A DNA stretch of 52,813 nt, taken from IMG/VR virus record IMGVR_UViG_3300034110_000489, positions 1 to 52,813 of that record. One strand, 5' to 3'. Origin of the DNA: a virus. The translations under genes were made by a program, and so were the position numbers. Below the pieces are notes generated by a model. The model ran no database searches. It was not told the DNA's origin and saw only the letters and a program-made list of their open reading frames with translations. Of this stretch, positions 1 through 52,813 are shown in pieces. Within the stretch, counting starts at the first letter, position 1. Every line of letters starts with the position of its first letter.

Positions 1-237
1 ATCACGACGGGACCTCGATCCGCTCGATCCTCGATCCGGGACACGTCGCGACGAGGACCTCGATCAGAGCGTCGGCGTCAGTGGCGGGCAGAGCGTCGGC
101 CCGGTCGCGAGTCGTGAGCCATCCGCCGGCCCGGGTCCACACGATCGACGAGGATCCGGGGAACTCGACGGTCACGAGATAACGCGGTTCAGTCATCGGT
201 CGCCTCCGATGCGAGGTCGATCACGAGGGCGACGATC
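1..237. repeat. Left copy of an imperfect 237-bp terminal duplication
   Basis: Positions 1-237 match 52577-52813 end to end with four mismatches, at left-copy positions 64, 65, 82 and 110. The pattern is that of a circular assembly whose ends overlap but were built from slightly different molecules. It could instead be a true direct terminal repeat, but such repeats are normally identical. The duplicated segment holds one whole small gene and the 3' end of the next, so the map should be read as circular, with 52813 joining 238. Confidence 0.9.
2..196 (-). CDS. Hypothetical protein, 64 aa (left copy)
   Basis: Small soluble protein with no recognised domain. It begins MTEPRYLVTVEF and is rich in Asp, Ala and Arg. 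The ATG at 196 lies just inside the end of the RHH gene upstream, as expected for translational coupling. The same gene recurs at 52578-52772 with two substitutions (Thr to Ala, Ile to Val). It is one gene on the circular map. Confidence 0.7.
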   Translation of the reverse strand: MTEPRYLVTVEFPGSSSIVWTRAGGWLTTRDRADALPATDADALIEVLVATCPGSRIERIEVPS

Positions 238-344
238 GCTCGGCGGAGGAGAGCGCTCCGAGGGACGCCGGCACGAGCGGCGGCGACGTTCAGCGCGTTA
301 TGGGTCTCGGGGTCGAGTCGGACGGCGACGACGGGAGAGTTCAT
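189..344 (-). CDS. Ribbon-helix-helix (CopG/Arc-type) DNA-binding protein, 51 aa
   Basis: The sequence VAVRLDPETHNALNVAA followed by ARAGVPRSALLRRAI has the form of an RHH fold: a short N-terminal strand (VAVRL), helix A and helix B. Proteins of this family dimerise and bind operator repeats as repressors; some act as centromere-binding proteins of plasmid partition systems. The ATG at 344 overlaps the stop of the gene upstream. This is the best candidate here for a regulator of the repeated promoters or a binder of the parS-like site, but that is inference. Confidence 0.75.
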   Translation of the reverse strand: MNSPVVAVRLDPETHNALNVAAARAGVPRSALLRRAIVALVIDLASEATDD

Positions 345-700
345 CGCTCGACCTCGTCGGTCGTGATCGAGTCGAGGATCTCCCGGACATACAGGTCGTC
401 GAAGATGTCGGCGAGGTCCGGGTCGAGCGATCGGTGTTCGTTGGTGATGAGATCGGCGAGACGCTCGACATCGAAAGCGGTCGAGGACGGTGTCAGCGAG
501 ACGACGTCGAGGTCGATCGAAGTCCCGACCGGGTAGCGGGTGAGCAACGCGTCGACGATGCCATCTCCGAGAGCGACGAGATCGAGTATGTCGGTCTCCT
601 CGGGGAATGGTCCGACGATCCACGGGTAAGACTCGATGAAAGCGTCGGGGACCTCGATCGAGATCATGATCGAGAGGCGGTCGATTTCGTGATGGTTCAT
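341..700 (-). CDS. Hypothetical protein, 119 aa
   Basis: Acidic protein of unknown function beginning MNHHEIDRLSIMISIEV. An AAGGAG-like site lies about 13 bases upstream of the ATG at 700. An internal ATG (Met12, 667) is an alternative start. The 3' end overlaps the RHH gene by 4 bp. A short stretch (FIESY) weakly resembles one in the plus-strand gene at 2361-2672 (FIERY), which may be chance. Confidence 0.65.
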   Translation of the reverse strand: MNHHEIDRLSIMISIEVPDAFIESYPWIVGPFPEETDILDLVALGDGIVDALLTRYPVGTSIDLDVVSLTPSSTAFDVERLADLITNEHRSLDPDLADIFDDLYVREILDSITTDEVER

Positions 701-778
701 TTCGGTGGTAGTGCTCCTTCGGTGGTGGTGGTGGTGGATCTTAGCGATCGAGGTCGAGTCGGTGTCGGATCTGTCGCG

Positions 779-1030
779 TCATCCGACCGACAGTCCGGAC
801 GGGGTCTCCCGTGCTGTCATTCGTCGGACCTCGTGACCGTCGGCGCTGAGTTGGACTCGACCGATGTATCCGGAGACGCCGGTCGGCCATGTCACCTTTC
901 GGGCCGGTTCGATCCATTCGATGTCGAGGTCGAGAGCGTCGGGGTTCGCGCTGCGGATGCCGGCCTCGGCGCGTCGTCGAAACTGATCGACGCGAGTCGA
1001 CATCGTGTTCTTCTTGGTGGCGGTGTTCAT
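779..1030 (-). CDS. Hypothetical protein, 83 aa
   Basis: Basic N-terminus (MNTATKKNTMSTRVDQFRRR) followed by a probable beta-rich domain (WIEPARKVTWPTGVSGYIG). No family recognised. The start at 1030 has a GGAG site about 8 bases upstream and is preferred to Met10. It belongs to the operon driven from the promoter at 1531-1559. Confidence 0.65.
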   Translation of the reverse strand: MNTATKKNTMSTRVDQFRRRAEAGIRSANPDALDLDIEWIEPARKVTWPTGVSGYIGRVQLSADGHEVRRMTARETPSGLSVG

Positions 1031-1197
1031 CGTTGTGCTCCAGTGGTGAGGGCGATCTCGTCGTCGAGGTCGGTGATCTGCTGTTCGAGTGATGCGATGC
1101 CGATCGAGGTGAACGCGTCGCGATGGTTGGCGAGTTTGTCGGCGAGGTAGTCGCGCCGGGTGGCGAGTCCGGCGACGATCATCTCGACGGCGCTCAT
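1027..1197 (-). CDS. Hypothetical small helical protein, 56 aa
   Basis: Predominantly helical, with heptad-like spacing in IASLEQQITDLDDEIAL suggesting a short coiled coil. It overlaps both neighbours by 4 bp (ATGA), so translation is probably coupled to the gene upstream. Function unknown. Confidence 0.65.
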   Translation of the reverse strand: MSAVEMIVAGLATRRDYLADKLANHRDAFTSIGIASLEQQITDLDDEIALTTGAQR

Positions 1198-1481
1198 CGT
1201 GCGACCTCGACGATCGAGTCGGCCCGGAGGATCTGAGCGCGTCCGGCCTTGAAGTAGATCGCGATGAACGGCGCCGGTTGATCGGTCCGCTTCCATGTCG
1301 AGCGGAGACCGCGTCGGTCGACACTCGATCCCATGCCGACGACTCGGAGGACTTCCATCTCGTTCACGATCTCGACGACTCGGCCGGCGCGCATGGCGCC
1401 GAGACTGCCGGCGTTCTGAGCGGTGTATCGGTCGACGACGATGTCTCCGACTGCGATCAGTGCGGCGGTGGTGGTTTTCAT
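1194..1481 (-). CDS. Hypothetical protein, 95 aa, first gene of an early operon
   Basis: Begins MKTTTAALIAVGDIVVDRY and looks beta-rich, like an SH3-like barrel (GDIVVDRYTAQNAG, RAGRVVEIVN). It is the first gene after the repeated promoter at 1531-1559 and its start codons fit the MNTTT-like pattern of other promoter-proximal genes. It ends SIVEVAR, similar to the ends of three other genes that share the same junction with the next start. Function unknown. Confidence 0.7.
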   Translation of the reverse strand: MKTTTAALIAVGDIVVDRYTAQNAGSLGAMRAGRVVEIVNEMEVLRVVGMGSSVDRRGLRSTWKRTDQPAPFIAIYFKAGRAQILRADSIVEVAR

Positions 1482-1559
1482 GATGGCGACCCTTTCGAGG
1501 TGCTAGGTGTCGGCGTCTCCGACAGACGTAACCATACACGACACCTCTACCCCGGTCAA
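1482..1559 (-). promoter_or_regulatory. Repeated early promoter copy 1 with hairpin-CTAG leader
   Basis: On the minus strand the -35 TTGACC (1554-1559) is followed by a 17-bp spacer beginning GGGGTAGAG and a -10 TATGGT (1531-1536). The transcribed leader has a 6-bp stem-loop (TGTCGG/CCGACA, 1508-1524), CTAG (1503-1506) and an AAAGGG Shine-Dalgarno. It drives the array that runs across the circular junction. It is divergent from the promoter at 1670. Confidence 0.85.
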
Positions 1560-1669
1560 GTATGCCGAGAGATCCGCACCGGATAAGGGATCGGGGCGAC
1601 GCGTGCTCGACTCGACGTCGATCGAGGTCGTCGAGTCGGTGTCGTCGAGGGCGCCATCGTTGCGGGTAC

Positions 1670-1752
1670 TTGACGGGGGTAGAGTTATCGTGTAGACTTC
1701 AATCAGTCGAGGGCGGTCCTCGACGCCTAGAGATCCGAGGAGGATCCCCATC
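1670..1752 (+). promoter_or_regulatory. Repeated early promoter copy 2 (plus strand) with hairpin-CTAG leader
   Basis: -35 TTGACG (1670-1675), 17-bp spacer GGGGTAGAGTTATCGTG, -10 TAGACT (1693-1698). The leader has a perfect 7-bp stem (GTCGAGG/CCTCGAC, 1706-1724), CTAG (1727-1730) and GAGGAGG enclosed by GATCC/GGATC arms (1732-1746). It is the only plus-strand copy. Between this site and the divergent copy (1560-1669) no gene is evident. Confidence 0.85.
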
Positions 1753-2010
1753 ATGAATAACACAACGTGGACAGAAATCGAAAAGGGTGCCGAGGTCAAG
1801 GTCGACGGCGTCCCCGGCGCTTTCGTCTTCATCTCGGTCGCGTCGAACGGCGACATCACGGTCTTCGGTGGATCGAAAGATCCCGCCGGCGTTCGGATGT
1901 TCCGGACGTTCCGGTCTGAGCGTGTCCGTCTCTACCGTCCACGCGTCGAGCATCGTCGGTTCCAACCATCGCCGGCGATCCCGCCGACCAACCGAAAGGG
2001 CCGGAGGTGA
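1753..2010 (+). CDS. Hypothetical protein, 85 aa
   Basis: Small protein with a likely beta-barrel core (EIEKGAEVKVDGVPGAFVFIS) and a basic tail (RPRVEHRRFQPSPAIPP). The start follows a strong AGGAGG. It is the first gene of the three-gene rightward operon, the only one against the general direction of transcription. Function unknown. Confidence 0.7.
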   Translation: MNNTTWTEIEKGAEVKVDGVPGAFVFISVASNGDITVFGGSKDPAGVRMFRTFRSERVRLYRPRVEHRRFQPSPAIPPTNRKGRR

Positions 2011-2015
2011 GCGCG

Positions 2016-2336
2016 ATGGAAATCGCACTCACGAAGTTTCAGGCGGAGGAGATCGTCGGTCTCCTCTCGGTGATCGACGATCAGAACTCGATCGCTCTCG
2101 ACATGGGATCCGACGACGACTTCATGCCGGTATGGGGAGTCATGGGCGGGACAGCATCGAAGCCGACTCTGATCGTGCTCGACGGTCAGCACCTCCACGC
2201 GATCGCCGACCTCGACTACCGCGCCGAGTACATGATCGAGGAGGGCGACCAGTCCGGACCGTCGATCCTGACGGGTTACTCCGGAGCACGATCGCTTCGA
2301 CTCGTCATCGGGAAGATCGAGGCGGCGAGTCTCTGA
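2016..2336 (+). CDS. Hypothetical protein, 106 aa
   Basis: Unknown acidic protein (MEIALTKFQAEEIVGLLSV). The ATG at 2016 is chosen over the GTG at 2007 because GGAGG at 2003-2007 sits 8 bases before the ATG and would lie inside the GTG start. Middle gene of the rightward operon. Confidence 0.65.
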   Translation: MEIALTKFQAEEIVGLLSVIDDQNSIALDMGSDDDFMPVWGVMGGTASKPTLIVLDGQHLHAIADLDYRAEYMIEEGDQSGPSILTGYSGARSLRLVIGKIEAASL

Positions 2337-2360
2337 TCGTCGAGGCGCTACGATGACGGA

Positions 2361-2672
2361 ATGAGCGCCGACGGGTGGGGGTGGGAAGTGAACGATCCCG
2401 ACGTGATCGCGAGAGCGACAGCGTCCGACGGTCGCGAGGTGCTGCTCCTCATGGCGCCGGCGGCGGCGCTCGACGGGAGCGACGGTCCCGTCGTCATCCC
2501 CGGGTTCGACTCCGACCGTGTTCACGTTGTGCTGTCCGACGAGTTCATCGAGCGTTACGTCATCGCTGAGGACGACTCGGCCGAGACCGTGCGGGAGAAA
2601 CTCGCGTTGCTGTCCTACGCCGTGCGCGAGTCGCTGTCGCTCGGGATCGACGCTCTCGACGGTCGACTCTGA
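2361..2672 (+). CDS. Hypothetical protein, 103 aa
   Basis: Last gene of the rightward operon. It has an acidic C-terminal half (DEFIERYVIAEDDSAETVRE) and no recognised domain. Its last 58 bases overlap the 3' end of the leftward membrane-protein gene (2615-2893), so the two operons collide tail to tail. No terminator hairpin is obvious at the collision. Confidence 0.6.
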   Translation: MSADGWGWEVNDPDVIARATASDGREVLLLMAPAAALDGSDGPVVIPGFDSDRVHVVLSDEFIERYVIAEDDSAETVREKLALLSYAVRESLSLGIDALDGRL

Positions 2673-2893
2673 TCTCGGCGCCATCGGATCAGGTTCGCGA
2701 GATTGACGGTCCACCATAGGGGCGCCATCGCTGCGGCGACGTAAGCGTCGGCGAGGATCTGAAGCACGAACCACGGGACCGAGTGTCCGAGGACGATCGC
2801 CCACGCCCACCAGCGACCGGATCCTACTTTCCACTGACCGTACAGACCGATCGCCTCGAACACGAGGAGGATCGTCCACGTCGTCGAGTTCAC
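2615..2893 (-). CDS. Small membrane protein, 92 aa
   Basis: At least two hydrophobic helices are visible (WTILLVFEAIGLYGQW and WAWAIVLGHSVPWFVLQILA), with a possible third before the basic WRRDQSRPSR tail. The GTG start at 2893 overlaps the stop of the gp88-like gene (GTGA). Tryptophan-rich small membrane proteins of this shape are frequent in actinophages without assigned function. A holin or exclusion role cannot be told from sequence. Confidence 0.6.
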   Translation of the reverse strand: MNSTTWTILLVFEAIGLYGQWKVGSGRWWAWAIVLGHSVPWFVLQILADAYVAAAMAPLWWTVNLANLIRWRRDQSRPSRASIPSDSDSRTA

Positions 2894-3684
2894 GGTCGAG
2901 GTCCTGTCGTGCGGCGCTCGTCTCGTCGACGTTGGATCTCCCCGAACGACTGTCCGCCCATCTGCCGGCGGAGGTGCGGGACGTTGTTCGAGACGATGCC
3001 GATCCGGAGGCTCGGAGCGAGGACGGCGAGTAGGTCGCTCGACTCCTGATCGGTGTAGTCGGCGGCGGAGAGATCGTCGTCGGTGGCGAACACCTCGGCG
3101 TGGCGGTCGACGTCGAGGTCGAGGAGGTGATCCTCTTTCCCTCCGAGGGAGTAGAGCCATCGGAAGTTTGGCGGTGCTTGACCCTCGACGAGTCGACGGA
3201 ACCGGGAGACCTCCTTCGTGTACGCGTAGAACAGGACGTCCGGAGTCACTCGGGCGATCCGGAGCCATGCCTCGACGTATCCGTCGGACAGGAAGTCGCC
3301 GGCGTCATGGATCCGCACGGCGGACCCTCCGGCCTCGGCCCACTCGATCGCCCATTCGTCGGCCGGGTCGATCGTGTCGAGGACGTCGAGGCGGGGATCT
3401 CCGCTCGGTCGGTGTCGAGGGTGAGCGAGTTCGGAGATCATCTCGTCGGACCATCCGTCGAGGTCGTCGAGGATGCGGGCGAGGTTGCGGAGGTGGGCGC
3501 CTCTGACGTTCGAGAAGGCGTATGAGTTGACCCGGGCGTAGCAGAGAGCGAGACATCCGTCAGCGTTGGGGCAGGCGTTCACACGGCGGCCATCGTCGAG
3601 GGTGACGGGGCCGGCGGGGATAGTCCAGTTCCACACTCGGATTCGGCGGAGTTCTGAGTTCTGCCGGAGCAAGGTCGCCGCCAT
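2890..3684 (-). CDS. gp88-like phage protein with Cys motif, 264 aa
   Basis: Resembles the widespread actinophage 'gene product 88' family. There is a Cys cluster near the N-terminus (ACPNADGCLALCYA), then a conserved block (RIHDAGDFLSDGYVEAWLRI) and FYAYTK. The biochemical role of the family is not established. The cysteines and alternating beta/alpha pattern suggest a metal-binding enzyme. It lies downstream of the terminase/modification block. Family confidence is moderate; function unknown. Confidence 0.65.
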   Translation of the reverse strand: MAATLLRQNSELRRIRVWNWTIPAGPVTLDDGRRVNACPNADGCLALCYARVNSYAFSNVRGAHLRNLARILDDLDGWSDEMISELAHPRHRPSGDPRLDVLDTIDPADEWAIEWAEAGGSAVRIHDAGDFLSDGYVEAWLRIARVTPDVLFYAYTKEVSRFRRLVEGQAPPNFRWLYSLGGKEDHLLDLDVDRHAEVFATDDDLSAADYTDQESSDLLAVLAPSLRIGIVSNNVPHLRRQMGGQSFGEIQRRRDERRTTGPRP

Positions 3685-3687
3685 CGG

Positions 3688-3885
3688 TCAGAGGAGACGG
3701 ACGACGGGCATACAGGGGTCGTCGCCGTCGTCGAGGGCGGACTCCTCGTCGGCGGTCATCGGTCCGAGATCGTGAGTCGAACAGAACGACGTCGAGCACC
3801 ATCCCCGGGAGAGTCCGTAGTCGAGCCATTGCTCGGCGGTGAGGGTCGGGTCGGTGGTGAGCGGGTTTCCGTGGTGGTCGGTCAT
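3688..3885 (-). CDS. Hypothetical small acidic protein, 65 aa
   Basis: Contains LTAEQWLDYGLSRGWCS and a short Cys/His region (WCSTSFCSTHD), a type of small protein seen in actinophages. No function assigned. It is separated from FkbM upstream by a 59-bp gap that holds the parS-like site. Confidence 0.65.
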   Translation of the reverse strand: MTDHHGNPLTTDPTLTAEQWLDYGLSRGWCSTSFCSTHDLGPMTADEESALDDGDDPCMPVVRLL

Positions 3886-3909
3886 GATCTCGATCGTAGT
3901 CGCCGGCGG

Positions 3910-3925
3910 TGTTTCATGTGAAACA
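3910..3925. promoter_or_regulatory. parS-like centromere site
   Basis: TGTTTCATGTGAAACA differs by one base from the bacterial chromosomal parS consensus TGTTTCACGTGAAACA. The arms extend to 8 bp (GTGTTTCA/TGAAACAC, 3909-3926). It stands in an intergenic gap, is AT-rich against a GC-rich background, and no ParA gene is present. The natural ligand would be a host-type chromosomal ParB. The phage ParB-like proteins at 8.6-10.5 kb are of the enzyme-like N-terminal type, with no parS-reading helix-turn-helix recognised. Confidence 0.75.
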
Positions 3926-3944
3926 CTCGATCAGAGGCGGCCGG

Positions 3945-4586
3945 TCACACGCGCGCCCATACGGCGAGAGTGTGCCAGTTCTTAGCGGTAACTCTCGGTT
4001 CCTTTATCGGTTGAAATCCGGCGGCCTCGATCTGCGAAAACAGATTCGGAGCGGACACGTTTCTCCACTCTTTACGATTGAGATGGATCTCGGCCGCGAT
4101 GTATTGGACCGTCGGCCACTGAGCAATGCGAGCGAGAATCGCGTACTCGCCGCCTTCGGTATCGCATTTCACGGCCTCGGGCGAGTACTGCTCTAGCATC
4201 GTTTCGACGTTGACAGACGGGACGTCGACATACGATCGACCTCTCATCTCGATCGTAGAATGTCCACCTTTGTTTTTCCCTGAGGAGATGTAGAACCGAG
4301 TCGTCTCCTCGTGATGGTCCACCATCGCCGCCGGGATTATTGTCGCTTCAGGCGCGTTGCGGCGGAGAAGTCTCACGTTGTCCGGCTCCGGCTCGAACGA
4401 CACGACTCGCGACGCTCCAGCGTCGAGCAACGTTCGAGACATCGCTCCGATGTTTGCCCCGACATCCCATACGAAAAGGCCGGCGATTCGGCGGGTGAAA
4501 TCTTTGTAGTTCGCTGTTTCTCCTACGACGTACTGATCGAGAGTATCGGTCCTGACTGTCAATCCACGAAACTCGTATTCGTTCAT
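3945..4586 (-). CDS. FkbM-family SAM-dependent methyltransferase, 213 aa
   Basis: Rossmann methyltransferase: SAM motif VWDVGANIGAMSR, acidic end of the second strand SFEPEPDNVRLLRRN, and the FkbM-type VKCDTEGGEYAIL block. FkbM enzymes O-methylate small molecules, glycans or sugars. Here it could cap a sugar on DNA or a surface glycan of virion or host; this is inference from the nearby glycosyltransferase. Codon use is less GC-biased than its neighbours, suggesting later acquisition. Confidence 0.85.
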   Translation of the reverse strand: MNEYEFRGLTVRTDTLDQYVVGETANYKDFTRRIAGLFVWDVGANIGAMSRTLLDAGASRVVSFEPEPDNVRLLRRNAPEATIIPAAMVDHHEETTRFYISSGKNKGGHSTIEMRGRSYVDVPSVNVETMLEQYSPEAVKCDTEGGEYAILARIAQWPTVQYIAAEIHLNRKEWRNVSAPNLFSQIEAAGFQPIKEPRVTAKNWHTLAVWARV

Positions 4587-4598
4587 GGTTTCATCCTT

Positions 4599-5231
4599 TC
4601 ATCGAAATCTGCCGAGTCCGCCGAGGTCGAACGCGTTGCTCTTGCCGAGACCGACCGGGACGAAGTCCGGGATGATCCCGTCGGTGCCGGCGATGCCGAG
4701 CGACGAGATCGCCCATACGAGCGCGTCGAGGCGGTCGGGAGACTCTCCGGACGACTGAGTCCACGTCGTGAGTTGATCTTCGAGGACAGCGAAACCGACG
4801 GCGGATCCGACGTGATGAACTCGACCCTGCTCATACAGTGCGGCGATCGGTTCGGCTCGTGTCCGTTTCCCGACTCTCGCGGTCACTCTCGTGACGGGGA
4901 GTCCGGGGCGAACCGTGCGGAGGACCTGAGTCACGAGGTCGCCGCCTTGATTGCCTTCGGCGATGACTCGGTCGGCCTGCCACTGATCGAACGCCTCGAC
5001 CGCTCGACTCGCCCACTGATCCGGAGTCGGTCGGAGTTCCCGAGGGATCGTGGCATCTTCGAGGACGTACGCGTGTCCTGAGCATCGTTCGGTTCGGCAC
5101 GTCTCCGGGACGTGAGGACCGAGAGCGACGACGACGATCCCGGTCTCGTCGGCGGCGTCGCCTGATGTCACGGCCGGATCGACTCCGACGACGACTCTCG
5201 TGAAATCTCCACGGTCGACGGCGATCACCAT
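4599..5231 (-). CDS. terL: Terminase large subunit, nuclease half, 210 aa
   Basis: RNase H-fold nuclease domain of the packaging motor. The acidic residues typical of TerL nucleases are present: VVVGVDPAVTSG (first Asp), RVIAEGNQGGDLV (Glu) and RLDALVWAISSLG (last Asp). It cleaves concatemeric DNA at initiation and end of packaging. It lacks any ATPase region; that half is encoded separately at 5392-6345, with a 56-codon gene between. The ATG at 5231 overlaps the stop of that small gene. Confidence 0.9.
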   Translation of the reverse strand: MVIAVDRGDFTRVVVGVDPAVTSGDAADETGIVVVALGPHVPETCRTERCSGHAYVLEDATIPRELRPTPDQWASRAVEAFDQWQADRVIAEGNQGGDLVTQVLRTVRPGLPVTRVTARVGKRTRAEPIAALYEQGRVHHVGSAVGFAVLEDQLTTWTQSSGESPDRLDALVWAISSLGIAGTDGIIPDFVPVGLGKSNAFDLGGLGRFR

Positions 5232-5395
5232 TCCACCTCGGCGGACGTGAGGCGCGCCCGGAGCGCGTCGATCTGATCGGCGGCGTCAGTGAACGACCGT
5301 CCGGACAGCATGACGAGACCGACCTCGGAGGAGTCGGCGAGTTCGGCGAGGAGTCGGAGTTCGGTCACGATGTCGAGATCCCGGTCGGCGGTCAT
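5225..5395 (-). CDS. Small protein inserted between the terminase halves, 56 aa
   Basis: Starts at the ATG (5395) that overlaps the ATPase-half stop (ATGA) and ends overlapping the nuclease-half ATG. All three genes are therefore translationally coupled. The sequence (MTADRDLDIVTELRLLAELA, then DAADQIDALRARL) looks helical, with a likely coiled coil. No endonuclease or intein motif is visible, so it is not a homing element. It might bridge or regulate the split subunits; unproven. Confidence 0.75.
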   Translation of the reverse strand: MTADRDLDIVTELRLLAELADSSEVGLVMLSGRSFTDAADQIDALRARLTSAEVEW

Positions 5396-6345
5396 GAGGA
5401 CCATTCCGCTCGGAGTCGGTCGATCTGATCGAGGGACCATAGGGCGCCTTCGACGTCGGTGAGGAGTTCGCCGTACAGTTCTTGGCGGCCGATCCGGGTC
5501 CCTTCATAGGCGGCGAGGACCTGATCTCGGAACGACGGCGCGAGGTTGACAAGGTTCGCGTACGTCGTGTCGGTCGTGGTCGTGGTCGTGTCGCGCTCCA
5601 TGATCTGCCGGATCAGTTTCACGCGTTTCGGTGTCGTCGTGACGAAACACTTCGGGTCGCGACCGATGCGGAGTCCGAGCATGAGATTATTCCACGACGT
5701 GTCGAGCGAGTCGCCTTTCGTCGCGTCGGGCCATGCGGCCATTTCATCGCACCATGCGGCGTCGTGCTGAGGACCTCGTAACTGAGACGGGGCCGCCGCC
5801 GAATAGGTGAACGCCTGCGCGCCGTTCGGCCACACGAGACGCCGTTTCGTTGGCTCGTGCTCCGGTCGAGGATGAGGATCCGAACACGCCATGATTCCCG
5901 AATCGCCGTAGATCATGACGTCGCGCGCGTCTGCCGGTGTGCGGGCGACGAGAGCGATCCGTTTCGCGCCTTTGTTCCACACTTGGTCGAGGACCCATTC
6001 GGCGCCGGCGCGTGTCTTGCCGGTGCCACGGCCGCCGGAGAACAACCATACGAACCAGTCGTTTTCGGGGGGACGTTGAGCGGCGCGCGCGTGTCGACAC
6101 TCCGGGAGATGATCGGTCGAGTCGATCGGATGATCGCACCAGTGAAACCCTTCGTGCGGAGCGCCATCGCATCCCGGCACGGGACAGTAGAACCGACGTC
6201 GAGGCGCGTTCTCGTGGAGATCGAGGATCCGGAGGACCGATCCGATCTCGTCCGGTGAGAGTCGCGCCAGCATCGAGAACCTCTCCTCCCGACTGAACGA
6301 CTCGGGGGAGATGAGGAAATCGTCGAGCGTCGGAGTCGTGCTCAC
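5392..6345 (-). CDS. terL: Terminase large subunit, ATPase half, 317 aa
   Basis: P-loop motor ATPase: Walker A SGGRGTGKT at about residues 103-111 and Walker B AWCDEM. The chain ends at GELLTDVEGALWSLDQIDRL, the linker that in whole TerL proteins leads into the nuclease. N-terminal to the ATPase is an unusual Cys/His-rich segment (residues 54-85: CPVPGC, HWCDH, CRHAR) that may bind zinc. It pairs with TerS (6342-6809), which overlaps its start by 4 bp. Confidence 0.92.
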   Translation of the reverse strand: MSTTPTLDDFLISPESFSREERFSMLARLSPDEIGSVLRILDLHENAPRRRFYCPVPGCDGAPHEGFHWCDHPIDSTDHLPECRHARAAQRPPENDWFVWLFSGGRGTGKTRAGAEWVLDQVWNKGAKRIALVARTPADARDVMIYGDSGIMACSDPHPRPEHEPTKRRLVWPNGAQAFTYSAAAPSQLRGPQHDAAWCDEMAAWPDATKGDSLDTSWNNLMLGLRIGRDPKCFVTTTPKRVKLIRQIMERDTTTTTTDTTYANLVNLAPSFRDQVLAAYEGTRIGRQELYGELLTDVEGALWSLDQIDRLRAEWSS

Positions 6346-6809
6346 TGCTCCGGCGTGATGTCGTCGGTTCCGAGTCCGAGGGCAGAGGCGAGTCGTGCTT
6401 CGAGATCGACGAGGTCGACTTCAGTCTTGATCGGTCCGCCTTCGGGGCCGCTGATCTCGGTTCGGTTGATTCGTCCCCATCGCTGCGGATGGGATCGTTC
6501 GAGGTACCACGCCGCGGCCTGCCATGTTCCGTCGTTCGCTGCTTTGTTGATGATGCCGGTGTTCCGTACCTCTGCTTGTGCTCGGGCGGTCTCTACTGCC
6601 TCGCGGAACTCGCGGTAGATGGTCTCCGCTTTGAGCGGTTTCTCGCCGGAGTTGACTCGGTCGCGTTCGATGCGGCCTCGTTCCATCCATCGGTAGTAGG
6701 TGCCTTGATCGATGCCGGCGTATGCGGCGGCGGCTTCTTGGTAGTTGCCGGCGGTGAGGGCGGAGAGAATCTTTTCCTTGACCTCGGGAGTGAGTTTCGT
6801 CTTTGCCAT
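6342..6809 (-). CDS. terS: Terminase small subunit-like protein, 155 aa
   Basis: N-terminal helix-turn-helix region (GNYQEAAAAYAGIDQGTYYR followed by WMERG) is the DNA-recognition domain seen in small terminases, followed by helices ending in a WYLERSHPQRWGR motif common in phage TerS. It recognises the packaging site and recruits TerL. Position directly upstream of the ATPase half supports the call. The packaging site itself was not identified. Confidence 0.8.
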   Translation of the reverse strand: MAKTKLTPEVKEKILSALTAGNYQEAAAAYAGIDQGTYYRWMERGRIERDRVNSGEKPLKAETIYREFREAVETARAQAEVRNTGIINKAANDGTWQAAAWYLERSHPQRWGRINRTEISGPEGGPIKTEVDLVDLEARLASALGLGTDDITPEQ

Positions 6810-6843
6810 GAGGTGATGTTACTCCGGTTGAGTGTCGACGGCG

Positions 6844-7800
6844 TCAGCGTGTGCGGCGTGTAATACTCGCTACGGTCTGATCTGCGACGAGTCGAGCGTC
6901 GTGGTTCTTGAGGAAATGATCGGCGGCGGCGAGGCGGTTGGGTGTTGGTCGAGTCACTGCTTCGACGAGTTCGTCGGAGGTGCTCACGATGTCGGCGTAG
7001 TCGGCTAGTGCTCCGGATGGATTCCATTCGGCGTTGAGGATGAGCGAGGCGCCGGCGTCGGCCGCTTCGAGGAACGTGTATTGGGATCCGCCTCCGTCGC
7101 CCTTGATTACGCTCATGTCGACGACGCGTTCGTAAGTTGCTGCGATACGGACTGCGGCCCATAGGTCGTCGGCGGTGAATCGGCCTTTGTAGTTTTCTTT
7201 CCACTCGGGGTCGATCTCGTCGAGTTTGATCTTCCCGTATAGTCCGTTGAGCGCTCCGTAAATGTCGATCGCCTGCTGTAAGACTAGGTTCGCTGCGACT
7301 ATCAGTTCCGTATGTTTGTCGAAGTCGACTCGGGAGATCGAGACCGCCGAGCGTTTCGGTGCTGTCGGTTCGAGCGCTCGGGCGGCGTAAGGATGCGGTA
7401 TGAACGACGCGTGTGGCAAGTGTTGAAGCATCGACTCACGGATTACGATTACGTTCGCTTCGGGCAACGCGCTGCGTAACGGTTCTTTCATTTCTGTGGG
7501 ATCGTGTACAACGATCGAGGCGCCGGCGTCGATCAGGTCGACGGCGAGTTCGTAGTAGGTCTTATCGACTGCCGTGATGAGGACGTCGGAGGATCGCGCT
7601 GTAGCGATGAGGTCATCTCTGTTCACGTTTTGGTATCGGAGTTTTCGACCGAAAGGACGCGTCATCCGTTCGGTTTTGTTCCCGTGTTTGATGATGTGCG
7701 CGTCGTGTCCAGCGCTCCGTAATCCTCGTAGCAGGTGCGCGGTGTAGGTGGGCCATCCGCCGTACTTGGGTTTTGCTAGGTATGCGAGAAAGGTCGTCAC
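6844..7800 (-). CDS. Glycosyltransferase (GT4/GT-B-like), 318 aa
   Basis: N-terminal glycine motif (YGGWPTYTAHLLRGLRSAGH) is that of GT-B acceptor domains, and the C-terminal SQYTFLEAADAGASLIL is the donor-binding E-containing motif of GT4-type enzymes. It transfers a sugar from an activated nucleotide donor. It overlaps the dioxygenase gene upstream by 4 bp, so the two are made together. The most economical idea is that it glycosylates the hydroxymethyl base made by that enzyme; glycosylation of a virion protein is the alternative. Confidence 0.8.
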   Translation of the reverse strand: MTTFLAYLAKPKYGGWPTYTAHLLRGLRSAGHDAHIIKHGNKTERMTRPFGRKLRYQNVNRDDLIATARSSDVLITAVDKTYYELAVDLIDAGASIVVHDPTEMKEPLRSALPEANVIVIRESMLQHLPHASFIPHPYAARALEPTAPKRSAVSISRVDFDKHTELIVAANLVLQQAIDIYGALNGLYGKIKLDEIDPEWKENYKGRFTADDLWAAVRIAATYERVVDMSVIKGDGGGSQYTFLEAADAGASLILNAEWNPSGALADYADIVSTSDELVEAVTRPTPNRLAAADHFLKNHDARLVADQTVASITRRTR

Positions 7801-8639
7801 GACAGGAATCCGGTTTCTCGTTGTCGGTCGAGCATCGTGATCGCTGAGTTCGTGCGGGACTGTCGAGCGTCGGCGAGTTCCTCATCCGGTGGGAGGCAGT
7901 GAGCCATCTTCGCTACTGAGTAGTACACGACCGAGTATCGGTATCCGTCCGGGCGGATGTCGATCGGGGTGACGCCGTGGACAATCTCCGGTCCGGGGAA
8001 CATGACGACGGCGCCGTCTCGACATGGGATCACGACGTCGTACTCGGGTAGGTGGAGATGTCCGCCTCGGGTGTTTCGTCGGACGACGACCATCGCCGAC
8101 CATGCGCCTATTCCGTTGTTTCGGTCTCGGTGATACATGAGGGCGGAGGTTTTGTTCACGATGCCGGAGGTCCACGCGGTGTTGCCGAGGCGCCAGTCGG
8201 GGAGGATCTGTTCGGCGGCTCGTGCTGTCGCTTCAGTGCCGGCGGGGACTCGGTCGGACATCATCGCCCATAGCGTCGACGCTGAGTCGCATAGAAACCG
8301 GTGCGCCTCGGGGGCTTCGTACGATGTCGCGCAGACTCGACAGGATCCACGGGCCTGAATGAACGCCGCTCTCGGGAGGAAACCGATCGTGCGCGCCGTG
8401 TTTCGTTGTCCGGAGGTGCGTAGAACGCTCGTGTTCTGAGGGATGTCGAGGACTGCTCGTCGAAACGCTGCGAGAGAGTCCGCCGGGAACGCGTCGAGGG
8501 CGAGGATCGGTTTCCCGGTGTCAGCGTCGACGAGGAGATCGCCGGGGTCGATCGGTGACGGCTTCAGGTCGGGGGCGTCATCGTTGACGAGTGTCGACGC
8601 CTCATCGGGAGACATCACTCGCGAGACGGTGCGGATCAT
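7797..8639 (-). CDS. TET/JBP-like 2-oxoglutarate Fe(II) dioxygenase, 280 aa
   Basis: The catalytic core has the order expected for the TET/JBP clade: MYHRDRNN supplies the H-x-D Fe ligands (His170, Asp172), RGGHLHLPEYDV forms the barrel strand, MFPGPEIVHGVTP carries the distal His221, and YRYSVVYYS (Arg234, Ser236) fits 2-oxoglutarate binding. Such enzymes oxidise 5-methylcytosine or thymine in DNA. A CRVC pair (100-103) and Cys117 could bind zinc. The start at 8639 is the ATG overlapping the ParB stop (ATGA). No C5 methyltransferase is encoded in the window. Confidence 0.8.
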   Translation of the reverse strand: MIRTVSRVMSPDEASTLVNDDAPDLKPSPIDPGDLLVDADTGKPILALDAFPADSLAAFRRAVLDIPQNTSVLRTSGQRNTARTIGFLPRAAFIQARGSCRVCATSYEAPEAHRFLCDSASTLWAMMSDRVPAGTEATARAAEQILPDWRLGNTAWTSGIVNKTSALMYHRDRNNGIGAWSAMVVVRRNTRGGHLHLPEYDVVIPCRDGAVVMFPGPEIVHGVTPIDIRPDGYRYSVVYYSVAKMAHCLPPDEELADARQSRTNSAITMLDRQRETGFLS

Positions 8640-9292
8640 GCGCCGGGAGGATCCTCGGACATCGCTTCGGCGACGAGGTGGAGGAACAGGTCGGCGAACG
8701 ACGCGCATTTCAGTTTCTCACGCGCACGATCGGCGGCGTCGGTGAGCCATGCGAACTGATCGAGTCGGTAGTCGAGGATGATGGAGCGGACCGCCTTGTC
8801 CCGATAGGCGGCGACGTGCTCGTTCAGGTCTTTGTCTTTCGTGACCTTTGATCCGGAGTCGACGGCGTCGCTCATCGTCGGGATCGCTGTTTCCTGAAGG
8901 AGAGCGTTTAGGTCGTCGAGGTCGTCGACGTCGAAGCCGGTGCCGGTCAGCGTGTCGAGGGAGGCGAGGAGATCCACGAGAGCGCGATCGTCATACGTCG
9001 CGAGGTCGCTCGTCCGGTTATCGGCGAGGAGGATTCGTCGAGCGGTCTCTTCGTCGGCGGTGATCGTTGTGACGAGCATCTCGGACCATCCGAGGGAGCG
9101 GGCGGCGGCGAGGCGGTGAGAGCCGGCGAGAACGGTCCCGTCGGGGAGAGCGACGATCGGGGCGTACTGTCCCGTCGTGCTGAGGCTCTCGGCGATTTCT
9201 TGGACGTTGCCTCGGCGGGGGTTGTCCGGGTGCGGGTGGAGATCGTCGAGGGATCTCATCTCGGTGATCGGGTTCAGGTCAGTGGTGGGCAT
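8636..9292 (-). CDS. ParB-like N-terminal domain protein, 218 aa
   Basis: Residues about 10-110 form a ParB/Srx-like domain: HPHPDNPRRGNVQEIAESL, then GTVLAGSHRLAAARSLGW and the LLADNRTSDLATYDD block typical of phage ParB-like proteins. The C-terminal 100 residues are unlike ParB and carry KVTKDKDLNEHVAAY and a helical end. No parS-reading domain is seen. Members of this group often accompany DNA-modification genes. It directly precedes the dioxygenase. Confidence 0.8.
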   Translation of the reverse strand: MPTTDLNPITEMRSLDDLHPHPDNPRRGNVQEIAESLSTTGQYAPIVALPDGTVLAGSHRLAAARSLGWSEMLVTTITADEETARRILLADNRTSDLATYDDRALVDLLASLDTLTGTGFDVDDLDDLNALLQETAIPTMSDAVDSGSKVTKDKDLNEHVAAYRDKAVRSIILDYRLDQFAWLTDAADRAREKLKCASFADLFLHLVAEAMSEDPPGA

Positions 9293-9316
9293 GACCGGAG
9301 TGTAGCGCCGTCGAGG

Positions 9317-10519
9317 TCAGCGAGGTGGACTCCACGAGCCGGTAGGGAGATCGAGGCGGGAGGCGATCTCGTCGAGAGGTCGGGTCCCGAGTTGGCTCTC
9401 CCATTCGGTGAACGCCGAGGTCGGAACTTTCAGTGTCCAGCGGTCGACCCGGATCCTCGTCTCGGTGGTGACGGTCTGAGACGGGCGTCCCGAGGCGCCG
9501 GCGAGGAGATCGTCGAGGTCGTCCCCATCGAAGCCGGTGCCTCGGAGGTCGGTCGACACGGTGCGGAGGAGGTCGCCGAGGGCGTCGGAGTCGTACGTCG
9601 CGATGTCGGTCGTTCGGTTGTCGACGAGGACGATCCGGCGCGCCTCGATCGGATCGACGTCGACGAACGTAACTGCGATCTCCGACCATCCGAGACGGGC
9701 GGCGGCCTGCCATGTGTGGTTTCCGACGAGGATCTCCCGAGTCGGCCGGTTCACGACGATCGGTCGGTACTGTCCGTGTGTGGCGAGGCTCTCCGCTATG
9801 GCCCCTACGTCGCCTTGTCGGGCGTTGCCGGGATAGGGGACGAGGGAGTCGATCGGGACGGGTTCGGCGGAGATGGTGGAGAGGCGGACCGGGGTCGACT
9901 CCGGGTCGACGCGTCGAGGTCGAGGGCGGGCGGGGAGGTCGAGTCGGCGGCGGAGGCTCTCCTCCGGTTTCAGCGTCGACTGCTCGATCGGTGTCGCCCA
10001 TGACTCGAACGGATCACGCTCGACGATGAGGAGGTGACGACCGACGGCGATCTCGGCGTCGACGATCGGAGCGTCGTCGAAGATGTCCTGACCGTTGCTC
10101 GTCGACAGTGGGGGAGGGTCGGACCATAACCCTTCGAGAGCGTCGAGGTCGTCGGCGGTGTATCCGGTCCCGTCGAGGTCGGGGAGGTCTCGGAGGAGTG
10201 AGGCGAGGAGAGAGTCGTCGTAGGTCGCGAGATCCGAAGCGCGGTTATCGACGAGCACGATCCGGGCCTCGGTGTCGTCGTCGACGTCGACGAACGAGAC
10301 GGCGATCTTTCGCCATCCGAGACGCTTAGCGGCGCGCCAAGTGTGAGTACCGGCGAGGATCCGGGAGGTTCGTCGGTTGGCGACGATCGGTCGGTACTGA
10401 CCGTGGGCGGAGAGCGACTCGGCGATCGCGTCGACGTTGCCGCGTCGCGGGTTGCGCGGGTGCGGGGTCAGTGAGTCGAGCGGAACGGACTCGGTGTCGG
10501 CGATGATCCTCGGAGCCAT
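9317..10519 (-). CDS. Tandem double ParB-like protein, 400 aa
   Basis: Two ParB-like domains in one chain: residues about 10-130 (HPRNPRRGNVDAIAESLSAH, AGTHTWRAAKRLGW, LVDNRASDLATYDD) and about 225-345 (YPGNARQGDVGAIAESLATH, VGNHTWQAAARLGW, LVDNRTTDIATYDS). In both, His is followed by Thr-Trp rather than the Arg found in the single-domain neighbour. With 8636-9292 this makes three related domains in tandem, evidently by duplication. Role unknown; association with base modification is inferred from context. Confidence 0.8.
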   Translation of the reverse strand: MAPRIIADTESVPLDSLTPHPRNPRRGNVDAIAESLSAHGQYRPIVANRRTSRILAGTHTWRAAKRLGWRKIAVSFVDVDDDTEARIVLVDNRASDLATYDDSLLASLLRDLPDLDGTGYTADDLDALEGLWSDPPPLSTSNGQDIFDDAPIVDAEIAVGRHLLIVERDPFESWATPIEQSTLKPEESLRRRLDLPARPRPRRVDPESTPVRLSTISAEPVPIDSLVPYPGNARQGDVGAIAESLATHGQYRPIVVNRPTREILVGNHTWQAAARLGWSEIAVTFVDVDPIEARRIVLVDNRTTDIATYDSDALGDLLRTVSTDLRGTGFDGDDLDDLLAGASGRPSQTVTTETRIRVDRWTLKVPTSAFTEWESQLGTRPLDEIASRLDLPTGSWSPPR

Positions 10520-10544
10520 GTCGTCGACTGTAGTCGGGACGCGT

Positions 10545-10588
10545 CTCGGCCCCGACCTCGACCGGGCGGACGGGAGATCGGGGCCGAG
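10545..10588. terminator. Perfect 11-bp inverted repeat between SNF2 and ParB genes
   Basis: Arms CTCGGCCCCGA (10545-10555) and TCGGGGCCGAG (10578-10588) with a 22-nt loop, in the 134-bp gap 10520-10653. There is no T run. It may be a U-tract-less terminator for the SNF2 gene or an operator in front of the double ParB gene. Confidence 0.45.
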
Positions 10589-10653
10589 GACGACGAGCGG
10601 GGAGGGCGGTCTCCCGGTTGCTCGTCGGGCTAGGTCAGGCGGCGAGGATCTCG

Positions 10654-13071
10654 TCAGTCATGGCGGAGACCTTTCTCAGTGAGTCGGATCAGGAGATCGC
10701 CGAGGATCGACCTCGACGTCGAGTCAGGATCGGACGAGTCGCCGTCGGTGGCGGCGTCGACGATCTCGCGTTTCGCTGCGATCAGTGCGGCGATGTCCTC
10801 GTCGATCGTGCCGGCGACGATCATGTTCCACGCGGTGACGCTGTCGGTCTGTCCGATGCGATGGCAACGATCCGCGGCCTGATCCATGTCGGCCGGCGTC
10901 CACCCTTGTTCGATGAACAGGACATCGGCGGCGGCGGTGAGGGTGAGTCCGACTCCGGCGGCCTTCAGCGAACACGCGATGACCTGAGCGCTTTCGGTCT
11001 GTTGAAACTGATCGACGGCGATCTGCCGATCCGGGATCGAGACCGCTCCGGTGATGCGGCGACCGTCGGCGAACTCGTCGGCGATGAGGTCGACGATCTC
11101 TCGATGATGAGCGAAGGCGACGAGTTTCGATCCGGTGTCGACGAAGTCGGCGACCCATTGTCGAGCGGCGGGGACCTTTGCTCGGGCGGCGAGACGTTTC
11201 AGGGCGGACACGGCGACGAGGTGCTCAGCGGCGGCGGCGCGTGTCGCTGCTTCCCATGCGACGCGACGCGCCTCCTCCGACGTTGCTCCGGATTCCTCGG
11301 CGGTCCGTCGAGCACTGTCGGCGAGGTATGAGACGATGTCGGCCTCGGCTCGGTGGTACTCGCGCATTGCGGCCGGGTCGCCGTCGACGATGATCGAGGA
11401 CCATCGTTTCGGAGGTAGTTCCGTGAGGACGTCCTCCTTCCGGCGTCGGACCATACACGAGGCTCGGAGTCGTCGGTTCAGTTCGGGGAGGTTATGTCCG
11501 CCGGCGTATCGGGTCCGGAAGTCGCCGGGTCCGCCGAACTCGTCGAGGCGTCGGAGGAATCGGAGTTGGGTCACGATCTCGCCGGGGACGTTGACGACGG
11601 GGGTCCCGGTGAGGCAGAGGCGGAGGGCGTCGGGAGCGGTCCGGTCGGCGAGTCTGATCGCCGCTTTCGTGCGGAGCGCTGTCCCGTTCTTGATGTAATG
11701 CGACTCGTCGAGGATGACGGCGGCCGGTGTGGGGAGCACCTCGGCCCAAGTGTCGAGGACGTCGTAGTTCACGATCGTCACGTCGGGCGGTGGGTTCTGA
11801 GCGGTGTCGGCCCGGGTCCCGGAGATCACTCCGACCGACCATCCGGGGAGCCAGTGCTCGACCTCTCGGCGCCAGTTGAGTTTCAGCGAGGCGGGGCAGA
11901 CGATGACGGCGGGACGGGCGTCCCGGGCGGCGAGGCACGCGAGAGCCTGAACGGTCTTTCCTAGTCCCATCTGATCGGCGATCAGGACATCGCCTCCGGC
12001 TCGGAGGACATAGGCGACCCCGGCACGTTGGAACGGGAGGAGGGTCCCTCCGAGTCCGTCGATCTCGATCTCGGCGTCGGCGGCGGCGGAGGCTTCGATC
12101 CGGGCGATCGCCTCGGCGGCGTCGGTGAGGACCTCGGCGGCGGTCGCGTCGATGATGGCGGACGTCGCGACGGCGAACTCGGAGACCTCGATCGCTGCTT
12201 CGATGTCGACGGTCCACACTCTCGACCGGGCGGACCATCGGGCGCCGGGGAGGTCTCGGACTCGGGCGATGAGATCACGGTCGTAAGGGAACCGGAGGAT
12301 GAACTCGCCGGTCGCGATCGAGATCGCAGGTCGGAGGTCCGGCTCGATCTCGGGGAGATCGGCCACGGCGGCGGGGATGGTGAGTCGGTGTCGTGCGGCG
12401 AAGGTGCGGACCAGTGCGGCCGAGGACAGCGGGGCGGTCCACACTCGACGATCGGGATCCCATAGGCGACCGGGGATGTCTTTCACGGCGCCGACGGCGT
12501 CCGGGTCGTAGTCGAACGCTAGTACGAGGAGGTCCTCGACGATCGACACGGATCCGAGAGGGACGTCGACAGCGGTCGAGAGAACCTCACGCGCTGCCGG
12601 CGTAATCGGGATGTCGTGCTCGGCGGCGACTTCGAGGACCATCGAGAAACGTCGAGGCGGGACAATCCATCGTTTCCCGTCGCGATCCCATCGGGCGGAC
12701 AGTTTCGATTTCACGTCGAGCGGATGACCGTATGGAACCTTGATCGTGATCCCGAGAGTCTGATCGTGATCGACGAGGACGATCCCTCGACCCTGAGTCG
12801 GTGTCGTGACGGATCGAGGCGGAACGATCGCGTCGTAGTCGATGCCGATCGTCGAGAGTTGGGCGCGATACTTGCGAAGCATTTCCCACGCCTCGCGCGC
12901 GATCTCCGGCGTCCATGCTTGTTCGGGCATCATGGCGAGAGCGCGACCGAACGGAGCATCCGGTCCGGAGTATCCGATCCCGTCGTCGGTCGAGGCGCCA
13001 TCGCATCGGCGCGCGATGATCCGGACCGCTTCCATGAGGAGAGGATCCGGATCGACTGTCGTGTCGGTCAT
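10654..13071 (-). CDS. SNF2-family helicase with HARP-like repeats, 805 aa
   Basis: The N-terminal third has three HARP-like repeats, each ending in a dipeptide-aromatic pattern: WDRDGKRWIVPP, WDPDRRVWTAP, WSARSRVWTVD. Then comes a SNF2 motor: LLPFQRAGVAYVL, IADQMGLGKTV (Walker A), ILDESHYIKN (DESH box), LCLTGTPV, and C-terminal VIACSLKAAGVGLTLTAA with DRCHRIGQTD. This is the architecture of SMARCAL1/HARP annealing helicases. It probably remodels or rewinds replication intermediates. ATG at 13071 overlaps the stop of the zinc protein upstream. Confidence 0.9.
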   Translation of the reverse strand: MTDTTVDPDPLLMEAVRIIARRCDGASTDDGIGYSGPDAPFGRALAMMPEQAWTPEIAREAWEMLRKYRAQLSTIGIDYDAIVPPRSVTTPTQGRGIVLVDHDQTLGITIKVPYGHPLDVKSKLSARWDRDGKRWIVPPRRFSMVLEVAAEHDIPITPAAREVLSTAVDVPLGSVSIVEDLLVLAFDYDPDAVGAVKDIPGRLWDPDRRVWTAPLSSAALVRTFAARHRLTIPAAVADLPEIEPDLRPAISIATGEFILRFPYDRDLIARVRDLPGARWSARSRVWTVDIEAAIEVSEFAVATSAIIDATAAEVLTDAAEAIARIEASAAADAEIEIDGLGGTLLPFQRAGVAYVLRAGGDVLIADQMGLGKTVQALACLAARDARPAVIVCPASLKLNWRREVEHWLPGWSVGVISGTRADTAQNPPPDVTIVNYDVLDTWAEVLPTPAAVILDESHYIKNGTALRTKAAIRLADRTAPDALRLCLTGTPVVNVPGEIVTQLRFLRRLDEFGGPGDFRTRYAGGHNLPELNRRLRASCMVRRRKEDVLTELPPKRWSSIIVDGDPAAMREYHRAEADIVSYLADSARRTAEESGATSEEARRVAWEAATRAAAAEHLVAVSALKRLAARAKVPAARQWVADFVDTGSKLVAFAHHREIVDLIADEFADGRRITGAVSIPDRQIAVDQFQQTESAQVIACSLKAAGVGLTLTAAADVLFIEQGWTPADMDQAADRCHRIGQTDSVTAWNMIVAGTIDEDIAALIAAKREIVDAATDGDSSDPDSTSRSILGDLLIRLTEKGLRHD

Positions 13072-13595
13072 GCCGGATCGTTCACCATTTCGAGGACTGC
13101 CTCGATCGCTGCGATCTGATCGGCGTCGCCGATGCCGAGGGGACGGGCGGCGATCCGGAGGCGACGGATCATCGCGGCGACCGCTTCGGCCTCCGAGTCG
13201 TAGGGTGCGGCGTTGCTCGTTCCCTCGAATGGGTTCGTGAGGCGACATCCCGTCTTCGTGTTGCGGCGGGTGATCGTCACGCTCTGACCGTCGGCGTCTC
13301 CCCATGAGATCACGATCGTCTTCGGGAGGTGGAGGTTCGCCTCTCCGAGTGCGATCGCCTCGACGACCTCGGGCTTCGCTGATCGACGAGCGGCGGCGTC
13401 GGCCTTCACTGCTGCTTCAGCGGCGGCGACACGCGTCGCGCACGAGTCGAGGTCTCCACACTTCACGAACCACGGTGAGGAGTGGAACGGATAGTTCTTG
13501 TAGATGAAACCCTGACCGGCTTCGACGTGCTCGTGGCACTTGCCGCACGAGCCGGCGTAAGTGTTGGGGCGGTGGGCGGTGGTGGTCGTTGTCAT
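13068..13595 (-). CDS. Zinc-ribbon-like protein, 175 aa, likely from a leaderless mRNA
   Basis: Begins MTTTTTAHRPNTYAGSCGKC, with paired cysteines SCGKCH and KCGDLDSC, then a helical region and a domain containing KTIVISWGDADGQSVTITRR. Proteins of this kind precede helicases in actinophages. The start (13595) lies 7 nt downstream of the -10 hexamer, so the transcript probably begins at the ATG. Function unknown; its position suggests a partner of the SNF2 helicase. Confidence 0.7.
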   Translation of the reverse strand: MTTTTTAHRPNTYAGSCGKCHEHVEAGQGFIYKNYPFHSSPWFVKCGDLDSCATRVAAAEAAVKADAAARRSAKPEVVEAIALGEANLHLPKTIVISWGDADGQSVTITRRNTKTGCRLTNPFEGTSNAAPYDSEAEAVAAMIRRLRIAARPLGIGDADQIAAIEAVLEMVNDPA

Positions 13596-13602
13596 GTCAG
13601 TA

Positions 13603-13631
13603 ATCATACGTCTCGACTCTACCCCGGTCAA
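13603..13631 (-). promoter_or_regulatory. Repeated promoter copy 3, leaderless variant
   Basis: -35 TTGACC (13626-13631), 17-bp spacer starting GGGGTAGAG, -10 TATGAT (13603-13608). Only TACTGAC separates the -10 from the ATG at 13595, so the hairpin-CTAG leader seen at the other seven copies is absent. It serves the SNF2-ParB-dioxygenase-terminase direction. Confidence 0.85.
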
Positions 13632-13670
13632 GTATGCCGAGAGATGCCATAGCGGACAAGGGATCGCGGG

Positions 13671-13931
13671 CTAGGCGGTCCGGGTCCGACCGTGGCGGAG
13701 GTCTTTGTAGATCGCCTGCTCGGAGGTGCCGGCGGCCTCGGCCAGTGTCCGAAACGGGACGTGCTTCAGGCGGAGTTCTCGGAGGAGGGCGCGTCGCTCT
13801 CGACCGTTGTCGGCGATGCGTTTCTCAGAGGCGCGCATCTCACGAGTCAGGAGTCGGATCCGTTGAAGATCGTCGGCGACGTGCTCCGGTGCGGGAGGTG
13901 TCGGTCGTCGGTTGGGAGCAGTGCTGTTCAT
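13671..13931 (-). CDS. Small helix-turn-helix protein, 86 aa
   Basis: C-terminal HTH (VPFRTLAEAAGTSEQAIYKD followed by LRHGR) resembles the recognition region of sigma-factor-like or transposase-type HTHs; the N-terminal half (RIRLLTREMRASEKRIAD) is a likely coiled coil. It probably binds DNA as a dimer. It is the last gene of the 19.7-kb transcription unit, so it could act on the promoter just beyond it; that is inference. Confidence 0.7.
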   Translation of the reverse strand: MNSTAPNRRPTPPAPEHVADDLQRIRLLTREMRASEKRIADNGRERRALLRELRLKHVPFRTLAEAAGTSEQAIYKDLRHGRTRTA

Positions 13932-14296
13932 CGTTTTGTTTCTCCTTCGATGATGAGGACGAGAGCATCTCGTCCGATCTTGGGGGCTAGGTAAGTGATG
14001 CTGCGGACGATGTCGGGAGTGTCATCGTCGAGAACTCCGGCGTCGACGAGTCCGTCGATCGCTGCCTTCGCTGCGGGATGACACGCGCCAGTATCCTGAA
14101 CGCCGGCACGATTGCGGAGCCACGGTTCGACGATCACGTCGCACCATTCGAGTCGTGGAGGGGCGAGTTCGGTCGCGAGGAGCGCGTACGCTGTCCTCCA
14201 CTGTTTCGTTTTCTTGGCGCGATCCCATCGGTTACCGGAGCGCTCGGCGTTCGTGGTCCACGGCCGTTCGGGATATTCGATTCCGAATGAGATCAT
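13928..14296 (-). CDS. RusA-like Holliday junction resolvase, 122 aa
   Basis: Shows the layout of phage RusA-type endonucleases: N-terminal NRWDRAKKTKQWR basic stretch, then DTGACHPAAKAAIDGLVDAG and VLDDDTPDIV carrying the acidic residues. The first Asp pair of E. coli RusA is replaced by an actinophage-style QDTGA, so the call is by pattern. RusA dimers resolve branched DNA before packaging. It overlaps both neighbours by 4 bp. Confidence 0.65.
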   Translation of the reverse strand: MISFGIEYPERPWTTNAERSGNRWDRAKKTKQWRTAYALLATELAPPRLEWCDVIVEPWLRNRAGVQDTGACHPAAKAAIDGLVDAGVLDDDTPDIVRSITYLAPKIGRDALVLIIEGETKR

Positions 14297-15051
14297 CGAG
14301 AATCATCCTCATACTCAGTTTCCGCTATCGCGCATAGAAGTGAACACTCGAACGAGGCTTCGGTAGCGTGATTTCCCCGAGCGGGATCGAGTTCGTCGAG
14401 AAACAATTTCTCCCCGTCTGATCGCAAGACACTGTTTCCGATGTCTCGTTCAAGTTTCGCCATTCGATCGAATGTCTCGGGGAAGTCGATTCTGATCTTG
14501 TTCCAGTAACCCATTCCACCTTTCGGACATCCGATACAGTTGTTGTTCTGATAACCGAGCGAATACATAACGGGCAGTTCAATTCCTGCGCGTGCGATCA
14601 TGGCGAGGCAGTCGGACTTCGTGAGACCGAAGTCGATTAGGGGCGTGACGAGATCGACTCCGGGATTCTGATCTCTGAATCGTTCGGCTCGATGTCTCTC
14701 CTCGACTGTGTATCCGAAGACCTGTCGATCGGTTGGTTTCTCGAATGAGTAACGAACTTTTTTCTTTAGTTCTGTCGTACATGGAGCGCCGAACGCTGAG
14801 ACGATGAACCGACGTTTCTCCCAAACTTCCCAAGTATCGGTGAACTTCTCTGATTTCAATCGAGTGACGGGATGACCGAACCACTCCTCGCACTGGTCAA
14901 TGAAGCGAACGTTGTCGGGATGCTCACTTCCGGGATCCGTGTACGCGATCACGATCTCGCCGAGGTCCGAAAAGTTTTTCAGTGTCAGTTTTGCGGCCAC
15001 TGCGGACGCGGCTCCGGCACTGAACCATACGAGCGTTCGAGGTTGACTCAT
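14293..15051 (-). CDS. PAPS-reductase/ATP-pyrophosphatase-like protein, 252 aa
   Basis: N-terminal SAGAASAVAAKLTLKNF is the PP-loop of N-type ATP pyrophosphatases; VIAYTDPGSEHPDN and a C-terminal NNCIGCPKGGMGYWNKIR with two cysteines match phage members of the PAPS reductase family. Relatives activate sulfate or add sulfur to nucleic acid (DndC, tRNA thiolases). No DndA, D or E partner is present. The ATG at 15051 overlaps the Rpf stop. Substrate unknown; nucleic-acid modification is possible. Confidence 0.75.
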   Translation of the reverse strand: MSQPRTLVWFSAGAASAVAAKLTLKNFSDLGEIVIAYTDPGSEHPDNVRFIDQCEEWFGHPVTRLKSEKFTDTWEVWEKRRFIVSAFGAPCTTELKKKVRYSFEKPTDRQVFGYTVEERHRAERFRDQNPGVDLVTPLIDFGLTKSDCLAMIARAGIELPVMYSLGYQNNNCIGCPKGGMGYWNKIRIDFPETFDRMAKLERDIGNSVLRSDGEKLFLDELDPARGNHATEASFECSLLCAIAETEYEDDSR

Positions 15052-15620
15052 CGAAGCCATCCGTGACGACGTGAGCATCCCGGCCACGCTCGGTAACCGG
15101 ACGATGCGAGGACACGCTCGGCGACGACGATCTGCTGCTCTCGTGTCGCCTCCCACGGATGAGCGGAGAACTCCCCACCTCCGAACGATGTCCACGTCGA
15201 CCACCTCGGACCGTGAGCGAACTGAAGTCCGCCGCCGTATCCGTTGCCGGTGTTCGCTGACCAGTTGCCGCCGGTCTCGCATTGCGCGAGAACGTCCCAT
15301 CGGTCGGAGGTCGGGGTCGACTCGACCGAGATCGAGGCCGGCTCGACCGGTGCGATCCTCTGAACCGGCGGTGTCGAGACGGTCGTCGTCGCGTTGAGGA
15401 ACGAGAGGTCGATCGTCGTCGACGTTGTCGAGGTCGTCTCCGGCGCGACGGGTGACGAGAGGCGGTCGATCGGGCATCGGTCCGCCCGGTAGATCAGACA
15501 TCCCGGGGAGGTCGTCTCGGTCGACGACGCGTCGGAAAATGCCGAGAGGATGAGGATCATCGCGAGGATCAGGATCAGGACAGCGGCGAACAGCGCTGCG
15601 AGAGGTTTGTTCAGTTTCAT
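15048..15620 (-). CDS. Membrane-anchored Rpf-like transglycosylase, 190 aa
   Basis: An N-terminal hydrophobic helix (ALFAAVLILILAMILILSAF) acts as signal anchor, followed by a Thr/Ser-rich linker and a C-terminal resuscitation-promoting-factor domain: WDVLAQCETGGNW (catalytic Glu) and GYGGGLQFAHGPRW, ending PWEATREQQIVVAERVL. Rpf domains cleave actinobacterial peptidoglycan. It sits among replication and recombination genes, far from the CHAP endolysin at 38.2 kb, which suggests a role other than late lysis. Confidence 0.88.
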   Translation of the reverse strand: MKLNKPLAALFAAVLILILAMILILSAFSDASSTETTSPGCLIYRADRCPIDRLSSPVAPETTSTTSTTIDLSFLNATTTVSTPPVQRIAPVEPASISVESTPTSDRWDVLAQCETGGNWSANTGNGYGGGLQFAHGPRWSTWTSFGGGEFSAHPWEATREQQIVVAERVLASSGYRAWPGCSRRHGWLR

Positions 15621-16000
15621 TCCGGGTTTCCTTCCCACGACCAGCGGCGGAAACCGCGCTCGTGTGCTTCTGTCGGATGAGTTTCGATTCGGTCGTGGCA
15701 GTGCCGGCACACGACGAGGTACTCGGATCGTGATCCGCCGACGATGCGGCCGCCCTGAGACCTCGGGAGGATCTCGTGAACGTCGACAGTGCGAACGGTA
15801 CATCCGTCGTCCCACTGTGCTTCGCAGATTCGGTGTTCGTCGAGCATCCGGGCGACGAGGGCGCGTCGCTCGAGGTACAGTCGGGCGGTCTTCTTTGATC
15901 GTGGGCGGAGCGGTGTCCGGTCGGGACGCCACGGCGTTTTCGCTCGGAGCGGTGTCCGGCGGGTGAGTCCTCGACGGCGCTCGGGGGGCGTGGTGGTCAT
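15617..16000 (-). CDS. HNH endonuclease-like protein, 127 aa
   Basis: Basic N-terminus (RRTPLRAKTPWRPDRTPLRP) then an HNH-type core: CEAQWDDGCT, VDVHEILPRSQGG, and VCRHCHDRIETHP with the second Cys pair. HNH enzymes cut or nick DNA, and many phages place one near terminase or replication genes. Here it lies in the replication operon, so a recombination or packaging-related nick is possible. It overlaps the Rpf gene start. Confidence 0.85.
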   Translation of the reverse strand: MTTTPPERRRGLTRRTPLRAKTPWRPDRTPLRPRSKKTARLYLERRALVARMLDEHRICEAQWDDGCTVRTVDVHEILPRSQGGRIVGGSRSEYLVVCRHCHDRIETHPTEAHERGFRRWSWEGNPE

Positions 16001-16027
16001 GAGAGGCGATCCTAGCGTTACGGAGGG

Positions 16028-16348
16028 TTAGTCCGAGTAGATGGAACGGGGGAGGTCTGTCGGGATGTCCGTCGAGCACACTCGACAGCGCTCGACGGTG
16101 ACCGGGGCATCGGGCGGAGAGATCACTCGGAAACCCTCATCGCATCCGCACGGTCGATTTCCGAGGCGCGCTCCGATGGTCTCCGGATGGTCTCGGATCG
16201 TGCGGAGATAGCGGAGGCAGAGGCGACGGGCGGCCGGCGTGTCGAGCGTCGAGAAGCCGGCGATGACATCGGCGACGGTGTCACGCTGACGCGGGGAGAG
16301 TCGCGGCCATAGGGTCACGACCTCGGAGGCGATCTCGGGATCCGTCAC
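16028..16348 (-). CDS. Hypothetical protein with two Cys pairs, 106 aa
   Basis: The helical N-terminal half (EIASEVVTLWPRLSPRQRDT) is followed by CGCDEGFRV and ERCRVC, suggesting a small zinc ribbon. Its start lies 68 bp inside the 3' end of the helicase-loader gene in another frame, an overlap larger than usual in this genome. Function unknown. Confidence 0.6.
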   Translation of the reverse strand: MTDPEIASEVVTLWPRLSPRQRDTVADVIAGFSTLDTPAARRLCLRYLRTIRDHPETIGARLGNRPCGCDEGFRVISPPDAPVTVERCRVCSTDIPTDLPRSIYSD

Positions 16349-16808
16349 CTAGTGAGATCCGTCCGGGCGTCGTAAGGATTTCCGTATCGTTGTGCTTCTG
16401 AGCGTCGGCGTACAGGCGCAGGAACTGCGCGCGTATCGTCTCCGGGTTCGTCGAGTGGCAGAGATCCCACCATCCGATCGAGGCGACAGTCTCGGCGATC
16501 GCCGGATGAGAGAACGCCCCGGTCGTCGAGGTGAGTCCGGTCGAGGTGAGTCGACGGACCTCCGCCCACGCCTCGGCCGGGGATGGTGAGAGGAGTCCGG
16601 CACGGTGAGCGGTGCGGCGGCGGATCGTCGCGACGGTGGGCCAGCGGTCTTCGGTGAGGACGAGGTCGCGCACGGCGGCGAGAGCGGCGTCGTGATCGAG
16701 ATCGCCGAGACCGTCGGCGTAGACCGCCACGGTCTCGCGACTCGCGGGCCACTGAGGGTACGCGGCGGAGATGATGGCGACGAGTGCGGCGGCTTCACGG
16801 GGGTTCAT
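16281..16808 (-). CDS. Helicase loader/inhibitor-like protein, 175 aa
   Basis: The N-terminal region (MNPREAAALVAIISAAYPQW, then AVYADGLGDLDHDAALAAV and WPTVATIRRRT) matches the pattern of phage replicative-helicase loaders of the G40P-inhibitor/DUF type. It follows the initiator gene, the same order as lambda O then P. No phage DnaB is present, so it would load the host helicase at the phage origin. Confidence 0.7.
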   Translation of the reverse strand: MNPREAAALVAIISAAYPQWPASRETVAVYADGLGDLDHDAALAAVRDLVLTEDRWPTVATIRRRTAHRAGLLSPSPAEAWAEVRRLTSTGLTSTTGAFSHPAIAETVASIGWWDLCHSTNPETIRAQFLRLYADAQKHNDTEILTTPGRISLGDGSRDRLRGRDPMAATLPASA

Positions 16809-16829
16809 TGTATCGCTCCGGGGGTTAGG

Positions 16830-17681
16830 TTACCGAGGTTGGTCGTCGAGGGAGGCGAGGAAGTCTCGGACGCCTGAGAGACCTCTCGGACCGGCGGACT
16901 GTTGCTCTCGCATTGCTTGAAGTCTCATCCGCTCGTAATGCCGGCGGAGAGCATCGGGGGAGAGGATGTTCGTCGACCAAAACGAATGAACCGTCGCCCA
17001 TCGGATTGCTTTCTCGATCTGCTCCGGGGTGCGGTCGTCGATGCGGATCATCCGGTCGAGTGTCGTGATCCATGCCTTCGACACTTTCGGTCGGCGGGCG
17101 CCGTTGTCGGCGATGAGGTCGGCGAGGAGATCGCCGAGTCGGTGGCATTCGATGAGTCGAGTCTCGACGTCAGGGTCGACGATCACGATCTCGGTCGACT
17201 TCGTCGCCGAGGGACGTTTCTTCTCTGTTGTGATCTCTGTTGTAATCTCTGTTGTAATCTCTGTAATAGAAGCGCCCATGAGGGCGGATCCATCGGCCCT
17301 AGTGGGCTGATCCATGCGCCCATCCGGGCAGATGGAAGCGCCCGTCGGGGCAGATGGTCGAGCGGTCAGGATCGGACACTCGTAGTCGATCCGATACCAC
17401 TTTCGACGGTGGTACGCCTCCGGTTGACATGAGATCAGGATCCCGGCGGCTTCGAGTCGAGTGATCGACGCGCGCGCCTGTTTCTCGGTGATGCCGATTT
17501 CGTCGGACCATTGCTCGTACGTCTTGTAGACCCATCGTTCGCCGGCGTGTCGAGCGGTCGCCCGTTGTAACCAGTAATGGACCTGCTGAAGAACGGCGGC
17601 GTCGGAGAGGTGTCCGAGGGTGCGGACGAGGGCAGGCTGAATGACGAGACACGGCTCGTCGAGGAGGAGGGCGGAGGTCAT
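16830..17681 (-). CDS. Replication initiator, winged-helix (lambda O/DnaD-like), 283 aa
   Basis: Residues 1-105 form a winged-helix domain (ALVRTLGHLSDAAVLQQVHY, WSDEIGITEKQARASITRLE). Residues about 109-153 are low-complexity and coded by iteron-like DNA. Residues 155-283 form a C-terminal helical domain (KVSKAWITTLDRMIRI, AIRWATVHSFWSTNIL) similar to DnaD-type or O C-termini. It should bind the repeats within its own gene and recruit the loader. Start at 17681 has GGGAG about 9 bases upstream; an earlier ATG at 17735 would add a poor His/Arg stretch. Confidence 0.78.
   Translation of the reverse strand: MTSALLLDEPCLVIQPALVRTLGHLSDAAVLQQVHYWLQRATARHAGERWVYKTYEQWSDEIGITEKQARASITRLEAAGILISCQPEAYHRRKWYRIDYECPILTARPSAPTGASICPDGRMDQPTRADGSALMGASITEITTEITTEITTEKKRPSATKSTEIVIVDPDVETRLIECHRLGDLLADLIADNGARRPKVSKAWITTLDRMIRIDDRTPEQIEKAIRWATVHSFWSTNILSPDALRRHYERMRLQAMREQQSAGPRGLSGVRDFLASLDDQPR
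17222..17357. repeat. Putative replication origin: four 22-bp iterons plus 12-bp AT-richer repeats
   Basis: Four tandem imperfect 22-bp units lie at 17270-17291, 17292-17313, 17314-17335 and 17336-17357; three carry GCGCCC followed by GGGC and GAT, the second is degenerate. Beside them are three 12-bp units TCTCTGTTGTRA (17222-17257) and a partial fourth (to 17265). 22 is not a multiple of three, so the coding frame shifts at each unit: the conservation is at DNA level. The layout copies lambda ori, iterons inside gene O next to an AT-richer stretch. Confidence 0.75.
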
Positions 17682-17804
17682 GCGATCGGTCTCCCGGTGG
17701 CGGTGGCGGTGGGGCGGTGACTCTAGTCCGAACATGAGAGCGGTCGCGTCGAACTACACTCGACGACGGTCCTCCGTTCTCTGTGGTGGTGTTTCGGTGG
17801 ACCG

Positions 17805-17843
17805 GTCGAGGGTCGGGACTGCCAAGCGCTCCCGACCCTCGAC
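17805..17843 (-). terminator. Strong hairpin, probable terminator after the ERF-like gene
   Basis: Perfect 14-bp stem GTCGAGGGTCGGGA/TCCCGACCCTCGAC with an 11-nt loop, immediately downstream of 17854-18447. No U tract follows, which is common for actinobacterial terminators. It lies in the 172-bp gap 17682-17853; the rest of that gap shows no gene. Confidence 0.7.
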
Positions 17844-17853
17844 GCGTCCGGAC

Positions 17854-18447
17854 CTACATCGAGGCGGCCTCGACAAACGTCGACGACTGACTCTCCCATT
17901 CGGCGATGAATGCCTCGGCGTCGGGGACATCGCCGGCAGTCATCGCCGACGGATGACCGAACCGCTCGGCGAAACCCTGCTTTGCTGCGATGCGTGCCGG
18001 TGCCGGCTCGATCGCGTTCATCCGGTCGACGAGGATCGCGATCGCCGGCGGCATCTTGGACGGCTTCGACTTCGGCGCCGGTGTCGGTGTCGGTGTCGAG
18101 CGCTCGGCCTGACGGTTCCGGACCTCCTCAGCGGAGGCGAGAGATCGGTTCACGGCGATGCCGGCGGCGGCCAGTGCTCGACCGATCGCCGACGTCTCGG
18201 CGTTCATCATCTCCGAATCCTTTGTGTACGGGGTCTTGCCGGGGAATGGCTCCCACGCCGAGGCGATACAGGGGAGAGGGTCCTCCGGCGTGCGGAACAC
18301 CGAGGTCGTGACCTCGATGAAAACGCGATCGCCGACGGTGCGGATCACGGGAGCGGACGAGACGATCCGTCCGTCCGGGTGTTCCTTGTAGAACAGTGCT
18401 TCACGTTGGGGGACGGTGACGTAATCACCGAGATCGAATCCAGCCAT
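17854..18447 (-). CDS. ERF-like single-strand annealing-associated protein, 197 aa
   Basis: N-terminal region YVTVPQREALFYKEHPDGRI and the signature MNAETSAIGRALAAAGIAV plus SLASAEEV are those of a widespread phage family related to ERF/ssDNA-annealing proteins. A Pro/Lys-rich linker (TPTPTPAPKSKPSK) leads to a small C-terminal domain. It probably coats or anneals single-stranded DNA in recombination. The Gam-like gene directly upstream supports a Red-type module; no exonuclease gene was recognised. Confidence 0.65.
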   Translation of the reverse strand: MAGFDLGDYVTVPQREALFYKEHPDGRIVSSAPVIRTVGDRVFIEVTTSVFRTPEDPLPCIASAWEPFPGKTPYTKDSEMMNAETSAIGRALAAAGIAVNRSLASAEEVRNRQAERSTPTPTPAPKSKPSKMPPAIAILVDRMNAIEPAPARIAAKQGFAERFGHPSAMTAGDVPDAEAFIAEWESQSSTFVEAASM

Positions 18448-18461
18448 TTCAGTTTCCTCTT

Positions 18462-19022
18462 TCAGTCGATGTCAGGGGTGACGGTTGCGGAGATGTCTCC
18501 GGATGAGATGCGGACTCCGGGAACGATCTCTCCGGAGTCGGGGTCGACGACATCGGACGTCGGAGCGTCGACGACGGCGGCCAGCGCGCGCTTGATCTCG
18601 GAGAGTGACGGATCGACCTTCACTCGGAGAAGATCCGGGCGATGAGCCTCGGCCCACGGGATGAACTCGGTCGCGTCGATGTGCCAGTGTGCCGACGGGA
18701 TCCGGGTCGCGATCTTGCCGGCCGGGAGACTGATCGACTTCCGACCGTCGTCCGGGTTCTGACGGCATCGAAGCGCATAGTGTCCGAGGATCGCCTCGAA
18801 ATAGGTGGCGTTCATGTCGAGGGATCGGTTCACGTCGGAGAGCCATCCCTCGATCTTCTCGATCTCGTCGGCGGCGATGGCGGCGTTCGTCTGTTGCTGT
18901 CGGCGGAGACGTTGAAGTTTCCGCATCGCCCACGCGGCGGCGCCGTCGTCGAGTATCTCGTAATGCTCGGGAGTGTCGTCGACGTTGTCGGCGAGGTGCT
19001 CCTCTAGGGTCGTTTCGTTCAC
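18462..19022 (-). CDS. Mu Gam-like dsDNA-end protection protein, 186 aa
   Basis: Long coiled-coil N-terminal half (WAMRKLQRLRRQQQTNAAIA, DEIEKIEGWLSDV), then GRKSISLPAGKIATRIPSAH and WAEAHRPDLLRVK, the block typical of Mu Gam/host-nuclease-inhibitor proteins. Gam binds DNA ends and blocks host RecBCD/AdnAB-type nucleases. GTG start at 19022, with GGAG upstream, overlaps the stop of a 56-aa gene. Confidence 0.82.
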   Translation of the reverse strand: MNETTLEEHLADNVDDTPEHYEILDDGAAAWAMRKLQRLRRQQQTNAAIAADEIEKIEGWLSDVNRSLDMNATYFEAILGHYALRCRQNPDDGRKSISLPAGKIATRIPSAHWHIDATEFIPWAEAHRPDLLRVKVDPSLSEIKRALAAVVDAPTSDVVDPDSGEIVPGVRISSGDISATVTPDID

Positions 19023-19189
19023 TGCTGCTCCTTCATGGTGGTGGTGTTCGCCGGGGTCGGCGATGGTTCAGAGATTACGGGGGAGGTGTGACAGGGAATC
19101 GAGGCGGCGGCGGATCCTGCTCGGACATCGCATCGCCGACAGTGGACCGACTCTCGGTCGGGGGAGTGCCAGTCGTGGAGATCGGTCAT
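19019..19189 (-). CDS. Zinc-motif microprotein, 56 aa
   Basis: Short gene fitted exactly between its neighbours: ATG at 19189 overlaps the stop of the gene upstream, and its TGA overlaps the Gam GTG. It contains HCRRC (Cys17, Cys20) and PCH (Cys33, His34), enough for one zinc site, followed by a Pro/Thr-rich tail (SEPSPTPANTTT). Function unknown. Without it the stretch would be a 160-bp gap. Confidence 0.65.
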   Translation of the reverse strand: MTDLHDWHSPDRESVHCRRCDVRAGSAAASIPCHTSPVISEPSPTPANTTTMKEQQ

Positions 19190-19404
19190 CGCTCACCTCC
19201 GAGGATCCTCAGACAACGGCGACAAACGATCGGATGAACGCGATCGGTGAGCGGCGTGATGATGATCGGCGGGATCGTCCGGTCGAGGACCATCGCTCGA
19301 CAGATTGCGATTTCGTCGCCGTGAACCGGACTGACGGCGTGATACTTGCCGCCTCCGATCGGCGGGAAGAACGACGCCTGACGAGTGACGATCGGCGCGC
19401 TCAT
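19186..19404 (-). CDS. Hypothetical protein, 72 aa
   Basis: Begins MSAPIVTRQASFFPPIGGGK and ends with VCRRCLRIL, a CxxC that could be half of a zinc site. The ATG at 19404 overlaps the end of the 82-aa zinc protein (ATGA). Function unknown. Confidence 0.65.
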   Translation of the reverse strand: MSAPIVTRQASFFPPIGGGKYHAVSPVHGDEIAICRAMVLDRTIPPIIITPLTDRVHPIVCRRCLRILGGER

Positions 19405-19649
19405 CGGACGACCTCGACAATCTCGAACCAATCGAGTCCGCCAAACTTCGACGAAACCTTCGGCAAACATCTCTTACAACTAGCCGCCCATACTTCACCG
19501 TTGTCGGTGTTGATGAGTAGGTGGGTGGTGGGTTTGTTACATGGGTACTGGGACCATGTTCCAGCGATGTCCGCTCGGCGGCGGCACGACTGACCGCAGA
19601 GATGGGTATTCGGATGGAAGTTTGAAAGTGAAACGGCGGTGGTGTTCAT
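19401..19649 (-). CDS. Five-cysteine zinc protein, 82 aa (paralogue of 42400-42648)
   Basis: Cys18, Cys22, Cys37, Cys58 and Cys61 are placed exactly as in the paralogue at 42.4 kb; 46 of 82 residues are identical. HxxxxHxCGQSCRRR and SCKRCLPKVSS are the conserved blocks. Both copies are the first gene behind a repeated promoter and leader, so promoter, leader and gene were duplicated together or are exchanged together. A zinc-ribbon nucleic-acid or regulator-binding role is plausible but unproven. Confidence 0.75.
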   Translation of the reverse strand: MNTTAVSLSNFHPNTHLCGQSCRRRADIAGTWSQYPCNKPTTHLLINTDNGEVWAASCKRCLPKVSSKFGGLDWFEIVEVVR

Positions 19650-19728
19650 GGCGACCCTCCGAGGGTGCTAGGTGCCGAGGTCCGTCCTCGACTGACTGAA
19701 GCCTACACGACTCCTCTACCCCGGTCAA
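19650..19728 (-). promoter_or_regulatory. Repeated early promoter copy 4 with hairpin-CTAG leader
   Basis: -35 TTGACC (19723-19728), 17-bp spacer beginning GGGGTAGAG, -10 TAGGCT (19700-19705). The leader has a CGAGG/CCTCG stem (19676-19690), CTAG (19668-19671), and the Shine-Dalgarno GGAGG held in an ACCCT/AGGGT hairpin (19654-19666). It drives the replication/recombination operon. Confidence 0.85.
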
Positions 19729-19762
19729 GTCATGCGGGGAGATTTCTCCCGAGGTCAATCAT

Positions 19763-19787
19763 CCGGCCGGGACCGGATCCCGACCGG
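19763..19787 (-). terminator. Hairpin ending the late lysis/tail operon
   Basis: CCGGCCGGGA (19763-19772) pairs with TCCCGACCGG (19778-19787) across a 5-nt loop, with one wobble in the stem. It is just downstream of the last holin-like gene and just upstream of promoter copy 4, the place a terminator is expected. No U run. Confidence 0.6.
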
Positions 19788-19800
19788 ACATCCTCGACGA

Positions 19801-20121
19801 TCAGACAGCCGACCCCGTAGGACCCTCTGAGACGTCCGGAGAGACGACCGGGACGATCCCGGCGGGAGTTGCGCCCGATCCACCAGCCGGAGCGTATGAC
19901 GGCGCTCCCGGGGATCCGAGCATCCATCCGGCCTTCGGCCATTTCTGTTCGGCGGCACGGACAGCGGCGTAATAGATAGCGGCGACGGCGGCGTCGATCG
20001 CCGGGATGATCGTCGAGGCGTCGATCTCGACACCTCGCGTAGCGAACCATCCGACGAGAGCGCCGACAGCGATCGGGACGATCGTCCGGATCAGAGAGCG
20101 GCCGTAAGCGGTGGGGGTCAT
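19801..20121 (-). CDS. Holin-like membrane protein, 106 aa
   Basis: Matches the common actinophage holin pattern: YGRSLIRTIVPIAVGALVGW as first membrane helix, then TIIPAIDAAVAAIYYAAVRA and EQKWPKAGWMLGSPGAPSY. A Gly/Pro-rich tail follows. It would form the membrane lesions that release the endolysin. It overlaps the second membrane protein upstream. The endolysin itself is 18 kb away at 38.2 kb. Confidence 0.7.
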   Translation of the reverse strand: MTPTAYGRSLIRTIVPIAVGALVGWFATRGVEIDASTIIPAIDAAVAAIYYAAVRAAEQKWPKAGWMLGSPGAPSYAPAGGSGATPAGIVPVVSPDVSEGPTGSAV

Positions 20122-20504
20122 GATGAGGCTCCTTCGGGAGTTGTGTCGAGTCTTTGTCGGAGGTCTCGGATCTGCTCCGAGTTGGCGGCGGTCTGCTGCT
20201 TCACGGTGTCGAGACGATCAGAGATCGAGCGTCGGTCGCCGTTGGTCGGTCGGAGCGCCTCGACGATCTCCTCGATCTTACGTTCGATGATGTCGATCCG
20301 CTCATCGTGAACGGGGACATCGGACAGACGATCGACCGCGGTCTCGATCCCCGACGAGATCCGACGAACCCATCTCCACACGGGGAGCACGAGCACGCGC
20401 ACGATGACAGCGAGAGCGGCGAGGACCGCACCGATGAGAACGATCTCGTTCAGCGGTCCGGTCTGCCACGCGTCGGGAATCAGGTCGAGAGCGGAGAGCA
20501 CCAT
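20118..20504 (-). CDS. Membrane protein with coiled-coil tail (second holin/antiholin candidate), 128 aa
   Basis: One strong hydrophobic segment near the N-terminus (IVLIGAVLAALAVIVRVLVL) followed by a basic WRWVRRIS and a long coiled coil (IDIIERKIEEIVEALR, VKQQTAANSEQIRDLRQRLD). A one-TM plus coiled-coil partner encoded next to a holin is typical of actinophage lysis cassettes. It could be an antiholin or a second pore protein. Confidence 0.6.
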   Translation of the reverse strand: MVLSALDLIPDAWQTGPLNEIVLIGAVLAALAVIVRVLVLPVWRWVRRISSGIETAVDRLSDVPVHDERIDIIERKIEEIVEALRPTNGDRRSISDRLDTVKQQTAANSEQIRDLRQRLDTTPEGASS

Positions 20505-20535
20505 TCGAGTGTATTGGCGCGTGTCGCCGATGTCA

Positions 20536-21087
20536 CTAGATCGCTTTCAGTAGCACCATGCTGAGATTACTATTCGTTCCGACAGTGAGGGTAGAACCTG
20601 AGTTCTGATTCGCCTGAATGAAGACATAGTCTCCAACGGTCAGATACCAAGTTATGAACTGAAAGTTCATCGTGTGAGCGAAACCGCTCACGGCGCGATC
20701 GGTGACACCTCCGAGTTGATTAGCGCCGGCTCCAGTCTGCTGATACCCGATGACCTGTCGGCTGTTAGTTGCGTTCGACGAGAACTCGACAGTCCCGGAC
20801 ACGAGATAGACACCGGCGATAGTCGCCGTGATCCGATCCGTTTCTGCGGGGAGAGGCGCGAGCGGTCCGATCGCGACGACTGATCCGGGCGAGTTCCAGT
20901 CGATGCTGTTGAACAGAACGTTTGCCGGTGTCCCGCTGAATAGATTCTGTCCGGTCGAGTTGCGCGAGATGCGCGCCCCCGGTCGAAGATGTCCGAGGCT
21001 GTGAAGATTGTCGCGCACGACGTTGTTCATCGTCGGCGCTTTCAGGACGGTGTTTGCTGCGAATGTCGGCGGGTTAGTCCACGGCAT
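20536..21087 (-). CDS. Jelly-roll (C1q/TNF-like) tail protein A, 183 aa
   Basis: Short N-terminal attachment motif (MPWTNPPTF, NNVVRDNL) shared with the next two genes, then a beta-rich domain (GVYLVSGTVEFSSNATNSRQ, YLTVGDYVFIQANQNSG) with the spacing of C1q-like jelly rolls. Such proteins form trimeric receptor-binding tips. The start at 21087 overlaps the stop of the neighbour (TAATG). Confidence 0.7.
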   Translation of the reverse strand: MPWTNPPTFAANTVLKAPTMNNVVRDNLHSLGHLRPGARISRNSTGQNLFSGTPANVLFNSIDWNSPGSVVAIGPLAPLPAETDRITATIAGVYLVSGTVEFSSNATNSRQVIGYQQTGAGANQLGGVTDRAVSGFAHTMNFQFITWYLTVGDYVFIQANQNSGSTLTVGTNSNLSMVLLKAI

Positions 21088-21638
21088 TAGAACGGATCCT
21101 TTCCGAGCCACGTAATCGAGAACCACGACGTAAAGTTGCCGCTAGTGTTGAGCGCTGCGCCGGAGTCTTGCGTACAGGCAAGATAGGTGTAGTCGCCGGC
21201 GTTCATGTAACACAATAGCGACACGCCGACTACTGACTGCCCACCTGCGAAGTTCGACGCGTCGGTCGCACGATTCGCACGAAGGCCCGAGATGCTCCCG
21301 ACGGTGTAGAGAAGGACGATTCGTTTCCCTGTTGCGTTTGCTGCGAAGTTTATGCTCCCCTGAATCAGATAGAAACCATCCATTCCGGCGGGAACCGTGA
21401 GTCGATCGGTATTGGTTGTCGTGGAGTGAAACCCGTCGGTGTCCCATAGTTCAAAAGCGAACAGAGGATTCGTTCCGGAAAAGATTCCGTTAGCGATGCT
21501 CGTAGCCGCCGACTGACAGACCCACGCGCTCGGACGCGACGGCCCGAACATCATGAGATTATCTCGAACGTAAGTGTTGAGAAGTGCGGCGGTGGTGTCC
21601 TCATTAGTGACCCACGTTTTCGGATTAGTCCACGGCAT
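21087..21638 (-). CDS. Jelly-roll (C1q/TNF-like) tail protein B, 183 aa
   Basis: Paralogue of the flanking genes: MPWTNPKTWV, LLNTYVRDNL at the N-terminus; GFYLIQGSINFAANATGKR and YMNAGDYTYLACTQDSGA in the jelly roll. Divergence between the three copies is concentrated in loops, as expected for alternative receptor specificities. Confidence 0.7.
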   Translation of the reverse strand: MPWTNPKTWVTNEDTTAALLNTYVRDNLMMFGPSRPSAWVCQSAATSIANGIFSGTNPLFAFELWDTDGFHSTTTNTDRLTVPAGMDGFYLIQGSINFAANATGKRIVLLYTVGSISGLRANRATDASNFAGGQSVVGVSLLCYMNAGDYTYLACTQDSGAALNTSGNFTSWFSITWLGKDPF

Positions 21639-21641
21639 CGG

Positions 21642-22187
21642 TCAGACCGCCCATTCGCTTTCGCCGACATACATGACAGTCATTTCGTTGTAGTTCCCCA
21701 GTGTCAGATTCGCCCCGCTGTTCTGCCATGCCTCGAGCGTGATGTAATCAGTCGTAGCGTTCAACAGAACGAAACCTGAGATCGTCATCCAGTGCTGCTG
21801 AAACACGTACGTGTTGTTCGAGATGTGGGACGAAATGATCCCGGACGAAGGAGTCGTGCGCGTCGTCTTTATTTGAAGGCGACGAAACCCGGTCGCATTC
21901 GCAGAGAACGCCGCGTTCGCGCTCACGAAGTACAGTCCCGGCCAACCTGCCGGAGCGGAGATACGCGACTGAACCGCCGCCGATTTCATCGTGTACGGAT
22001 CCTGAACCGTGTCCCATGTGACCGGCAAGGCGGTTCCGCTGACGAGTGTGTTCGTCGCCTTCGCAGTTCCAGCGAAAAACGGTTTGTCTTTTCCGTGCGC
22101 GTTCATGTTGTCGCGCAGTTCTTGATTCCACTTGGCGGCGGTCGGGGACTCCCCACCGAACCATTTCGTCGGTCTTACCCATGCCAT
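21642..22187 (-). CDS. Jelly-roll (C1q/TNF-like) tail protein C, 181 aa
   Basis: Third tandem copy: MAWVRPTKWFGGESPTAAKW, NQELRDNM, then GLYFVSANAAFSANATGFRR and a C-terminal EAWQNSGANLTLGN strand pair. It lies directly after the tail-tip protein, so it may attach to it. Function as host-recognition protein is inferred. Confidence 0.7.
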   Translation of the reverse strand: MAWVRPTKWFGGESPTAAKWNQELRDNMNAHGKDKPFFAGTAKATNTLVSGTALPVTWDTVQDPYTMKSAAVQSRISAPAGWPGLYFVSANAAFSANATGFRRLQIKTTRTTPSSGIISSHISNNTYVFQQHWMTISGFVLLNATTDYITLEAWQNSGANLTLGNYNEMTVMYVGESEWAV

Positions 22188-22188
22188 T

Positions 22189-24873
22189 TCAGTAGCCTAA
22201 CCGAGCCGACGCCGAACCGACCTTGTCTAGTTCAGGGTTATCGAGGACGAGGAAGTCGCTCACCTCTGACGGCGATAGAAGCCATGTCGTCATCCAGTTC
22301 GACGGCGTGATCTCGTGCTGTATGCCTTCAATGATCGCGGTTCGTGTGATCGCCGGCGAAATACCCTGAGGCGATCGAGTCGTCGAGACACGGGTTCCGA
22401 TGTCATACTCGATGACCTCTTTCCATAGTCCCGACCCGCGCGGCATGATCGCGACCGAGTCGACACGAGGTCGAGGATAAGCGTAAGCGGAAAGACGAGC
22501 CTCGGTCATGTACGCGATCGTTCCGTCCTCATCGTTCAGAAGTCCGGTGATGTTCTCGGGACGAAGAAAGTACTGACCCTCTGAAACCGAATCGTTTCGG
22601 AACTGCGGAAGTGATCCCTCGCGTGTGATCTCGATCGAGTTCTTGATGAGTTGATCCGTGAAGTTCGGTTGGAAGTCGACATACTGCGAATCGGTGAGCG
22701 AGACCTGAGTCGTGTTGTATGACGGGTTCAGATTGAGATCGCTTCGAGACTGAAACGACAGACGCCCGTAACGGTCAATGAAAAGTTTCCCGACCTCTGC
22801 GCGCTCCATCTCTTGAAGATACGACAGCGCCGAGCCAGTCGGAATGTACGACTGAACAGTCGAATCACCTGTGTCGACGTCGCGCGCGTCGGTCGGCCAA
22901 CCGATCTGCGAGAGGACCCGGTTCACGCGTGTCCCGGTTGTCTCGCCGGCACCGCTCTTGAAGACGTCGTAATGCGCCGCGACACGCGCCGCCGATGGCA
23001 CACGATCGTAGAGGATAACTTCGTCGATGTCGCCCTTGAAAGGAGACGCCGCCGTGTATGTCGCCGATCCGGTGTTGTAGTTGTGACCGACCTTCCATCG
23101 TTCCCATCCGCTCGGCGACACGAACGTCGTAAGCGCTGTCATCGCGACGCCGTTCAGATAGGCGCGCGCAGTGCCGCCGGAGTCCTGCCCGAACATGAGG
23201 TGCTTCGGTCCGAGAGCGCTCCATACCCACGGGACAAGGGATCCGATGACACTAGAAAACACTTGAACAGTCGGAAACCCTGCTGTCATCACAAGAACGA
23301 ACAACGTGGCGGTTCCGCCACTGCTCACCGAAACGTACGCTCCGAGACGGATGTATCCGGTCGGACCGCCGAACGCGCATAGTCCGTACGACCCCGGCCA
23401 CGGCGTAAGAATGTCCATCGCGAAAGTGAGTTCGCATCCGGTGAAAGGCACCCCGTAATACTGATTGCGATAGTTCACCGGCGTCGTGAACAGACCCGTC
23501 GACAGCGCCTCGACCCATTTCGTTCCGTCGAATCGTTGCGAGAAATCCGTCGTATCCGAAAGCACGACCGAAGGCGCCTGCTCTCCCGACGAGGCTACGT
23601 AACTCGTCGTGTAATAGTAACCGGGATTGTTGTCGAACGGTGGAGACGCGACTCCCGCCATCGGATCCGAGATCGTGTATTTCACGGCCGTGTTCGAGAT
23701 AGTCGCCGACTGCGACGCCTCGTTCATTCGGAGCCACGCGCGCGGCGTGTCAGCGAGGACAGTGTCGACCCATGCCGAGCCGAGAGGAATCAGCGAAAGA
23801 ACCTTGAACGCGTCGGAGCATGAAAGCGTCACGGTCGCGAGGCGTGGAGGGTCGTACTGTTGCGGCCATCCGTCGACGAATCCCACGAACATGGATTCCA
23901 TTCCTCGACCGGGAGCGACGGCGGAGATCCGGATCGGCCGCATCGGTGACAACGCCCCGTGGTATGGACTGCCAACGGTCCACGATGCCGCCGGACTGCC
24001 GGAGACGTTTCGGGTCCACGTCTCGCCGGTGGCGGCGACCACGGTCGTCGACGTGGAGGATGTGACGAGAGACGGGTCGAAGTCGCCGATAGCGGCGCCT
24101 CCGATCGTCGAGGACACGAGCACGCGTCGAACGACTCCGGTGAATCGCTCGGTATTCCCGTTGAATCGCGAGCCGATTTCGATTCGCGATGTTCCGTTGT
24201 AGTACGCCGTCGTCACGGATGCGACAGTCGCTCCGAGTTGTGTCCAAGTGACGGGGGGGATCGGGGAGTCCGGAGCGGTGTAAAAGATTACGTTTCCGGT
24301 CGAGGAGGAGCGCGTCACTCGAACCCAACGCGACGCGCCATCGGAAAATCCGGTAGCGACTGTCGAGTCGACGTTCACCTGTGTGCTGCCATTAGTCGAG
24401 TACGACAAACGTAGACGCCCGATCGAGGAAATCGACAGTCGCCATTGAAGGCTTGCTCCGCTGTCTTCTTTCGCTACGAGACTCTGCTCTGTACCGCTTG
24501 CCCAACTAACCGGAGCGCACCGGATAGAAATGTCGAGGTTGCCGGTGATCGCCCATTTCGCCGCGTGAGGTGTCGAAAGAAAGTTTCCTGAGGTCCCGGG
24601 AAACGTCGCCGTTGCCGGACCGAAATCAGGATCGAAACGCCGGTCCCGGTTATCGAGTTCGACCATCGCCGAACCCGTCGAGAAAGTGTCCAGTTCGTTC
24701 GATCGTCCACGCTGAATCGACACTCCTCGGACCCTGTCGGTGACATCAGTCCATACGATGTCGGCGGCGAGAGCGTTGTACGGGACAGTGTTTACGCCGG
24801 CGGTGGAGGTTGCGAAACTGAGGTCGACCTTTAGTTGAACCCCGTTGTAGAGCGTGACGGTCACGAGCGCCAT
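22189..24873 (-). CDS. Minor tail (tail-tip) protein with LamG-like domains, 894 aa
   Basis: Large protein after the tape measure. The N-terminal part (VTLYNGVQLKVDLSF, DVTDRVRGVSIQRGR) resembles distal-tail/baseplate hub proteins. Two concanavalin/LamG-like jelly rolls follow (around ISIRCAPVSWASG, and GPKHLMFGQDSGGTARAYLN to KGDIDEVILYDRVPS). The C-terminal third returns to a hub-like fold (YLQEMERAEVGKLFIDRYGR). It probably combines the distal-tail and adhesin functions, as no separate distal tail gene is present. It overlaps the tape-measure gene by 13 bp. Confidence 0.8.
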   Translation of the reverse strand: MALVTVTLYNGVQLKVDLSFATSTAGVNTVPYNALAADIVWTDVTDRVRGVSIQRGRSNELDTFSTGSAMVELDNRDRRFDPDFGPATATFPGTSGNFLSTPHAAKWAITGNLDISIRCAPVSWASGTEQSLVAKEDSGASLQWRLSISSIGRLRLSYSTNGSTQVNVDSTVATGFSDGASRWVRVTRSSSTGNVIFYTAPDSPIPPVTWTQLGATVASVTTAYYNGTSRIEIGSRFNGNTERFTGVVRRVLVSSTIGGAAIGDFDPSLVTSSTSTTVVAATGETWTRNVSGSPAASWTVGSPYHGALSPMRPIRISAVAPGRGMESMFVGFVDGWPQQYDPPRLATVTLSCSDAFKVLSLIPLGSAWVDTVLADTPRAWLRMNEASQSATISNTAVKYTISDPMAGVASPPFDNNPGYYYTTSYVASSGEQAPSVVLSDTTDFSQRFDGTKWVEALSTGLFTTPVNYRNQYYGVPFTGCELTFAMDILTPWPGSYGLCAFGGPTGYIRLGAYVSVSSGGTATLFVLVMTAGFPTVQVFSSVIGSLVPWVWSALGPKHLMFGQDSGGTARAYLNGVAMTALTTFVSPSGWERWKVGHNYNTGSATYTAASPFKGDIDEVILYDRVPSAARVAAHYDVFKSGAGETTGTRVNRVLSQIGWPTDARDVDTGDSTVQSYIPTGSALSYLQEMERAEVGKLFIDRYGRLSFQSRSDLNLNPSYNTTQVSLTDSQYVDFQPNFTDQLIKNSIEITREGSLPQFRNDSVSEGQYFLRPENITGLLNDEDGTIAYMTEARLSAYAYPRPRVDSVAIMPRGSGLWKEVIEYDIGTRVSTTRSPQGISPAITRTAIIEGIQHEITPSNWMTTWLLSPSEVSDFLVLDNPELDKVGSASARLGY

Positions 24874-27728
24874 CCGGCGCCGGAGCGTTTCTCGAATGCT
24901 GAGATTGCCTCGACGATTGTTCGGCCGACGGACGCCGAGTCGGCGGTCGCCGATACGTTCACGTTGATTTCGTACACGTTGCCGCCCGACATCATCGAAC
25001 CGCCCCCGGCGGACAGACCGGCGAGAGCGTTGTTCGGGATGATCTTCCCGGCGCTCGACGGCATAAAGACTTCAGGCCCTTTTTCGCCGACGATGATCGG
25101 CGCGTTCGCTCCGACCGGCCCACCTTTAGCGAACTGAGGAAGATTGAAGATCGCTCCGAGAGGAATGAAACCGTTTTCGTCGCGCTGAGACATGAGCCAT
25201 TCGGTTTTCCATCTGACCTGCTTATCGTCGAGCGACATTTCCATCATCACGTAAGTTCCGTTGACGAGCATCGCCGTGTACCCGGCCTCTTTGATCTTCT
25301 GCTGAAGATGAGCGGCGGCCTCCGACGACGGATCGAGTCCCTTCTTTTTCATTTCCTCGAACGCTGCGATCGCGGTCAACGAAACGCCCTGCTGATCTTT
25401 CATCCCGGCCTGAGCGAAATCGACCTGAGCGGCGAGACGTTTGAACGCATCCGATCCCGGGTCGATGCCGAGACGGATCAGTTCCTGAAGACGACCCTGA
25501 ACCTGTTCTTGTGTGACGGTTCCGTTTTTCAGTCCGACCTCTAGGTCGTTGAGAGTGTCCGAGTACGCTCCGGTTGCGGCCACGAGTTTGTAATACGCCT
25601 CCTCTTTTTCAGCCTGCGTTTTCGATCCGTCTTTTTCAATAGCGTTGTACTCGACCTGCGCCTCTTTCATCTTTTTCAAGGCGTCGAGGTTGGCGAACAT
25701 CGGATCGAGCGCTGCTTTCTGCGCGTCGTGCTTGGCCTTGATCGAGTCCGCTACGGCCTTGTTCGCCGTCGCGAGGTTATACGCCTCGGTTGCGGCGTCT
25801 TTGTCGAGTCCGGTCGACATGAGTTGAGAGATGCCGACCGCTTTCAGCATCTCTTGTTTCTTTGCGTACTCTGCTGTTTCGGTGCGGAGTTGGTCGGCGA
25901 TCTCAGCGGTAAGGACACCCTGAATGGACATCTGCGCGAGTAATGCGTTTACGGCGTTGCCGCCGTTTTCGAGTTCGTCGAAATATGCTTTCTGTGCGGC
26001 GAGACGTTGCTCGACTGCTTCGAGTTGAAGTTGTGTAGCGCGCCGTTCGGCCCCGGTACCTTTGTCGAGATTGTTGCGGTGCTGCTGCGCCATCATCTCG
26101 GTAACTCTCATCGTTTCGCCCGAGCGCGAGGAGAGCAACGTGTACGCTTCCGACGCCGAGATCATTCCCTCGGTGCCACCTTCGACGGCCTTACGCCACG
26201 CGTCCATACTGATGCCGGCGGAAGTCAGATTGTTCATCGTGCCATCGGCGGCGAGTTTGTTGGCGACGACGGCGTCGGTGTTCTTAGTCCACGCGCCGGT
26301 CTGTTCGTCGAGTGAGCCGGCGAAATCTTTAGCGTGCTGCTCCGCCTCTTTCTGACTCTTGTTCCAAACGGTGAAAGCGATGAACGCGACGCCGAGAGCG
26401 ATCGCGATCGGACCGAGTGCCGACTGAATCGCGTATCCCGCCTTCAGGGCGGCGGCCTCTGAGAGTCCCATCGCCGCTAGGAATGACGCGGCATAGCCTC
26501 CGGCGGCGCCGGCCATCACGCCGAACGATCCGATGATCGATGTAGCCATACCTGAAACGAGACCGCTTAGCGCTGTGAAACCTTTCACGGCCAGCACGAA
26601 CAACGCGATCGAGGGCAGGGCGAGCATGATCGGTTTCGGCAGAGCAAGAAACGCCTGAACCATGTCGCCGAGGAAATCGGTCGCTTCGGTGAGGATCGGC
26701 ATCATGAGTTTCATCGCCGTGTTCATTCCTTGAAACACTGCTGTAGCGAGAGGCTCGAACGCTAGTTGTAATCGGTGCGACATGATCGAGAGTTTCCCGC
26801 CGAATGTCGACACGTCCCCCGATGCTTTCGAGATCGTGTCGGTCCCGTTGACGATCGTCGCCATGTACTCCTCGAAAGAAAGTTTTCCTTCCATGATGGC
26901 GGCCGCTAATCGGGGACCGCCTCTCGCGCCGAAAACTTCTAGTGCGATGCCGGTCGCCTCGGTCGGATCCTTTGCGTTCTTGATCGCGTCGAACGTCGAT
27001 TGGAACATCGTCTTAGCGTCGATGCCTTGCTTTCCGGCGGTGGCGAGCGCTCTCGTCATCGCCGGCAGGATGTCGCGCACCTCGATACCGGACTTCGCGA
27101 GTGTCCCCATGAGAGCGGCCGTCGAATCGAAATCGAATCCGAGTTGACGAAGGACGATACCGGACTTCGCCATCTGATCTGCGAGAGACGACACCTCGAC
27201 CCCGGACGTCGCCGACGCACGGTAGAGAAGATCGAGAGAATCTTTCTGATCGGCGGCGGCGACACCGAAGTTCTTGAACACGGTCGTGACCGATTCGATG
27301 TTTCCCTTCAGGTCGGTGCCGGTCATGCGCGACAGTTTCAAGATCTGAAGCGACACTTCTTCGAGAGGTTTCCCGGTGAGTCCGAGTTTCGTGTTCAGGT
27401 CGGCGATGACTGTCCCGACGTCTTTCATCGACGACGGGGTGTTGGCGAACACGTTCCTGAAAGACTGCTCCAGTCCTTTCAGTGTTTCGCCGGTTTGACC
27501 GGTCTCGACCCGGATCACTTTGTAAGCGTCGTGAAATGAGTTTCCGAGTTTGAACAGGAGAACGCCGGCAGTGGCGACGGCGGCGGCGGTGCCGACGGCG
27601 ACCGCCTGAGTTACCCCGCCCATCGCTCCGGCGAACTTCGTGGTCGCGACCTCTCCGCCTTTCAGTCCGGCGATGAACTGCGAAGTGTCGGCGCGTAGTT
27701 TGGCGACGATGTCGAACGATGCGGCCAT
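24861..27728 (-). CDS. Tail tape measure protein, 955 aa
   Basis: N-terminal FDIVAKLRADTSQFIAGLKG and a TP901-type core (TFGGKLSIMSHRLQLAFEPL), central hydrophobic helices (IMLALPSIALFVLAVKGFTA, GLVSGMATSIIGSFGVMAGA) and long coiled-coil stretches are characteristic. It sets tail length; at about 1.5 angstrom per residue the tail would be roughly 140 nm (estimate). The ATG at 27728 follows GGAGG overlapping the gpGT stop. The gene is placed right after the frameshifted chaperones, as in other siphoviruses. Confidence 0.93.
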   Translation of the reverse strand: MAASFDIVAKLRADTSQFIAGLKGGEVATTKFAGAMGGVTQAVAVGTAAAVATAGVLLFKLGNSFHDAYKVIRVETGQTGETLKGLEQSFRNVFANTPSSMKDVGTVIADLNTKLGLTGKPLEEVSLQILKLSRMTGTDLKGNIESVTTVFKNFGVAAADQKDSLDLLYRASATSGVEVSSLADQMAKSGIVLRQLGFDFDSTAALMGTLAKSGIEVRDILPAMTRALATAGKQGIDAKTMFQSTFDAIKNAKDPTEATGIALEVFGARGGPRLAAAIMEGKLSFEEYMATIVNGTDTISKASGDVSTFGGKLSIMSHRLQLAFEPLATAVFQGMNTAMKLMMPILTEATDFLGDMVQAFLALPKPIMLALPSIALFVLAVKGFTALSGLVSGMATSIIGSFGVMAGAAGGYAASFLAAMGLSEAAALKAGYAIQSALGPIAIALGVAFIAFTVWNKSQKEAEQHAKDFAGSLDEQTGAWTKNTDAVVANKLAADGTMNNLTSAGISMDAWRKAVEGGTEGMISASEAYTLLSSRSGETMRVTEMMAQQHRNNLDKGTGAERRATQLQLEAVEQRLAAQKAYFDELENGGNAVNALLAQMSIQGVLTAEIADQLRTETAEYAKKQEMLKAVGISQLMSTGLDKDAATEAYNLATANKAVADSIKAKHDAQKAALDPMFANLDALKKMKEAQVEYNAIEKDGSKTQAEKEEAYYKLVAATGAYSDTLNDLEVGLKNGTVTQEQVQGRLQELIRLGIDPGSDAFKRLAAQVDFAQAGMKDQQGVSLTAIAAFEEMKKKGLDPSSEAAAHLQQKIKEAGYTAMLVNGTYVMMEMSLDDKQVRWKTEWLMSQRDENGFIPLGAIFNLPQFAKGGPVGANAPIIVGEKGPEVFMPSSAGKIIPNNALAGLSAGGGSMMSGGNVYEINVNVSATADSASVGRTIVEAISAFEKRSGAGWRS

Positions 27729-27733
27729 CCGTG

Positions 27734-28266
27734 CTACCTCCTAGCGCGCCGCTGTGCGGCCTCGTGTTCCTCCGCCCGGAGTTTCCATAGGGCGGCCCAT
27801 TCGGTTATTTCGGCGGATGAAATCGGACGGTGTCCCGGAGATCCATCGAGGAGTTCCGAGACGGTCCGTCCGAGTTTCTCCGCTAGTTCGTAGATGAATC
27901 GTCGCTCGTGATCGAGGGCGAGTCTTTTCCCGCGACCTCGACAGCGTCTCCAGTCATGCCGGAGACGCGCATCGCCGAGGTTGCGAGGAGTTCGAGAGGA
28001 GCGGCGGACTTCGACAGCAGAGCGTCGACGTCATCGGCGGTGAAGATCCGTTCGCCGGACTCCGGGTCGAACGAGCAGAGGATCACCATTTCCGGATACA
28101 TCCGTTCCATGTCGATTACGCCGTCGTTGTCGGAGGCGCTTTTCAGGAGACGGGTTCGACTCCGACCATCCATCGAACGGATCTCGACGGTGACTCCCCA
28201 AGCGGGAACCTCCACGAGTTCGGTTTCGATGTCGTCGGCGTTTAGGATCTGCTCACGAATGGACAC
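27734..28266 (-). CDS. Tail assembly chaperone, -1 frameshift product (gpGT-like), 177 aa
   Basis: After GGGAAAA (27925-27931) a -1 slip joins the gpG frame to a second frame that reads KRLALDHERRFIYELAEKLG, then TEWAALWKLRAEEHEAAQRR, and ends at TAG (27734-27736) just before the tape measure. This extension has the helical, charged character of gpT parts. It has no start codon of its own in a sensible place, so frameshifting is the natural way to express it. Confidence 0.88.
27883..28266 (-). CDS. Tail assembly chaperone, short form (gpG-like), 127 aa
   Basis: GTG start at 28266 with GGAG 8 bases upstream. The product (SIREQILNADDIETELVEV, then MYPEMVILCSFDPESGERIF) has the pattern of phage gpG-like chaperones that bind the tape measure. 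It ends at TAG (27883-27885). A slippery heptamer near the end gives the longer form. Confidence 0.85.
   Translation of the reverse strand: MSIREQILNADDIETELVEVPAWGVTVEIRSMDGRSRTRLLKSASDNDGVIDMERMYPEMVILCSFDPESGERIFTADDVDALLSKSAAPLELLATSAMRVSGMTGDAVEVAGKDSPSITSDDSSTN
27925..27931 (-). other. Programmed -1 ribosomal frameshift site GGGAAAA
   Basis: In the gpG frame the bases read GCG GGA AAA GAC, so G GGA AAA is in the X XXY YYZ register needed for a tandem -1 slip. The downstream frame stays open for 60 codons to the stop before the tape-measure gene. Confidence 0.85.
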
Positions 28267-28292
28267 TAGGTCACTCCTTATTTTCAGGTTTC

Positions 28293-28709
28293 TTAGAAGG
28301 TGCCGCGAGTTACGGGACCAGTGATCTGAAAGTCGCATCCGAAGGAAACGACATCTCCGACCGGTGACGAGAGATCGTACTTCGTCATGATGGCTTCGCC
28401 GGTGAACTTGACGTAACCGACGGTCGTACCGGCGGGGCCGTACTCGAATGAGACGGTGGCTTCTTGTCCGAGGATGCCGGCGAGGTGAGCGTCGACTGTC
28501 GAGTCGAACTTACCTGAGACGGTGATCGTCGAGTCGTTCAGACCGACGACGTATGTCTTCGCTCCGCCAGTGACACCGAAGGTCGTGGTTTCTGCGGTCT
28601 CGATTGAGCGCGGGAGACTGACCTCGTGGATGTATGTCGAAATGTCGGTCAGCGTGCCGCCCGAGTTGTCGACCTTGAATGATGCGTTCTTACCGTGACG
28701 AAATGCCAT
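28293..28709 (-). CDS. Major tail protein 1, 138 aa
   Basis: Tail-tube protein pattern: MAFRHGKNASFKVDNSGG, SLPRSIETAETTTFGVTGGA, KTYVVGLNDSTITVSGKFD. It is the short relative of the next gene; both share the N-terminal RHGKN and the ETAETTTFGV block. Which of the two forms the bulk of the tube is not evident. Confidence 0.82.
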   Translation of the reverse strand: MAFRHGKNASFKVDNSGGTLTDISTYIHEVSLPRSIETAETTTFGVTGGAKTYVVGLNDSTITVSGKFDSTVDAHLAGILGQEATVSFEYGPAGTTVGYVKFTGEAIMTKYDLSSPVGDVVSFGCDFQITGPVTRGTF

Positions 28710-28727
28710 TGTGTTCCCTCCTCGGGA

Positions 28728-29462
28728 TTAGCGCCGACCGAAAGCGGCGGCGATGGTTGCGGAGCCGGTCGAGCCGGCGACGGTGTACGACACTCGAAGG
28801 TATCGGTTGACCGTTGTTCCCGAGGCGACGGACAGTCGCTCGGAGGTCTTGGTCGTCGAGGAGACGACCGAGAAAGTAGCGAGATCGGCGAACGTGACGT
28901 TGTCGGCCGAGTGGGCGACCTTGACCGTGATGTTCCCGTTCCGGGTGTTGGCGGTGACGTGAAGCGTCGCGATGCCGCCGTTCGAGGATGAGGCGATCCC
29001 GTCGACGGATGTCCCGGTCGACGTCGACGAGATCACGTCGGACGCTGCGAGGACGAAACCGTGGACTGACTCGCCGTCGGACTGAAGGTCGAGGGACGTC
29101 GAGACGACGTCGGCGACGGGGGAGGAGATGTCGTACTTCGTCTCGATCGACTGTCCGAGGAGACAGCGTCGGCCGACGACGAGTCCGCCGTCCTGAGCGA
29201 TCGTGAACACGACGTCGGTGTCGGATCCGAGAGCGGCCGAGATGACATCGTCGGCGGCGCCGGTGTCATCGTCGAACAGACCGGAGATCGAAACGGTCGA
29301 GTCGCTGAGGCCGGTTACATAGGTCTTGGCGTCTCCTGAGACTCCGAACGTGGTCGTCTCGGCGGTCTCGACGGATGAGGAAATGGACGTCTCTCGGAAA
29401 TACGCGGACAGGTCCGACGATCCAATCAGAACCCGGGTGTTCTTACCGTGACGGAATGGCAT
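28728..29462 (-). CDS. Major tail protein 2 with C-terminal extra domain, 244 aa
   Basis: Residues 1-145 are a paralogue of the protein encoded downstream (MPFRHGKN, VETAETTTFGVSGDAKTYVT). Residues about 145-244 are an added Ser/Thr-rich beta domain (HVTANTRNGNITVKVAHSAD, TVNRYLRVSYTVAGSTGSA) of Ig/discoidin-like character. Tube subunits with surface Ig-like domains occur in lambda gpV and others. The last bases overlap the stop of the next upstream gene. Confidence 0.8.
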   Translation of the reverse strand: MPFRHGKNTRVLIGSSDLSAYFRETSISSSVETAETTTFGVSGDAKTYVTGLSDSTVSISGLFDDDTGAADDVISAALGSDTDVVFTIAQDGGLVVGRRCLLGQSIETKYDISSPVADVVSTSLDLQSDGESVHGFVLAASDVISSTSTGTSVDGIASSSNGGIATLHVTANTRNGNITVKVAHSADNVTFADLATFSVVSSTTKTSERLSVASGTTVNRYLRVSYTVAGSTGSATIAAAFGRR

Positions 29463-29656
29463 TAGTTAGCGACCTCCTCGGTCGGTTCGACGGCGTCGGA
29501 GTCTTTGCCGACGAGTTCGACGTACCCCTGCTCTCGTAGCCACTTGATCGAGTCACGAGGGAGATCCTCGACGACGTCTCCGACCTCGGCGCGCTTCGCC
29601 TTGTAATCGAGTCCGGCGTCGCCGGTTGGGCCTCCGGTGATGCGGTAGCGGGCCAT
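29462..29656 (-). CDS. Hypothetical small structural-region protein, 64 aa
   Basis: MARYRITGGPTGDAGLDYKA then DLPRDSIKWLREQGYVELVG: short tail-region proteins of this type (a C-terminal KWLREQG-like helix) occur next to major tail or capsid genes. Start at 29656 preferred to the upstream Met at 29704, which would add a basic stretch outside the family pattern. Role unknown. Confidence 0.65.
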   Translation of the reverse strand: MARYRITGGPTGDAGLDYKAKRAEVGDVVEDLPRDSIKWLREQGYVELVGKDSDAVEPTEEVAN

Positions 29657-29797
29657 CGAATGCCTCCGTAGGGCGCGAGTGATCCCGTACCGCTTAGGGG
29701 TCACGAGGACACACGAGGCCGGCGGTCGGGGTCACGGTGGACACGAACAACGCTCGAACCGTATCACCTGACCGGCGCTCCCGCTATGGCGGGGGGC

Positions 29798-29831
29798 GAT
29801 CCCGGCGGAGGGCTGAGACTCCGCCGGGATC
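29798..29831. terminator. Perfect 13-bp hairpin in a 223-bp intergenic gap
   Basis: GATCCCGGCGGAG (29798-29810) and CTCCGCCGGGATC (29819-29831) with an 8-nt loop: the cleanest stem in this part of the genome. It lies between the Com-like gene and the tail-protein genes. As a terminator it would separate head from tail transcription on the minus strand. The gap 29657-29879 holds no convincing gene and no T tract. Confidence 0.65.
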
Positions 29832-29879
29832 ATCGTCGGGCGCCATCCGAGGGGAAGCGGGGCGTCGCCGACGAAACCG

Positions 29880-30032
29880 TTACGCCGCGTTGGGCGCCTT
29901 ACATCGTGGACACTTTATACGCCACGGACGGGACAGCGTCTCGGCGAGGAGTCGACCGCATCGCCAGCACCGAACACCCTCGTCGATCTCGGCGCCTCGA
30001 CCGTACGGGTCGCGAGGAGTGTCCTCGATCAT
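29880..30032 (-). CDS. Com-like zinc-finger protein, 50 aa
   Basis: Two CxxC pairs, Cys22/Cys25 and Cys41/Cys44, in RCWRCGRLLAETL and IKCPRCKAPN, the arrangement of Mu Com-type zinc fingers. Mu Com binds mom mRNA and activates its translation. Here the protein lies among head-tail genes, and whether it regulates the hypermodification genes is speculation. ATG at 30032 overlaps the stop of the upstream gene. Confidence 0.75.
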   Translation of the reverse strand: MIEDTPRDPYGRGAEIDEGVRCWRCGRLLAETLSRPWRIKCPRCKAPNAA

Positions 30033-30274
30033 GAGAACTGTTCGCCGCAATCGGGGCAGAGAAATACGGGACCTTGATCGCCGAGAGTCGAGACCTCGAC
30101 GGCGTCAGAGTGAGAGCACGGTCGAGGACTCTCGTCCTCGTCGAGTTCGTCGTCGGTCATCGGGGCGCCGGCGTCGATCAGTCGACCGAGCAAGATCCGA
30201 CACGAGTCGAGCGCACGCGTCGCCGCATCGAACGACAGCGCGACCGCTCGGAGGAGATCCGGGTCAGTCGTCAT
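30029..30274 (-). CDS. Hypothetical protein with C-terminal zinc motif, 81 aa
   Basis: Helical N-terminal part (DLLRAVALSFDAATRALDSC), acidic linker, and PCSHSDAVEVS...FLCPDCGEQF giving a Cys/His plus CxxC site. It is followed immediately by another zinc-finger gene. Function unknown. Confidence 0.65.
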   Translation of the reverse strand: MTTDPDLLRAVALSFDAATRALDSCRILLGRLIDAGAPMTDDELDEDESPRPCSHSDAVEVSTLGDQGPVFLCPDCGEQFS

Positions 30275-30668
30275 ACGTCACCGTGTAGGTCATCGCGACG
30301 CGTGGTCGATCGTTGTCGTCGAGTCCGAGAGGCGACGGGGTGCCAACCTGCTCGACGCGGAGGATCAGGATCCCCGAGATAGTCGAGTTCGAGAGTGCTT
30401 CGAGAGCGGCGGTCACGTTGGCGATCTTGGTTCGGGCCGCCTGATAGTCCTCGCGTGCCGCACGAGCGACGACCTGAAGGTTCGCCACGATCAGAGCGGC
30501 GCCGGACGTGCTGCCCTGAGTGTAGAGCGGATAGCCGGCGCCAGTCTCGTAGATCGTGACGACAGCATCCGGAGACGCCGGAGAGCGCGAGAGAAAGATC
30601 GTCGAGCCGAGCGTTCCGATGCCGGCGCTCTGTAACGCCGATCCGATCACGTCGAGAACTTCGCTCAT
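30264..30668 (-). CDS. Tail terminator-like / minor capsid protein, 134 aa
   Basis: VLDVIGSALQSAGIGTLGST, AVVTIYETGAGYPLYTQGST and LQVVARAAREDYQAARTKIA follow the pattern of small tail-completion (gpU-type) proteins of siphoviruses. It would cap the tail at the head-proximal end. The gene order (adaptor, stopper, HK97 gp10-like, terminator, tube) supports it. Confidence 0.72.
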   Translation of the reverse strand: MSEVLDVIGSALQSAGIGTLGSTIFLSRSPASPDAVVTIYETGAGYPLYTQGSTSGAALIVANLQVVARAAREDYQAARTKIANVTAALEALSNSTISGILILRVEQVGTPSPLGLDDNDRPRVAMTYTVTYDD

Positions 30669-31111
30669 TTCGGAACCTCAGTGTTTTCGTCGGCGGACTG
30701 ACCCTCGGCGGCGGCGGCGTCTCCGGAGTCTTTCCCTTCGGCGGCGCGATCGAGCGCGTCGGCGAGTCGTTTCTCCATGCCGGGGCGCGCCTCCATCAGC
30801 GGGATTTCAAGGAACTTGTAGGTCTTTCCTTTAGCGTGTTGCGCGTCGGGGTCCTCGTGGACATAGAGAGCGTACGGGGCGGCCGGTCCGCCGTAACCGA
30901 TGAGGACTTCGTTGTTCGTTGGTCCCTCGACGACTCCGGAGCCTTTCAAGAATCCCTTATCGACCGGAACGAGACGTTGCGATTTCCTGAAGATCGCCTG
31001 AGCCTCCCGATACAGAGCCTTGTTCAGTTCTTTCGGGACGTCGGTTCGCATCTTTTTCAGACGGGCGAGCATGACCTCCGTTCCGAAAACTGAAAAGTTC
31101 GTTGCCGCCAT
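30665..31111 (-). CDS. HK97 gp10-like tail/neck protein, 148 aa
   Basis: LKKMRTDVPKELNKALYREA, LVPVDKGFLKGSGVVEG and a PAAPYALYVHEDP motif followed by KFLEIPL match the HK97 gp10 family of neck/tail-completion proteins. The C-terminal tail is acidic (GDAAAAEGQSADENTEVP). Start at 31111 is the ATG before AATNFSVFG; longer forms read into a shadow frame. Confidence 0.78.
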   Translation of the reverse strand: MAATNFSVFGTEVMLARLKKMRTDVPKELNKALYREAQAIFRKSQRLVPVDKGFLKGSGVVEGPTNNEVLIGYGGPAAPYALYVHEDPDAQHAKGKTYKFLEIPLMEARPGMEKRLADALDRAAEGKDSGDAAAAEGQSADENTEVPK

Positions 31112-31113
31112 CG

Positions 31114-31440
31114 TCAGGCCCCGTAATGGATACAGGTATGATGAGATCCGCGCTCGTCGGTGAAACGGTCGACAGTCAGCACACGAGGAACGGATCCGTC
31201 GGGGAGTGTTATCTTCGAGGCGGGTGTCACGGTCGGACTCGACGCGATGTACACCTTTCCGGTGGCGACGATTTCCTGTCCGTTCTGATCGGTGACCTTG
31301 TGCGCCCCGGTCTGAACTCGACATTTCGTGACAGTCGTCGGAGATGCGTAGGAGTGTTTCGCATACGAGTCGATGGTCGAGACGTTGGCGATCGTGATCG
31401 ACTCGACCATCAGGTCGGAGAGGAGAGTTTCGATCGCCAT
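31114..31440 (-). CDS. Head-tail stopper-like protein, 108 aa
   Basis: Beta-rich small protein (KHSYASPTTVTKCRVQTGAH, KVYIASSPTVTPASKITLPD, RVLTVDRFTDERG) with the form of head-closure (gp16/stopper) proteins. Identified mainly by position between adaptor and gp10-like genes. Confidence 0.65.
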   Translation of the reverse strand: MAIETLLSDLMVESITIANVSTIDSYAKHSYASPTTVTKCRVQTGAHKVTDQNGQEIVATGKVYIASSPTVTPASKITLPDGSVPRVLTVDRFTDERGSHHTCIHYGA

Positions 31441-31442
31441 CG

Positions 31443-31829
31443 TTACAGTGTGAACTTGTCGAGGAGGCCGATCGTGAACTCGGCGCCGAGCGCGCCGGCG
31501 TTCGCTTTCGCAATCGGTGGCAGAGTGATAGCGGAGGAGAGACCCTGAAGATGGTCGCCGAGGTGGTGGTACTGAGCCGACTTCTGCGACAGCGACTCGG
31601 ATAGCGAGAGGTCGCCGACGTTGCGGGCCTGATCTGACTCCCGGGAGAACTTCGCTGCGATGGCACGGGCGGCGCCGACAGCGGCGAGAGGTGCCTCGGA
31701 GTACAGCCCCACGAGATAGGCGATCTCCTCGTCGGTGATGAGAGGGTCGGTCGAGTCAGTGTCAGCGACGAGGAAACGGACGGCGTCGCGATCGTTGGCG
31801 GCCGGGTTCCCTGAGTAGGTCCACGTCAT
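31443..31829 (-). CDS. Head-tail adaptor (connector) protein, 128 aa
   Basis: MTWTYSGNPAANDRDAVRFL, then DPLITDEEIAYLVGLYSEAP and AARAIAAKFSRESDQ: the standard pattern of actinophage head-tail connectors (gp6/gp15-like). Start at 31829 overlaps the stop of the DUF5664 gene (ATGA). Confidence 0.8.
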   Translation of the reverse strand: MTWTYSGNPAANDRDAVRFLVADTDSTDPLITDEEIAYLVGLYSEAPLAAVGAARAIAAKFSRESDQARNVGDLSLSESLSQKSAQYHHLGDHLQGLSSAITLPPIAKANAGALGAEFTIGLLDKFTL

Positions 31830-32215
31830 GTTTTCGACTCCTCCTCGGGCGGCATCCAAAGGCGGCCGCGTGCGAACGTCGGTCGGTCATCGAGACCGGG
31901 GCGGGTAACGGCGAACTCGCGGAGCGTGAAAGCGTGCCACGCGACGGCGTCGAGATGATGAGAGTGTAGTTCAGGATCCTCGTCCTCGCCGTTCCACCAT
32001 GTCCAAAGATGACGGTTCAGAGCGGCGAACGAGATCGACCACGGATAGCCGCGCCGCCAGTTGTGGTCGTCGTATTTGCCGGCGCCTCGGCCGTAATGCT
32101 CTGCCAGCGCGTAGAGAGGGATCTCCGGGATCAGGTCGAAGCGGGCGAGTTTCGTTCCCTTCTCGCCGCCGGTGGTGGGGTCGACATAGCGGACTTCTGC
32201 TCGTCGGTCAGTCAT
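31826..32215 (-). CDS. DUF5664-type dATP/dGTP diphosphohydrolase-like protein, 129 aa
   Basis: ARFDLIPEIPLYALAEHYGR, GAGKYDDHNWRRGYPWSISF, LNRHLWTWWNGEDEDPELHS and HHLDAVAWHAFTLREF follow the DUF5664 consensus, a MazG-like family annotated as dATP/dGTP diphosphohydrolase. It would alter the deoxynucleotide pool. PurZ, which accompanies such enzymes in 2-aminoadenine phages, is absent. It is inserted among connector genes. Confidence 0.78.
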   Translation of the reverse strand: MTDRRAEVRYVDPTTGGEKGTKLARFDLIPEIPLYALAEHYGRGAGKYDDHNWRRGYPWSISFAALNRHLWTWWNGEDEDPELHSHHLDAVAWHAFTLREFAVTRPGLDDRPTFARGRLWMPPEEESKT

Positions 32216-32366
32216 GAGCACCATCCGAGAGGTCTCGGAGGTTGCGAATGAATCGCCGCCATCGTCGAGTGAGGCGATCGTTTCGGAGTTGCTCGTCGAG
32301 GGTCGCGTCGTCGACCTCGCGTCGGAGTGCCTCGTCTCCGGAGTCATGCTCGGGGAGGTCGGTCAT
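32208..32366 (-). CDS. Hypothetical small charged protein, 52 aa
   Basis: MTDLPEHDSGDEALRREVDD then a basic helix LTRRWRRFIRNLRDL. It fills the space between DUF4406 and DUF5664 genes with overlapping ends. Function unknown. Confidence 0.6.
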   Translation of the reverse strand: MTDLPEHDSGDEALRREVDDATLDEQLRNDRLTRRWRRFIRNLRDLSDGAHD

Positions 32367-32779
32367 CGGAGCATCGTCTCGACACGGGTCACGATTTCGA
32401 TTCCGTCGAGCGGTTCGAGCATGATCGGCCGGTGTTGAAAGAACTGGTAGAGGGTGCGGCCGGTGAGGGCGGCGACGTGCGCCTCGGCGCGTGCTCCTTC
32501 TGAGCCTGTCCAACCGGGGAGGAGAGCGACGGCGTCGACGTCGAGGACATCCAAGAAACAATGTTTCAGCGCGTCGGGGAGGTTGAATCCGATCTCGTCG
32601 AGATCCTCTCGGCCGGTGAGTCCGACCGGATCGAAGTCGGCGTTTCGGTCACGTTCGGCGGGGCATCGGACATTCCATCCGGCGGAGCCGAGTCGCATCC
32701 GTGCCGCGTCGAACGACGGGAAATTGAACTGAGGTATGCCGCGCATAGGGCCGGCAATGTAGATGGAAGTCGGGATCAC
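32363..32779 (-). CDS. DUF4406 / nucleoside 2-deoxyribosyltransferase-like protein, 138 aa
   Basis: SIYIAGPMRGIPQFNFPSFD and RCPAERDRNADFDP are the family's nucleotide-binding strand and loop; LDVDAVALLPGWTGSEGARA supplies the conserved Gly/Glu segment. Relatives cleave or exchange N-glycosidic bonds of deoxynucleosides. With the DUF5664 enzyme it suggests nucleotide-pool tailoring. Confidence 0.78.
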   Translation of the reverse strand: MIPTSIYIAGPMRGIPQFNFPSFDAARMRLGSAGWNVRCPAERDRNADFDPVGLTGREDLDEIGFNLPDALKHCFLDVLDVDAVALLPGWTGSEGARAEAHVAALTGRTLYQFFQHRPIMLEPLDGIEIVTRVETMLR

Positions 32780-32827
32780 GGACTAGAACTCCGGGTCGTC
32801 GGGATAGGGGTCGGGGACGTTACCGGA

Positions 32828-34084
32828 TCATCCTACGATGTCGAGGTCTCCCCACCCGCGAGCACCGTAACCGCGTCCGACTCCGAACATGAGTTGCCCC
32901 GACGGCGAATGGCTCCCGGTCTGAGCGGTCCACCAGTACGAACCGCCATCCTGCGCGGGGCATTGAATATGGGTCCGCCCGGTGGACTCGGCGATTACGA
33001 GGTGGTGGAGATGTCCGGTAATGAGAATGTCAGCGTCGGCGATCGGTTGCCGACCCATGATCTGACCGGTCCACCATTTCTCGGCCTTCGCTGCGGCGTG
33101 ACCTCCACCTCGGCCGAACTGATGTCCGTGAGCGAGTCCGACGTTCACGCCTGACACGCCGAGGACGAGAGTCAGGTCGCGCGCTAGGACTGTCGAGACA
33201 TGACCGTAACGCTCCGGGTTAGCCGCGCAGATTTCCGCGGTCTCCTCGATTACCGCTAGGTCGGAGTTATCGGTCCACGTCGTGTACGCCTTGCCGTCGC
33301 GTCGTGCTTCGCCGTGATTGCCGGGAACGCCGGCGATGACGACTCTCGGGACCAGTGCGGCGGCGACGTCGACACCTCGGAGCCATAGGCGACGGACGAC
33401 TCGTTTCTGCTCTCGGTTGTCGAGGTCGGTCTGAAACTCCATCATCGGGTAGAAGCCGGAGCATCCTTCGAGGGTGTCGCCCATGCCGAGGAGATAGATA
33501 GCGCCCGGTGCTCGACCGGCGCGTTTCATTTCTCGGACCTTGTCGACCATCGCGTCGATACCTCGACTGATCCTCTCCACGGCCGCCGGAGACCCTCCGC
33601 CTTCGCCCTTGCCGATCTGCCAGTCGGAGAGCGGGACGACGAGAGAGACGTCCTCAGAGTCGACCTCGGGGACCGTGCGCGCCTTGCGACCGAGAGCGAG
33701 GCGACAGAGTTCGTCGACGTCGGCCCGGTCGATCGACACCTCGGCGGAGCGCTGTCGGATCGTCGCCCGGTAATAGCGGAGACGACGGATCTCTCCGCCG
33801 CCGATGTTCGCATCCCATCCCCGAACCTGAATCGAGCCGGGGACGACCTCGGTCGTCGTCGGGTCGAGGTTCCAGTCGGCGAGGAGTTCGGCCCATAGGG
33901 CGTCGTTCGGCTCGACGTCGAGAGGTCCGGTCGTGATCTGACCTTCGGACCCATCCCACGCGATGCCGGACTCCCATCCCGCCGGCGCCGGAGCGGGGCG
34001 ACGGTCAGCGCGTCGGAGAGCCTTTTCGAGAGCGTCGGGATCCTGACCCGGGATCGAGATCGCCTCCTCGTATGGATCGCTCAC
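32828..34084 (-). CDS. Calcineurin-like metallophosphoesterase, 418 aa
   Basis: Metal-ligand motifs in order: SDWQIGKGEG, GMGDTLEG, GVPGNHGE, LAHGHQFG and TGHLHHL. The N-terminal 140 residues are an extra domain (GWDANIGGGEIRRLRYYRAT). Phages of this group often carry such an enzyme near capsid genes; substrate unknown (nucleic acid or cyclic nucleotide). The ATG at 34084 overlaps the gene upstream. Confidence 0.85.
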   Translation of the reverse strand: MSDPYEEAISIPGQDPDALEKALRRADRRPAPAPAGWESGIAWDGSEGQITTGPLDVEPNDALWAELLADWNLDPTTTEVVPGSIQVRGWDANIGGGEIRRLRYYRATIRQRSAEVSIDRADVDELCRLALGRKARTVPEVDSEDVSLVVPLSDWQIGKGEGGGSPAAVERISRGIDAMVDKVREMKRAGRAPGAIYLLGMGDTLEGCSGFYPMMEFQTDLDNREQKRVVRRLWLRGVDVAAALVPRVVIAGVPGNHGEARRDGKAYTTWTDNSDLAVIEETAEICAANPERYGHVSTVLARDLTLVLGVSGVNVGLAHGHQFGRGGGHAAAKAEKWWTGQIMGRQPIADADILITGHLHHLVIAESTGRTHIQCPAQDGGSYWWTAQTGSHSPSGQLMFGVGRGYGARGWGDLDIVG

Positions 34085-34377
34085 GAGTACGCCTCATCGG
34101 GACACGAGCACGAGCGCCGGCGGTGACGGCCGAGCGTGTCGGGGCGGAGACTGATCCCGAGGGTTTCGTTCACGGCGGCGATGATCGGAGCGTGTGTCAG
34201 TTCCTCTACGGGCAGGTTGATGTATCCGACGAGCCGGGTCCGATACTCGCCGGGGTCGAGGTCGATGATGACTCGACCAACAGAGCACCCGCGCGCGTAC
34301 CAAGTGTTTCGGTGTCCCTCGACGAGTGAGGAGAGAGCGTCGGCGTTCGGGGTGGTGGGCGTTGTCATGGGATCCAT
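34081..34377 (-). CDS. Helix-turn-helix-like protein with CxC end, 98 aa
   Basis: HRNTWYARGCSVGRVIIDLD, INLPVEELTHAPIIAAVNET and LGISLRPDTLGRHRRRSCSC look like a small DNA-binding protein: the last block is the 'TLGRHRR..C.C' end seen in some phage HTH/terminase-small-like proteins. A second TerS-like role is possible but TerS is better matched at 6.3 kb. Alternative start at Met4 (34368). Confidence 0.6.
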   Translation of the reverse strand: MDPMTTPTTPNADALSSLVEGHRNTWYARGCSVGRVIIDLDPGEYRTRLVGYINLPVEELTHAPIIAAVNETLGISLRPDTLGRHRRRSCSCPDEAYS

Positions 34378-34412
34378 TCTTACCGACGAGCGAGATGAAC
34401 GGGGGTATGGTC

Positions 34413-34961
34413 CTACCGGACTGCTCCGACCTGCGTAACCGTCAGGATCACGGACGGGACCGCCGGTCGGATAGGGCCGGTTCTCGTGCCGCTCGCGAGT
34501 AACCGCATACTGCTATCCGGTGTTGACCACACGAGCCGGAAATACTGTCCGGCAGTGAACGTGTAGACCCAGTTCCAAGCGGCGACGATTCGTCCCGGAT
34601 TGTTGGGAATGGTGAGATCGGTCGCCGACCGTGCCACGTTGCCCCCGTCGACGTCGAGCCATACGGTGACGTCATCGGATCCGCCGTCGGTCTTGTCGAG
34701 TTGCGCCGAAAACTGAACGTTGTATGTGCCGGGGTTAGCGATCACGATCCGATTCGACGGCGATCCGATAGACACGCCGAAAGACTCCTCGGTCGTGTCG
34801 AACGTCATCGGCGTAGCGGTGTTCGCCGTGATGGTCTGAGTCGTCGAGTCTGAGAAAGCACCATAGAAACCGAAAGCGAATCCGGTTTCGAGAGCGTCGG
34901 TCGCCGACTGCCAGTCCCCACGATCAGAGTTCTTGAAAAACTGTCGCCCACTGAATGCCAT
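34413..34961 (-). CDS. Jelly-roll (C1q-like) virion protein, 182 aa
   Basis: MAFSGRQFFKNSDRGDWQSA is an N-terminal attachment region unlike the tail trio, but SNRIVIANPGTYNVQFSAQL, TVWLDVDGGNVARSATDLTI and FTAGQYFRLVWSTPDSSMRL form the same C1q-like jelly-roll pattern. Location in the head module suggests a capsid or neck fibre. Confidence 0.65.
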   Translation of the reverse strand: MAFSGRQFFKNSDRGDWQSATDALETGFAFGFYGAFSDSTTQTITANTATPMTFDTTEESFGVSIGSPSNRIVIANPGTYNVQFSAQLDKTDGGSDDVTVWLDVDGGNVARSATDLTIPNNPGRIVAAWNWVYTFTAGQYFRLVWSTPDSSMRLLASGTRTGPIRPAVPSVILTVTQVGAVR

Positions 34962-34978
34962 CGTTTGAACTCCCGCGT

Positions 34979-35509
34979 TCAGATGCTCAGAGTCGTGAAC
35001 GGTTCGCAGACCCCGACCGAGTGTAGCGCGGCGGCGGCGAGGGCGGTCAGGATCCGACGTCGAGGGTTGCCGGTCGTGGACGCTAACGATCCGAGAGCGA
35101 ACTCGGATCCGCATCCGATCGACTCATACCCGAGGACTGATCGTCCGACGTGGTAGTCGTCGTCGACACAATAGAGAGCGCCCCGGTATCCGACGAGAAA
35201 CGATCCTCCCGTCTCCTCGCCGTGATCGTCTCGGGCGACTCCGCCATCGCGGAAGCACTGTCGGACAGCGTCGACGAACACGGTACAGAGATGCTCGAAG
35301 TCGTCAGCGGTCGAGGTCTGCTCCGGGACGTCGAGCGTGAACCGGAGTAACTGACCCATCCGAAACGACTCGGTGAAACCGATGAGATAGGGACCGACCC
35401 GGAAAACTTTCGGATCGACACGAGCGACGATCCGCATCTCCCCGACGGCGGCCGCGTCTCCGCCGATCGTTACCCGTCCGTCGTGTTCGAGACCGACGAT
35501 ACAGGTCAT
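34979..35509 (-). CDS. Proteasome/HslV-type Ntn hydrolase, 176 aa
   Basis: Begins MTCIVGLEHDGRVTIGGDAA, then ARVDPKVFRVGPYLIGF. After loss of the initiator Met, Thr1, Asp17 (in GGD) and Lys33 (in DPK) fall at exactly the positions of the catalytic triad of proteasome beta subunits and HslV. ALYCVDDDYHVGR and ALAAAALHSVGV follow the rest of the fold. Probably a small peptidase or a self-assembling hydrolase, placed next to capsid genes. No ATPase partner is encoded. Confidence 0.8.
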   Translation of the reverse strand: MTCIVGLEHDGRVTIGGDAAAVGEMRIVARVDPKVFRVGPYLIGFTESFRMGQLLRFTLDVPEQTSTADDFEHLCTVFVDAVRQCFRDGGVARDDHGEETGGSFLVGYRGALYCVDDDYHVGRSVLGYESIGCGSEFALGSLASTTGNPRRRILTALAAAALHSVGVCEPFTTLSI

Positions 35510-35513
35510 GAGA

Positions 35514-35813
35514 TTAGTCTTCGACCGGTGCCGTCTTGTCGACGTGAACGATCTTTCCCGACGGCGTGGACTCGACACGCGTCGAGCGTTTCACGGCGGT
35601 CTTCTTTGCCGGTGCTTTCTTAGCGGCGGCCTTCTTGACGGGTTTCGGCGCGTCGACGATCTCGTCCGGTGCGGCGACAAGGTAGCCACGGTCGACGAGT
35701 TGGAACGCGTTCCGATATTCCGTTACGTCGACGATTTCGCCGGGGATCATGCGGCGCCCATCGCAGTCGAACGGACGTCGGACGCGATGCGGGCCTACTG
35801 TTGGGATGCTCAC
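35514..35813 (-). CDS. Head-module protein with Lys/Ala-rich tail, 99 aa
   Basis: The N-terminal VRRPFDCDGRRMIPGEIVDV, YRNAFQLVDRGYLVA pattern is common to short proteins encoded after capsid genes in siphoviruses. The C-terminus (KKAAAKKAPAKKTAVKRS) is histone-like and may touch DNA. Start at 35813 keeps the whole conserved block. Confidence 0.65.
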   Translation of the reverse strand: MSIPTVGPHRVRRPFDCDGRRMIPGEIVDVTEYRNAFQLVDRGYLVAAPDEIVDAPKPVKKAAAKKAPAKKTAVKRSTRVESTPSGKIVHVDKTAPVED

Positions 35814-35847
35814 GGGGAGACTCTTTTCGTTTCAGGTTGTACGCGAA

Positions 35848-35892
35848 GATCGCCGGCCCTGTCCCACCGAGAGGAGGACGGGACCGGCGATC
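35848..35892 (-). terminator. Hairpin after the major capsid gene
   Basis: GATCGCCGG (35848-35856) pairs with CCGGCGATC (35884-35892), with inner GTCCC/GGGAC pairing (35861-35865/35880-35884). It lies in the only clear gap (35814-35906) downstream of the capsid gene, a usual place for an attenuator that keeps capsid mRNA high. Confidence 0.65.
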
Positions 35893-35906
35893 GACAGCGT
35901 GAAGGA

Positions 35907-36884
35907 TCAGGCTACAGCGGTACCGAAGAAGAAACCGAGATCGGCGGCGGTGACCTTGTTAGCGAAAGCGAGTTCGCCTTCGATGCGGTCGGCCTTCAGT
36001 GACTCCATGCGGATACGACTCACGCCGACAGTAGCGCCGAGGTTACCGGACACTCCGCGCCATGCGAAGGTGTAACCGGCCGAAGGAGTCATAAGACCCG
36101 GGTTCGGTGCTGAGTAGGTGAGTAGTGCGCTCTTGCCAGTGTTGAACGCGTAGGCCGGTGTCGCGCCTTCTGCGTTCGTGGCACGAACTGACGACGACAC
36201 GAGCACACGCTCGACGTCGAACAGGCGGGCCATGATGTCGGTCGTGATGACGTTCGACGAGGTGTACTTGATGCGGTCGACAAGGTCGGGATGGTTACGC
36301 AACTTGCGGTAGACCTGATAACCGAGAACGAGCGTGTTCGGCATGAAGCCAGTGGCTCCGAGAATCGCTTCCTTGCCGGACTCGATGTCTTCGATCGGGT
36401 CAGAGTTGGCGTAGTCGCTCCACTGCTTGAACTCCGCGGTTGACGGTGTACCAGCGACGCCGACCCAGTCGGTTCCCCATACGCCGCTCTTGATGAAGTC
36501 CGAAACGAACTGAACTTCTTGGCGGAGGAGGAGACGAGAGGTCACGAACTCGGTCGCTTCACGATCCGGAACGAGCGGTGTGTCGCTGTTGTAACGGGTC
36601 TGATCGCCTACGTCCTTGTGGAATGCGAACACGTCCGCACTGTAGGAGGAGGTCGTCAGGTTGTAACCGGATCCGGCGGACTCGGTCGCGTCTGCGCGAC
36701 GTTGTGCTTCGTCACGGAACCAGTCGTTCTTCGTGTAGACGAAAAACTTGTCTGACTTCTTGTCGACCGGGATAACCGGGAACACCTTGTTGGCGATGAA
36801 GTTTTCCTGAGCCTGAAGGTAGGCGATGGAAATGTTCGTCAGTGGTGCGTCGACGTGAACCTGATTGAGGTTTGGCTGAGGCAT
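35907..36884 (-). CDS. Major capsid protein, 325 aa
   Basis: MPQPNLNQVHVDAPLTNISI, ANKVFPVIPVDKKSDKFFVY and GVSGNLGATVGVSRIRMESL fit the capsid family of GC-rich siphoviruses with an HK97 fold and no long delta domain. It has an AT-richer, expression-adapted codon mix. It follows decoration and scaffold genes, in the standard head order. Confidence 0.88.
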   Translation of the reverse strand: MPQPNLNQVHVDAPLTNISIAYLQAQENFIANKVFPVIPVDKKSDKFFVYTKNDWFRDEAQRRADATESAGSGYNLTTSSYSADVFAFHKDVGDQTRYNSDTPLVPDREATEFVTSRLLLRQEVQFVSDFIKSGVWGTDWVGVAGTPSTAEFKQWSDYANSDPIEDIESGKEAILGATGFMPNTLVLGYQVYRKLRNHPDLVDRIKYTSSNVITTDIMARLFDVERVLVSSSVRATNAEGATPAYAFNTGKSALLTYSAPNPGLMTPSAGYTFAWRGVSGNLGATVGVSRIRMESLKADRIEGELAFANKVTAADLGFFFGTAVA

Positions 36885-36898
36885 TTTCTAGTTTCCGA

Positions 36899-37297
36899 TC
36901 AGGCGGCGCGGCCGGGGGCGGCGCAGTTGATGATTGCGGACATGATGTCGCCGGACGCTGCGGTAGCGAGCGGAGCACCGAGGATGTACTTCGTGGTATC
37001 GGTTCCTGCTGCGAGCGGTGTCGCTGCTCCTGCGGAGGTGGTGCCGAGAATGAAGTGAGTACCGAGCGTGATCGTCGCGCCGGCCTTCAACTTCGTGCCA
37101 CCAGTTACAAGAACTTCGGCTTCTTGACCGGAGGTCGGAGCGTTCTGAAGAACACCGAGCGGAATGTCAGTTGCGGCGGCAACCGCGACGACTGAACCGG
37201 CGGAGTTCTGCTTCACGAATGTGTACTGAAGTGCCGAGAGATCAGCGCCCGCGACGCGGGTCACCTTGACGGCGTAGTTACTGATTTCGTATGCCAT
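36899..37297 (-). CDS. Capsid decoration/stabilisation protein, 132 aa
   Basis: Small Ala/Gly/Thr-rich beta protein (VAAATDIPLGVLQNAPTSGQ, EAEVLVTGGTKLKAGATITL, GAATPLAAGTDTTKYILGAP) of the DUF2190-like head decoration type. It would bind the outside of the expanded capsid. Confidence 0.8.
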   Translation of the reverse strand: MAYEISNYAVKVTRVAGADLSALQYTFVKQNSAGSVVAVAAATDIPLGVLQNAPTSGQEAEVLVTGGTKLKAGATITLGTHFILGTTSAGAATPLAAGTDTTKYILGAPLATAASGDIMSAIINCAAPGRAA

Positions 37298-37299
37298 GT

Positions 37300-38085
37300 T
37301 CAGGCACCTTTCTCATTGAGATGACGGGCGTACAGGTCGGGGTTCTGCTCGGCGACCTTGACGAACGCCTGCTCGAACGTGGGGGAGATGCCGGCTTCGA
37401 GTGCCGACTTCGCGAGACCTTCGAGCGTCTCGTAAGCATCTGTGCTTTCGGGACGACCGGCCTTACCGATCTCTGCGAAAATACCGGCGCTTTCGGCCTG
37501 AGCGTTGGCGGCGGAGAGGACAGTCTCGACAGCGGCGGCGAGATCGGAGTCGACCTCTGCCATCTTGCGGAGCATCGGTCCGACCTGAGCGGCGTCGAGT
37601 GAGAGCGACGTCCACGCTGCGGCCTTTGCGATTGCTGCTTCGTCGGCTCGGATGGCGCGTTCCTTGCGGAGTTCGTCTTCTGAGGCGGCGGCCTTTGCGA
37701 GAGCGTTAGTCACGGCGGCGGCCTGATCGTCGAGCATCTTTCGGACGGCCTCGGGGACCGACTTCAGGAGATCCTCGTCGACGGTGTCGTCGGCGGTTTC
37801 TGCGATTGCGGGGACCTCGACAGCGGCGAGCGCTGCTTCGAGTTCGGCGATACGTTCGTTCGCCTTTGCGAGTTCGTCGACCGGGGCGGCCTCGACCTCG
37901 GGAACCTGATCTTCCATCGGGTATTCCTCCGGGTTAGTTGGTTGGGCGGCGGCCCTGATTGCGTCGAGTAGTTCGGTGGCCTCGGCGGCGTCGGTTGCCT
38001 TCATGACGAGCCATCCTTCTCGGAGGTGCGCGGGATGATCGACCCCGGACGTCTCCTCGATGTTCATCTCGATAAGTTTCGGCAT
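37300..38085 (-). CDS. Scaffold-like head protein, 261 aa
   Basis: Long coiled coils (DELAKANERIAELEAALAAV, SEDELRKERAIRADEAAIAK) and acidic composition are typical of capsid scaffolds. The N-terminus (IEETSGVDHPAHLREGWLVM) resembles the end of prohead proteases, as if split off from one. The XkdF-type protease itself lies 5 kb away at 43.4-45.4 kb. Confidence 0.78.
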   Translation of the reverse strand: MPKLIEMNIEETSGVDHPAHLREGWLVMKATDAAEATELLDAIRAAAQPTNPEEYPMEDQVPEVEAAPVDELAKANERIAELEAALAAVEVPAIAETADDTVDEDLLKSVPEAVRKMLDDQAAAVTNALAKAAASEDELRKERAIRADEAAIAKAAAWTSLSLDAAQVGPMLRKMAEVDSDLAAAVETVLSAANAQAESAGIFAEIGKAGRPESTDAYETLEGLAKSALEAGISPTFEQAFVKVAEQNPDLYARHLNEKGA

Positions 38086-38124
38086 ACGTGCTTCCTCGGT
38101 TCGCGATGCGGACTCGACGTCGTT

Positions 38125-38152
38125 AGCGTAGCAACGATCGAGCGCGCGTCAA
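38125..38152 (-). promoter_or_regulatory. Candidate capsid-operon promoter
   Basis: TTGACG (38147-38152), 16-bp spacer, TACGCT (38125-38130), 40 bases before the scaffold start, in the 83-bp gap 38086-38168. It lacks the GGGGTAGAG spacer of the early promoters, so it may be a separate late class. Confidence 0.5.
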
Positions 38153-38168
38153 TGGATGACGGTTCGGA

Positions 38169-38933
38169 TCAGTCGGAGAGAAACTTTCGGAGGTCATTCA
38201 CCTTGAACCAGTCACACCACGGACCGGAGCCGGGGGTCGTCTGCCATGATCCCCATAGTTCGCCGACGGCGGCGAGAGTTACGCAGAGTCGACCGTCGAC
38301 AGTTTTCTCGGCGACGAGATTCGAGCCGGCGATACCGGGGACGAGTTCGATCCACGGACCGATCGGTCCGGTCGGTGTCGCCGACCAACACGCGACGACC
38401 TGTCCGCCGGCAGTGAGAGCGATGTACTCGTCGCGTCCGTCGACATTCTTGAAATGGAACATGGCTTCATCCTTTGTTTCGATCGGTGCGGGACCGGGTC
38501 CGGGTGTCGGAGTTGTGTCGTATGCGGGGCGCGCGATCTCTGCCATGCCGCCGCCATCGAACGGGAACCATAGGTCTTTCACTCGGGATCCGTTCACGTT
38601 CCCGTTGCGAGTCCACGCGCCCGACTCGGTGAGTCCGATCACCATCGCGACGTGGTCATACCCGCCGGGAGTGGATCCCCATTCGAACGCGACGAGATCG
38701 CCCGGGAGCGCCGAGCGGATGTCGTATGAGTTGCGGCCCTGTCGACGATAGGCGTCGAAGCACGCGGAGACCCACGCGTACCGGGTCGGGATGCCACACT
38801 CCGAAAGCGCCATGCTCTGAAATGCCATACACCACGCTGTCCCTCTGCTGAGGGGATACCAGTTCCACGTTTCGTCGCCGCCCTGATTGAGGCGCGCACC
38901 CTCGAACGCGAGGACCTGCTCGGCGGTCGTCAT
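38169..38933 (-). CDS. CHAP-domain endolysin, 254 aa
   Basis: The N-terminal CHAP domain has the catalytic Cys in SRGTAWCMAFQSMA and the His in YDHVAMVIG. A Pro-rich linker (YDTTPTPGPGPAPIE) leads to a C-terminal domain with repeated W-containing strands (GSWQTTPGSGPWCDWF) that probably binds the wall. It hydrolyses peptidoglycan amide bonds at lysis. It is far from both holin-like genes (19.8-20.5 kb). Confidence 0.88.
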   Translation of the reverse strand: MTTAEQVLAFEGARLNQGGDETWNWYPLSRGTAWCMAFQSMALSECGIPTRYAWVSACFDAYRRQGRNSYDIRSALPGDLVAFEWGSTPGGYDHVAMVIGLTESGAWTRNGNVNGSRVKDLWFPFDGGGMAEIARPAYDTTPTPGPGPAPIETKDEAMFHFKNVDGRDEYIALTAGGQVVACWSATPTGPIGPWIELVPGIAGSNLVAEKTVDGRLCVTLAAVGELWGSWQTTPGSGPWCDWFKVNDLRKFLSD

Positions 38934-39064
38934 CGCTCGACCTTGTCGGGATGGTCCTCGCCGGCCGGAGGGTCGAAATGGGGGATGAGTCCGAGGGCGT
39001 CAGGGTCCGGAATGTCTCCGACCTCGTGATCGTCCTCGACGTGTGTCGGGGTGGCGTCAGTCAT
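38930..39064 (-). CDS. Hypothetical acidic microprotein, 44 aa
   Basis: MTDATPTHVEDDHEVGDIPD then HFDPPAGEDHPDK. Its TGA overlaps the endolysin ATG, so it is probably coupled to it. No domain. Function unknown. Confidence 0.55.
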   Translation of the reverse strand: MTDATPTHVEDDHEVGDIPDPDALGLIPHFDPPAGEDHPDKVER

Positions 39065-39106
39065 GCCGCCGAGCGTATCGCACTGTCGGCGATCAGGCTC
39101 GACGAG

Positions 39107-39352
39107 TTACATCGAGTCGACCCGTCGGTCCCATTCGGCCTCGTAGCGTGCCTCGCGTGCCTCGGCCCATCGGTCGGCGTCGGCTTCGGCGCGCATCTCC
39201 TCGGCCTGATCCCATAGTTCGGCGACGCGTGCCTCGATCTCCTGATCTGTTGGCTCTCGATTGAGGGTCGAGGTGAGTTCGACGGTCGCGTCGTCCCACG
39301 CTGCTTCTTCCCACTGCTCGGCGAATCTGCTGTCGTGGTCGTGTCTGCTCAT
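39107..39352 (-). CDS. Hypothetical charged helical protein, 81 aa
   Basis: Almost entirely helical and rich in Glu, Asp, Arg and Trp (FAEQWEEAAWDDATVEL, MRAEADADRWAEAREAR). No domain recognised. Overlaps the upstream gene by 4 bp. Confidence 0.6.
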   Translation of the reverse strand: MSRHDHDSRFAEQWEEAAWDDATVELTSTLNREPTDQEIEARVAELWDQAEEMRAEADADRWAEAREARYEAEWDRRVDSM

Positions 39353-39522
39353 CGTTGGGCCTCCGAGGTGATGGCGAGAGAAAGGACTCCGAGCACGGCG
39401 GCCGAGAGGAGTCCGACTCCGAGGTTCGTCGAGACGGCGATCGCCGCTCCGGTAATGACGGTCAGGGTCGCGAGGACCGAGATCGAGGGTCGAGAGATCG
39501 CGTCGAGGAGTTGGCGGATCAT
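39349..39522 (-). CDS. Small membrane protein, 57 aa
   Basis: Two hydrophobic stretches (SVLATLTVITGAAIAV and VGLLSAAVLGVLSLAI) make a compact two-helix membrane protein. Near the endolysin; it could be a holin-type protein, though the better holin candidates are at 20 kb. Confidence 0.6.
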   Translation of the reverse strand: MIRQLLDAISRPSISVLATLTVITGAAIAVSTNLGVGLLSAAVLGVLSLAITSEAQR

Positions 39523-39737
39523 GAGAGGAACCGTCCGGCGGCGAGGTCGTCGATAGCGTCGAGGAACTGATCGGTCGAGAGTCCCGTCGGGAAATGCTCG
39601 ACGTCGGAGACGATCCATCCGGAGTCGTCCCTCCCGTCGAATAGCGAAGTGTTGCCCGGGACCGGTCGTCGCTCGACGATCGCGACTCCGGTCTCCGGGT
39701 CGTAGTCGAACCGCCAGTGCCGGTAGACGATCTTCAC
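39519..39737 (-). CDS. Hypothetical protein, 72 aa
   Basis: GTG start at 39737 close behind GGGAGG. KIVYRHWRFDYDPETGVAIV suggests a small beta domain; ends FLDAIDDLAAGRFLS. Its GTG overlaps the stop of a membrane microprotein. Function unknown. Confidence 0.6.
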   Translation of the reverse strand: MKIVYRHWRFDYDPETGVAIVERRPVPGNTSLFDGRDDSGWIVSDVEHFPTGLSTDQFLDAIDDLAAGRFLS

Positions 39738-39847
39738 AATCCCTCCCGGATGACGGCGCGCACGGCGTACACGAGGACCGAGGTCATCCCGACGACGATC
39801 ACGATCTGACCGCCTCGGGACACGAGCCATACGAGGAGACCGCTCAC
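39734..39847 (-). CDS. Single-span membrane microprotein, 37 aa
   Basis: GTG start at 39847 overlapping the previous stop (GTGA). The sequence (LLVWLVSRGGQIVIVVGMTS, VLVYAVRAVIREGL) is one hydrophobic helix with a basic end. Fits exactly between two genes. Function unknown. Confidence 0.55.
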   Translation of the reverse strand: MSGLLVWLVSRGGQIVIVVGMTSVLVYAVRAVIREGL

Positions 39848-40131
39848 GAGAGGACCTCCTCGATCATCGTCGCCGACTGTCGGAACGCGTGGACGTGGAT
39901 TCGGGTCGGGTAGACCTCACCCTCGAACGCGTCGGTCATGTAGGCGTAGGCGTCGATCTCGACGGCGTATTCGATCGACGGGCGCTCGTCGTCGGGGACC
40001 GGGACGATGTCGAGGTGGGCGACGACGAGTCCGTCGAGTGAGACGAAGATCGTCGCTGTCCCGTTGTTCTGCTGTTGGATGACGGTCTCGACGTCGAGGT
40101 CCGGGACCGGTGTCCATTCTCCGGATTTCAT
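39844..40131 (-). CDS. Hypothetical protein, 95 aa
   Basis: MKSGEWTPVPDLDVETVIQQ, TIFVSLDGLVVAHLDIVPVP: a beta-rich small domain. Similar in general style to the protein at 41207-41497 (GRVIATLDLVNV), perhaps distant paralogues. Function unknown. Confidence 0.6.
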   Translation of the reverse strand: MKSGEWTPVPDLDVETVIQQQNNGTATIFVSLDGLVVAHLDIVPVPDDERPSIEYAVEIDAYAYMTDAFEGEVYPTRIHVHAFRQSATMIEEVLS

Positions 40132-40361
40132 GAGTGTGCTCCTTCGGTGTGGGGGCGGTCGAGGTTGGCGAGACGTTTCGCCTCGGCGAATGATCCGGTG
40201 GACTCGATGAATTCGTAGTCGAGGATCCCGTCGGAGAGGGTCCAACGGCGGACGATCCACGAGCCGGGATCGGGATTCGAGACGACGTAGGTCCCGTCGG
40301 TCTCGTACGGTCCGGACTCGTACCATCCGGCACGGATCCGAGTGAATCGGAGGGCGCTCAT
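40128..40361 (-). CDS. Hypothetical protein, 77 aa
   Basis: MSALRFTRIRAGWYESGPYE, then DPGSWIVRRWTLSDGILDYE. The GSWIVRR block recurs in the protein at 50175-50396 (GSWIVRHAVD), suggesting relationship between the two early arrays. Function unknown. Confidence 0.62.
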   Translation of the reverse strand: MSALRFTRIRAGWYESGPYETDGTYVVSNPDPGSWIVRRWTLSDGILDYEFIESTGSFAEAKRLANLDRPHTEGAHS

Positions 40362-40684
40362 CGTGCCGCCTCCGATCCGAAGTCGACGTTGACGAAGCAC
40401 GAGGCGAGGTAAGCGGTCTCGCCGAGATCCTCGGCGTAGACGTGAGTAACCTCGCCTTTGATCCACTGCTTCAGACCACGAGAGAACACTCGACGGACGC
40501 TGTAAAGATCGCGACCCTCGACGTACTCGACCTCGACGCTGTAACCGGATGAGACCGGGAACGAGAGTGTCGTCGAGGCGATGCGCTGAACGCGTCCGCC
40601 GGAGATGGCGAGGATGTTGGTCCGGCCGATCTGCTGTTCCATCGTGTGACAGATTTCGAGTTGGTAATCGGTGGTGGTGTTCAT
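40358..40684 (-). CDS. Hypothetical protein, 108 aa, first gene behind promoter copy 5
   Basis: Begins with the conserved MNTTT. The body (SVEVEYVEGRDLYSVRRVFS, AEDLGETAYLASCFVNVDFG) is beta-rich. Function unknown. Confidence 0.65.
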   Translation of the reverse strand: MNTTTDYQLEICHTMEQQIGRTNILAISGGRVQRIASTTLSFPVSSGYSVEVEYVEGRDLYSVRRVFSRGLKQWIKGEVTHVYAEDLGETAYLASCFVNVDFGSEAAR

Positions 40685-40759
40685 TGGGATCCCCTTCGGG
40701 TTCTAGGTGTCGGTCCGTCCGACGTGAGTAACCATACACGACTGCTCTACCCCGGTCAA
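40685..40759 (-). promoter_or_regulatory. Repeated early promoter copy 5 with hairpin-CTAG leader
   Basis: -35 TTGACC (40754-40759), 17-bp spacer, -10 TATGGT (40731-40736). GTCGG/CCGAC stem (40709-40723), CTAG (40703-40706), then AGGGG. The TGA stop of the gene upstream lies inside the -35 hexamer. Confidence 0.85.
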
Positions 40760-40929
40760 GTACCCGGGGGGGGATTTCTCGGATCAGGCTCCGGAGCGGC
40801 CGGCGGTCCGGCCTGATACTGGCGAATCATCTCCTCGACCCTCCGCTCATGCTCCGCCTCTAGCGCCCTGAGAGCCTCCGAGAGCGCCTCCGAGATCCCC
40901 GACGAGCCATCGTCCGGGATGGCGATCAT
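40756..40929 (-). CDS. Hypothetical helical protein, 57 aa
   Basis: Amphipathic helix (EALSEALRALEAEHERRVEE) and a Pro-rich end (GPPAAPEPDPRNPPPGT). Its stop codon is part of the TTGACC of promoter copy 5. Function unknown. Confidence 0.6.
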   Translation of the reverse strand: MIAIPDDGSSGISEALSEALRALEAEHERRVEEMIRQYQAGPPAAPEPDPRNPPPGT

Positions 40930-41210
40930 CGCCCACCTCCGGGACACGACAGCGCCTCGGCGATCTCCGAGATCCGATCCTCCGGACCGATGTCGGCGAC
41001 ACTCCGACCGCAACACGGGAGGATCCCATCGGTCGGGATCCCGTGAGTCGAGAAGACGAGGACCTCCTCGCACGGGATCCGATAGCGCCGGCCGCCGATG
41101 ACGACGGTCGCGATCCTCGATTCGCGCGTTACGTGCTGAAGGCGACCGACTCGACCATCGTCGAGGACTACCTCCCGCTTGTCGCGCGCGTGGGCGAATG
41201 TCGGCTTCAT
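40926..41210 (-). CDS. Hypothetical protein, 94 aa
   Basis: Basic N-terminal half with strand pattern (KREVVLDDGRVGRLQHVTRE, IATVVIGGRRYRIPCEEVLV), ending in a region with CCGRS and SCPGG. Could bind metal. Function unknown. Confidence 0.6.
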   Translation of the reverse strand: MKPTFAHARDKREVVLDDGRVGRLQHVTRESRIATVVIGGRRYRIPCEEVLVFSTHGIPTDGILPCCGRSVADIGPEDRISEIAEALSCPGGGR

Positions 41211-41497
41211 GACGTGGACTCTTTCGGGTAGTGATAGGTGACAACCGACTCGGATCCGGAGCGTCGGAGACGAGTCCACGATCGGAGCACCTCTCCCCGG
41301 TCGGTCGAGTCAGCGTAGGACCTCGGACGGATGTCGAGGTCGTAGTACATCACCTCGGAGAACTCCTCGACGTTGACGAGGTCGAGGGTAGCGATGACGC
41401 GTCCGCCGGCGACGATGTCGAGACCGCCGTCATCGTTGGCGATCGTGACGAGTGTCGGGATCTCGTGCGGGATGATCGGCGTCGGCTCGGTGCTCAT
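41207..41497 (-). CDS. Hypothetical protein, 96 aa
   Basis: TLVTIANDDGGLDIVAGGRV, IATLDLVNVEEFSEVMYYDL: small beta domain, perhaps distantly related to the protein at 39844-40131. Ends VVTYHYPKESTS. Function unknown. Confidence 0.6.
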   Translation of the reverse strand: MSTEPTPIIPHEIPTLVTIANDDGGLDIVAGGRVIATLDLVNVEEFSEVMYYDLDIRPRSYADSTDRGEVLRSWTRLRRSGSESVVTYHYPKESTS

Positions 41498-41631
41498 GAC
41501 TCCCCCGGTTCTTCGCAGTCGTGACCGAACGCCCGTTCGCATGAACAGACCCGGACTCGACACTCCGGACACGAGGACACTCCTCGACCGTGACAGTCGT
41601 CGTTCGGCTCGTGCCGTTGGTCGGCGCTCAT
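41494..41631 (-). CDS. Cysteine-rich microprotein, 45 aa
   Basis: Six cysteines (13, 21, 24, 29, 31, 39) in DDCHGRG, SSCPECRVRVCSC and GHDCE: likely one or two zinc sites. Short and overlapping both neighbours. Function unknown. Confidence 0.6.
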   Translation of the reverse strand: MSADQRHEPNDDCHGRGVSSCPECRVRVCSCERAFGHDCEEPGES

Positions 41632-42134
41632 CGGACGACCTCGACGATCCGATCGAGGCCGGCGGCGCGACGCTCGGCGACAGCGAGTCGGGTTCGTGCG
41701 GTCCACGCCCTGTCGGCGGCCAGCGATGCGGCCCGAGTCGAGGTCCGGTCGACGAGGAGATACCAGCGGTGATGTTTCTCCGCTTCGGTTTCTTTGCCGA
41801 TGGCACGATCGAGAGCGGAGCGAAGCGCTCGGTGAGTCACGATCTCGAACGTCGAGGCGTTGCGCCCGATCTGAGAGTCGAGAGTCGTCACGACGTAGAC
41901 GGTCCGGCCACGGTCGGCGCCGGTCAGAGCGTGCTTCGAGAGTTCGCCGGTCGGGACGAGGTCATCCCACGCTGAGCGGATCTGTCGCGCACACTTTGAG
42001 CAGATGTCGACGGACATCGTTCCGTGAATGGTGGTCGTGATCTTTCGGTGTGTTGCCGGTCCGTGGCGGTCGACGTGGGATTCGGTGAACAGGTTCGCAC
42101 ACTGTCCGCCGTTCGAGATGATGGTCGAGTTCAT
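41628..42134 (-). CDS. Hypothetical zinc-motif protein, 168 aa
   Basis: MNSTIISNGGQCANLFTESH, DICSKCARQIRSAWDDLVP: two cysteine sites, then a helical C-terminal half (ADRAWTARTRLAVAERRAAG). The ATG at 42134, with GGAAAG about 9 bases upstream, is preferred; a GTG at 42143 would overlap the previous stop. Ends RIVEVVR, the repeated junction sequence. Confidence 0.65.
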   Translation of the reverse strand: MNSTIISNGGQCANLFTESHVDRHGPATHRKITTTIHGTMSVDICSKCARQIRSAWDDLVPTGELSKHALTGADRGRTVYVVTTLDSQIGRNASTFEIVTHRALRSALDRAIGKETEAEKHHRWYLLVDRTSTRAASLAADRAWTARTRLAVAERRAAGLDRIVEVVR

Positions 42135-42139
42135 GGCGA

Positions 42140-42403
42140 TCACTTTCCGATTCCGTAAGCGGCGGCGAGGAAGTATCCGAGTGCTTCGCTCTCGGTGACG
42201 CTGAGCATCCGGGCGAGACTGCGGAGGAGGTCGTCGCTCTCCTCATGCCATTCGGCTGAACGCTCCGACATCTCCTCGGAGATGGTGTCGAGTCCGGCGT
42301 AGTGAGCGTTTTCGACGGCGGTGTCGTAGAACTCTGCGATGCGGATCGTCATCTCGATCTTCTCGACGAGTCGGGCGGTGGTGGTGGTGGCGACGTTGCT
42401 CAT
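42140..42403 (-). CDS. Hypothetical helical protein, 87 aa
   Basis: Four-helix-like pattern (EKIEMTIRIAEFYDTAVENA, SEEMSERSAEWHEESDDLLR, SVTESEALGYFLAAAYGIG). No family recognised. Overlaps the five-cysteine protein gene by 4 bp. Confidence 0.62.
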   Translation of the reverse strand: MSNVATTTTARLVEKIEMTIRIAEFYDTAVENAHYAGLDTISEEMSERSAEWHEESDDLLRSLARMLSVTESEALGYFLAAAYGIGK

Positions 42404-42648
42404 CGGACGACCTCCACGATCGAAAGGTGAGCGACCTCGTCGGCCCACGAGGAGACCTTCGGGGTACACCTCGTACAGAACGCGATGACCGCTCGACCGT
42501 CGTCGGTGTTGAGGAGCGCACGAGTTACGGGAAGGCCGCACGCTTTCGCTACCCATGTGCCGGCGATGTCGCCTCGGCGGCGACATGACTGTCCGCACTG
42601 ATGCGAGTTCGGATGAAGATCGGAAAGCGTGATGGTGGCGGTGTTCAT
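42400..42648 (-). CDS. Five-cysteine zinc protein, 82 aa (paralogue of 19401-19649)
   Basis: Cysteines at 18, 22, 37, 58 and 61 as in the paralogue; SHQCGQSCRRRGDIAGTW and FCTRCTPKVSS are the conserved blocks, 46 of 82 residues identical. It is again the first gene behind a repeated promoter. See 19401-19649. Confidence 0.75.
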   Translation of the reverse strand: MNTATITLSDLHPNSHQCGQSCRRRGDIAGTWVAKACGLPVTRALLNTDDGRAVIAFCTRCTPKVSSWADEVAHLSIVEVVR

Positions 42649-42726
42649 GGCGACCCTCCGAGGGTGCTAGGTGCCGGCGGTGTTGCCGACAGGAGTAACA
42701 ATACAGAGGACCTCTACCCCGGTCAA
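42649..42726 (-). promoter_or_regulatory. Repeated early promoter copy 6 with hairpin-CTAG leader
   Basis: -35 TTGACC (42721-42726), 17-bp spacer beginning GGGGTAGAG, -10 TATTGT (42698-42703). Stem TGTCGGC/GCCGGCA (42672-42691, with one U-G pair), CTAG (42667-42670), Shine-Dalgarno in CCCTCGGAGGG. The stretch between here and the Dps gene (42727-42851) shows no gene. Confidence 0.85.
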
Positions 42727-42851
42727 GTTATTAGGGAAACAATCCTCTGACCTGCGGAAACGCGCCTAATCCCGGACGCGAAAGCGACGCTCGACCGGAC
42801 CCGACCTCCCCCGAGGACATCCGATCGAGCGTTGCGACGAGCGCTCGGGAG

Positions 42852-43391
42852 TTACTGAGCCAGTGACGACTTCAACATCCACGCGTGTTTCTGATGAGAC
42901 TCGATCCGCTCCGAAATCAGATTCGCGATTCCCTGCTCATTAGCGGCGGACGCGATCTCGAACGTCGAGTTGAGCGACACGAGAACGGCCATGTTCCCGA
43001 CGTGGAGATCGGCGGACATCTCCGCGGGCATCGGCGAGGAGACCGGGACGTCGACGATCGAGCGAAGCGCCATGATGTCCGGCAGTCGGAACGGAGCCAT
43101 GCCGTCGAGCGCGCGGATGCTCTCCGCTATCGGATCGACACTCGACTCGACATCCTCGTAGATGGATCCGTACAGAGCGTGATACTCGGCGAAGTCGGAT
43201 CCGATCACGTTCCAGTGGTAACCGTGTGCTCGAAGCGAAAACGAAATCACGTCGGCGAGGAGACGTCGAAGCGACGAGACCAGCATCGGACGCGCCTCGT
43301 CGAGATCGTGTTCGGCCTTCGCCAGTGGAGCGGCGACAGTGCGAAACGCGACCGGGGTCGCGTCATGGTTGCGGGAAATGTGAACGGTCAT
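42852..43391 (-). CDS. dps: Dps-like ferritin, 179 aa
   Basis: Ferroxidase signature: RAHGYHWNVIGSDFAEYHAL, GSIYEDVESSVDPIAESIRA supply the two His, Asp and Glu of the inter-subunit site, and the length fits a Dps monomer. Dps forms 12-mers that bind DNA and detoxify iron and peroxide. The gene overlaps the XkdF-like protease gene (ATGA), so it is coexpressed with head assembly and could even be co-packaged; that is inference. Confidence 0.9.
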   Translation of the reverse strand: MTVHISRNHDATPVAFRTVAAPLAKAEHDLDEARPMLVSSLRRLLADVISFSLRAHGYHWNVIGSDFAEYHALYGSIYEDVESSVDPIAESIRALDGMAPFRLPDIMALRSIVDVPVSSPMPAEMSADLHVGNMAVLVSLNSTFEIASAANEQGIANLISERIESHQKHAWMLKSSLAQ

Positions 43392-45421
43392 ACGTTGCCT
43401 TCCGAGGGTAGATCGACGGTCACGCGTTGACCGGCTCCGCCCATAGAGTAGCCGCGGATCTTTCCCGCTTTCACGAGGTCCCACGCCCACGACTCCCAAA
43501 CGACGCCCATGAACACGGTTCCCGGTGGGAACTCCTGCTCGACAGTGAGTCCGGATCCGGCGTCGATCATCGGAACCGACACGGCGTACGGCCATGTCAG
43601 AGCCTCGACCCATTCGCCGGCGACGATCTCGACGTCGTGCTGAAGTCGGATCTGTCGGTCGCCCTTGCGGACATAATCCCATAGCGCCGACTGAAGTTCT
43701 GTCGAGTCGGTCCATTCGCCGTGCGCGTCGTACGAGTCCGGGACGTACCACGGTCCGAGAGTGAAACGACGTTCCTCCGCCTTAGCGAACACGGACGGGA
43801 TCGAGCGTTCGAGAGCGCCGATCTCGGTGAGGGTGCCGACACGGTGTCCGACGCGTCGATCGGTGGGGCGCCATCCCTCCGACGTCTCCTCCCATAACCG
43901 AATGAGAGCGGCGGGGTCATCCTCGGACGCGTCGATCGTGAACGATGAGTCGGGGACAGCGATCGGACGATCCGTCGAGATCCGCTCGACCTGACCTCGA
44001 CCTCGACCTCCGGACGATCCCCAAGAAACATACGAGCCGACTCCGATCCGTTTCGACATCATGCCGGCCGGGGAGACCAGTCGACGCCGAGAGCGTCCGC
44101 CGGATCCCATCGGAACTTCGACGTGGACATCGGAGACCGACGGCGATCCCTTGTCGATCCCGTCGAGGATGCCACGAGTCCACGAGACGGCGGGGTCTCC
44201 TCCCCAAGCGGCCCACGCGACGCGACCCGGCGACGGGTATCCCGGCTCTCCGGGCGACCATCCTTCGCCCTGCTTGTCGGCCTCGTGACGAGCAAGGTAC
44301 GAGGAGATCCGCTCCACGGTGTCGAGCGAGACGGGGTTTCCGGCGGCGAGGTCAGAGGCGCGACGTCGGCCGGTCGGAGTGAATCCGTCTCCGGCGTGAC
44401 CCTCGGCGATCCATGCCTCGGCCCGTGCGGCCTCCTCGCGGACTCCGGCGGGAGGCTCGAACGTGTCGGCCTTAGCGAAACGCTCGACCTCGGCGAGACG
44501 TGCCTCGGCCTCGGCGCGAGTGTCGTACGTGCCGAATGATCGACTGCCATCGGCGGACGTCACACGAAACCGACCGTCGACCTCGACGACCTCCTTCGAC
44601 ATCGTCTCGACGATCTGAAGTCGCTCCGGAATCACCCATAGTTTACAGATTCCTTCGGGAGCGATGGATCCCTCGACCCAATAGCACCCGCCGACCTCGG
44701 GGCAATAGGCTACGCAGTTGTAGCAGGCGAGACCCTCGTCGACGAACGGCGACTCGTCGATGTAGTGGGCGTCGGACTGTCGGAAGCATCCGAGCGCGTC
44801 GACGATGAGATCGTGAGCCTCGGCCAGTGCGGCGGATCGGAGAGTCAGGTCGCCGAGTTGGCTCTCGTGCTCGTGCTCGGAGTCGTGGGCCATCGGATCG
44901 GCGCCGTACTCGGACATCAGGTCTTTCGCCATCGGGGACGGGATGAACAGGCGAGGCGCCAGCGCTCCGACGCGTTGCCGGTTGTCGGAGGTCGACGCGT
45001 TGCCAGTGTCGACCGAGAGCGCTTTCCCGAACACTGTCCGGAGACGATCGAGGAGACCGAGGAGACCGCCGCGATCCTCGTCGTCGTCGTCGTCGTCGTG
45101 ATGCTCTTTCTCGGTGTCGTAGTTGCCGGCCTCGATCTCGGTCTCGTAGGACATCTCCATTTCGTCGACGTGGTAGTCCGTCTCGATCTTGGTCGACTCC
45201 TCGTCCTCGGACTCGGTGTCCTCCGGATCCTCGACGGTGCCAGTCGGAGCGATCACGAGTCGGTATCCGCTCTCGTCGACGATGGTCGCGATGTCGGCGA
45301 CAGTCATCCCGGACGCGATGAGTTCCTCAGCGGTAACGCGGATGTCCTCGGGCATTCCGTCTTTCGTGAGACGGTCGAGGGGAACGGCGCGGATGATGTC
45401 GACGATTCGTGTTTCGGTCAT
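43388..45421 (-). CDS. XkdF-like phage protein (putative prohead protease), 677 aa
   Basis: The C-terminal part (about residues 530-670: FTLGPWYVPDSYDAHGEWTD, ALTWPYAVSVPMIDAG, WAWDLVKAGKIRGYSMGG) is XkdF-like, a predicted phage serine protease. The N-terminal part is acidic with an Asp run (about 109-115). In between is a cysteine cluster (233, 236, 240, 246, 259) in a CYNCVAYCPEVGGC context, like a ferredoxin or zinc ribbon. It should mature the head; the middle region has no obvious role in that. Confidence 0.8.
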   Translation of the reverse strand: MTETRIVDIIRAVPLDRLTKDGMPEDIRVTAEELIASGMTVADIATIVDESGYRLVIAPTGTVEDPEDTESEDEESTKIETDYHVDEMEMSYETEIEAGNYDTEKEHHDDDDDDEDRGGLLGLLDRLRTVFGKALSVDTGNASTSDNRQRVGALAPRLFIPSPMAKDLMSEYGADPMAHDSEHEHESQLGDLTLRSAALAEAHDLIVDALGCFRQSDAHYIDESPFVDEGLACYNCVAYCPEVGGCYWVEGSIAPEGICKLWVIPERLQIVETMSKEVVEVDGRFRVTSADGSRSFGTYDTRAEAEARLAEVERFAKADTFEPPAGVREEAARAEAWIAEGHAGDGFTPTGRRRASDLAAGNPVSLDTVERISSYLARHEADKQGEGWSPGEPGYPSPGRVAWAAWGGDPAVSWTRGILDGIDKGSPSVSDVHVEVPMGSGGRSRRRLVSPAGMMSKRIGVGSYVSWGSSGGRGRGQVERISTDRPIAVPDSSFTIDASEDDPAALIRLWEETSEGWRPTDRRVGHRVGTLTEIGALERSIPSVFAKAEERRFTLGPWYVPDSYDAHGEWTDSTELQSALWDYVRKGDRQIRLQHDVEIVAGEWVEALTWPYAVSVPMIDAGSGLTVEQEFPPGTVFMGVVWESWAWDLVKAGKIRGYSMGGAGQRVTVDLPSEGNV

Positions 45422-45475
45422 GAGATGGCTCCTTCGGTGCGGCAGTGTAACCGACGAGGTGTCGCCGGCCCGGGG

Positions 45476-46432
45476 TCACTCCTCGATCTCGATCTCGTCA
45501 TCGGATGGTTTCGACGACTCGGCGTCCCCCGGAGCGACGTCCGGGATCAGGACAGCGGTACAGCGACAGTTCGGATGAGCGGGAGGCATACCATCGTCCG
45601 AGGAGAAATCCCCATCCGCCGCGACGATCTCGCCGTCGTAGATCGAGCACTCCTCGCACGCGTCCCCCTCGGCAATCCATTCCTTCGACGAGTTAGAGAG
45701 ATCCACGAGTCCGGCGTCTTGTGCTTGCTGCCATGAGATAGCGCGTCCCTCGTTCGCCGCTGTCATGACTTCGGTTCGGGCGATCATCATCGAACGCGAG
45801 TCGATCAGTCGATCGCGATACGCCTCGGCGAGACGCTCGGCGCGTTCCTCGGCGGCGGTGCTCGTGAGACCCTCAGCGAGAAAGGACGTTACGTTTCGTT
45901 GGTACGAGTTCTCGACGGCGGCCGCCCATCGCGGGAACAGTCCGATCTGTCGGGGGATCTCGCGCGCGATCTGTCGCGGGTCGATCTGATTCACGAACGA
46001 TGAAGTGATGAGTTGACGGATCTCCGCTCGGACACTCTCACCGATGCCGACGACCAGTTCTCCGGACCTCGCCGCCGCCCACGCTGTCGCCCGTGGATCC
46101 GTCACGTCGAACGCATACGCTCCGACGACTCGACCGATCGACCGAGTCTCGGCGACTCCGGTGTTCACGATCTGCTGAAGCAGAGGTATCCGGGATGTCG
46201 ACATCCTCTCGCCGAACGTGGACCAGTTGAACGCCTGAACGGCCGCTCCGACTGAACGCGACGACAGAGCACGAGAAAGCGTCGCCGTGTCGAGGTCGGA
46301 GGTCAGTCCCCGAAACGCCTCGGCGATGACCGAAGTCATCCTACGTTCGGTTGCGGTCAGACGTTTCGTCCCGAGGAGACGTCGTCCCGGGTTAGCGACC
46401 TTCTGTATTTGGCGACCCCTGCGCGCGTTCAT
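45476..46432 (-). CDS. Mu gpF-like minor head protein, 318 aa
   Basis: C-terminal signature MIARTEVMTAANEGRAISWQ, KEWIAEGDACEECSIYDGEI, GMPPAHPNCRCTAVLIP is that of SPP1 gp7/Mu gpF head-morphogenesis proteins. It binds portal and DNA and is usually present in a few copies. It overlaps neither neighbour but follows portal by 9 bp. Confidence 0.88.
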   Translation of the reverse strand: MNARRGRQIQKVANPGRRLLGTKRLTATERRMTSVIAEAFRGLTSDLDTATLSRALSSRSVGAAVQAFNWSTFGERMSTSRIPLLQQIVNTGVAETRSIGRVVGAYAFDVTDPRATAWAAARSGELVVGIGESVRAEIRQLITSSFVNQIDPRQIAREIPRQIGLFPRWAAAVENSYQRNVTSFLAEGLTSTAAEERAERLAEAYRDRLIDSRSMMIARTEVMTAANEGRAISWQQAQDAGLVDLSNSSKEWIAEGDACEECSIYDGEIVAADGDFSSDDGMPPAHPNCRCTAVLIPDVAPGDAESSKPSDDEIEIEE

Positions 46433-46441
46433 CGAGATCGG

Positions 46442-47965
46442 TTACTCGGACTCGGAACCGGGAGCCTTGAGGGTCGTCGGTTGAAGTCCGGTGAACCTCG
46501 CACCCGGCAGACCGACGAGTTTCGCCGCGACCTCCGGCTCCATGCCGGCACGGATCAGGATCCCGAGAGCGTCGGCCTTCGCGCGCATCGTCGCGACGTC
46601 GTCGGCCTCGGTGGTGACAGTGTCGACCGTCTCGGTGTCCATCTCCTCGGGCATTCCGAGGCCGGGGATGAGAGTCGAGAGAGGCGACTCGTGATCGGCC
46701 GGCGGGAGGTTGCCGACATCGCGCAAGAAGTTTTCGAGTCCCTCGTCGGGGATGAGTGCTCCGGCCTGAGTGAGTTTCCCGACGAAGTCGGCGATCGAGG
46801 TTAGGTCGATGGATCCGAGTTCGCCGTAGGTGAGCATCGGACAGCGCGACGTATCCATACCGTTGAGTTTGAGGAGACGAGGGATCGCGTGATCGTTGAA
46901 GACATCGCAGATAGCGCGCACCCATGCTTCGACGGCGGAGATGAACAGGTCGATCTTCGAGGATCCGAGAGCGAATGATCCGACGCCTTCGTGTCCGAGG
47001 AGAATGAAATCGGAGAGTGTCGTCATCGCGATTCGTTGGTCGTAACGAGAAATAATCTTGTCCGTGTCGAACTGACGTTGACCGCCGGAGGAGAGAAGTT
47101 CGAGTCGGAACATCTCGCGTCCGCTCTCGTCGTATGCCAACGGGAACACGACGCCTTCCTGCTCGTTTCGTTTGATCCCCTGAACGATGTCGGTGATCGC
47201 TGAAAGTGCGGACTGTTGGGCCTGAGTCGCGCTCGACGAAAGCAACGACGGCGGGACGTATGCGATCGGAAGTCCGGCGAGATCGCGTTCGATGCCGACC
47301 GCCTCGAACTCCTCGATACGACGCTTGTAATACCACGGGCGAAACGAGTTGCGGAGAATGGAGCGACCCTCGGGGTTCGCCTTTGCCACTGTCGTTCGGA
47401 ACAGCAACGCTTTTTCCATCGGGATCGTCGCGTGTTTGCCGGTCGACGGATCCCACTGAACCATCGCTTCGAGTCCACCATCGGGACCGAACACCCATTG
47501 CCAGCGCGTTTCCTGAGCACGGTAGGCGATCTTTCGCCATCCGATCTTCCCGTCGTTGTAACGTGATTTCTTCGACGCGTCTTTCGCGTCCGGTCCGCCT
47601 CGACGCTTGTAGACGAGTTCGTGAAACGAGAATCCGAACGGGAGCATCGTCAGGATTCCTTGAAGCAACGCGCCCCACGATTCGTTCAGGTCGTGGCGAC
47701 ACGACTCGACGAACTCGGCGACTGCCTCATCCTGCGGAGTGCTCACGCCGTCGGAGTCGACGTACGGGTCGGTGCGCCATTCGACTTTCATGATGAGTTT
47801 CTCGATAGCGAACAGCAGAGCGCCGACGATCGGATCGTTGTCCGACATCTCGCGCCACGCGTTGACGGCGTTAGTTCCCCGGAGGGCGGAGAGTTGGTCG
47901 TCGATGACGAAGCCGCCGACGCGACGTAGGCCGGTTGTTCCGAGTTCGGTCATCTCGTCAGACAT
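46442..47965 (-). CDS. Portal protein (DUF935/Mu gp29-like), 507 aa
   Basis: WREMSDNDPIVGALLFAIEK, LLQGILTMLPFGFSFHELVY, GRSILRNSFRPWYYKRRIEE and SFALGSSKIDLFISAVEAW are characteristic of the Mu gp29/DUF935 portal family. It forms the dodecameric DNA gate at the head vertex. Its ATG overlaps the end of the WhiB gene by 8 bp. Confidence 0.92.
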   Translation of the reverse strand: MSDEMTELGTTGLRRVGGFVIDDQLSALRGTNAVNAWREMSDNDPIVGALLFAIEKLIMKVEWRTDPYVDSDGVSTPQDEAVAEFVESCRHDLNESWGALLQGILTMLPFGFSFHELVYKRRGGPDAKDASKKSRYNDGKIGWRKIAYRAQETRWQWVFGPDGGLEAMVQWDPSTGKHATIPMEKALLFRTTVAKANPEGRSILRNSFRPWYYKRRIEEFEAVGIERDLAGLPIAYVPPSLLSSSATQAQQSALSAITDIVQGIKRNEQEGVVFPLAYDESGREMFRLELLSSGGQRQFDTDKIISRYDQRIAMTTLSDFILLGHEGVGSFALGSSKIDLFISAVEAWVRAICDVFNDHAIPRLLKLNGMDTSRCPMLTYGELGSIDLTSIADFVGKLTQAGALIPDEGLENFLRDVGNLPPADHESPLSTLIPGLGMPEEMDTETVDTVTTEADDVATMRAKADALGILIRAGMEPEVAAKLVGLPGARFTGLQPTTLKAPGSESE

Positions 47966-48254
47966 ACGGGGTCTTCCTCCGGGCGGTGATCTTCAGCGAC
48001 GCGCTCTCTATCGTAGCGCCTAGATTCATCTCGGACCGGATGCGCGCGCGATCGTCGCGAGCGTGACCTCCCCATACGCCGAATGGCTCGTCGAGGTGCT
48101 CGGTCAGACAGCGTATGCGAACGAGACAGTCAGCGCAGACGCGACGCGCCTCGCCGACCTCGTCACGAGAAAAGAACAACGAAAGCGGGATCTCCTCGGA
48201 TCGGCATCGGGCGCCTACCCACCACGGCGGAGCGGCGACGAACGGGAGTCTCAC
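47958..48254 (-). CDS. whiB: WhiB-family Fe-S transcription regulator, 98 aa
   Basis: Four cysteines Cys17, Cys40, Cys43, Cys49 in ARCRSEEIP and VCADCLVRIRC match C-X22-C-X2-C-X5-C, followed by the FGVWGGHARDDR turn and basic region. WhiB proteins carry a 4Fe-4S cluster and bind the primary sigma factor; phage copies can repress host whiB2 and block septation or superinfection. GTG start overlaps the previous stop (GTGA). It confirms an actinobacterial host. Confidence 0.93.
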   Translation of the reverse strand: MRLPFVAAPPWWVGARCRSEEIPLSLFFSRDEVGEARRVCADCLVRIRCLTEHLDEPFGVWGGHARDDRARIRSEMNLGATIESASLKITARRKTPYV

Positions 48255-48439
48255 TCGGCGAGACCTTGCTCAGCGATGAGGTACGCGATCAGTCGGAGGG
48301 CGGCGCCGTCGTCGAATCCGCCGTCGATCAGGGCGAGGTAGATCTCGTGTAGTGCGACGGTCGCTTCGACCAGTGGGGCGAGGTCGACGTCGTCCTCGAT
48401 CTCGTCGAGGTCCTCGTCGTCGTAATCGTCGGCGCTCAT
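48251..48439 (-). CDS. Hypothetical acidic protein, 62 aa
   Basis: Very acidic N-terminus (MSADDYDDEDLDEIEDDVDL) followed by helices (VEATVALHEIYLALIDGGFD). Could be a DNA mimic or a partner of WhiB, with which it is coupled; no evidence beyond charge and position. Confidence 0.6.
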   Translation of the reverse strand: MSADDYDDEDLDEIEDDVDLAPLVEATVALHEIYLALIDGGFDDGAALRLIAYLIAEQGLAE

Positions 48440-48479
48440 CTCCGGATCGTAGCGGGAGATCGGCGACCGTCGGGGATGC

Positions 48480-48734
48480 TCAGTCGAGGAAGCGGGCCGC
48501 GATGATCGCTCGGGCGCGCACCTCGTGGAAACTGAAATGCGATCGTGCGGCGACATAGCGGGAGAGGGTCTCGCGCATCCGGTACGCGTGTCGTGCCGAC
48601 GGGCGGTCGTGACTCTTTACGGAGAGTTGGGCGACGTGATGCCAGCCGGCCGCCTCGGTGATGAGGAGACGGACCGAGTCGGTGTCGAGGACCTCGGCGC
48701 CGTCGACGATGGCGACCTCTGCTCCGGGGATCAC
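48480..48734 (-). CDS. Hypothetical protein, 84 aa
   Basis: GTG start at 48734, overlapping the stop of the 53-aa gene. AEVAIVDGAEVLDTDSVRLL then a basic helical half (AYRMRETLSRYVAARS). Function unknown. Confidence 0.6.
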   Translation of the reverse strand: MIPGAEVAIVDGAEVLDTDSVRLLITEAAGWHHVAQLSVKSHDRPSARHAYRMRETLSRYVAARSHFSFHEVRARAIIAARFLD

Positions 48735-48892
48735 TTGCCGGCCCGGATCATGTCGAGGACAGTCTCGGCGGAGTCGACGAGGAGTCGGAGACGCTCGATC
48801 TCGACGATCGCCAGTTCGAGCCATAGGGGGTCGACGCGATCTCCGCCGGCGTCTCGGATCGTGCGGAGCCGGTCGAGGATGTCCGGTCTCAT
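48731..48892 (-). CDS. Hypothetical helical microprotein, 53 aa
   Basis: MRPDILDRLRTIRDAGGDRV then LWLELAIVEIERLRLLVDSA: two helices with leucine heptads. Exact overlap fit with neighbours. Function unknown. Confidence 0.6.
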   Translation of the reverse strand: MRPDILDRLRTIRDAGGDRVDPLWLELAIVEIERLRLLVDSAETVLDMIRAGK

Positions 48893-49419
48893 TCGTCGCC
48901 TCCGAGAGTGACGGCCTCACGGGCGGCGGTGCGGAGTTGGTCGGCGACTCCGGGCGGGAGAGTGATCGTCGAGCCGGCGAGACCTCGGGAGAGTTTCTCT
49001 ACGATCATGGCGGGGAGGACGATCGCGAGAGATCCCTCGGGGACCGTTGGTCGTCGAGTCCGTGTCGACGGTTCCTCGATCGGTCGTCCGTCCACGAACA
49101 ACGGGAGGACGTAGATCTTACATCGGTTGCGGGAGGCGGAGAGGCGGGCGATGAGTCCGGCACGGTGGAGAACCGACAGGACTCCGGACGCCTGTCCGTG
49201 ATGCCATCCGAGCGCGTCGGCGAGGTCGTGCCACGTCATCCCGTCGGAGCCGGCGGCCTTGAGTCGGCGGAGCGTCTCGGACTGTCGGGCGGTGGTCGTG
49301 CCGTCGGTGTCCTCGACGCGTGCTCGACGCTCGGAGGTGTCGGTTCCGGAGTGTCCGGACGTGCCGGCGTACGGGAGGATCGGATCGAACAGGTCGCGAT
49401 CGAGATCGGGAGAGGTCAT
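48889..49419 (-). CDS. Winged-helix DNA-binding protein, 176 aa
   Basis: Residues about 50-110 (ETLRRLKAAGSDGMTWHDLA, DALGWHHGQASGVLSVLHRA) form a MarR/DprA-like winged helix; the C-terminal part (LAIVLPAMIVEKLSRGLAGS) is helical. The largest protein of the 48-52 kb array and a possible regulator. Confidence 0.72.
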   Translation of the reverse strand: MTSPDLDRDLFDPILPYAGTSGHSGTDTSERRARVEDTDGTTTARQSETLRRLKAAGSDGMTWHDLADALGWHHGQASGVLSVLHRAGLIARLSASRNRCKIYVLPLFVDGRPIEEPSTRTRRPTVPEGSLAIVLPAMIVEKLSRGLAGSTITLPPGVADQLRTAAREAVTLGGDE

Positions 49420-49616
49420 CGGTCGCCGCCTCGGATGACGATCCCGGAGTCGAGACCGACGGCGCCGTCGTCGATCGCGTGAAACAGACGGGCGAGGAGT
49501 TGGTACAGCATCTCGACGGATGGATCGTCGCCTCGGTCGAAGTCGTCGGCGAGGAGGTCGACGAGGTGTCCGAGGTCGTCGATCGAGATCGAGACCCATG
49601 ATTCGGGGGAGGTCAT
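49416..49616 (-). CDS. Hypothetical acidic protein, 66 aa
   Basis: WVSISIDDLGHLVDLLADDF then DPSVEMLYQLLARLFHAIDD: acidic helical protein. Overlaps both neighbours. Function unknown. Confidence 0.6.
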   Translation of the reverse strand: MTSPESWVSISIDDLGHLVDLLADDFDRGDDPSVEMLYQLLARLFHAIDDGAVGLDSGIVIRGGDR

Positions 49617-49936
49617 GCGGCATTTCCTTTCGTGGTGGTGTTGGGGGTGTTGCTCTGTTGAGTCTCCCATCGGCGGTACGCGTCGAGGGTGATGGTCGTT
49701 CCGATGAGGGCGTGAGGCGGAATCCGGAGAGAGACGCCTCGTCGAGAGACTGTCGTCCACGTCGAGGCTTCGTCCTCGTCGTACGATCCGACGCGTGTCC
49801 GGGCGTCACGGTCTCGGCCGATCAGGTGCGGGAGGATGTCTCGGTCACCCATGACGCCGGCGTATCGGTTCTCCCACGCGATCGACGGGAGTCGAGGCGG
49901 ATCGTATGACGACGGTCGGCCGGGTCCGTCGATCAC
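49613..49936 (-). CDS. Hypothetical protein, 107 aa
   Basis: Begins MIDGPGRPSSYDPPRLPSIA; DILPHLIGRDRDARTRVGSY and GVSLRIPPHALIGTTITLDA suggest a mixed fold. Function unknown. Confidence 0.6.
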   Translation of the reverse strand: MIDGPGRPSSYDPPRLPSIAWENRYAGVMGDRDILPHLIGRDRDARTRVGSYDEDEASTWTTVSRRGVSLRIPPHALIGTTITLDAYRRWETQQSNTPNTTTKGNAA

Positions 49937-50178
49937 GGGAGACCTCCGGACGGATGCGTCGAGGCGGTGAGGATCTGATCGTCAGAGATCCAAAGAAGGC
50001 GAGAGGTGTCGTCGGCGGTGGCGACGTGGACCGGGACGATCTGTCGGAGCGCGCACGGGACGACGGGGCGCTCGTCGGCGATGACGCCGAGGCAGAGAGT
50101 CGCGAGGTGCGATCCGGTTACGGTCTCATTGTCGAGGACGAATCGGACTGTCATCCCGGGGGCGAGGTCGAGGGTCAT
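49933..50178 (-). CDS. Hypothetical beta-rich protein, 81 aa
   Basis: LAPGMTVRFVLDNETVTGSH, IVPVHVATADDTSRLLWISD. Small beta domain, function unknown. Overlaps both neighbours by 4 bp. Confidence 0.6.
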   Translation of the reverse strand: MTLDLAPGMTVRFVLDNETVTGSHLATLCLGVIADERPVVPCALRQIVPVHVATADDTSRLLWISDDQILTASTHPSGGLP

Positions 50179-50396
50179 CGGGCGATGTAGAGGGCCGGGG
50201 CGATCAGGGTATGAGCGTCGTCGAGTGCTCTCGTGCGATGTCCGGCGCGTGTGAACGGGGCGAGGTCTCGGGAGTCGACAGCGTGTCGGACGATCCACGA
50301 GCCGGCGGGGAATCCGTGGACATCGGAGAGGATCGGTTCGGCCGGTCCGATCAGTCGGAGACCGTCGAGCCATGCGGGGCGTATGGGATCAGGCAT
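50175..50396 (-). CDS. Hypothetical protein, 73 aa
   Basis: FPAGSWIVRHAVDSRDLAPF resembles the GSWIVRRWTL block of the protein at 40128-40361, hinting at a shared ancestor in the two small-gene arrays. Function unknown. Confidence 0.6.
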   Translation of the reverse strand: MPDPIRPAWLDGLRLIGPAEPILSDVHGFPAGSWIVRHAVDSRDLAPFTRAGHRTRALDDAHTLIAPALYIAR

Positions 50397-50658
50397 CGGA
50401 CGAGCCTCCTTCGGTGATCGGATCGTAGTCCGGTGCCTCCTCGAAGATGGCGACGAACCGATCGCCGGCCGGGGTCGTGATCTCCCATCCGGGGCCGCCG
50501 TAGAAATGGTCGAGGGCGATCGACCATCCGGTCGGGAGGGTGACGAGGTTGTTCTCCGGGACCTCGACGAGCGAGTAGAGGAGGACGAGAGCGGCCTCCT
50601 CTGCTGTCCGGTGGTACGGGTCGTGAGGGTCGACGTAGTCGGGGTGCGGGGCGGTCAT
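50389..50658 (-). CDS. Hypothetical protein, 89 aa
   Basis: RTAEEAALVLLYSLVEVPEN, ALDHFYGGPGWEITTPAGDR: mixed small domain, acidic end. Overlaps its downstream neighbour by 8 bp. Function unknown. Confidence 0.6.
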   Translation of the reverse strand: MTAPHPDYVDPHDPYHRTAEEAALVLLYSLVEVPENNLVTLPTGWSIALDHFYGGPGWEITTPAGDRFVAIFEEAPDYDPITEGGSSDA

Positions 50659-50840
50659 GAGATGGATCCTCCGAGGGTCAGGGTATGGGCTTCGATGGTG
50701 GCGATCGGTGACGGGTCTCCGGTTACTCGGAGCATCGTGTACGAGTGCTCCCATCGGTCGAGGTCGAGGTCGTCGATCCGGTCGAGGATCGCGGTCCGGT
50801 CGTCGAAGTTGGCGGGTAGGTGAAGCATGATCGAGGCCAC
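50655..50840 (-). CDS. Hypothetical protein, 61 aa
   Basis: GTG start at 50840 chosen because GGGGAGG lies about 7-8 bases upstream; the ATG at 50828 is too far from it. LDRIDDLDLDRWEHSYTMLR then a beta end (IATIEAHTLTLGGS). Function unknown. Confidence 0.55.
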   Translation of the reverse strand: MASIMLHLPANFDDRTAILDRIDDLDLDRWEHSYTMLRVTGDPSPIATIEAHTLTLGGSIS

Positions 50841-50842
50841 GG

Positions 50843-51133
50843 TCAGACCTCCCCGGTCGACGCGTCTCGGATGTCCTGACAATACGGACACCATTGTTCG
50901 GGGGCGCTCGACCATGATCGGGCGAGGTCGATCGTCTCGTGAGAGCACACTCCGCCGTGGTCATCGCAGAGCGTGTACCACGGTTGCGTACCGCCGTCGG
51001 AGTCGAGGCCGGCGGCGTCTGCCTCGGCGACGAGGACGAGAGTCCCGGTCGATCGGGCGAACGATGCGGAGCGGATGCCGGCGTAGGTCAGTGCCTCGCG
51101 ACGTCGTGCTCGGCGATCGGTGTCGGCGCTCAT
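50843..51133 (-). CDS. Hypothetical protein with Cys/His motifs, 96 aa
   Basis: Basic N-terminus (MSADTDRRARRREALTYAGI); the second half contains TLCDDHGGVCSHE and QWCPYCQD, enough for a zinc-ribbon. Function unknown. Confidence 0.62.
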   Translation of the reverse strand: MSADTDRRARRREALTYAGIRSASFARSTGTLVLVAEADAAGLDSDGGTQPWYTLCDDHGGVCSHETIDLARSWSSAPEQWCPYCQDIRDASTGEV

Positions 51134-51324
51134 CGTGCGCCTCCGTCGAGGTCGGCTCCGCCGGTGGCGATCAGGATCTCGGCGGTGTCGACCGGGAGAG
51201 GGAGCGAGCGGAACGGGTAGCGGCCCTGAGCGATGTAACGGGCGCGGCGTCGGCCGTTCTTGTCTGTCGAGAAGGAGATCGTGATCCGGCAGTTGTATCC
51301 GGGTGTGTTGGTGGTGGTGTTCAT
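51130..51324 (-). CDS. Hypothetical protein, 64 aa, first gene behind promoter copy 7
   Basis: Begins MNTTTNTPGYNCRITISFST; basic middle (NGRRRARYIAQGRYPFR). First gene of the long leftward array that reaches WhiB and portal. Function unknown. Confidence 0.65.
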   Translation of the reverse strand: MNTTTNTPGYNCRITISFSTDKNGRRRARYIAQGRYPFRSLPLPVDTAEILIATGGADLDGGAR

Positions 51325-51403
51325 GGTGGTCGCCTCCGTGGCGGCTAGGTGTCGGCCGGTGTGCCGATGGATGTATCTTACACGATCGCTCTACCGGGGT
51401 CAA
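51325..51403 (-). promoter_or_regulatory. Repeated early promoter copy 7 with hairpin-CTAG leader
   Basis: -35 TTGACC (51398-51403), 17-bp spacer CCGGTAGAG..., -10 TAAGAT (51375-51380). TCGGC/GCCGA stem (51352-51367), CTAG (51345-51348), GGAGG Shine-Dalgarno. The promoter lies in the last codons of the gene upstream. Confidence 0.83.
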
Positions 51404-51665
51404 GTACCCCGGGGAGATTTCTTTCGGGCCAGTCTCGGACCGGGATCGAGAGCCGGTCGACCAGCGCCCATACGAGGACGAGGTCGTCGGCGATCTCCTC
51501 CTCGATCCGGTAGGGGGGAGCGGGAGTCTCGATCGACAGTTCGATTACTGACCGGCGGAGACCCTGTAGGAGCGCCTGACACTCCTCCGGGGTGAGATCG
51601 ACCGAGAGGACCGGACCGATCTCGCCGGCGCTCTCCGAGCCTCTGAGGGTGCTCTCCGGGTTCAT
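51378..51665 (-). CDS. Hypothetical protein, 95 aa
   Basis: LTPEECQALLQGLRRSVIEL, IEEEIADDLVLVWALVDRLS: helical. Its last codons (LDPGRAIV, stop) are spelled by the -35, spacer and start of the -10 of promoter copy 7. Start at 51665; longer forms read a shadow. Function unknown. Confidence 0.6.
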   Translation of the reverse strand: MNPESTLRGSESAGEIGPVLSVDLTPEECQALLQGLRRSVIELSIETPAPPYRIEEEIADDLVLVWALVDRLSIPVRDWPERNLPGVLDPGRAIV

Positions 51666-51667
51666 GC

Positions 51668-52039
51668 TCAGTACCCGTAGTCTCGACGGGGAGCGACCTC
51701 GTCGAGCCATGCGGCGTCGACGTCGGCGCCGGCGACGAGGCAGAGCGTCCGGACCCGGTCGGAGCGGTCGAGGAGGATGTCGAGCGGATGACCGATCGCG
51801 CGTCCCGTGACGACTCGGTAGGCGTCGCGATGCTCGGAGATGTCGTCGACGTTGCCGGCCGAAATGTAGAGATGGTTGGCGGCGGTGCCTCGGCCAGTCG
51901 TGACCGAGAATCGGAGTCCGGTCCGTTGGCGGAGCATCGTCCGTAGGAGAGCGGCGGTCTCCTTCGGGGAGTCGGCGATCGCGGTCAGACGGTAAAGGTC
52001 GTATGAACCGATGGTGGCGGGAATGGTGGTGGTGTTCAT
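51668..52039 (-). CDS. Hypothetical protein, 123 aa, first gene behind promoter copy 8
   Basis: Begins MNTTTIPATIGSYDLYRLTA; TAALLRTMLRQRTGLRFSVT and AGNVDDISEHRDAYRVVTGR suggest an alpha/beta domain. Function unknown. Confidence 0.65.
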   Translation of the reverse strand: MNTTTIPATIGSYDLYRLTAIADSPKETAALLRTMLRQRTGLRFSVTTGRGTAANHLYISAGNVDDISEHRDAYRVVTGRAIGHPLDILLDRSDRVRTLCLVAGADVDAAWLDEVAPRRDYGY

Positions 52040-52120
52040 GGTGGTGATCCTCCTCGGATCTCTAGGTCGGCCGGGGCGGCCGTTGCTCGTAACCTTACAC
52101 GACTGCTCTACCCCGGTCAA
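52040..52120 (-). promoter_or_regulatory. Repeated early promoter copy 8 with hairpin-CTAG leader
   Basis: -35 TTGACC (52115-52120), 17-bp spacer beginning GGGGTAGAG, -10 TAAGGT (52092-52097). CGGCCG/CGGCCG stem with 3-nt loop (52068-52082), CTAG (52062-52065), GAGGAGG between GATCC/GGATC arms, almost identical to the plus-strand copy at 1727-1746. Confidence 0.85.
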
Positions 52121-52165
52121 GTACCCGGGGGGATGCCAGTCTCCCCTACGGATCTCCGACCTCGA

Positions 52166-52399
52166 TCAGAGATCCGGGTCTCCTCGACCTCGATCAGCGA
52201 TCACCCATCCGAGGCAGAGCAACGGGAGAGCGACCAGCGACCACGGGAGAGCAATCCACACGAGACCCGCGAGGACGAGACCGGCGAGGACAAGGACCCC
52301 GAACGCGAGGATCCCGACAAGCGCTCCGGCGGCGAGGGCGAGAGGATCGTCATCGGCGGCGGCGATCAGTCGATCGAGGAGATCGTCGAGGCGTCTCAT
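52166..52399 (-). CDS. Small membrane protein, 77 aa
   Basis: Two long hydrophobic segments (LAAGALVGILAFGVLVLAGL, VWIALPWSLVALPLLCLGWV) after a charged N-terminal helix (MRRLDDLLDRLIAAADDD). Last gene before promoter copy 8; CGGATCT/AGATCCG at 52149-52176 could form a weak terminator. Function unknown. Confidence 0.62.
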   Translation of the reverse strand: MRRLDDLLDRLIAAADDDPLALAAGALVGILAFGVLVLAGLVLAGLVWIALPWSLVALPLLCLGWVIADRGRGDPDL

Positions 52400-52581
52400 C
52401 CCCGAGCCTCGTCCTCGTGGATCTGCTCCACGGCGAGGAGGAGAGCGCCGGCCAGTCGGACGGCGTCGAGCGTCGAGAGATGCGCGCCGAGATCCTCTCC
52501 AGTGGTCGACGGACTGATCTCGACCCATACGGCGCCGGTCTGACCGAGCGACGGTCGAGCGGTGACACGTTGAGCGATCAC
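52396..52581 (-). CDS. Hypothetical protein, 61 aa
   Basis: GTG at 52581 overlapping the previous stop (GTGA) is preferred; an ATG at 52620 would add 13 residues inside the upstream gene. IAQRVTARPSLGQTGAVWVE then a helical end (LAGALLLAVEQIHEDEA). Function unknown. Confidence 0.55.
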   Translation of the reverse strand: MIAQRVTARPSLGQTGAVWVEISPSTTGEDLGAHLSTLDAVRLAGALLLAVEQIHEDEARG

Positions 52582-52772
52582 GACGGGACCTCGATCCGCT
52601 CGATCCTCGATCCGGGACACGTCGCGACGAGGACCTCGACGAGAGCGTCGGCGTCAGCGGCGGGCAGAGCGTCGGCCCGGTCGCGTGTCGTGAGCCATCC
52701 GCCGGCCCGGGTCCACACGATCGACGAGGATCCGGGGAACTCGACGGTCACGAGATAACGCGGTTCAGTCAT
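52578..52772 (-). CDS. Hypothetical protein, 64 aa (right copy)
   Basis: Same gene as at 2-196, here in its full genomic context between the 61-aa gene and the RHH gene. Differs by AADADALVEVL against ATDADALIEVL. Count once on the circular map. Confidence 0.7.
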   Translation of the reverse strand: MTEPRYLVTVEFPGSSSIVWTRAGGWLTTRDRADALPAADADALVEVLVATCPGSRIERIEVPS

Positions 52773-52813
52773 CGGTCGCCTCCGATGCGAGGTCGATCAC
52801 GAGGGCGACGATC
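52765..52813 (-). CDS. Ribbon-helix-helix protein, partial 3' end (right copy)
   Basis: Only the last codons of the RHH gene, cut by the window end; the whole gene is at 189-344. It shows that the two ends join. Confidence 0.8.
   Translation of the reverse strand, partial: IVALVIDLASEATDD

Follow-up and report, generated by a model that had tools for sequence, protein, structure and literature searches.

A putative post-replicative thymine hypermodification island with an exchangeable glycosyltransferase cassette in an uncultured phage

The window, meaning the whole stretch of DNA analysed here (52,813 nucleotides), is a linear record, possibly a fragment, which derives from an uncultured, probably actinobacterial phage. 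Around its terminase genes, the following features lie on the minus strand:

3945-4586, minus strand: FkbM-family methyltransferase, 213 aa (Pfam Methyltransf_21, 1.3e-13; NCBIfam TIGR01444, 1.2e-20)
6342-6809, minus strand: terminase small subunit (PHROG 4102, 1.9e-39), directly downstream of the glycosyltransferase
6834-7792, minus strand: exchangeable tailoring cassette, the block left unmatched in blastn against the near-identical phage L012
6844-7800, minus strand: glycosyltransferase (GT), GT-B fold, GT4-like, of an unnamed family (model and PDB matches)
7797-8639, minus strand: TET/JBP 2-oxoglutarate (2OG) dioxygenase, 280 aa counted from the ATG (profile, residues and fold)
8636-9292, minus strand: ParB-like protein, 218 aa, holding the third ParB domain (PHROG 723, 5e-40; weak in Pfam, 0.013)
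9317-10519, minus strand: ParB-like protein, 400 aa, with two ParB_N domains (Pfam ParB_N, 4.1e-15)

A preliminary description of this DNA had grouped a TET/JBP enzyme, a GT and three ParB-like domains into one translationally coupled island, and all of these genes are indeed in place. Overlaps of 4 bp join the 218-aa ParB-like gene to TET/JBP (ATGA) and TET/JBP to the GT (GTGA), the trio lying directly upstream of the terminase small subunit, so that a ParB-like gene is coupled to TET ahead of terminase. The 400-aa ParB-like protein matches PHROG 8071 (1.9e-106) and also PHROG 498 (1.1e-57), where the matched part is the N-terminal ParB of a ParB-DNA methyltransferase family.

Sequence and modelled fold both support the TET/JBP class of the dioxygenase. 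Its match to Pfam Tet_JBP (E 5.8e-6) falls under the curated cut-off, with a value similar to that of the phage Nigel member (4.3e-6), and it matches PHROG 6059 at 2.6e-63. The proposed motifs held up: H170 and D172 (HxD), the distal H221 and the 2OG-binding R234 (alignment numbers minus 3) are invariant and in TET/JBP order in 45/45 aligned sequences. The AlphaFold model (pLDDT 92.5) retrieves TET-family DNA dioxygenases as its 26 top PDB matches (CMD1, CcTet, TET2, NgTet1), with AlkB next, and on this ground we reject a non-nucleic-acid 2OG oxygenase. Because profile, residues and fold all say TET/JBP, we also reject the label "queuine tRNA-ribosyltransferase" that PHROG 6059 and many phage records give this family. 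The tree yielded no sister group of the window enzyme at 95% support or more. The residue three positions after the HxD Asp divides these enzymes into those with Asn (the window clade) and those with Asp (seven distant sequences). TET2 likewise has Asn there, and since either residue can be found in enzymes proven to oxidise 5mC, we did not use this position as proof of substrate.

The GT belongs to a family that the libraries searched do not name. Its model (pLDDT 88) adopts a GT-B fold of the GT4 type, from which an alpha linkage, made by a retaining enzyme, is predicted. Its PDB matches are GT4 enzymes together with the T4 DNA alpha-glucosyltransferase, which ranks 42 among the structural matches (Foldseek E 5e-9, TM 0.69); the T4 enzyme shares the GT-B fold but differs in sequence (about 12% identity) and in acting on 5hmC of nucleotide-level origin. 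Of 74 distinct relatives, 72 or more keep the donor-site Arg and Lys and the catalytic Glu (R157, K162 and E245). In the classical E-x7-E motif another residue takes the place of the first Glu, and an invariant Asp235 lies close by. Pfam, NCBIfam and PHROG gave no family match for the protein, and 50,697 phage records gave no match either to the GT (tblastn) or to the first 25 kb of the window (megablast). The GT is not a TAGT, since the TAGT profile (PF20691) finds no match in the contig and TAGT is a GT-A-fold family (PMC13216743).

The company kept by this GT family is informative. The 87 viral loci counted include 33 with TET and 39 with thymidylate-synthase (TS)-like and/or HMUDK_hel genes, and none with both. 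Both kinds of partner are routes to a 5-hydroxymethyl-pyrimidine, and because homologues accompany one or the other but never both, the family would be expected to act on such a base. The 39 loci recall the phage clusters of the M6 and ViI type, in which, unlike in a TET system working in DNA, a dUMP hydroxymethylase provides 5hmdU at the nucleotide level before replication. Members also occur in six Nitrososphaerales/thaumarchaeal contigs in which TET or HMUDK neighbours were not detected, and hence need not all act on DNA.

The near-identical phage L012 offers a comparison. The flanking DNA of the two phages is 96-98% identical (blastn), their terminase small subunits are 98% identical and their TETs 97% identical over 139 aa. 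In L012, the cassette (GC 0.579 against 0.63-0.64 in the flanks) is replaced by TAGT and a P-loop kinase (Ploopntkinase3). Between the two phages, the tailoring step has thus been swapped as one cassette, with the oxidising core left in place. L012 also precisely lacks the block 3944-4610 (GC 0.553), which holds the FkbM gene, and this absence coincides with the GT replacement. The FkbM-type methyltransferase, unmentioned in the preliminary description, does not belong to the DNA C5 methylases. At other loci FkbM genes follow TET or TAGT or lie near the same GT family; a scan with the window FkbM protein itself found no relatives. From one presence/absence genome pair and what is known of the family, FkbM is possibly the sugar O-methyltransferase of the system.

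Similar islands are known from actinophages. Rhodococcus phage Tonitrus carries a ParB-TET core followed by an amino acid:DNA transferase (ADDT) and/or a predicted 5hmU DNA kinase, described as a thymidine-hypermodification system (PMC11955845), and Gordonia phage CaiB has the same core with ADDT- and/or kinase-type partners in a nucleotide-modification block (PMC9302106). The preliminary description took a phage-encoded, self-contained thymine route to be new, but these islands are published precedents. With these two islands and those of Gordonia phage Wooper and mycobacteriophages Prince and Nigel, the window shares a ParB-like gene, a TET/JBP enzyme about 40% identical, short overlaps, a position close before terminase and an island devoid of a DNA methyltransferase (PMC11955845, PMC9302106). 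In those phages, however, TET is followed by ADDT and/or a P-loop kinase, whereas in the window the slot is taken by the GT4-like GT, accompanied by FkbM, and there is no Ploopntkinase3 in the contig. A GT immediately after TET/JBP is found in TET-TAGT islands, for example in Nonlabens phage P12024L and in Arthrobacter phage Bolt007, whose ParB-TET-glycosyltransferase-deacetylase (PIG-L) island also has no methyltransferase; but TAGT is GT-A and bears no sequence relation to the GT-B enzyme of the window. The novelty lies in the GT family and in the cassette exchange.

Which base does the TET oxidise? Six-frame searches of the 52.8-kb contig found no C5 DNA methylase, as previously noted, and no N4/N6 DNA methylase, thymidylate synthase, TAGT or Ploopntkinase3; because the contig may be a fragment, these absences hold for the 52.8 kb only. 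The C5-cytosine methyltransferase that marks TET systems working on phage-made 5mC is missing from this possibly incomplete contig. The choice had been left between thymine and host-made 5mC, and thymine now appears more likely, because the nearest TET relatives adjoin P-loop DNA kinases and ADDTs, as do the TETs of cultured relatives such as phage Kharcho (TET-kinase) and Gordonia phage Wooper (TET-ADDT-kinase), and because L012 couples nearly the same TET to Ploopntkinase3, a family predicted to act on 5hmU (this role in these actinophages is itself a prediction). The TS homologues near the GT family carry the TS-type Asn in 32/32 readable cases, where the cytosine-specific MilA has Asp, and therefore the TS/HMUDK route likewise indicates uracil/thymine. 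Alternatively, a C5-methyltransferase of the host, or one encoded off the contig, could supply 5mC for TET to oxidise and the GT to glycosylate as 5hmC. The solved structures close to the window TET are all 5mC oxidases, though no JBP structure is among these matches, a methylase could lie beyond the ends of the record, and a few related loci do have C5 methylases nearby. We consider this unlikely: among the best 80 of 561 confirmed viral TET loci, a C5 methylase lies within 6 kb of TET in 3, always beside ADDT and a kinase, against downstream partners of the thymine pathway in many more (Ploopntkinase3 35, ADDT 26; TAGT is found in 35), and host methylation would be expected to offer sparse substrate sites.

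A less probable account still is that TET alone makes 5hmU, while the GT and FkbM, sitting in a terminase-side hot spot, modify a capsid, a tail or a host surface glycan. The generic GT4 fold, the archaeal members without TET and the lower GC of an exchangeable slot would agree with it. However, the GT is coupled to TET by 4 bp, about 30 further loci pair its family with TET, and what replaces it in L012 is a TET-associated glycosyltransferase with a kinase. That the island is decayed or residual is very improbable, since despite the sub-threshold Pfam score of TET the reading frames are full-length with overlapping starts and stops, the catalytic residues are intact, the models are confident and many relatives conserve the genes.

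We thus favour, with a probability of roughly 0.68, a thymine hypermodification island that works post-replicatively. In it, ParB-like proteins would bring or aim the modifying enzymes at phage DNA, where the TET/JBP enzyme would hydroxylate the methyl group of thymine, the probable base, to 5-hydroxymethyluracil. The GT, to judge from its fold and genomic linkage, would then move a sugar from a host nucleotide-sugar onto the 5hmU hydroxyl, giving a glycosyl-5hmU predicted to be alpha-linked, and FkbM may O-methylate this sugar. By analogy, such modification would protect the phage DNA from host restriction.

In outline, this pathway would resemble that of base J, in which kinetoplastid JBP1/2 hydroxylate thymine in DNA before a J-glucosyltransferase acts (PMC6449724). 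"Base-J-like", as the possible thymine route had been called, is apt to that extent; the predicted alpha linkage departs from the beta-glucose of base J, which is eukaryotic, uses another glucosyltransferase and has no ParB role. A sugar-decorated thymine derivative is also found in the DNA of Bacillus phage SP-15, as glucosylated dihydroxypentyluracil (PMC5977210). The window GT also has structural neighbours in two glycosyltransferases of SP-15, yet that phage differs in base side chain, in its hydroxymethyldeoxyuridine synthase route and in its large carbohydrate gene cluster.

More broadly, we envision, at even odds, that the unnamed GT4-like family makes alpha-glycosyl-5hmU, with or without FkbM O-methylation, fed both by TET/JBP in DNA and by TS homologues at the nucleotide level, as a swappable-cassette phage counterpart of base J. 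The family is in any case a putative, uncharacterised DNA-glycosyltransferase family linked to two separate ways of making 5hmU. If the chemistry is confirmed, phages would have base-J-like nucleosides of their own, and 5hmU in DNA could be tagged with an enzyme of the GT4 type.

On the minus strand of this 52.8-kb viral record (GC 62.5%), a dioxygenase of the TET/JBP type (TET) lies in the following series of genes:

10519-9317, minus: ParB-like protein, 400 aa, two ParB_N domains; upstream end of the island
9292-8636, minus: third ParB-like protein, 218 aa
8639-7797, minus: TET/JBP dioxygenase
7800-6844, minus: glycosyltransferase (GT)
6809-6342, minus: terminase small subunit
6345-5392 (ATPase frame) and 5231-4599 (nuclease frame), minus: terminase large subunit, in two pieces
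4586-3945, minus: FkbM-family methyltransferase; most downstream gene of the series

The ParB and TET genes share an ATGA overlap and the TET and GT genes a GTGA overlap. These overlaps are evidence, read straight from the sequence, of an operon whose genes are translationally coupled, as the preliminary description had proposed for this set beside the terminase. ATGA-type overlaps also join the two large-subunit frames through an open frame of about 56 aa. Sequencing error is an unlikely cause, since the identical split occurs in L012, a 5.3-kb viral contig near-identical to the window; in another contig, L006, the subunit is a single frame. Elsewhere, 31826-32347 and 42852-43751 encode a dATP/dGTP diphosphohydrolase N-terminal domain (PF18909) and a ferritin-like/Dps protein. 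A Resuscitation-promoting-factor-like transglycosylase domain (PF06737) is encoded at 15048-16079; such domains are characteristic of actinobacteria and the phages that infect them, which supports a predicted actinobacterial host.

Could the dioxygenase instead belong to a non-nucleic-acid oxygenase family? Its Pfam Tet_JBP match (5.8e-6) falls under the curated cut-off. Among proteins of solved structure, the best hits of a profile built from 17 relatives are Naegleria Tet, CMD1 and TET2, all of them weak. In its structure model (pLDDT 92.5), the first 26 matches are CMD1, CcTet, TET2 and NgTet1, followed by AlkB, so placement in a non-nucleic-acid family fails and the TET/JBP assignment first made from sequence holds. 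All 45 aligned sequences share H170, D172, H221 and R234, and PHROG 6059 matches at 2.6e-63. That PHROG, NC_011044.1 and many actinophage records label the family "queuine tRNA-ribosyltransferase" or "DpdA-like", and in phage Nigel the P-loop kinase adjoining TET is called "terminase small subunit"; these look like annotation errors. The window TET branches, with moderate support only, at the base of an actinophage and GT-linked clade. At residue 175 of the 280-aa protein, the third position past the Asp of HxD, members of the window clade have Asn, and those of a distant TET clade (HTVC112P, P12024L, L006, L015, L020, L092) have Asp; this position might track substrate.

We favour thymine over cytosine as the predicted TET substrate by roughly 4 to 1, because of partner genes, published actinophage readings and a missing DNA methylase. 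Most of the top 80 TET matches among viral contigs show ParB-TET followed by combinations of the GT-A-fold glycosyltransferase TAGT (35), the predicted 5hmU DNA kinase Ploopntkinase3 (35), the amino acid:DNA transferase ADDT (26) or the window GT family (3); eight have no recognised partner. A C5 methylase was detected within 6 kb of TET in three of the 80, all three also beside ADDT and kinase. The window contig has no detectable DNA methylase, in agreement with the preliminary description, a negative that holds for this contig alone. Cultured actinophages carry the same ParB-TET and partner genes, which one paper treats as thymidine hypermodification (PMC11955845) and another as nucleotide modification (PMC9302106). 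Contrary to the earlier suggestion, a self-contained ParB-TET thymine route is not new, having already been proposed (PMC11955845), and a ParB-TET-glycosyltransferase phage, Bolt007, is on record. Three loci (L112, L182, L185) carry ParB-TET-TAGT-PIG-L-like-kinase islands, which suggest a possible deacetylated amino-sugar decoration.

The GT has no above-threshold family in Pfam, NCBIfam or PHROG, and tblastn against the phage collection gave no match. Its model (pLDDT 88) predicts a GT-B fold of GT4 type, unlike the known TET-associated family TAGT, which has a GT-A fold (PMC13216743) and was found nowhere in the window contig. Structural matches include T4 DNA alpha-glucosyltransferase and two glycosyltransferases of Bacillus phage SP-15, whose DNA bears a glucosylated thymine derivative (PMC5977210). 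Of 74 distinct homologues, 72 or more keep R157, K162 and E245, which we take to be the positions expected for a GT4 donor site. Members at 29-33% identity occur in six Nitrososphaerales/thaumarchaeal contigs (L102-L107), with no TET, HMUDK or thymidylate-synthase (TS) neighbours detected beside them.

We scanned viral contigs for GT relatives and called context genes with locally built HMMs, whose seeds came from the same data, so that counts lean towards seeded families. Of 87 loci (86 with a GT relative), 33 have TET, 39 have HMUDK_hel and/or a TS homologue, 15 have neither, and none has both. The TET loci include L012, which lacks a GT family member, and L034, whose distant TET match is doubtful. 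Treating loci as independent gives p ~1e-12, a purely descriptive value because some loci are one contig fetched twice and as few as two context changes suffice on the GT tree; some loci are also incomplete. At the position that recognises the base, all 32 readable TS homologues have the Asn typical of TS, where cytosine-specific MilA has Asp. The pairing of TS with a pyrophosphorylase has been published as an arrangement for thymidine hypermodification (PMC9599517). Thus, the GT family tracks 5-hydroxymethyl-pyrimidine made by either the TET or the HMUDK/TS route, and the second route points to the uracil/thymine series.

L012 is 96-98% identical to the window along its entire length save two blocks. 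Where the window has GT (6834-7792), L012 has a 1,352-bp segment with genes for a Ploopntkinase3 kinase (3.5e-35) and, by a weak Pfam match (0.029), a TAGT-like glycosyltransferase; the FkbM block (3944-4610) is precisely missing. Both window blocks are lower in GC (0.58 for GT, 0.55 for FkbM) than their flanks, at 0.63-0.64. FkbM may be part of the GT branch, a reading drawn from one observation in one genome pair. Which sugar is added, how it is linked and what ParB and FkbM do are all inferred. Three things are new: the GT4-like family, its twofold association (TET; HMUDK/TS) and the cassette swap; nothing later turned up in the literature searched, which covers a minority of subscription journals. 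TET is common to both genomes (97% identical over 139 aa), and its L012 partner is indicated to be a predicted 5hmU DNA kinase. Together with the swap, this shared TET points to a fixed oxidising core and a tailoring step that is exchanged.
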